From a virus: 21,930 nucleotides of DNA. The stretch covers positions 1 to 21,930 of IMG/VR virus record IMGVR_UViG_3300040801_002427; one strand, given 5' to 3'. Position 1 is the first letter of the stretch. Each line of letters opens with the position of its first letter. The notes below the pieces were generated by a model, which saw only the letters and a list, made by a program, of their open reading frames with translations, was not told the origin of the DNA and made no database searches. Made by a program: the position numbers and the translations under genes. Positions 1-21,930 of this stretch are shown in pieces.

Positions 1-1
1 G

Positions 2-433
2 CTGATCATCGATGAGGCCCAGCACCTGTCGGTCGCGGCACTGGATCAGATGCGATCGATTCACGATGCAACCAACTGCGGGCTGGCGCTGGTGGGCAAC
101 GATGCGGTCTACACCACCATGACCGGCGGCAATCGTGCGCCCTACCTTGATCGGCTCTACAGCCGGATCGGCAAGCGGGTGCGCATCGGCAGCGCGACGG
201 CCAAGGACACGGACGCCATCATCAGCGCCTGGGGAATCGACACGAAGGACTGCGTCAAGCTCATGCGCGATATCGCATCGAAGCCCGGCGGGCTGCGGAT
301 CCTCACCAAGACGCTCCGTCTCGCGGCCATGTATGCGGCCGGCGATCAGCGTCAGATCTGCTGTGCCGACATCCGCGCCGCCTGGCGCGAGCTGACCAGC
401 GTCGAGCTGAAAGTTGCTGGGGGTGCCGCATGA
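2..433 (+). CDS. B: Mu B-like DNA transposition ATPase (5'-truncated)
   Basis: C-terminal 143 residues of an AAA+ ATPase; the start and the Walker A part lie before the window. The open frame begins at the edge with a Walker B motif, LIIDEAQHL, followed by a sensor-1-like strand (GLALVGND) and a sensor-2-like GGLRILTK near the end. Mu B is about 312 residues, so a little under half is visible. In Mu, B binds DNA with ATP, selects target DNA and stimulates the MuA transposase; that role is inferred here from the motif pattern and from the Mu-type genes that follow. The ATG at 50 is internal, since the Walker B lies upstream of it. The stop overlaps the next start by four bases. Confidence 0.88.
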   Translation: MIIDEAQHLSVAALDQMRSIHDATNCGLALVGNDAVYTTMTGGNRAPYLDRLYSRIGKRVRIGSATAKDTDAIISAWGIDTKDCVKLMRDIASKPGGLRILTKTLRLAAMYAAGDQRQICCADIRAAWRELTSVELKVAGGAA

Positions 434-729
434 GCATGGTCAGCCCAAGAAACCGCGAAGTCTTCAACCAGACCACCGCCGTCCGCGATGCGATGGCCAA
501 GCTCGATGAGCTGGATTGCATCGTCACCGATATCCGGATCGGCCAGCACCAGCCCGTGATTCTCATCGAGAGCAGCGAGCGCGCAACGGCCTTGCCCGGC
601 GCGATCTACATGCGCGAACGAGTCCGGGGCCAGCTGGTCACCACCTGGGTCGCGCGGATCTGCCGCTGCCAAGTCCGGTGGACGGATCCGCTGCCGGCCA
701 AGCTCGAGAGCGTGGGGGTGCCGGCATGA
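430..729 (+). CDS. small early phage protein, unknown function
   Basis: A 99-residue soluble protein with no recognised catalytic motif. The middle (about 30-75) alternates short beta-like stretches (TDIRIGQHQPVILIE) with an Arg-rich segment and ends in a Cys-containing CRCQVRW stretch. No membrane segment is visible. It begins with an ATGA overlap on the B gene and ends with another ATGA overlap, so it is translationally coupled in the early operon. Proteins of this size and position are common and uncharacterised in Mu-like phages. I assign no function. Confidence 0.75.
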   Translation: MSMVSPRNREVFNQTTAVRDAMAKLDELDCIVTDIRIGQHQPVILIESSERATALPGAIYMRERVRGQLVTTWVARICRCQVRWTDPLPAKLESVGVPA

Positions 730-1016
730 AGCGCCTCAGCCCAACTGCAATCGAGCGCGATGACGGCTGCATCGTCGTCGCTGAGCCGACCGTCTTCAAG
801 CCGCTGGATCGATTCGAGCCGCCGAAGCACACCGAGCTGATCGTCCTGGTCGATGACCCGCGCGAGCCGGACTTGCTGATGGACTTCGGGGAGTGGGACG
901 GCAAGGCGTGGCGCTACGTCGGTGACTTCGTGGCTATCAACGTGCCCGTCCGGTACTTCGCTGAGCTGGTGAAGCTGCCGAAGCTCCAGACCGAAACGAT
1001 GGAGGTGGCGGCATGA
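726..1016 (+). CDS. small early phage protein, unknown function
   Basis: 96 residues from the ATG at 726, which overlaps the stop of the gene before (ATGA). The same frame is open further upstream, but the coupled ATG fits the pattern of this operon better. The protein is acidic, with KHTELIVLVDD and a Trp-rich DFGEWDGKAWRYVGDF stretch that looks like a small beta sheet. No membrane segment or metal motif. Function unknown; the early-operon position suggests a modulator of host or phage DNA processes, which is only inference. Confidence 0.72.
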   Translation: MKRLSPTAIERDDGCIVVAEPTVFKPLDRFEPPKHTELIVLVDDPREPDLLMDFGEWDGKAWRYVGDFVAINVPVRYFAELVKLPKLQTETMEVAA

Positions 1017-1309
1017 GCCTTCGCGGATACATCTCAGTCGAGGCTGAGGTTGAGGTTGCGGTCAGCGACCTTGTCGATCGCCTGTCGGATGAGGATATCG
1101 AACAGCTCTACCGGGAGCAGCAGTCCGGATCCCGAGCCGGCGACCTCAGTCATCAGGAGATCGCCCGTTGCCTGGCGCGCTCAATCGAAATCGGCGATGG
1201 AAAGGCGGCTGCGGACTACGCGCACCGCCTCTGTATGGACCTTGCCGGGGTGCCCGTCCTTCGGCCCTTGGCGATTGGCCCGGCACCCTGGGAGAGGAGC
1301 GCAGTATGA
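1013..1309 (+). CDS. small early phage protein, unknown function
   Basis: 98 residues, coupled by ATGA overlap to the genes on both sides. The N-terminal half is strongly acidic and helical (VEAEVEVAVSDLVDRLSDED, then IEQLYREQQ). The second half includes EIARCLARSIEIGDGKAAADYAHRLCMDLAG, which looks like two amphipathic helices. No known domain was recognised. Composition and codon use match its neighbours, so it looks like an established member of the operon. Confidence 0.72.
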   Translation: MSLRGYISVEAEVEVAVSDLVDRLSDEDIEQLYREQQSGSRAGDLSHQEIARCLARSIEIGDGKAAADYAHRLCMDLAGVPVLRPLAIGPAPWERSAV

Positions 1310-1512
1310 GCAAGATCACCATCAGCGCCACCCTGAACGAGGACACCGGCGCAATCGACATCGACGTGTGCGAGCTGAAACAGTCGCCCAACGAGGCCTT
1401 CAACCAGTTCTGCAACCAGCTCGAAAACTGCCTGCTAATCGCTGCCCGCGCGGCTCGGTTCAAGTTGGAGCCTGGTCGCAGTGTTCACCACGGCTCGGTG
1501 CGCGTGCAATGA
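1306..1512 (+). CDS. small early phage protein, unknown function
   Basis: 68 residues from the ATG at 1306, which overlaps the preceding stop and has GGAGAGGAG-type purine sequence just upstream as a ribosome site. The frame is open further upstream, but that part overlaps the previous gene out of phase. The N-terminus reads like a beta hairpin (KITISATLNEDTGAIDIDV), followed by a helix with two Cys residues (FNQFCNQLENCLLIAARAA). Its layout, a short beta pair followed by one helix, resembles the 67-residue product at 2647-2850. Function unknown. Confidence 0.68.
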   Translation: MSKITISATLNEDTGAIDIDVCELKQSPNEAFNQFCNQLENCLLIAARAARFKLEPGRSVHHGSVRVQ

Positions 1513-1739
1513 GCGGCGATCCGTTCAAGGGCGAGACCGACCTGCGGGCGCGTCAGGCGATGGCGAGGACCTTCGACAAGGACCAGTGCTATCGGGCGCT
1601 CCATGACACCGAGCTGCCTTTCCAGGTTGTCGCCACCCTCTCGAAGCGCCTGCGGGACCTGCGGGCGATCGAGGGGGCCGAGCCTGCGTCCTTCCATCAA
1701 CCCCATCAGCCCGGAAAGAACTCAACCAGTCCCGCTTGA
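1509..1739 (+). CDS. small early phage protein, unknown function
   Basis: 76 residues starting at the ATG that overlaps the previous stop by four bases. A charged helical protein (LRARQAMARTFDKDQCYRAL, then VVATLSKRLRDLRAIEGAE) with a Pro/His/Ser-rich disordered tail. The central stretch around TELPFQVVATLSKRLRDL could form a helix-turn-helix-like pair, but I do not recognise a family. A 15-base gap with a purine-rich ribosome site follows before the next gene. Confidence 0.62.
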   Translation: MSGDPFKGETDLRARQAMARTFDKDQCYRALHDTELPFQVVATLSKRLRDLRAIEGAEPASFHQPHQPGKNSTSPA

Positions 1740-1754
1740 GGGAAAGGAATTGCC

Positions 1755-2105
1755 GTGAGTCGAGAAACCGAACAACTGCTGACCGTCCTGAGCCGCCACA
1801 TCGGGGCTCGCAACGGCATTACCGCCGAGCGGCTTGCCTGGCGTTTGTACGGTGCCGGTGCGACCGAACGCGACCAGCGCCAGATCCGCAAGCTGGTCGT
1901 CGATCTGCGTCGGGAAGGCCATCACATCTGCGCGGACCCCGGCCACGGGTACTTCATCGCAGAGACGGCCGAAGAACTCGACGACACCTGCCGATTCCTG
2001 CTGCAACGATCCATGACCACGCTCAGCCAGATCAGCGCCATGAAGCGCGTCTCCATGCCGGACCTGGCCGGGCAATTACGAATCAACCTGGAGGTTAAAC
2101 CGTGA
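1755..2105 (+). CDS. winged-helix DNA-binding-like phage protein
   Basis: 116 residues from a GTG start preceded by GGGAAAGGAA. The segment at about 8-70 reads as a winged helix: LLTVLSRHIGARNGITAERLAWRLYG, a charged helix with RQIRKLVVDLRREGHHI, then a wing (CADPGHGYFIAET). Proteins of this kind control transcription or DNA access in phages, but I cannot name the target. The C-terminal 40 residues are helical and may mediate dimerisation. It lies directly before gam with a GTGA overlap. Whether it acts as a regulator of the phage is inference from the fold. Confidence 0.72.
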   Translation: MSRETEQLLTVLSRHIGARNGITAERLAWRLYGAGATERDQRQIRKLVVDLRREGHHICADPGHGYFIAETAEELDDTCRFLLQRSMTTLSQISAMKRVSMPDLAGQLRINLEVKP

Positions 2106-2650
2106 ACCCGAACACCCAAGAAACCACGCCGACTCTGGCCGATATCGAAGGGCTCTGCCGTCGCTACGCCGATGAGCATGCCGCCCTGTCTGAAATCGTC
2201 ACCGAACTGCAGGACGAGATCGACGCGGCCAAGCGCAAGCGACTGCGCTCGATCAAGGCCGCGGTGGCCCGCACGGCCGACGCCCGCAGCAAGCTGGCCA
2301 CCGCCGTCGAGCACGCGCCGGGCTTGTTCACCAAGCCGAAGACGCTGACCATCAGCGGGATTAAGGTCGGCTATCGCAAGGCCAAGGGCAAGATCGAGTT
2401 CGACGCACCCGATGCCGTCGTCGCTCGGATCCGCAAGCACTTCGGTGACCGCTTCGATGACCTGGTGTCGGTCAAGGAGACCCCGCTCAAGTCGGCCCTG
2501 GCCCAGCTCTCCGGCGCGGAGCTCAAGAAGCTCGGCGTCACCGTCGAATCCGATACGGATGAGGTGGTGGTTCAGTCGACGGCTGACCAGGTCGATCGTC
2601 TGGTGAGCGCGCTGCTGGCCGAAGCGGAAGAGATTGAGGAGGCGGCATGA
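2102..2650 (+). CDS. gam: Gam-like host-nuclease inhibitor
   Basis: 182 residues, close to Mu Gam (about 174). The N-terminal half is a long charged helix (about 20-70) rich in Glu, Lys and Arg, followed by a beta region with TISGIKVGYRKAKGKIEF, then VVARIRKHFGDRFDDL and a C-terminal helix. This long-helix plus small beta-domain layout is that of the Mu Gam family, Ku-like dimers that bind double-stranded DNA ends and block exonucleases. The GTG start overlaps the preceding stop by four bases. It probably protects phage DNA ends after infection. Confidence 0.85.
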   Translation: MNPNTQETTPTLADIEGLCRRYADEHAALSEIVTELQDEIDAAKRKRLRSIKAAVARTADARSKLATAVEHAPGLFTKPKTLTISGIKVGYRKAKGKIEFDAPDAVVARIRKHFGDRFDDLVSVKETPLKSALAQLSGAELKKLGVTVESDTDEVVVQSTADQVDRLVSALLAEAEEIEEAA

Positions 2651-2850
2651 AGAAGCTGGTCATGACTGTGGTCGAGTCCGAGGAACAAGACGGCAACGTC
2701 TCGATTAATGTGGAGTTCGATCCACCTCTGTCGGAAGACCCGGAATACAGTGCCACGCCAGTTGCTGCTTTCTGTGACCAATTCATGAGCGCACTCGGTG
2801 CGGTGATGAGGGAGGCCGGTGGCAAGGTCGAAAAGGTGTCGCATGGGTGA
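2647..2850 (+). CDS. small phage protein, unknown function
   Basis: 67 residues, coupled to gam by an ATGA overlap. Begins with beta-like KKLVMTVVESEE and VSINVEFDPPL, then a helix (AAFCDQFMSALGAVMREAGG). The layout resembles the 68-residue product at 1306-1512, and the two may be distant paralogues, although I cannot align them reliably by eye. No catalytic or metal-binding motif was seen. Confidence 0.65.
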   Translation: MKKLVMTVVESEEQDGNVSINVEFDPPLSEDPEYSATPVAAFCDQFMSALGAVMREAGGKVEKVSHG

Positions 2851-2956
2851 GATTGCAATAAAGCCGAACCCACTCACCCAAGCCGTCCGGATCGCGCTGT
2901 GGGAGGGCGCGATGCTGACCCGCCTGAAGAGGGAGGTGCTCGATGGACGTCTGTGA
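2843..2956 (+). CDS. very small ORF in the early operon
   Basis: A 37-residue frame (MGEIAIKPNPLTQAVRIALW and on to a DGRL end). It overlaps the previous gene by eight bases and the next by fourteen, and fills the gap between them exactly. AAAAGGTG lies upstream as a possible ribosome site. The peptide has one amphipathic helix. It is too short for composition to prove coding; the support is its fit in a chain of overlapping genes. Confidence 0.45.
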   Translation: MGEIAIKPNPLTQAVRIALWEGAMLTRLKREVLDGRL

Positions 2957-3167
2957 CCGCGCCCAGCAGCTCGAGGAAGCAGCCCGCGCGGCCGCCCTGA
3001 CCCAGCGCAAAGCCGACACCGCTCCAGCCAGCCCGAGCGGCGTGTGCTTCAACTGCAAAGAGCCGCTGGACGATGGAGATCGATTCTGCGACGAAGACTG
3101 CCGCGATGACTACGTTCGCCTGCAGGCCCGTCGCGAGAACGATCGGATCCTCGAGGGATTGCGGTGA
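2943..3167 (+). CDS. small Cys4 zinc-binding (treble-clef-like) protein
   Basis: 74 residues. After an N-terminal helical region (about 1-25) and a short linker comes CFNCKEPLDDGDRFCDEDC at about 35-53, a CxxC-x10-CxxxC arrangement able to bind one zinc ion. This resembles small zinc-ribbon or treble-clef phage proteins more than the classical DksA/TraR finger. AGGGAGGTG upstream is a good ribosome site. Its likely role is binding nucleic acid or a host protein such as RNA polymerase, but that is inference from the fold. The next gene starts on its last base. Confidence 0.7.
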   Translation: MDVCDRAQQLEEAARAAALTQRKADTAPASPSGVCFNCKEPLDDGDRFCDEDCRDDYVRLQARRENDRILEGLR

Positions 3168-3316
3168 TGAGTGAGCGCGCCCGGGCTCTGGCGCTGCTCG
3201 CGATCTGCTTCGCCGGGCCGCTTTGGATCATGGCTGAGTTTACCCTGTTTCAGGGCCTGATCATGGGGGCCATGACCGTTTTGGCCTGCCATTTCCTGGT
3301 GGATGGCGGCTCATGA
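3167..3316 (+). CDS. small two-helix membrane protein
   Basis: 49 residues. After a short charged start (MSERAR) come two hydrophobic stretches: about 7-23 (ALALLAICFAGPLWIMA) and about 29-46 (QGLIMGAMTVLACHFLV), separated by a short turn. This is a plain two-pass inner-membrane peptide. Start and stop both overlap the neighbouring genes (TGATG and ATGA), which supports it being real. Small membrane proteins in early phage operons often act on the host envelope or in exclusion, but nothing in the sequence fixes the role. Confidence 0.62.
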   Translation: MSERARALALLAICFAGPLWIMAEFTLFQGLIMGAMTVLACHFLVDGGS

Positions 3317-3744
3317 GCAAGATCCCAGAGCCACAACGTACCCGCCTCATCCAGAGGTTATCGTCCGGATTCGGGACGGCGAAAATTGACATCGATGGCC
3401 AGCGAGTCGAGTTTCAGCCGCGGCTCGATAAGCCGCTCAGTTATCGACTGGTGCCGTTCGTTAACGGAACGTTCCGGGGTGCCTGGCTCCTGAGCAATCC
3501 ATCACCGGACACACCTGATCTGGAGATTGGCCAGCGCCTGTTAAGGCCAAGACTGAGAAGGCTTTTCAGCCCAACCGAGCTCAAGGAGCACAATAAGATC
3601 CGCCGGATAGCGCGCTTGCCGCTGATCTCCAAGGAGGAAAACGAGGAACCGTATCGGGACCTCTGGCACTGCCCGAAGAGGCTGGTCGCTCACCTGGAGA
3701 AGGAATTCGACTCGATCGAGGTCCTCGAGGACGGCCATGAATAG
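3313..3744 (+). CDS. conserved-type early phage protein, unknown function
   Basis: 143 residues, basic overall. The N-terminal half contains beta-like stretches (TAKIDIDGQRVEFQPRL, YRLVPFVNGTFRGAWLL). The second half is helical and Arg/Lys-rich, with RLLRPRLRRLFSPTELKE and KIRRIARLPLISKEENE. No membrane segment or metal motif. It overlaps the membrane peptide before it by four bases and gemA after it by eight. The basic helical part suggests nucleic-acid contact, but I do not recognise the family. Confidence 0.72.
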   Translation: MSKIPEPQRTRLIQRLSSGFGTAKIDIDGQRVEFQPRLDKPLSYRLVPFVNGTFRGAWLLSNPSPDTPDLEIGQRLLRPRLRRLFSPTELKEHNKIRRIARLPLISKEENEEPYRDLWHCPKRLVAHLEKEFDSIEVLEDGHE

Positions 3745-4177
3745 CAGCGAACTCCGCCGCCGCGACCTGGCCAAGATCCACGTTGCCAAGAAGGAACTGG
3801 CACTCTCGGATGAGGACTATCGGGCGCTGCTCTGGTCCGTCGCCCGCGTCCGCTCGGCCGGGCAGCTTGATTCCGCCGGCCGGCATCGCGTGATCGAGCA
3901 CATGGTGAGCCGGGGGTTCAAGCCGCGGGCCAAAGGCCGGACCCGGCCGGCCGCAAGCCGGGAGTTGATGGTCGCGAAGATCCGCGCGCTGCTGATCAAC
4001 GATGCGGGCGGCCCGCTGCCCGACACCTACGCCGACGCGATCGCGCGGCAGATGTTCAAGGTGGAGCGCTTCGAGTGGTGTACGCCCGAGCAGCTGCACA
4101 AGATCGTTCAGGCACTCGAAGTCAAGAAGCGCGACCGTGTCAGAGCCAAGAAAGCGGAAGCGAAAATCAGCTCATGA
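3737..4177 (+). CDS. gemA: GemA / gp16 family regulatory protein
   Basis: 146 residues. The N-terminal part, with LAKIHVAKKELALSDEDYR followed by SAGQLDSAGRHRVIEHM and GF at about 10-60, is the signature of the Mu gp16/GemA family (DUF1018). A second helical domain follows (about 75-135) with a basic tail. Mu GemA is reported to affect host gene expression and DNA topology; its biochemistry is poorly known. In Mu-like phages it lies just before mor, as it does here apart from the cassette at 4183-4746. It overlaps the preceding gene by eight bases. Confidence 0.88.
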   Translation: MNSSELRRRDLAKIHVAKKELALSDEDYRALLWSVARVRSAGQLDSAGRHRVIEHMVSRGFKPRAKGRTRPAASRELMVAKIRALLINDAGGPLPDTYADAIARQMFKVERFEWCTPEQLHKIVQALEVKKRDRVRAKKAEAKISS

Positions 4178-4182
4178 GCGAC

Positions 4183-4746
4183 CTACTCTATCGGCGCAAC
4201 AAATTCTCCTGTCTCGAGCAGTCTTCTCATTCTGCGGCCGATCAAGGTCTTGTCGATGTCATCGAGGCAATCACCCAAGACTTGGAGGCGGAGCTTGAGC
4301 TCTCTGACGGCGTCCGTATCGCTTGGGTGAATGTAGCGCATCTCCTCCGAAAAGAGACGGTGATCTTCCGAGATCGTCTTGAGTCGAATGAGCGCCGGAA
4401 TTCGCTCTGGAGCCACGCTAGATATCCAGTTTGTGGGGTCACGAATGAGCCGAGGCAATTCACATTCCGGCACTGTACAGGCTTCGTTTTTTCTCCAGTC
4501 GTCCCAGACGCCAACACAGTCCTCCTCCAGATCTCTCGCGAAGACAGACAGCTGTTCCCGCATTCCAACCCAGAAAGACGCTTGGTCTTCCTCTCTCTTT
4601 TTGCGGTGAGATCGCAAATCCAACGAGTGAAGGATGAAGGGCGTCAGGAGAGCGACGATCGCTACAAGGAACTGCGAGCCAATGAGCAGCCACTCCCTTG
4701 TGATCTGGTTATTCGCAAAGCAGGTCATGTAGAGAAGCGTTTCCAT
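4183..4746 (-). CDS. N-terminally anchored membrane protein, probable cargo gene (moron)
   Basis: 187 residues on the minus strand, the only leftward gene in the window. Residues 20-41 form one transmembrane helix (LLIGSQFLVAIVALLTPFIL), followed by a basic stop-transfer patch (RSHRKKR). The remaining 145 residues are a charged, mostly helical, Trp-containing cytoplasmic domain. AAGG lies seven bases before the ATG. The DNA is visibly lower in GC than its neighbours, with much TCT, CTT, AGA and TTG. It sits between gemA and the 4809 gene, five bases past the gemA stop. The topology is that of many phage superinfection-exclusion and defence membrane proteins, but I recognise no family, so that role is inference. 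A competing plus-strand frame is discussed in the findings. Confidence 0.62.
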   Translation of the reverse strand: METLLYMTCFANNQITREWLLIGSQFLVAIVALLTPFILHSLDLRSHRKKREEDQASFWVGMREQLSVFARDLEEDCVGVWDDWRKNEACTVPECELPRLIRDPTNWISSVAPERIPALIRLKTISEDHRLFSEEMRYIHPSDTDAVRELKLRLQVLGDCLDDIDKTLIGRRMRRLLETGEFVAPIE

Positions 4747-4808
4747 CGTCCAGCCTTGATTGGAGTAGGTCTATCAGCGAGTTTCGCACAGAGAGAGGGC
4801 CTGTACGG

Positions 4809-5372
4809 ATGAACCTTACCTGCCCATCCTGTGGCGCGAAGTCCAGCCTCGAGGCGATGACCGAGGACGCGTCCGCGCGCCGGGTGGCGGCGCTGTTCGG
4901 TCAGATGCAGCCGGAGATCGCTCGGGTGGTGCCGGGTTACCTGGCGCTATTCCTGCCGGAGAAAACCGGCCTTCGATGGTCCCGGGCGGAAACCATCCTC
5001 TCGGAGCTGTTGTCCATGATTCGGGAAGGTTACAAGCGTGGGGGGCGGCGTGTTCGGCCGTCTCCATCGGCATGGGTGCAAGCGCTCCAGGAAGTCGCCA
5101 CGCGGGATCTCCGCCGGCCGTTGAAGTCGCACGGCTATCTGATGGAGGTCGCGTCGGGTCTGGTGACCCAACACGAAGCGGCTCAGGAGCAGGCGCACCA
5201 CGACAGTCTCCGGCAAGGCAAACGCCCGTCGCGGCAGGTTGTCGATGAGCCCGTCAGCTCGATCGACAACGCCGTTGCAGCCGTCTTGCACCGCTTCGAA
5301 TGCGGCTACTTGACCGAGGACCAGCGGGATGCCGAGATCGCGGAGATCAGAAGGGGTTCTGGCGATGGCTGA
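4809..5372 (+). CDS. CxxC-containing conserved phage protein upstream of mor
   Basis: 187 residues. Starts with a zinc-knuckle-like CPSCGAKSSLEAM (Cys5, Cys8); no second Cys pair follows, so it is at best half a zinc ribbon unless it dimerises. The middle reads YLALFLPEKTGLRWSRAETI, then PSAWVQAL and PLKSHGYLMEVA, a pattern I associate with an uncharacterised phage family often found near Mor genes. AGAGGG eight bases before the ATG is a fair ribosome site. It overlaps mor by eight bases, so the two are probably translated together. Confidence 0.72.
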   Translation: MNLTCPSCGAKSSLEAMTEDASARRVAALFGQMQPEIARVVPGYLALFLPEKTGLRWSRAETILSELLSMIREGYKRGGRRVRPSPSAWVQALQEVATRDLRRPLKSHGYLMEVASGLVTQHEAAQEQAHHDSLRQGKRPSRQVVDEPVSSIDNAVAAVLHRFECGYLTEDQRDAEIAEIRRGSGDG

Positions 5373-5814
5373 TCAGCGAGACTTGATCAATTTCGAAGAC
5401 GATTTGACCGACCTGCTCGACAAGGCGGGCCTGGACAATCTGCCCAAGGACCGGTGGCCGCAGACGCTGTCAGACTTCATCGACGTGACCGAGGCCGCCC
5501 TGGCATCGGGCCGATTCACTGGCGAAGATGCTACCAAGCGCGCCGCCCGCCACGTGGTCGCGGCGCTGGCCGAGTACCTGGGCGCGCGACCGATCTATCT
5601 GCCGAGGGGCGATGCGCTGAAAACCGCGCTGCTCCACCAGTCGATCTGGCATGAGTGGGACGGCCGCTCCGAGACCAAGTGGGCGCTTGCCAAGCGGCAC
5701 AAGATGAGCGTGCGGTCGATCGAGCGCATCATCGCCGAGCAGGCGGCATTGCACCGGGATCGGTTTCAGGGCAAGCTATTCGCGGACTCTGATGAAGGGC
5801 GGCAAGGATCCTAG
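5365..5814 (+). CDS. mor: Mor-family transcriptional activator
   Basis: 149 residues from the ATG at 5365, preceded by AAGGGG. In Mu, Mor (129 residues) switches on the middle promoter and the related C (140) the late promoters, each binding as a dimer to a dyad. Residues about 30-75 form a helical dimerisation-like region. Residues 80-95 contain PRGDALKTALLHQSIW. Residues 104-124 are the helix-turn-helix, WALAKRHKMSVRSIERII. This DNA-binding end is typical of the Mor/C family. Only one Mor/C-like gene is visible, so this protein may do both jobs. The inverted repeats at 6084 and 15927 are candidate binding sites, which is inference. Confidence 0.8.
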   Translation: MADQRDLINFEDDLTDLLDKAGLDNLPKDRWPQTLSDFIDVTEAALASGRFTGEDATKRAARHVVAALAEYLGARPIYLPRGDALKTALLHQSIWHEWDGRSETKWALAKRHKMSVRSIERIIAEQAALHRDRFQGKLFADSDEGRQGS

Positions 5815-5816
5815 CG

Positions 5817-6077
5817 ATGCCGAACTACTATCGCGACGCACTCGAAGCGCTGGGCTACGTGGGCACGGTTAAGGCCGCGAGGAACAAGTTCAACACGATC
5901 GCCGCTCAAGCCGACGACCCGCAACTGCGAGAACTGGCCGCCGAAATCATCAACCTGATCGACCGTGGTGATGTTTCACCAAAACACGAACCCATCGGCG
6001 ATACAGACCGCATCCGAAACATCCGATCGGTTCGTAAGATGAAGCGATATTGCGAGTCGAAAGCCTACGCCGACTGA
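5817..6077 (+). CDS. small phage protein after mor, unknown function
   Basis: 86 residues, starting two bases after the mor stop, with GGCAAGGA a little upstream. Helical throughout: YYRDALEALGYVGTVKAARN, QLRELAAEIINLIDRG, and a basic end with RIRNIRSVRKMKRY. No hydrophobic segment or metal motif. It is the last gene before the break between the early/middle and late blocks, and the regulatory-looking region at 6078-6156 follows. Function unknown. Confidence 0.68.
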   Translation: MPNYYRDALEALGYVGTVKAARNKFNTIAAQADDPQLRELAAEIINLIDRGDVSPKHEPIGDTDRIRNIRSVRKMKRYCESKAYAD

Positions 6078-6083
6078 TCTCTA

Positions 6084-6101
6084 GCGACGCACGTCGCACC
6101 C
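6084..6101 (+). promoter_or_regulatory. dyad element GCGACG-CA-CGTCGC-ACCC, candidate late operator
   Basis: Perfect inverted repeat with 6-base arms and a 2-base centre (6084-6097), followed by ACCC. The same element, with only the two central bases changed, occurs at 15927-15944. It lies in the non-coding gap between the mor block and the lysis genes, where a late promoter should be. TATCTA at 6118 or TAGTCT at 6122 are weak -10 candidates that would put the dyad centre near -40, the place where Mor/C-type activators bind. The element is seen directly; the activator role is inference. Confidence 0.5.
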
Positions 6102-6130
6102 CTAGTAAAGCCCGTTCTATCTAGTCTTGG

Positions 6131-6148
6131 TCCATCGCACACGATGGA
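6131..6148 (+). promoter_or_regulatory. perfect hairpin just before the first late gene
   Basis: TCCATCG-CACA-CGATGGA, a perfect 7-base stem with a 4-base loop, ending eight bases before the ATG at 6157. No T-run follows, so it is not a standard terminator. It could stabilise the 5' end of the late mRNA, gate translation of the first lysis gene, or be a DNA operator. These roles are inference. Confidence 0.4.
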
Positions 6149-6156
6149 TCCAAGGC

Positions 6157-6555
6157 ATGAATTTCCCCCGCTTCGAATTCGCTGATCTGGTGAGCTGGAT
6201 CCGGGCCTGGCCGCTGGCGGCCGTGGCCGTTGTTCTGCTGGCCCTCGTCATCCTGTCCGATATCGCCCGGGTCGATGTGCTGATCTGGGGCCTGACGAAG
6301 GTCGCGGCGCTCGGGTATCTGGGCTACTGGATCGATCGCTGGCTGTTTCCCTACGCCCGGCCCCATGAGTTCTGGTGGCCTGAGGGCGATGAGGACCCGC
6401 CGGAAGACCCGGTGACCGAGCTTCAAGACTTCACGCCGGACATGGATCCGATCGGCGGTGAGATCGTCTCTAGCGGCTACATCGATCCGACGCTCCAGAT
6501 CCGTCGGGCGATCATCATCGCCGCTTGCATCCTGACGGCCACGCTGATCCCATGA
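6157..6555 (+). CDS. putative holin, three membrane segments
   Basis: 132 residues from the ATG at 6157; a TTG at 6127 would add ten residues but runs through the hairpin and has no ribosome site. Even the ATG has a poor site, with AAGG only one base away. Hydrophobic segments lie at about 17-35 (WPLAAVAVVLLALVILSD), 41-60 and 117-132, separated by an acidic loop at about 70-115 rich in Asp, Glu and Pro. Location directly before the endolysin and the size suggest the holin of a B3-like lysis cassette. The long acidic loop is unusual for a small holin. Its stop overlaps the endolysin start. Confidence 0.65.
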   Translation: MNFPRFEFADLVSWIRAWPLAAVAVVLLALVILSDIARVDVLIWGLTKVAALGYLGYWIDRWLFPYARPHEFWWPEGDEDPPEDPVTELQDFTPDMDPIGGEIVSSGYIDPTLQIRRAIIIAACILTATLIP

Positions 6556-7241
6556 TGCGCCGGCGCTCCGATTGGTGGCTGCTCAGGCTGGTCGCCTGGG
6601 TGTTCATGACCGGCTTCGCCGCGCTCGCGTTCGTCTACTTTCTGGCGTTGCAGGCCGCGCCGGCCGTGGCGGCCGAGCCCGTGCATCGGGTCTCGGTGCC
6701 GGCCGTTCAGCGCATCACCCTGACCCGAGAAGCCCAGCGCATCTGGGGGCCGGATGCTCCGGTCGCTCGCTTCGCGGCCCAAATTCATGCCGAAAGCACC
6801 TGGCGGCCTGGGGTCTGTTCGCGCGTCGGTGCCTGCGGCCTGGGTCAATTCATGCCGGAGACCGCACGCTGGCTCGCCACGCTCTACCCCGATCAGCTCT
6901 ACCCGGTGGCCGTCGAGGACTGGCGCTGGAGTGTGCGCGCGCTGGTCGTCTACAACTTCCGTCTCCACCAGGCCGAACAGGGCTGGCAATCGCACTCTGA
7001 TCGCTGGGCAGCGTCCCTGGTCAGCTACGTGGGCGGTGGCGGCTGGGTTCGGCGTGAGCGCCGCGCAACTCAGGCCGCCGGCGATGACCCCGGCCGATGG
7101 TGGGGTCACGTCGAGGCGCATTGCATCCGCGCCGTCTGGGCCTGTCGAGACTCTCGCCACTACCCGCGACGAATTCTCTGCGAGCTCGAACCGCGCTACA
7201 TCCGGGCCGGCTGGCCCGGGCACAGCCTGGAGTGTCCATGA
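6552..7241 (+). CDS. exported lytic transglycosylase endolysin
   Basis: 229 residues from the ATG at 6552, overlapping the holin stop. Residues 10-34 are a hydrophobic export signal with AVA-AE near 38-42, so it is either a cleaved signal peptide or a signal-anchor (SAR) endolysin. The catalytic domain is of the goose-lysozyme/SLT kind. AAQIHAESTWRP carries the likely catalytic Glu81, ACGLGQFMPETARWL (about 94-108) is the conserved SLT second motif, and VVYNFRLH and SYVGGGGWVRR follow. Six or more Cys in the periplasmic part suggest disulfides. The enzyme would cut the glycan strands of the cell wall at lysis. Confidence 0.88.
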   Translation: MMRRRSDWWLLRLVAWVFMTGFAALAFVYFLALQAAPAVAAEPVHRVSVPAVQRITLTREAQRIWGPDAPVARFAAQIHAESTWRPGVCSRVGACGLGQFMPETARWLATLYPDQLYPVAVEDWRWSVRALVVYNFRLHQAEQGWQSHSDRWAASLVSYVGGGGWVRRERRATQAAGDDPGRWWGHVEAHCIRAVWACRDSRHYPRRILCELEPRYIRAGWPGHSLECP

Positions 7242-7696
7242 AATGGCTCGCACTGACGCGCGTCTTCCGGCTCGGCTCGATTCTCAAGGTCTGCGTGCCG
7301 CTGGCGCTGGGCTTGCTGGCGGCCGGGTTCTGGACCGGCCAGCAGTGGCAGGCCGGCCGGCAGGCGCAAGCCGAGCTGGAGCGCGTCGAGGGTGAAATTG
7401 CCAGCCAAGACCAGGCGGACGAAGCGGCCCGGACGGAGTCCGCGAGCTTCGAGCAGCGCCGCTCCGAGCGGCTCAGGATGGGCCGGATCACGGATGCCGA
7501 GCTGCGTGCGTTCATCGCTGATCGCCCTGAGCTTTGGGACTGCGATATTGGCGATGACGGGCTGCGCCTCATCGAGAGCTGGTCAGCGCCCCTTTCCCCA
7601 GCTGCCGCCGAATCTGACGGCGGCCTGCGAGGACCTGCCCCAACCGGCCAGCGGCCAGCTGCCCGACCTGCTGATCAACCTGAAGGAACGGACTGA
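7238..7696 (+). CDS. Rz: i-spanin (Rz-like)
   Basis: 152 residues. One membrane helix at about 17-34 (LKVCVPLALGLLAAGFW) is followed by a Gln/Glu/Arg-rich coiled-coil region (about 38-85) and an ELWDCDIGDDGLRLIESW stretch at about 98-115, a pattern I associate with phage spanin/lysis-accessory proteins. The last 35 residues are Pro/Gly/Ala-rich and are encoded where the Rz1 frame overlaps. With Rz1 it would span the periplasm and fuse the two membranes in the last step of lysis. The ATG overlaps the endolysin stop by four bases. Confidence 0.8.
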   Translation: MKWLALTRVFRLGSILKVCVPLALGLLAAGFWTGQQWQAGRQAQAELERVEGEIASQDQADEAARTESASFEQRRSERLRMGRITDAELRAFIADRPELWDCDIGDDGLRLIESWSAPLSPAAAESDGGLRGPAPTGQRPAARPADQPEGTD

Positions 7697-7799
7697 ACTC
7701 TACGCGGACTGCGCCGATCGGCACGCGAGCCTGGTGCGCATCACCACGCCGCCGCCGGCCGTGCCGCCGTGGTGGCAATTCTGGAAAATCTGGTGGTGA
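7494..7799 (+). CDS. Rz1: o-spanin lipoprotein (Rz1-like), partly embedded in Rz
   Basis: 101 residues in another frame, starting inside Rz (203 bases of overlap) and running 103 bases past it. The N-terminus is a lipoprotein signal: a Ser/Ala/Leu-rich stretch ending in LAMTGC, with the lipidated Cys at residue 24. The mature part starts with Pro-rich RPFPQLPPNLTAACEDLP and has LLINLKERTELYADCADRHASL, a typical Rz1 ending, then a PPP and a Trp-rich tail. It should sit in the outer membrane and pair with Rz. The frame opens earlier (7392), but the lipobox fixes the start. Confidence 0.82.
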   Translation: MPSCVRSSLIALSFGTAILAMTGCASSRAGQRPFPQLPPNLTAACEDLPQPASGQLPDLLINLKERTELYADCADRHASLVRITTPPPAVPPWWQFWKIWW

Positions 7800-7802
7800 T
7801 TG

Positions 7803-8135
7803 ATGTTTGACTATGACGCGCTTCGATTCTGGCTGACGGCCCTGAGCGTTCTGGTGAGTTCCGGCGCGGCGATCTATGCCTGGTGGACGGCCCGCAATCG
7901 CGCCACATCGGAAGCGATCCAGGCCCTCAAGGCGGACCTGGATAAGGCCGAGCGCGAGATCGATCGCCTGAAGGGCAAAGTCGACGCCATGCCGAACCAT
8001 CGCGATATGGAAGACGTGAAGGGCGAGCTTTCCGGGCTCCGGGCCGACGTGGCCAAGCTCATCGGCTCGATGGCGCCGCTGACGCGCATGACCGAGCTGA
8101 TGACTGAACATCTGATGAGCGGGCAGAAACGATGA
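7803..8135 (+). CDS. DUF2730-like (Mu gp25-like) membrane/coiled-coil protein
   Basis: 110 residues from the ATG at 7803; the TTG at 7800 is in frame but less likely. One membrane segment at about 8-27 (RFWLTALSVLVSSGAAIYAWW), followed by a long heptad-like helix from about 33 to 90 (ALKADLDKAEREIDRLKGKV and onward). This short anchor plus coiled coil matches the DUF2730 family seen at this place in Mu-like phages. Function unknown. It follows Rz1 by three bases and overlaps the next start. Confidence 0.72.
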   Translation: MFDYDALRFWLTALSVLVSSGAAIYAWWTARNRATSEAIQALKADLDKAEREIDRLKGKVDAMPNHRDMEDVKGELSGLRADVAKLIGSMAPLTRMTELMTEHLMSGQKR

Positions 8136-8428
8136 ACAACTTTCCCGACCTGGTGCGGGCCGATCGGCGGCTGGTGATTATCCGGCTGCTGGCCCAAGCG
8201 GACAGCTACACGGCCAACCAGTACCTGCTCCACGCGGCCCTGCCTGGCTTCGGGCACAACGTGTCCGAGGACGTGGTCGTTTCCGACCTGGACTGGCTGG
8301 AAGAGCAAGGCCTCGTGACGAACGAGGACATGGGCGGCGTTCGCATGGTCAAGCTGACTCGGCGGGGCGATGACGTGCAGGCCGGCCGGGCGAAAGTGAC
8401 CGGCGTCAAGCGGCCGCGGCCGGAATGA
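8132..8428 (+). CDS. gp26-like winged-helix phage protein
   Basis: 98 residues. NFPDLVRADRRLVIIRLLAQ, then YTANQYLLHAAL, SEDVVVSDLDWLEEQGLVTN and a small wing, VRMVKLTRRGDDVQAG. This is a winged-helix fold; the pattern belongs to a small family found between the lysis and terminase genes of Mu-like phages. It may be a regulator or a packaging accessory protein, which is inference from fold and place. Eighteen bases separate it from the small terminase gene. Confidence 0.75.
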   Translation: MNNFPDLVRADRRLVIIRLLAQADSYTANQYLLHAALPGFGHNVSEDVVVSDLDWLEEQGLVTNEDMGGVRMVKLTRRGDDVQAGRAKVTGVKRPRPE

Positions 8429-8446
8429 AACACCTGGTGTTTTCAA

Positions 8447-8977
8447 ATGGGGCGTAAGTCGACCATCAAAAAGCTCGACCCGCGCATCCGCGAGGCGGTG
8501 GATGCGGCCATTCGTGACGGGCGGGCGACGATCGATGAGCTGGTTGAGCTGATCGAGCGCCACGGGGGCGAGGCGAGCCGTTCGGCCGTCGGGCGCTACG
8601 TCAAGAACACCAAGGCCCAGATGGAGAAATTCCGTCAGGCCAAGGAGATCGCCAAGGTCTGGGTCGGCAAGATCGATGAGGACCCGGACGGCGATGTGGG
8701 GCGTCTGATCTCCGAAATGCTGCGCACGGTCGCCTTCCAGACGATCAGCAACTTCGACGATTCCGAAGAAGGGGCGAGCGCCGGCGAGCTGATGTTCATC
8801 GCCAAGGCGATCAAGGAGCTGGCCCAAGCCGACAAGCTCTCCGCCGATCGAGAGATCAATATCCGCCGTGAGTTCGCCAAGAAGGCGGCCGAGGCCATCG
8901 AGAACTCCGAGGCGGTCTCGGGCATGACCCGGAAAACGGTCGACGCGATCAAGCGCGAGATTCTGGGCCTGGCATGA
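8447..8977 (+). CDS. terS: terminase small subunit (DUF3486, Mu gp27-like)
   Basis: 176 residues. Starts GRKSTIKKLDPRIREAVDAA, followed by a helix-turn-helix-like ATIDELVELIERHGGEASRSAVGRYVKN (about 28-56), typical of Mu-type small terminase (DUF3486). The remainder is helical, with LISEMLRTVAFQTISNFD. It should recognise phage DNA for headful packaging and pass it to TerL. No clear Shine-Dalgarno precedes the ATG. The stop overlaps the TerL start. Confidence 0.85.
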   Translation: MGRKSTIKKLDPRIREAVDAAIRDGRATIDELVELIERHGGEASRSAVGRYVKNTKAQMEKFRQAKEIAKVWVGKIDEDPDGDVGRLISEMLRTVAFQTISNFDDSEEGASAGELMFIAKAIKELAQADKLSADREINIRREFAKKAAEAIENSEAVSGMTRKTVDAIKREILGLA

Positions 8978-10539
8978 GCACCACCGCCGCCACCGCGCTG
9001 CCCGACATCGAGCAGCAAGACATTCTCCTCCCCTATCAGAAAGAGGGCCTCGAGGCGACGGCCGCCAATCCCGTGGTGGTCTGGGAGAAGTCCCGCCGAA
9101 TCGGTGCCACCTGGGGCATCGGTGCCGATGCGGTGCTGACGTCCGGTGCCCAGCGCGCCGCCGGCGGCATGGACACCCTTTACATCGGCTACAACCTGGA
9201 CATGGCTAGCGAGTTCATCGATACGTGTGCCATGTGGGCGAAGGCCTTCGGCAAGGCGGCCAGCGCGGTGGAGGAGTTCCTGTTCCGCGACAAGACCGAG
9301 GATGGCGACAAGGACATCCAGGCCTATCGCATCAATTTCGGGTCGGGCTTCGAGATCGTGGCGCTGGCCAGCCGGCCACGCTCCCTGCGTGGACGTCAGG
9401 GCTACGTCATCATCGACGAGGCCGCCTTCCACGATGACCTCAGAGAGCTGCTGAAGGCCGCCCTGGCGCTGCTCATCTGGGGCGGTAAGGTGCTGGTGAT
9501 TTCGACGCACGATGGCGTCGACAACCCGTTCAATCAGCTGATCGAAGACATCCGCGCCAAGAAGGTGAAATACGCGCTCGTCCGGACCACCTTCGACGAT
9601 GCGCTCGAGCAGGGCCTGTTCCGCCGGATCTGCCTGGTCAAGGGTGAGGCCTGGTCGGTCGACGGAGAGCGCCTGTGGAGGCAGGACATCATCGACAGCT
9701 ATGGCGATGCGGCCGACGAGGAGCTGTTCTGCATTCCGAGCAAGTCCGGTGGCACCTGGTTGAATCGATCGCTGATCGAGGCGCGGATGATCGACGGCCC
9801 GGTCTTTCGCTGGGAACCGCCGACGAAGGACTTCACCACCTGGCCCAAGCACCAGCGCGAAGCCGAAATGCTGGAATGGCTCGAGGCGCACATCGGGCCG
9901 GAACTCGACAAGCTGGATCCGGATCTGCAATCCGGCCTCGGCGAAGACTTCGGCCGCACCGGTGACCTGACCGTCTTCGCCCCGCACCAGGAGCGCAAGG
10001 ATCTTACCGTCCACCACCCGTTCCTGGTCGAGCTGCGGCAGTGCCCCTTCGAGCAACAGCGCCAGGCCCTGTTCTACATCCTGGACCGTCTGCCGCGCTT
10101 CCGTAAGGCGGCGCTCGATGCGCGCGGCAACGGCCACTACCTGGCCGAGGTCGCCATGCAGCGCTACGGGGAGCTTCGCATCGAACAGGTCATGTTTACC
10201 GAGGCCTGGTACCGCGAGCACACCGCGCCCTTCAAAGCGGCGCACGAAGACGGCACGATCGAGTACCCCCGCGATGCCGACGTGCTCGATGACCTGCGGG
10301 CCTTCAAGGTAGTGCGGGGCGTCCCAAGGCTCCCGGACCAGAAAAACACCGGCAAGGACGGCAACAAGCGCCACGGCGATGCCGGCATCGCCTTGCTGCT
10401 CAGCCATTTCGCATCGCGGCAAGACGCGGTCGAGTTCGATGTGCAGCTCGCCCCGAGCCGGCACAGCGACGAATACCAACGCGCCCGCGATGGTGGCGAC
10501 GACATGGATCTGCAATTCGACGGAGGCGGCGCATGGTAG
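8974..10539 (+). CDS. terL: terminase large subunit (Mu gp28-like)
   Basis: 521 residues, matching Mu-type TerL (about 550). The ATPase part has a deviant Walker A at 38-48 (EKSRRIGATWG), Walker B at about 143-149 (YVIIDEA) and a coupling motif VISTHDG at about 175-181. The nuclease part has the acidic residues expected of the RNase H fold: D325 in GEDFGRTGD, D382 in LDARGNG, D469 in RHGDAGIA. It pumps DNA into the prohead and cuts it. It overlaps TerS by four bases and the portal gene by seven. Confidence 0.93.
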   Translation: MSTTAATALPDIEQQDILLPYQKEGLEATAANPVVVWEKSRRIGATWGIGADAVLTSGAQRAAGGMDTLYIGYNLDMASEFIDTCAMWAKAFGKAASAVEEFLFRDKTEDGDKDIQAYRINFGSGFEIVALASRPRSLRGRQGYVIIDEAAFHDDLRELLKAALALLIWGGKVLVISTHDGVDNPFNQLIEDIRAKKVKYALVRTTFDDALEQGLFRRICLVKGEAWSVDGERLWRQDIIDSYGDAADEELFCIPSKSGGTWLNRSLIEARMIDGPVFRWEPPTKDFTTWPKHQREAEMLEWLEAHIGPELDKLDPDLQSGLGEDFGRTGDLTVFAPHQERKDLTVHHPFLVELRQCPFEQQRQALFYILDRLPRFRKAALDARGNGHYLAEVAMQRYGELRIEQVMFTEAWYREHTAPFKAAHEDGTIEYPRDADVLDDLRAFKVVRGVPRLPDQKNTGKDGNKRHGDAGIALLLSHFASRQDAVEFDVQLAPSRHSDEYQRARDGGDDMDLQFDGGGAW

Positions 10540-12101
10540 AGATCATCGGCATTGACGGGCAACCGCTCCGCAGCTCCAAGCCGGAGCGCGAAGATCAGAC
10601 CTCTCGGATCGGCTGGCTCCATCGAGAAATCGGAGAGCACCCGACCCGTGGGCTGACGCCTCAGCGCCTGGCCGCGCTCTATCGGCGCGCCGAGGAGGGT
10701 GACCTGACCGCCCAGGCCCAGCTCGGCATGGACATGGAGGAAAAGGACGCCCACCTGTTCGCGGAGCTGAGCAAGCGCCGGCTGGCCGTCCAGTCCGTCG
10801 ACTGGCACATCGAGCCGCCGAAGGATGCCAGCGCTCAGGAGAAGCGCGCGGCCGAGATCTGCACGGAGATCCTGACCGACGCGATCGACCTGCAGGACCT
10901 GCTCTATGACATGACCGATGCCATCCTGCACAGCTACGCCGGTTGCGAGTATCACTGGCAGCTGATCGATGGCCTCAACGTGCCGACCCAGCCTGAGTTC
11001 CGCCCGCCGGACTGGTTCCAGACCGACTACCACGCTCACCAGTACAGCCGCCTGTTGCTGCGGGATCAGAGCAGCAAAGGCACGCCGCTGCGGCCGCTGA
11101 ACTGGATTCTGCACGTGCAGCGTTCACGCTCGGGCTACCTCACCCGCGCGGGCCTGGTCCGTGTCCTGGGCTGGCCGTTCCTGATGCGCGCGCTCTCCAC
11201 CCGCGACCTGGCCGAGTTCCTCGAGATCTACGGGCTGCCGCTGCGACTCGGGAAGTACCCGGCCGGATCGACGGAGAAGGAAAAGGCTACGCTGCTCCGC
11301 GCGGTGGTCGGCATTGGCCACGCCGCCGCCGGCATCATCCCGGAAAGCATGAATGTCGAATTCAAGGAGGCGGCCAAGGGCGCAAGCGGCAACCCCTTCA
11401 TGGAAATGATGCAATGGGCCGAGGGGTCGATCTCGAAGGCCATCCTGGGTGGGACGCTGACCACCAGCGCACAGTCGACCGGCCTGGGCTCGAATCTCGG
11501 AGAGCAGCACAATGAGTGCCGCAAGGAGATTGCCCAGAGCGACCGCCGTCAGCTCAAGCGCACGATCGAGAAACAGCTGCTCGCCCCAATCACCGCGCTG
11601 AACACCACGGCCGAGCGCGCGCCGCTGTTCATCTGGGACGATGAAGAGCCGGCGGACATGAAGATGATGGCCGATGCGCTCCCTGGTCTGGTGAAGTCCG
11701 GTCTGCGAATCTCCCGGGCCTGGGTCCACGATCGCCTCAAGGTGCCGGAGGCCGAGGATGCCGACGACATCTTGCAGGCACCCGAGCCGCCATCACCCGA
11801 ACCGCCTGGCGCCGCCAGCAGCACGGCCGCGGCCAACGTGCAACCGCCTGACCGGCCCGCTGCAACCGACGCGCAGACCGCACAGCTCAAGCAGCTCGGC
11901 AGCTTTGCCGATCGGGCCATCGAGGGCTGGATCGACCAGATTCGCGAAATCGTGAACCAGGCCGAGTCCCTCGAAGACCTGGTCGAGCGGATCAACCAGC
12001 TGTTCCCGGAGATCGATGAAGACGGCTTTGCCGAGATTCTGGGTGATGCGATGGCCGCGGCTCACATGGCGGGCCGGTACGACATTCTCCAGGGCGCGTA
12101 G
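10533..12101 (+). CDS. portal protein (DUF935, Mu gp29-like)
   Basis: 522 residues, nearly the Mu gp29 length (512). Early segment RGLTPQRLAALYRRAEEGD, then MDMEEKDAHLFAELSKRRLAVQSVDWHIEPP, and a middle with LVRVLGWPFLMRALSTRDLAEFLEIYGLPLRLGKYP. All are hallmarks of DUF935 portals. About residues 415-450 form a Pro/Ala-rich linker (PEPPSPEPPGAASSTAAA), followed by a C-terminal helical domain with FADRAIEGWIDQIREI. It forms the dodecameric DNA gate at the head vertex. The next gene starts on its stop codon (TAGTG). Confidence 0.92.
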   Translation: MVEIIGIDGQPLRSSKPEREDQTSRIGWLHREIGEHPTRGLTPQRLAALYRRAEEGDLTAQAQLGMDMEEKDAHLFAELSKRRLAVQSVDWHIEPPKDASAQEKRAAEICTEILTDAIDLQDLLYDMTDAILHSYAGCEYHWQLIDGLNVPTQPEFRPPDWFQTDYHAHQYSRLLLRDQSSKGTPLRPLNWILHVQRSRSGYLTRAGLVRVLGWPFLMRALSTRDLAEFLEIYGLPLRLGKYPAGSTEKEKATLLRAVVGIGHAAAGIIPESMNVEFKEAAKGASGNPFMEMMQWAEGSISKAILGGTLTTSAQSTGLGSNLGEQHNECRKEIAQSDRRQLKRTIEKQLLAPITALNTTAERAPLFIWDDEEPADMKMMADALPGLVKSGLRISRAWVHDRLKVPEAEDADDILQAPEPPSPEPPGAASSTAAANVQPPDRPAATDAQTAQLKQLGSFADRAIEGWIDQIREIVNQAESLEDLVERINQLFPEIDEDGFAEILGDAMAAAHMAGRYDILQGA

Positions 12102-13336
12102 TGGCCACCAGCGCGCAATACGGGGCCCGGCCGTTTCGAGAGCAGCTGGAGTTCTTCCGGCAGAAAGTCAGCCTGCCGACACGGGCCTGGACCGACGTCT
12201 ACACCCGCCAGCATGACCTGGCCTTCATGGTTGCTGGCGCGGCGAAGACGGACCTGCTGGCCGATCTGCGAGCCGCCATCGAGCGCGCTATCTCCGACGG
12301 CACCACCCTCGAGCAGTTCCGGGCGGACTTCGACGACATCGTCCAGCGCCGCGGCTGGGCCTACAACGGCGGGCGGAACTGGCGGACCCGCATTATCTAC
12401 GAGACCAATCTGCGCACGTCCTATGCCGCCGGCCGGGAAGCGCAAATGGCCGATCCGGAGCTTCGTCGCCGCCGGCCCTTCGGTCTGTACCGGCACGGCG
12501 GCGCGCTGGAGCCGCGGCCGCATCACATCGAGAAGGACGGCTGGGTCGTTCCTCTCGATGACCCCTGGTGGGATGAATGGACGCCGATCAACGGCTGGGG
12601 CTGCGGCTGCAAGAAGTTCATGCTCTCGCAGCGCGATGTGGATCGCCTGGGGCTGAAGGTCATCAAGCCGCCGCCATCCCCGCGCGTCGAGCGCGAGATT
12701 GGCACCCGCGGGCCGAGCCCGCGAACGGTCAGCGTGCCCGAGGGGATCGACCCGGGGTTCGAATACCGCCCGGGGGCGCGTGCCATGCAGATCCTGAACC
12801 AGGTCGGGACCTCATCGCCGCCGGCGATCGCCGCGGCTTATGCACAGGCCGTCGCGCCGATGGTTCAGTTGATCTTGCAGCGCGAGTTCGACAGCTGGAT
12901 CGAGCGCGTGCTCCGCGATCGACAGCCACGCGGCGCGCTGGCGACGGTCGGTTTGCTGTTGCCCCTGGAGCTGACCACGCTTCGCCGCTACGGCATCGAG
13001 CCGCTGCGGACCGACATCAGCGTCGAGGACCGGTTGATCGTGGGCCGCAAAGCGCTGCGCCACGCCGACGCCGGTCGAGGCCTGTCCGACCGCGAATGGT
13101 CCAACCTGCCGACCCTGCTCGCAAACCGCCAGGCCGTCCTGTTCGATCGGGTGAACGAGAACCTGCTGTTTGTGCTGTCGACCGAGGGCGACGTGGCCAA
13201 GGCCGTGATCGCGCCGGACTTTCGGTCCCGGGAAGGATCAACGGTGAACTCGGTTCGGACGCTGTTCCGCACAAGCGCCCGGGCGCTGCGGGACCGCACG
13301 CGCTACGAGCTGATCTGGGGGGCGATCGATGAATAG
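12101..13336 (+). CDS. F: MuF head morphogenesis protein with extra C-terminal nuclease-like domain
   Basis: 411 residues from a GTG that shares a base with the portal stop. The N-terminal MuF domain (about 1-185) contains NWRTRIIYETNLRTSYAAGR at about 93-112 and DGWVVPLDDPWWDEW with INGWGCGCKK at about 146-172, the usual MuF end. A linker (about 186-245) leads to an extra domain of about 160 residues. Its end reads VLFDRVNENLLFVLS, AKAVIAPDF, STVNSVRTLFR and RYELIWG, a beta-rich pattern like the Barnase/EndoU/ColicinE5/RelE-type nuclease domains often fused to MuF proteins. The MuF call is firm; the nuclease-like call is a pattern judgement. Confidence 0.87.
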   Translation: MATSAQYGARPFREQLEFFRQKVSLPTRAWTDVYTRQHDLAFMVAGAAKTDLLADLRAAIERAISDGTTLEQFRADFDDIVQRRGWAYNGGRNWRTRIIYETNLRTSYAAGREAQMADPELRRRRPFGLYRHGGALEPRPHHIEKDGWVVPLDDPWWDEWTPINGWGCGCKKFMLSQRDVDRLGLKVIKPPPSPRVEREIGTRGPSPRTVSVPEGIDPGFEYRPGARAMQILNQVGTSSPPAIAAAYAQAVAPMVQLILQREFDSWIERVLRDRQPRGALATVGLLLPLELTTLRRYGIEPLRTDISVEDRLIVGRKALRHADAGRGLSDREWSNLPTLLANRQAVLFDRVNENLLFVLSTEGDVAKAVIAPDFRSREGSTVNSVRTLFRTSARALRDRTRYELIWGAIDE

Positions 13337-13500
13337 AGCAGCGAGCGGAGGGACGGCAGCTCCCTCATCCAAGATCCTAACGCGCCTCTTCCCGAGGAAC
13401 GCGATACAGGGTACTCGTGCTGGCGCGCCGATTTTCCAGCGTCGCTCGCCGAATCCTGAGCATAGCAGGTTCCCGGCAACACCAGGCACGGAGCGCGATC
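13337..13500. other. gap between MuF and gpG genes, hairpin inside
   Basis: 164 bases without a convincing gene. GAGGGA (13348-13353) and TCCCTC (13361-13366) form a 6-base stem with a 7-base loop just after the MuF stop; no T-run follows, so it is not a classical terminator. A 61-codon frame starts at 13329, but its Pro/Arg/Ser-rich product looks non-coding. GGAG at 13490-13493 is the gpG ribosome site. Confidence 0.4.
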
Positions 13501-13965
13501 ATGGCCGGCACTGAGATTCGGATGGAGTCCAACGCGGCCGAGGTCGCGAATTTCTTCGCCGCTTTCGCCCAGCGCGTCGATGACCTCGAGCCGTTCTGGC
13601 TCGAGGTGGCCGAGTACCTCCAGCTCTCTCACCGGTATCGCTTCGAGCTGGCGATCAGTCCCGACGGCCAGCCCTGGGAGCCGCTGGATCCGGATTACCA
13701 GCGTCGCAAGAAGCGCAACGCCAGCGAAATCCTGGTCCTGGACGCCTTCCTACGCGATCAGCTCGCGGGCGAGGCGACTCCCGAAGGGCTCGAATTCGGC
13801 ACCAACCGAATCTACGCCGCCACCCACCAGTTCGGCGACCCGGATCGCGGCATCCCGCAGCGCGAGTTCCTGGGCATCTCCGACGATGACGAAGGCGAGA
13901 TCCTGCGGCTGGCCCAGGAGCACCTCGAGTCGGTCATTCAGTCGACCGCCTCAGATCGCCTGTGA
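13501..13965 (+). CDS. G: virion morphogenesis protein (Mu gpG-like)
   Basis: 154 residues, almost the Mu gpG length (156). Begins AGTEIRMESNAAEVANFFAAF, then LEVAEYLQLSHRYRFE and PDGQPWEPLDPDYQRRKKR at about 58-76, and RIYAATHQFG and PQREFLGIS near the C-terminus. The W-P-L-P, H-Q-F-G and R-F-L-G landmarks are those of the gpG/phage_tail_S family, which joins head or tail structures. GGAG lies seven bases before the ATG; the frame opens earlier but without a ribosome site. Confidence 0.87.
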   Translation: MAGTEIRMESNAAEVANFFAAFAQRVDDLEPFWLEVAEYLQLSHRYRFELAISPDGQPWEPLDPDYQRRKKRNASEILVLDAFLRDQLAGEATPEGLEFGTNRIYAATHQFGDPDRGIPQREFLGISDDDEGEILRLAQEHLESVIQSTASDRL

Positions 13966-13983
13966 GGCCGTTTTCGGGCCTCA
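13963..13983 (+). terminator. hairpin overlapping the gpG stop, terminator-like
   Basis: TGAGGCC-GTTTTCG-GGCCTCA: a perfect 7-base GC-rich stem whose first three bases are the gpG stop codon. A T-run is missing after the stem, so a complete rho-independent terminator is not shown. It could act as a weak terminator, an RNA-stability element or an attenuator before the fibre genes. Confidence 0.35.
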
Positions 13984-14018
13984 GGGCACCGGGAGTGAGG
14001 AAAAAGCGATTCAGGGGC

Positions 14019-14053
14019 CTTTGCAACGGAGTGCAATGGCTTTGCAACGAAGT
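14019..14053 (+). repeat. direct repeat CTTTGCAACG(G/A)AGT, 21-base period
   Basis: Two 14-base copies, at 14019-14032 and 14040-14053, differ at one base. A third TGCAA lies between them, so TGCAA recurs at 14022, 14032 and 14043, about one helical turn apart. The array lies in the 111-base gap before the fibre genes. It may be a protein-binding array or a small tandem duplication; no function is shown. Confidence 0.5.
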
Positions 14054-14076
14054 AAAAGAGGACACGGAGCGAAAGG

Positions 14077-14406
14077 ATGAGCGCAGAGATCGAATTCAAG
14101 CCCGGAGACAGCTTCGACCTGGTCAATACGTCGCCGCTGGTGATGGAGGGGCCGTCGGGTCCGGTGACGGACTTCACGGGCTGGACGGCCGCGGCTCAGG
14201 TTCGCCTTCGTGACAATCTGGTCGAGGATCTGGCCTTTGATTGGTTGGACGCCGCAAGCGGCCTGTTTCGCGTTTACGCACCGGGCCCGACAGATGACTG
14301 GCCCATTCCGGCGGTCGAGTGTGACATCCAATTCACGGCACCCGACGAAACGATCGTTTCGACAGAGACCTTCATCATTCGAACCGTCAAGGGTGTGACG
14401 CGATGA
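14077..14406 (+). CDS. small beta-rich structural protein (BppU-N-like)
   Basis: 109 residues with AAAGG just before the ATG. Reads as a compact beta domain: [80 protein letters not shown]. The pattern of a GD(S/T) start, a middle aromatic patch and a final TFxIxV strand is like the N-terminal domain of BppU-type baseplate/fibre proteins. It is probably a structural partner of the collagen-like fibre that follows with an ATGA overlap. The link is inferred from position. Confidence 0.68.
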
Positions 14407-15344
14407 CCCTCGAGCTCGCCCGTCGCTACCGATTTGCAGGGCCGCTCACGCTTGAGGCGAAATTCGGTCGGGTTACCCTCTACGCGGCGCGTTCCAGCGT
14501 GGGGGTCTCGCTGCCGGCGATCGTCCAGGGCGCTCAAGGGCCCGCTGGGCCGACTGGTCCAGTCGGCGCGCAAGGGGAGCCCGGACCACAAGGGCCAGCT
14601 GGCCCATCCGGCGCTCCCGGCCCACAAGGGGAAGCCGGGCCTGCTGGGCCCGCCGGTGAAACGGGCCCGGCAGGCCCCATCGGGCCCGCTGGGCCGGAAG
14701 GTCCGCCCGGGGCAAATGGCCTCGATGCCAATATCTATATCGGTAGCGGGTTTGATGGCTCACCGCTGCAAGCCTTCGTGCCGAATAATTGCGTGCTGTT
14801 TGGCGACGCAAGCGCACCGCAATCCGGGCAGGTTCCAGGCGCTGCCATTGGGCAGCTTGATTACACGTTCGGGCTGAATTTCGTTGCTTCGAATACGACC
14901 ATGAACATGCTGGCGCGTGCCTATATGCCGAACAGCAACGGCCAAGGCTTCTATTTCGGGTGGGGCATCGACGCAAACAACTACGTCTATTCGTTTCTGA
15001 CGAGATCAGCGCTGACCTGTTTCGAAGTGGTCGGGGGCGTGCAGACTCAGACCGCAAGTTATTCGATTTTCAACGGATTGGTAATGTCCAGCAATTGGGA
15101 CGTGCTAACCATCGGCTCGCATCAGACAAACCGTGCTGCTCGAGTTGCATCGCTTTTTCGACCCCACGGGCAGGGAGATTCGTCGCTATGGGCCGGGGAA
15201 ATCCCACCAATCACTGACGCCACGCTGAACGATGTTCGAAACTGGAGTTTCGTCGGCTTCGGTCACAACTTCGAGACGACCTATCCGATGGCCGTCGCGA
15301 TAGGCGCCAACCAAAATATAACCATTACTGACGGCGCACCATGA
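14403..15344 (+). CDS. collagen-repeat fibre protein
   Basis: 313 residues. A 42-residue N-terminal part is followed by 21 uninterrupted Gly-X-Y triplets (residues 43-105; for example GPAGPTGPV and GETGPAGPI), then a 208-residue C-terminal domain rich in Asn, Ser, Gly and aromatic residues. Gly-X-Y runs form collagen-like trimers and occur in phage fibres, where the C-terminal part usually trimerises or binds a receptor. Its codon use is more A/T-rich in the C-terminal part than in the neighbours. It lies inside the head gene cluster, between gpG and the protease, so it could be a head fibre or a displaced tail fibre. Confidence 0.82.
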
Positions 15345-15751
15345 TCCTGATTATCCCAGAAGGCGAGCAGTTCGACCCGGCAAGCGCCCCGGATCATGTC
15401 TTGTTCTGGCGCATCGTAGAGCGTCGATTCGATCGAATAGAAGTTCAATCTAGCGATCCCGAAGCGCTTCAACGCTGGGCCGCTAGCCGTGGTTACTACA
15501 CGCCAGAGTCAGTCCGATCTGAGCAGCTCTGGATCGCGCTCTATCAGACTGATCTGGCGGTGTTCGCGGCCGTAGAGCAGATGGTGGAGTCGAGTACCCC
15601 GATTCGCCTGGCCACCCGTGCCGCCATTGTGAGGCGTGTCTCACAGACTGTCGCCGGCCTGCGTGATGCCTTGCAGGCGTCAGGCTTTGACTATGTGGAC
15701 GACGCCTGGCTTGATCGGCTGTGGCAAGCAGCGATTCAAATCGAGACTTGA
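15341..15751 (+). CDS. hypothetical protein after the fibre gene
   Basis: 136 residues, coupled to the fibre gene by an ATGA overlap. Beta-like start ([13 protein letters not shown]) with [29 protein letters not shown], then a helical part with [33 protein letters not shown] and [10 protein letters not shown]. No membrane segment or known motif. Position suggests a fibre-assembly chaperone or an attachment protein, but that is only neighbourhood inference. Confidence 0.65.
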
Positions 15752-15900
15752 GCGACGGATTGATCGCCATAGACGAGGCGGGCATATTTAGTATCCTGCT
15801 GTCTGCTGTGTCGGTTTTCCTGTTCCTCGCCGTGAAGTCCTGGTTTATCGCGATTGTCGGCCTGGCGTTAATGATCTGGATGCTTGTTCGACAGAAATAG
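15748..15900 (+). CDS. small membrane protein with TTG start
   Basis: 50 residues from a TTG that overlaps the previous stop by four bases (TTGA). After an acidic start ([11 protein letters not shown]) come two hydrophobic stretches, about 13-29 (FSILLSAVSVFLFLAVK) and about 31-47 (SWFIAIVGLALMIWMLV), and a short basic end (RQK). The reading is supported by clear membrane-helix composition and the tight coupling, despite the rare start codon. Function unknown. Confidence 0.55.
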   Translation: MSDGLIAIDEAGIFSILLSAVSVFLFLAVKSWFIAIVGLALMIWMLVRQK

Positions 15901-15926
15901 GGCGAAGGCCAGCGGAATAGCCGACA

Positions 15927-15944
15927 GCGACGGCCGTCGCACCC
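15927..15944 (+). promoter_or_regulatory. second copy of the GCGACG-NN-CGTCGC-ACCC dyad
   Basis: GCGACG-GC-CGTCGC is a perfect 14-base palindrome (15927-15940), followed by ACCC. 16 of 18 bases match the element at 6084-6101; only the central two differ. It lies in the 77-base gap before the protease/capsid genes. GATCAT at 15965 is a weak -10 candidate at the same distance from the dyad centre as TAGTCT at the first copy, but it would leave almost no leader before the ATG. Role as an activator site is inference. Confidence 0.5.
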
Positions 15945-15977
15945 AGCACATAGCGCCCGGCCCTGATCATTCGGGGC

Positions 15978-17057
15978 ATGGCCAGATCCCAAGTCATTGT
16001 TCCCTTCGCTGCGTGTGCCTTGAAGCTCGGATCCGCTTCGCGCGAGATCCAGCTCCTGCCGGCCGGCGAATTCACCGCGCTCGATGGTCGGCCGCATGAC
16101 GTGGCCTCATGGAAATTCGACGCGGATCAGGCACAACAGTGGATCGCCGCCCTGCGGCAGCGCCGCACCCCGTTCGTCATTGACTACGAGCACCAGACTC
16201 TCCAGACGGCCGACAACGGCAAGCCGGCACCGGCCGCTGGCTGGTTCACCGCCGCCGGCCTGGAGATTCGCAACGGCGAACTCTGGGCCACGGATGTGGA
16301 GTGGACCGCCGCTGCCAAGGCAGCAATCGAGGCCAACGAGTACCGGTTTATCTCCCCTGTTTTCAAGTACGACAAATCCTCTGGCGTGATCACCGGGCTG
16401 GTCAACGCCGCCCTCACCAATTCACCCGCAATCGACGGCATGGAGCAGGTTCTCCGGGCCGCCGCGAACCAGTTTGCAAACCACCAGGAGACCGACGTGG
16501 ATCCGAAAGAACTCCGCAAGGCGCTCGGCTTGTCCGAAGACGCCTCAGACCAGGACGTGCTCGCTGCCTGTGCGCAGCTCGTTTCCGAGCGCGATGAACT
16601 GAAGACCGGCAATGCCGATCTCGAAACCCAGCTGGCTGCCGCCAATCAGCAGCTCGAAGACACGGGAAATCCGGACCCGGCCAAGTTTGCGCCAATCCAG
16701 GTCGTGAATGATCTCCGTGATCAGGTCGTGGCCTTGAGCCAGCAGGTCACCGGCGATCAGGTCGATGCACTGGTGACGGCCGCGCTTTCCGACGGCCGGC
16801 TGTTGCCGGCTCAGAAAGACTGGGCAACGGACCTGGGCAAGAAGGACATCGCCGCCCTGAACGCCTACCTGGAGACCGCAACGCCGATCGTCGGCCTGCG
16901 TCAACGGCAGAGCGAGGCCGATGCCCAGCGCGAAGCCGCAGCCAGTGAACACGGTTTGACAGTCGATCAGCTGGCGATCTGTAACTCGCTCGGGCAGGAC
17001 CCGGCCGAGTATGCGAAATCCCTGAAAGCCCTCGAGGAGGAAAGCTCATGCCGCTGA
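15978..17057 (+). CDS. I: prohead protease (Mu gpI-like), scaffold-fused
   Basis: 359 residues, essentially the length of Mu gpI (361). Protease part at about 1-160: IQLLPAGEFTALDGRPHD near 24-41, FVIDYEHQTLQT at about 66-77 with the DYEH motif, and YRFISPVFKYD at about 121-131, all standard for the Mu-like protease family. The second half (about 173-359) is Gln/Glu/Ala-rich and coiled, and is the scaffold region. It processes the prohead during head maturation. The ribosome site at this start is weak. It overlaps the decoration gene by ten bases. Confidence 0.9.
   Translation: MARSQVIVPFAACALKLGSASREIQLLPAGEFTALDGRPHDVASWKFDADQAQQWIAALRQRRTPFVIDYEHQTLQTADNGKPAPAAGWFTAAGLEIRNGELWATDVEWTAAAKAAIEANEYRFISPVFKYDKSSGVITGLVNAALTNSPAIDGMEQVLRAAANQFANHQETDVDPKELRKALGLSEDASDQDVLAACAQLVSERDELKTGNADLETQLAAANQQLEDTGNPDPAKFAPIQVVNDLRDQVVALSQQVTGDQVDALVTAALSDGRLLPAQKDWATDLGKKDIAALNAYLETATPIVGLRQRQSEADAQREAAASEHGLTVDQLAICNSLGQDPAEYAKSLKALEEESSCR
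16497..17057 (+). CDS. Z: nested scaffold protein (Mu gpZ-like), in-frame internal start
   Basis: A GTG at 16497, in frame with the protease, follows AGGAG (16486-16490) by six bases. This is a better ribosome site than that of the protease itself. Starting there gives 186 residues beginning DPKELRKALGLSEDASDQDV, with a long coiled Gln/Glu-rich middle. In Mu the scaffold gpZ is made in the same way from within I. The site is seen; use of it is inferred from Mu and from the site strength. Confidence 0.7.
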   Translation: MDPKELRKALGLSEDASDQDVLAACAQLVSERDELKTGNADLETQLAAANQQLEDTGNPDPAKFAPIQVVNDLRDQVVALSQQVTGDQVDALVTAALSDGRLLPAQKDWATDLGKKDIAALNAYLETATPIVGLRQRQSEADAQREAAASEHGLTVDQLAICNSLGQDPAEYAKSLKALEEESSCR

Positions 17058-17455
17058 CCCGCGATCGCAATACCCCGCGCCGTGAAGGCGAGGACTTCTT
17101 CCGTCAGGTTGCCGCGGACGCGGTGATCTTCATGGGCGCGCTGGTGGCGCTGAATGCTGCCGGCCATGCCGTGCCGGCCAGTACCGCGACCGGCCTGGTG
17201 GCCGACGGCGTAGCCGAAGAGCCGGTCGACAACACCGGAGGCGCCGCTGGCGATCTCAACGTGAAGGTCCGCAAGGGCATCTTCCGCTTCGCCAATTCCG
17301 CCGGCGGTGATGAGATCACCATCGCCCACATCGGTGACACCGCCTACATCGTCGACGACGAGACGGTGGCGCTGACCGACGGCACGAGCACGCGCTCCGC
17401 TGCCGGAACCATCGTGGACGTCGATTCCGACGGCGTCTGGATTCGCATCGCTTAA
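17048..17455 (+). CDS. capsid decoration-like protein (DUF2190-like)
   Basis: 135 residues with a strong GAGGAGGAAA ribosome site. Starts PLTRDRNTPRREGEDFF, then AVIFMGALVALNAAGHAVPA and GLVADGVAEEPVDNTGGAAGDLNVKVRKGIFRFANS, ending in a beta-rich TIAHIGDTAYIVDDETVAL. The glycine-spaced small beta barrel is like head decoration or stabilisation proteins (DUF2190-type) encoded next to the capsid gene. It would trim or cement the mature shell. The family call is from pattern and position. Confidence 0.72.
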   Translation: MPLTRDRNTPRREGEDFFRQVAADAVIFMGALVALNAAGHAVPASTATGLVADGVAEEPVDNTGGAAGDLNVKVRKGIFRFANSAGGDEITIAHIGDTAYIVDDETVALTDGTSTRSAAGTIVDVDSDGVWIRIA

Positions 17456-17469
17456 AGGAGTTCGACGAC

Positions 17470-18348
17470 ATGCTGATCAATCAACAGAGTCTGCGGGATC
17501 TCTTCGTCGGGTTCCGTAACGACTTCAACACGGGTTTCCGCTCGGTCGAGCCGATGTGGAACCAGATCGCCACCCTGGTGCCGTCGATGACGGCCGAGAA
17601 CCTCTACGCCTGGCTGAAGCAATTCCCCCAGCTGCGTGAGTGGGTCGGTGATCGCTTCATCGAGAAGATGGCCACCGAGGCCTACCGCCTGCCGAACAAG
17701 AAGTTCGAATCCACGGTCGAGGTCTCTCGAGATTCGATCGAGGATGACCAGTTCGGCGTCTACTCTCCGATGTTCCAGGAGATGGGCTTCGCCGCGGCCG
17801 AGCATCCCGATCACCTGGTGTTCGGTGCCGTGGCGGCCGGGTTCGATGAGCTCTGCTATGACGGCCAGCCGTTCTTCGACACGGACCACCCGGTCGGCGA
17901 TGGCGTGGTGAGCAACATGCAGGCCGGCGGCGGCACGCCCTGGGTCCTGCTGGATCTCCGCCGCCCGCTGAAGCCCTTCATCTTCCAGCGCCGCCGCGAC
18001 TACAACCTCGACGCCATCACCACCAAGGACAACGAGAACGTGTTCATGCGCGACACGTACCTCTACGGTGTCGATGCCCGCGTGGCCGCCGGCTACGGGT
18101 TCTGGCAGCTGGCCTACGCCAGCCGAGCCGACCTGAACGAGGCGAACTTCAAGGCCGCCCGGGCCGCCATGAAGGACATCAAGTCCGACGCGGGCCGCCC
18201 GCTGGGCATCCGCCCGACGCACATCCTGGTCGGCTCCAGCCGCCTGGATGAAGCCGAGGCGCTGATCAAGCGCGCCAATGGTGCCGGCGGCGAAGGCAAC
18301 ACCCTCTACAAGGCGGTGGAGATCATCGAATCTCCGCACCTGGACTGA
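17470..18348 (+). CDS. T: major capsid protein (Mu gpT-like)
   Basis: 292 residues (Mu gpT is about 305), with AAAGGAG before the ATG. Landmarks of the Mu-like gpT family: IATLVPSMTAENLYAWLKQFPQLREWVGDR at about 34-63, KFESTVEVSRDSIEDDQFGVYSPMFQEMG at about 78-106, FDTDHP at about 136-141, and HILVGSSRLDEAEALI near the end. It builds the icosahedral head. The gene order protease-decoration-capsid fits. Confidence 0.93.
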   Translation: MLINQQSLRDLFVGFRNDFNTGFRSVEPMWNQIATLVPSMTAENLYAWLKQFPQLREWVGDRFIEKMATEAYRLPNKKFESTVEVSRDSIEDDQFGVYSPMFQEMGFAAAEHPDHLVFGAVAAGFDELCYDGQPFFDTDHPVGDGVVSNMQAGGGTPWVLLDLRRPLKPFIFQRRRDYNLDAITTKDNENVFMRDTYLYGVDARVAAGYGFWQLAYASRADLNEANFKAARAAMKDIKSDAGRPLGIRPTHILVGSSRLDEAEALIKRANGAGGEGNTLYKAVEIIESPHLD

Positions 18349-18359
18349 GGGGCTGAGCC

Positions 18360-18974
18360 GTGATTAAAGTCCGCTCCAAGCGCCGCTCCGGATTTTTCCG
18401 GGGCGGCCTGAAATTCACCCCCGAGGCGCGCATCCTCACCGAGCCGGGCGACGATCTGCCCGAGCACGCAACCCCTGACCTGACCGAAGATCAGTCCAAG
18501 GCGATTCGCGCCGAGACTCGATTCCTGGACGTTCAGGAACTCTCGGCCGAGGACATCGAGCCGCTGTCCCACGACGAAAAGCGAGAGCTGGTCGTGCGCC
18601 ACGCTGCGCGCAATCTGGGCAAATCCGAGGCCGAGGTGAAGAAGGATCTCGACCAGGCCATCGCCGAGCAGACCGCCAACGCCGCGGGCGACCAGGCGAA
18701 TGCCGAAGATGCCGGCCCCGATCCGCACGCCGGCTCCGAACCTACCGACGCTGAAGGTGATTCATCGACGGCCGAGGATTCGGGCGTGGTCAGCATCAAC
18801 ACCGCCACGGCCGATCAGCTCGCCGCCGTCAAAGGCATCGGCCCGGAGACGGCCGCGGCGATCGTCGCGATGCGTGAGCAGGAGGGCGAGTTCAGCTCGA
18901 TCGCTGACCTGGTCAAAGTCTCCGGCCTGGGCAAGGCGTCGGTGAAGAAGCTCGCCGGCCTGGTCACGGTCTGA
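18360..18974 (+). CDS. gp35/FluMu-type protein with helix-hairpin-helix
   Basis: 204 residues from a GTG. The N-terminal part (about 1-62), KRRSGFFRGGLKFTPEARIL followed by LTEDQSKAIRAETRFLDVQEL, matches the N-terminal domain of FluMu/gp35 proteins. A charged helical middle and an acidic Asp/Ala/Ser-rich linker (about 105-142) follow. Residues 143-204 contain INTATADQLAAVKGIGPETA and LVKVSGLGKASVKKLAGL, a double helix-hairpin-helix of the ComEA kind that usually binds DNA backbone non-specifically. A DNA-binding tail on a head-cluster protein suggests a role at the packaged genome or neck. That role is inference. Confidence 0.8.
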   Translation: MIKVRSKRRSGFFRGGLKFTPEARILTEPGDDLPEHATPDLTEDQSKAIRAETRFLDVQELSAEDIEPLSHDEKRELVVRHAARNLGKSEAEVKKDLDQAIAEQTANAAGDQANAEDAGPDPHAGSEPTDAEGDSSTAEDSGVVSINTATADQLAAVKGIGPETAAAIVAMREQEGEFSSIADLVKVSGLGKASVKKLAGLVTV

Positions 18975-18981
18975 GCCCGCC

Positions 18982-19476
18982 ATGTATCTGACGGCCGCCG
19001 AATTGATGCAACGCTTCGATGAGTCGGAGCTGGCGCAAGTCGCACCGCCCGACTCCGGGCCGCGCGTCGAAGCCGGCCTGATGCGGGCCGTGATTCTTGG
19101 CGAAAGCACCACGGCCTGGGCGGCCGATGAGATCGCGGCCGCGCAAGAAGGCGTGGTCCGGATCAACGAAGCGATCACCGATGCCGGGCAGCAAGTCGAT
19201 GGCCACCTCGGCCAGCGCTACACGCTGCCGCTCGACCCGGTCCCGAGCCTGATCAAGCGCCTGGCCGCCAACATCGCCCGGTTCTATCTGCATGACGACG
19301 GTGCGACCGAAGAGATCGACAGCCGCTACAAGGAGGCGGTCCGAGTCCTGGGCCAGATCCGCGACGGGAAGATGAGCCTGGGAATCGATCAGCCCGATAC
19401 GAGCAAGACCGGATCGGCCGAGATCGAAAGCGCCGACGTTGTCTGGCGGCGCGATCAGTCGAATGGATACATATGA
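18982..19476 (+). CDS. head-tail connector protein (DUF1320, Mu gp36-like)
   Basis: 164 residues. YLTAAELMQRFDESELAQVA at the start, INEAITDAGQQVDGHLGQRYTLPLDPVPSLIKRLAANIARFYL at about 70-112, then RYKEAVRVLGQIRDGKMSLG. These are standard DUF1320 features, proteins that close the head or join head and tail. The family is usually about 140 residues; this one has an insert around 20-55 (PPDSGPRVEAGLMRAVILGE and on). It is ATGA-coupled to the next gene. Confidence 0.85.
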   Translation: MYLTAAELMQRFDESELAQVAPPDSGPRVEAGLMRAVILGESTTAWAADEIAAAQEGVVRINEAITDAGQQVDGHLGQRYTLPLDPVPSLIKRLAANIARFYLHDDGATEEIDSRYKEAVRVLGQIRDGKMSLGIDQPDTSKTGSAEIESADVVWRRDQSNGYI

Positions 19477-19916
19477 CGACCGGCCCGATCGCACTGGAGC
19501 CCATCATCGAGCGGCTCGAATCCCAGCTCCAGGACTGGAAACAGTTCGGAGGCGCGGCGGACCTCGAGTCCGCTCAGAAAGGCAAAGCCCAGATCACGCC
19601 GGCGGGCTTCGTGCTGCTGGCGAACGATCAACCCCGTCCGCCCGAGGGCAGCACCCAGCGCGTGATCCAGAGAGTGATTACTCAATTCGGCGTGCTGATC
19701 GCGGTTCGCGACTACAAGCGCGCCGACCGTGGCGCCGGCCAAGCCGAGGAGCTTCGCCAGCGCGTCCGGGAGGTCCGATCGACCTTGATCGGCTGGAGAC
19801 ACCCGGACTGCAACACCAGTACCCGGCTGGGCGGCCGCTGCCGCTTGCTGGGCTTCCGCGAGGGCGTGCTCTGGTGGCAGGACATCTATTCCGCTGAATA
19901 CCACGTAAGGAACTGA
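19473..19916 (+). CDS. gp37-like tail terminator/connector protein
   Basis: 147 residues. Begins ALEPIIERLESQLQDWKQFG, then KAQITPAGFVLLANDQP and TQRVIQRVITQFGVLIAVRDYKRADRG, with RQRVREVRSTLIGW and WWQDIYSAEYHVRN at the end. The alternating helix-sheet pattern and the place after DUF1320 fit the Gp37/tail-terminator family. It would cap the tail tube and join it to the head. The start overlaps the DUF1320 stop by four bases. Confidence 0.78.
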   Translation: MTTGPIALEPIIERLESQLQDWKQFGGAADLESAQKGKAQITPAGFVLLANDQPRPPEGSTQRVIQRVITQFGVLIAVRDYKRADRGAGQAEELRQRVREVRSTLIGWRHPDCNTSTRLGGRCRLLGFREGVLWWQDIYSAEYHVRN

Positions 19917-19917
19917 C

Positions 19918-20121
19918 ATGGCCAAGAAGACTTTCGACACGCGGCCCGCCGATGGCGGCAGCTACCGCAAGACCAAGGACGGCAAGTTCGAGCGCATCAG
20001 CCCGGAGCAGAAACCGGACCCGGGCAAGACTGCGCGCCGCAAAGCGGCCGAGCAGGCGGCCAAGCAGGCCGAAACCGCGACCAAATCCACCACCGGCTCG
20101 AAGGCCGGCTCCAAGGAGTAA
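19918..20121 (+). CDS. small basic tail-cluster protein
   Basis: 67 residues with AAGGAA upstream. An N-terminal segment (KKTFDTRPADGGSYRKTKDG, then KFERI) is followed by a Lys/Ala/Glu-rich low-complexity tail with KSTTGSKAGSKE. It occupies the slot of small gp38-like genes in Mu-type phages but does not show the DUF2635 pattern. Probably an unstructured accessory or assembly protein; function unknown. Confidence 0.65.
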   Translation: MAKKTFDTRPADGGSYRKTKDGKFERISPEQKPDPGKTARRKAAEQAAKQAETATKSTTGSKAGSKE

Positions 20122-20127
20122 GCGACC

Positions 20128-21069
20128 ATGCCTCTGGAAACCATTGATCTCCGAGCGCTGCGCTCGAAAATCGAAGCCGTCGAGGGCACGCAAGAGACCC
20201 TCGCAGCTGCTGACGTGGTCCAGTTCCTCGAAGGGAGTGTCCAGATCAGCACGGACAATCTCGAGCGGAACCTCGACCGCCCGGCCGGCGGCGCGCGGCC
20301 CTATATTCCCATCCGTCGCAGAGCGCTGATCACCGGCATGATCGAGCTGACGGGCGCGGCAACCGCTGGAGACGCCACGCCGCACACGGACTTCTTCCGC
20401 CACTGCGGCCACACGTCGGTCCTGAACGTGACGCCGGCCAATCAGGAGCTGACGCCGGTTCTGACCGGATTCCCGTCGATGACCCACGGCTTCTATTGGG
20501 CCGGTGAGTTGATCACGGCGGTTGGTGCTCGCGGCCGTTTCACCTCGATCGACCTGGCCATCAATGACTACGCGAAAGCGGGCATCGAGGTGCTTGGCAA
20601 GGTTCAGGCCTATGCGGAGCAGTCGGTCCCGTTCGATGACGTTTCCGCGTACCAGGAGCCGACGGCCCTGATCGAGGACAATCTCCAGATCCTGCTCGAT
20701 GGCGTTGCCCTCGAGGGCGTCAGTCTCAGCCTGGATCCCGGCATCAACCTGGCGCTCGCCTACCACTCGGAGGCGGTGATCAGCCGCCAGACCACGCGAG
20801 CGGTGACGGGAACGCTACGGGTCTATCGGCCGCTGATTGCCACGTCCGACATCCGCTCGATGGCCCAGTCCGCTTCGAAGGTTCCGCTTCTGGTCGATGT
20901 GGTCACTGGCACCGCCGCTCAGGATCTGTCGCTCGAATCGGCTTCGGTTCAGCTCGGGGAACCCCAGAATGTCGACATCGACGGCCTTCGTGGCTGGGAC
21001 ATCCCGGTGACGTTGCTGCCGGTGAATAACAACGACGACTACACCCTGCGCTTCGGAAGCCGGACGTAA
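20128..21069 (+). CDS. probable tail tube (major tail) protein, siphovirus type
   Basis: 313 residues with AAGGAG nine bases before the ATG. Begins ETIDLRALRSKIEAVEGTQETLAAADVVQF, a form common to tail-tube proteins of B3/D3112-type and related siphoviruses, then repeated beta segments: YIPIRRRALITGMIELTGAA, HGFYWAGELITAVGARGRFTSIDLA, ETDNL-like LIEDNLQILLDG, and RAVTGTLRVYRPL. It lies where Mu has the sheath gene, and has no sheath features. It is inferred to form the non-contractile tail tube. The family assignment is by pattern and position. Confidence 0.72.
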   Translation: MPLETIDLRALRSKIEAVEGTQETLAAADVVQFLEGSVQISTDNLERNLDRPAGGARPYIPIRRRALITGMIELTGAATAGDATPHTDFFRHCGHTSVLNVTPANQELTPVLTGFPSMTHGFYWAGELITAVGARGRFTSIDLAINDYAKAGIEVLGKVQAYAEQSVPFDDVSAYQEPTALIEDNLQILLDGVALEGVSLSLDPGINLALAYHSEAVISRQTTRAVTGTLRVYRPLIATSDIRSMAQSASKVPLLVDVVTGTAAQDLSLESASVQLGEPQNVDIDGLRGWDIPVTLLPVNNNDDYTLRFGSRT

Positions 21070-21072
21070 GTC

Positions 21073-21711
21073 ATGCGCGCGCCGATCTCAGTCATCGTCC
21101 TGGTGCTGGCCAGTCTCGTACTGGCCGGCTGTTCCCACAACCTGCATCGCAGCAACGCGGAGCAGGCCTACTACAACGCTCAGGCCGCGAAGGCGGCCGA
21201 GCGCCAGCCCATCGTCGAGTTCGTCGCACGCCCGGGCGAGGCGATCACGCTCGCGGGCGTGGAGCGCTTTGCCGTGTATGCACCAGCCGATTCCGAGCCG
21301 ATTCGGCAGTACCAGGCCGGCCCGCATCCTGGCGTCCAGGCGCTGCGCATTCTGGCCGATGCCGGGCTTAAGGGTTTCGGGATCTCCAGGCTTGCTGACT
21401 TCGGCATTGCAGCCATCGAGCAAGCCGGCGGCAACAGCGCTGTAACGACCACGGTGGGCGGCAACCTGGGCGACACTCAGACCTCGATCGATGAGAGCCG
21501 CACCCGGATCGATGATCGATCCGTCCGCGCTCGAGACATCCGAGGCGATGAGACATACACCCGCGGCGATGAGACCGTCGATAGCTGTATCGGCTCTGCG
21601 TGCCGCAATTCATCACCGGGCCCGATCGACCAGAGCGACAACAGCGATAACAGCGACAACTCGACCGAGAATCCACCGCCCGCACCCGAGCCTGATCCAG
21701 GCGGGGGCTGA
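21073..21711 (+). CDS. lipoprotein encoded in the tail gene cluster
   Basis: 212 residues. Signal peptide of about 19 residues (MRAPISVIVLVLASLVLAG) with the lipobox LAGC; Cys20 would be lipidated and Ser21 follows, so sorting to the outer membrane is likely. The mature part has VEFVARPGEAITLAGVERFAVYAPAD at about 49-74, an Ala/Gly-rich stretch, then a low-complexity half: TRIDDRSVRARD, two RGDET units, tandem SDN units, and a Pro/Glu/Asp-rich end. It could be a lysogen surface protein or exclusion lipoprotein, or a tail-associated accessory. No family was recognised, and the role is unknown. Confidence 0.75.
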   Translation: MRAPISVIVLVLASLVLAGCSHNLHRSNAEQAYYNAQAAKAAERQPIVEFVARPGEAITLAGVERFAVYAPADSEPIRQYQAGPHPGVQALRILADAGLKGFGISRLADFGIAAIEQAGGNSAVTTTVGGNLGDTQTSIDESRTRIDDRSVRARDIRGDETYTRGDETVDSCIGSACRNSSPGPIDQSDNSDNSDNSTENPPPAPEPDPGGG

Positions 21712-21859
21712 CTGTGCGAGGTGAATTGCCCTGGAACCACCTCAGATCCAGATCATCCTGGCCGCTGGCTGCGATCTAAACACCTGGGCATGACTGCCGT
21801 GAACAGAGCGGCACCCGAATTCCGGCCGCAGCAATGGCCACCATTCCAGGAGCACAGAA
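21712..21859. other. 148-base gap before the tail chaperone-like gene
   Basis: No convincing gene. GAGGTG (21718-21723) and CACCTC form a 6-base stem with a 14-base loop; TGCCG and CGGCA (around 21796-21815) form a 5-base stem. Neither has a T-run. A 31-codon frame from 21791 has nothing else to support it. AGGAG at 21848-21852 is the ribosome site of the next gene. Confidence 0.4.
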
Positions 21860-21930
21860 ATGCCAGTCCGTATTCAGATTGCTGACACCTACAAGCGCAA
21901 GGTCAAGATCGAGTTGCCGGGATCCGGCAC
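21860..21930 (+). CDS. start of a probable tail-assembly chaperone (3'-truncated)
   Basis: ATG seven bases after a strong AGGAG; the frame is open to the window edge (23 codons). The visible start PVRIQIADTYKRKVKIELPG, a beta-strand pair, is like the start of small tail-assembly chaperones that follow the tail-tube gene in siphoviruses. Too short for certainty. A frameshifted second product is common in that family but cannot be checked here. Confidence 0.5.
   Translation, partial: MPVRIQIADTYKRKVKIELPGSG

Follow-up and report, generated by a model that had tools for sequence, protein, structure and literature searches.

Paired dyads as putative sites of a Mor-family activator at two late promoters of a Mu-like phage, each within an inverted repeat that ends at a start codon

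Introduction

A fragment of a Mu-like phage genome carries one short palindrome twice, once ahead of its lysis genes and once ahead of its head genes. Which protein, if any, would read both copies, and what would follow for expression of the genes downstream? The fragment is a single IMG/VR record of 21,930 bases with 64% GC, analyzed over its full length and referred to here as the window. A first-pass annotation, made from the sequence alone, had proposed a late regulon of two promoters run by a Mor-family protein encoded nearby. In phage Mu, Mor acts at Pm through two 5-bp inverted repeats centered at −43.5, in place of a −35 element (PMC4390567), and the related activator C drives lys, I, P, and mom (PMC4461284).

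Results

The Dyad Pair and Its Genomic Context

Two perfect copies of a dyad, and only two, are present in the window: GCGACGCACGTCGC (GCGAC-GCAC-GTCGC, positions 6084–6097, plus strand) and GCGACGGCCGTCGC (GCGAC-GGCC-GTCGC, 15927–15940, plus strand), each followed by ACCC. The 18-base copies that the first-pass annotation placed at 6084–6101 (GCGACGCACGTCGCACCC) and 15927–15944 (GCGACGGCCGTCGCACCC) are indeed there, and both lie, as it had described, in short non-coding gaps (6078–6156 and 15901–15977). Its remark that a third perfect copy is missing can be extended, since a search of the whole 21,930-base record that tolerated up to two mismatches over the 18-mer found none. The fuzzy motif search that it had suggested was run on the record and on relatives; it revealed no extra copies in the record, and the relatives conserve the positions.

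Both gaps separate genes of the same strand. The first is preceded by an 86-aa ORF without a family match (5817–6077) and followed by the holin gene that opens the lysis/late block (6157–6555, plus strand; PF13272, E 2.6e-12, phrog_1528). The second lies ahead of the gene for a Mu-like I protease/scaffold, which opens the capsid block (15978–17057, plus strand; PF10123, E 3e-99). Genes for portal (10533–12101) and gpT capsid (17470–18348) are also present. The Mor-family transcription activator (161 aa, 5329–5814, plus strand; PF08765, E 8e-19, phrog_532) is encoded 270 bases upstream of the first dyad, in agreement with the first-pass annotation, and is homologous to solved chains of Mu C (9l0x, 9vw8) and Mor (1rr7). 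It is the one Mor gene found; a second activator, in the form of a separate C gene, is absent from the record. In a relative, L003, the slot between Mor and the dyad is occupied by an ORF other than the 86-aa one.

Taken alone, the pair is only moderately unlikely. A pair of 6+2+6 palindromes with identical arms was present in 7% of sequences simulated with an order-2 Markov model, and any identical-arm pair that also had a common 4-base flank in 1%. A mismatch-tolerant count revealed no excess of dyads over shuffled sequences (6 found, 6.0 expected). The significance of the pair is thus decided by its conservation in relatives.

Conservation of the Dyads in Related Phages

A scan of genome contigs with the portal as query found no relative, and a query with the protease returned 80 viral loci. 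In relatives at 58–77% protein identity, the element occupies corresponding places but with altered letters. L003, a 41-kb contig whose portal is 69% identical to that of the window, has a dyad ahead of its holin gene (GCGACAACCGTCGC, L003:5355) and another one 37 bases from the protease ATG (GCGACACGCGTCGT, L003:18893). In L004 the protease-site dyad, TTGACACACGTCAA, is again 37 bases from the ATG, as in the window, and its arms are substituted symmetrically (TTGAC/GTCAA). Given these dyads, and the joint change of both L004 arms, the motif unit is, judging from the relatives, 5+4+5, i.e., GCGAC-N4-GTCGC. The first-pass annotation had described a 6+2+6 element with an ACCC flank. Its arms are perfect in the window, but 6+2+6 was rejected as the motif unit, because relatives keep 5+4+5 only. 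ACCC was rejected as well: it follows the dyad in the window and in L004, and ATACA is found at both L003 sites.

Across ~140 Mu-like phages, a dyad of 5+4+5 shape tends to precede the protease (gpI) ATG by ~37 bases. With starts chosen blind to the dyad, 21 of 71 nonredundant loci had a perfect 5+4+5 dyad at an offset of −52 to −50 relative to the protease ATG, and no other offset had more than two. The arm sequences vary among phages (CTGAA, CGGAA, CTGAC, ACGAA, CCGAA, TTAAC, and GCGAC). In L212, L216, L244, and L253, a longer dyad, TTTTT(GCG)..(CGC)AAAAA, occupies the Mor-site position ~50 bases before the protease ATG, and the examined DNA of these phages yielded no Mor gene.

Within a phage, the same arms tend to be used twice. 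The protease-promoter arms recurred downstream of the same phage's Mor gene with a 10/10 match in 18 of 48 cases (one of them, L073, is trivial, being the phage's own PI site, and was discounted), compared to 0.3% when arms of other phages were used and 0/935 for shuffled arms. Matches of at least 9/10 were observed in 29 of 48 cases versus 4.4% with other phages' arms; such a second site downstream of Mor is absent in ~40% of relatives. In L073 the gene order is different, the Mor gene being located directly upstream of the protease promoter (L073:3255–3961).

A third Mor-type dyad is present ~9 kb past PI in three relatives (L085:18598, L051:18973, and L064:18749), followed by a −10 element and an ATG ~37–39 bases on. 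This site, which is placed as at Mu PP, would be a P-type promoter with the same near-leaderless geometry. The rest of the 41-kb L003 contains only matches without promoter context. Two late promoters are a minimum for the window phage, because its record ends 5.9 kb past the second site and a third one occurs ~9 kb on in some relatives.

The Mor Recognition Helix and the Arm Sequence

The recognition helix of the window Mor, MSVRSIERII, contains R129 (helix position 0), E132 (+3), and R133 (+4). Mor sequences were aligned to PI arms in 53 clusters, and all Mor columns were scanned against all arm bases. The top score of the scan was obtained for helix position +3 and arm base 2 (z 8.1), where W or Y goes mostly with T, R with G, and E, Q, M, or L with C. 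The second score was that of helix position 0 and arm base 3 (z 5.8), with R paired to G. Arginine at +4 pairs with C at base 5 (9/10 versus 3/43, p 5e-7). The closest Mor pairs that have differing arms differ at the expected helix residues: R/Y in the helix goes with G/T in the arm for L114/L085, and Q/Y goes with C/T for L096/L055. Exceptions to the code are L091 (WR with CTGAA), L111 (E with C), and L197 (R with T).

Fitted to PI arms alone, the code led to an 8/8 site at most 1.3 kb downstream of Mor for 31 of 84 genes versus 2.9% with other patterns, in a test that is not fully independent, as the test regions share phages with the fit. For the window, which is among the fitted clusters, R129/E132/R133 give a predicted xCGAC, and this fits GCGAC. 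That R129 reads base 3, E132 base 2, and R133 base 5 is strongly supported by this covariation. A literature search, with most subscription papers outside its reach, found no paper on a Mor recognition code.

Promoter Geometry and the Start of the Protease Message

A logo was built from 89 protease starts, whose choice weighted dyads and ATG; ~20 loci whose start codon was unclear were excluded. It has A at −11 in 69, T at −7 in 62, and C at −1 in 85 of the 89 starts, and ATG in all of them. From this logo, the −10 element of the window I promoter is predicted to be GATCAT (15965–15970, plus strand), which sits one base upstream of the logo position; the geometry of the 89 relatives likewise suggests TAGTCT (6122–6127, plus strand) as that of the lysis promoter. 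Both hexamers are weak. The L003 lysis promoter has TAGCCT at the matching place.

The Plys start is predicted at A6134, 37 bases from the dyad end and after a C. At PI, transcription would most likely start with A15978, the first base of the protease AUG (or with C15977), which would make the message leaderless; with the start at the AUG, the PI dyad is centered at about −44. The first-pass annotation had counted the near absence of a leader at the second site as a caution. With the most likely start on the A of the AUG, it is no objection. A Shine–Dalgarno 4-mer is found upstream of only 3 of 63 gpI starts versus 465 of 1053 other ORFs, and, together with the start geometry, this suggests that the protease mRNA is probably leaderless. 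A literature search on leaderless late genes of Mu-like phages found no paper, most subscription papers being beyond its reach. An activator-free σ70 promoter was rejected, as no σ70 consensus promoter occurs in 5300–16100.

Two annotated phages deserve a remark. The annotated protease start of DMS3 (L176:11038) is apparently ~126 bases too far downstream, and in both DMS3 and D3112 (L175) an unannotated ORF follows Mor, with its ATG ~37 bases past the Plys dyad.

Inverted Repeats at the Start Codons

At both sites an inverted repeat ends at the start codon. The lysis repeat (6124–6156, plus strand) has its 5′ arm at 6124–6137, straddling the predicted transcription start, and its 3′ arm at 6142–6156, covering Shine–Dalgarno-like bases and ending at the holin ATG. 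The protease repeat, GCCCTGA-TCAT-TCGGGGC (15960–15977, plus strand), abuts the protease ATG. The predicted fold of lysis read-through RNA is −21.7 kcal/mol (z −4.0) compared to −1.6 for RNA from 6134; at the protease the values are −19.0 kcal/mol (15945–15983, z −3.1) and −1.6 for RNA from 15978. Since the 5′ strand of the lysis repeat and the entire protease hairpin are upstream of the predicted starts, both structures would be foldable only in read-through RNA. No match to a known RNA family was found in Rfam.

The pairing was evaluated by exchanging the 5′ part between phages. At PI the mean stem score was 7.66 versus 5.96 in swaps (sd 0.17, 500 swaps, 63 phages); for a set of 50 independent genome loci, their starts chosen blind to the dyad, it was 6.87 versus 5.51 (sd 0.19). 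At Plys, cross-start pairing was −14.5 versus −11.3 in swaps (sd 0.55, 36 relatives). Covariation of the two repeat strands across phages is thus shown statistically, at the level of sequence. A stem score of at least 8 is reached by 52% of protease starts versus 3.6% of other starts (57% versus 9% among GC-rich starts).

The enterobacterial relatives L057 and L067 have no hairpin at PI. An intrinsic terminator stands in the place of the Plys hairpin at L057:1430, L120:5843, L121:5589, and L236:1970; the terminator's 5′ strand lies on the predicted late start or before it, so termination there would affect read-through RNA alone. In L145:5609, L152:5475, L081:1789, and L066:1832, a terminator (GCGCCCC..GGGGCGCTTTCTT) is located between the dyad and the −10 element of Plys.

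Discussion

We consider it highly probable that the two dyads serve the phage's own Mor-family activator as binding sites at late promoters Plys and PI, and that each promoter is nested in an inverted repeat that ends at an ATG and would gate read-through RNA. A Mor dimer would dock on GCGAC-N4-GTCGC, centered near −44, in place of a −35 element, and would activate host σ70 RNA polymerase on a weak −10 element, with the PI transcript most likely beginning at the first base of the protease AUG and the Plys transcript near 6134. RNA reading through from upstream would fold into a hairpin and hide the start region of the first late gene, and Mor-initiated RNA, in which the 5′ strand is missing at the lysis site and the entire hairpin at the protease site, would be open. 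Mor binding, the start sites, activation, and translational gating are what we infer from comparative sequence analysis. The two-promoter late regulon run by Mor, as the first-pass annotation had envisaged it, gains support from dyad position, recurrence of the arms within a phage, covariation of helix and arms, and a predicted Mor/C-like geometry with a −10 but no −35 element. The features of Mor/C late promoters that were found are a phage-encoded Mor, 5-bp inverted repeats fitting its helix, and sites before the lysis block and gene I.

Chance palindromes in a genome of 64% GC are hardly credible as the source of the pair. The window by itself would leave room for them, as its mismatch-tolerant dyads do not exceed the shuffles and identical-arm pairs with a spacer of 2 arise in 7% of Markov sequences, but chance alone is refuted by conservation of the dyads at matching positions in relatives, and the symmetric L004 substitutions and the offset, arm-recurrence, helix, and code tests speak against it as well. 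Perfect dyads at promoters are often operators, and the DNA of the dyad alone names no binder, so a repressor, host factor, or nucleoid protein could be imagined on these sites, with Mor nearby by chance. We regard this as very improbable, because the letters of the arms vary in step with the recognition helix of Mor in more than 50 clusters, close Mor pairs with altered arms change exactly in that helix, and the distance to the ATG agrees with Mor/C geometry.

A less remote, though still rather unlikely, possibility accepts the dyads as Mor sites and takes the repeats at the ATG as DNA- or promoter-level features only, i.e., a GC-rich discriminator with matching upstream bases and no gating of translation. 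The PI repeat does bracket the −10 element (5′ arm at about −18 to −12, 3′ arm at −7 to −1), C at −1 is almost fixed, and σ70 RNA polymerase favors G-rich sequence in the stretch from the −10 element to the start. At PI, the GC-rich 3′ strand may indeed be partly a promoter discriminator. Such a role does not account for the covariation of the 5′ strand with the 3′ strand across phages, nor for the intrinsic terminator hairpins in that place in L057, L120, L121, and L236. Moreover, where leaders are longer (the lysis sites of the window and L003), the repeat tracks the ATG and not the −10 element. The repeats of the two window promoters also differ in their arms (CTTGGTCCATCG versus GCCCTGA), which argues that no shared DNA-binding protein reads them. 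Translational gating of read-through RNA remains our preferred reading: the hairpins seem to hold back lysis and head-protease translation until the activator starts the message at the right place.

Whether this arrangement is general is a more delicate question, and we lean only slightly toward a positive answer: Mu-like phages would place Mor/C promoters within hairpins or terminators that block read-through (a start-codon hairpin in most phages, a start-straddling intrinsic terminator in others), restrict late expression, including that of a leaderless head protease, to the activator, and specify the regulon by a three-residue code. Mor/C promoters have been described before, and so have T4-type locks; an incomplete literature search turned up neither a combination of the two in Mu-like phages nor the helix code. 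Three residues would largely give the DNA specificity of the whole Mor/C family and could help to locate the late promoters of uncultured phages; a two-copy palindrome thereby becomes a testable regulon. Should the hairpins work in the predicted way, the read-through lock of T4 gene e would also operate at the lysis and head genes of Mu-like phages, and one core gene of these phages would be translated from leaderless mRNA.

Related devices exist elsewhere. In IS10/Tn10 and IS50, the ribosome site is masked by folding in transcripts from external promoters and stays open in native RNA. There the transposon is shielded from host transcription, whereas here late genes would be separated from upstream phage transcription. 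In T4, an inhibitory hairpin has its 5′ strand outside the late RNA of gene e, and this RNA is translated well (PMC3014915). Genes e, soc, and I-TevI resemble the predicted arrangement in having a start-hiding hairpin in long upstream RNA and a late RNA without its 5′ strand. T4 employs its own late σ factor, whereas the window has predicted Mor-activated σ70 promoters, and, unlike at gene e, the entire hairpin is upstream of the predicted start at the window PI.

The closest counterparts are the Mu promoters Pm, Plys, PI, PP, and Pmom, with a dimeric Mor/C-family activator, two 5-bp inverted repeats near −44, a −10 element without a usable −35, and sites ahead of the lysis block and gene I. 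The spacer is 6 at Mu Pm and 4 in the window, whose arms are GC-rich; unlike Mu, the window has its one Mor gene directly before the late genes and no separate C in the record. Mu PI has a short leader, whereas the window protease mRNA is predicted to be leaderless. At Mu PI (L174:10515–10562), a 7-bp repeat, CTGCTCA/TGAGCAG, surrounds the estimated start and adjoins Shine–Dalgarno bases, and the predicted fold is −14.7 for read-through RNA versus −1.5 for RNA from the start, the Mu start being an estimate.
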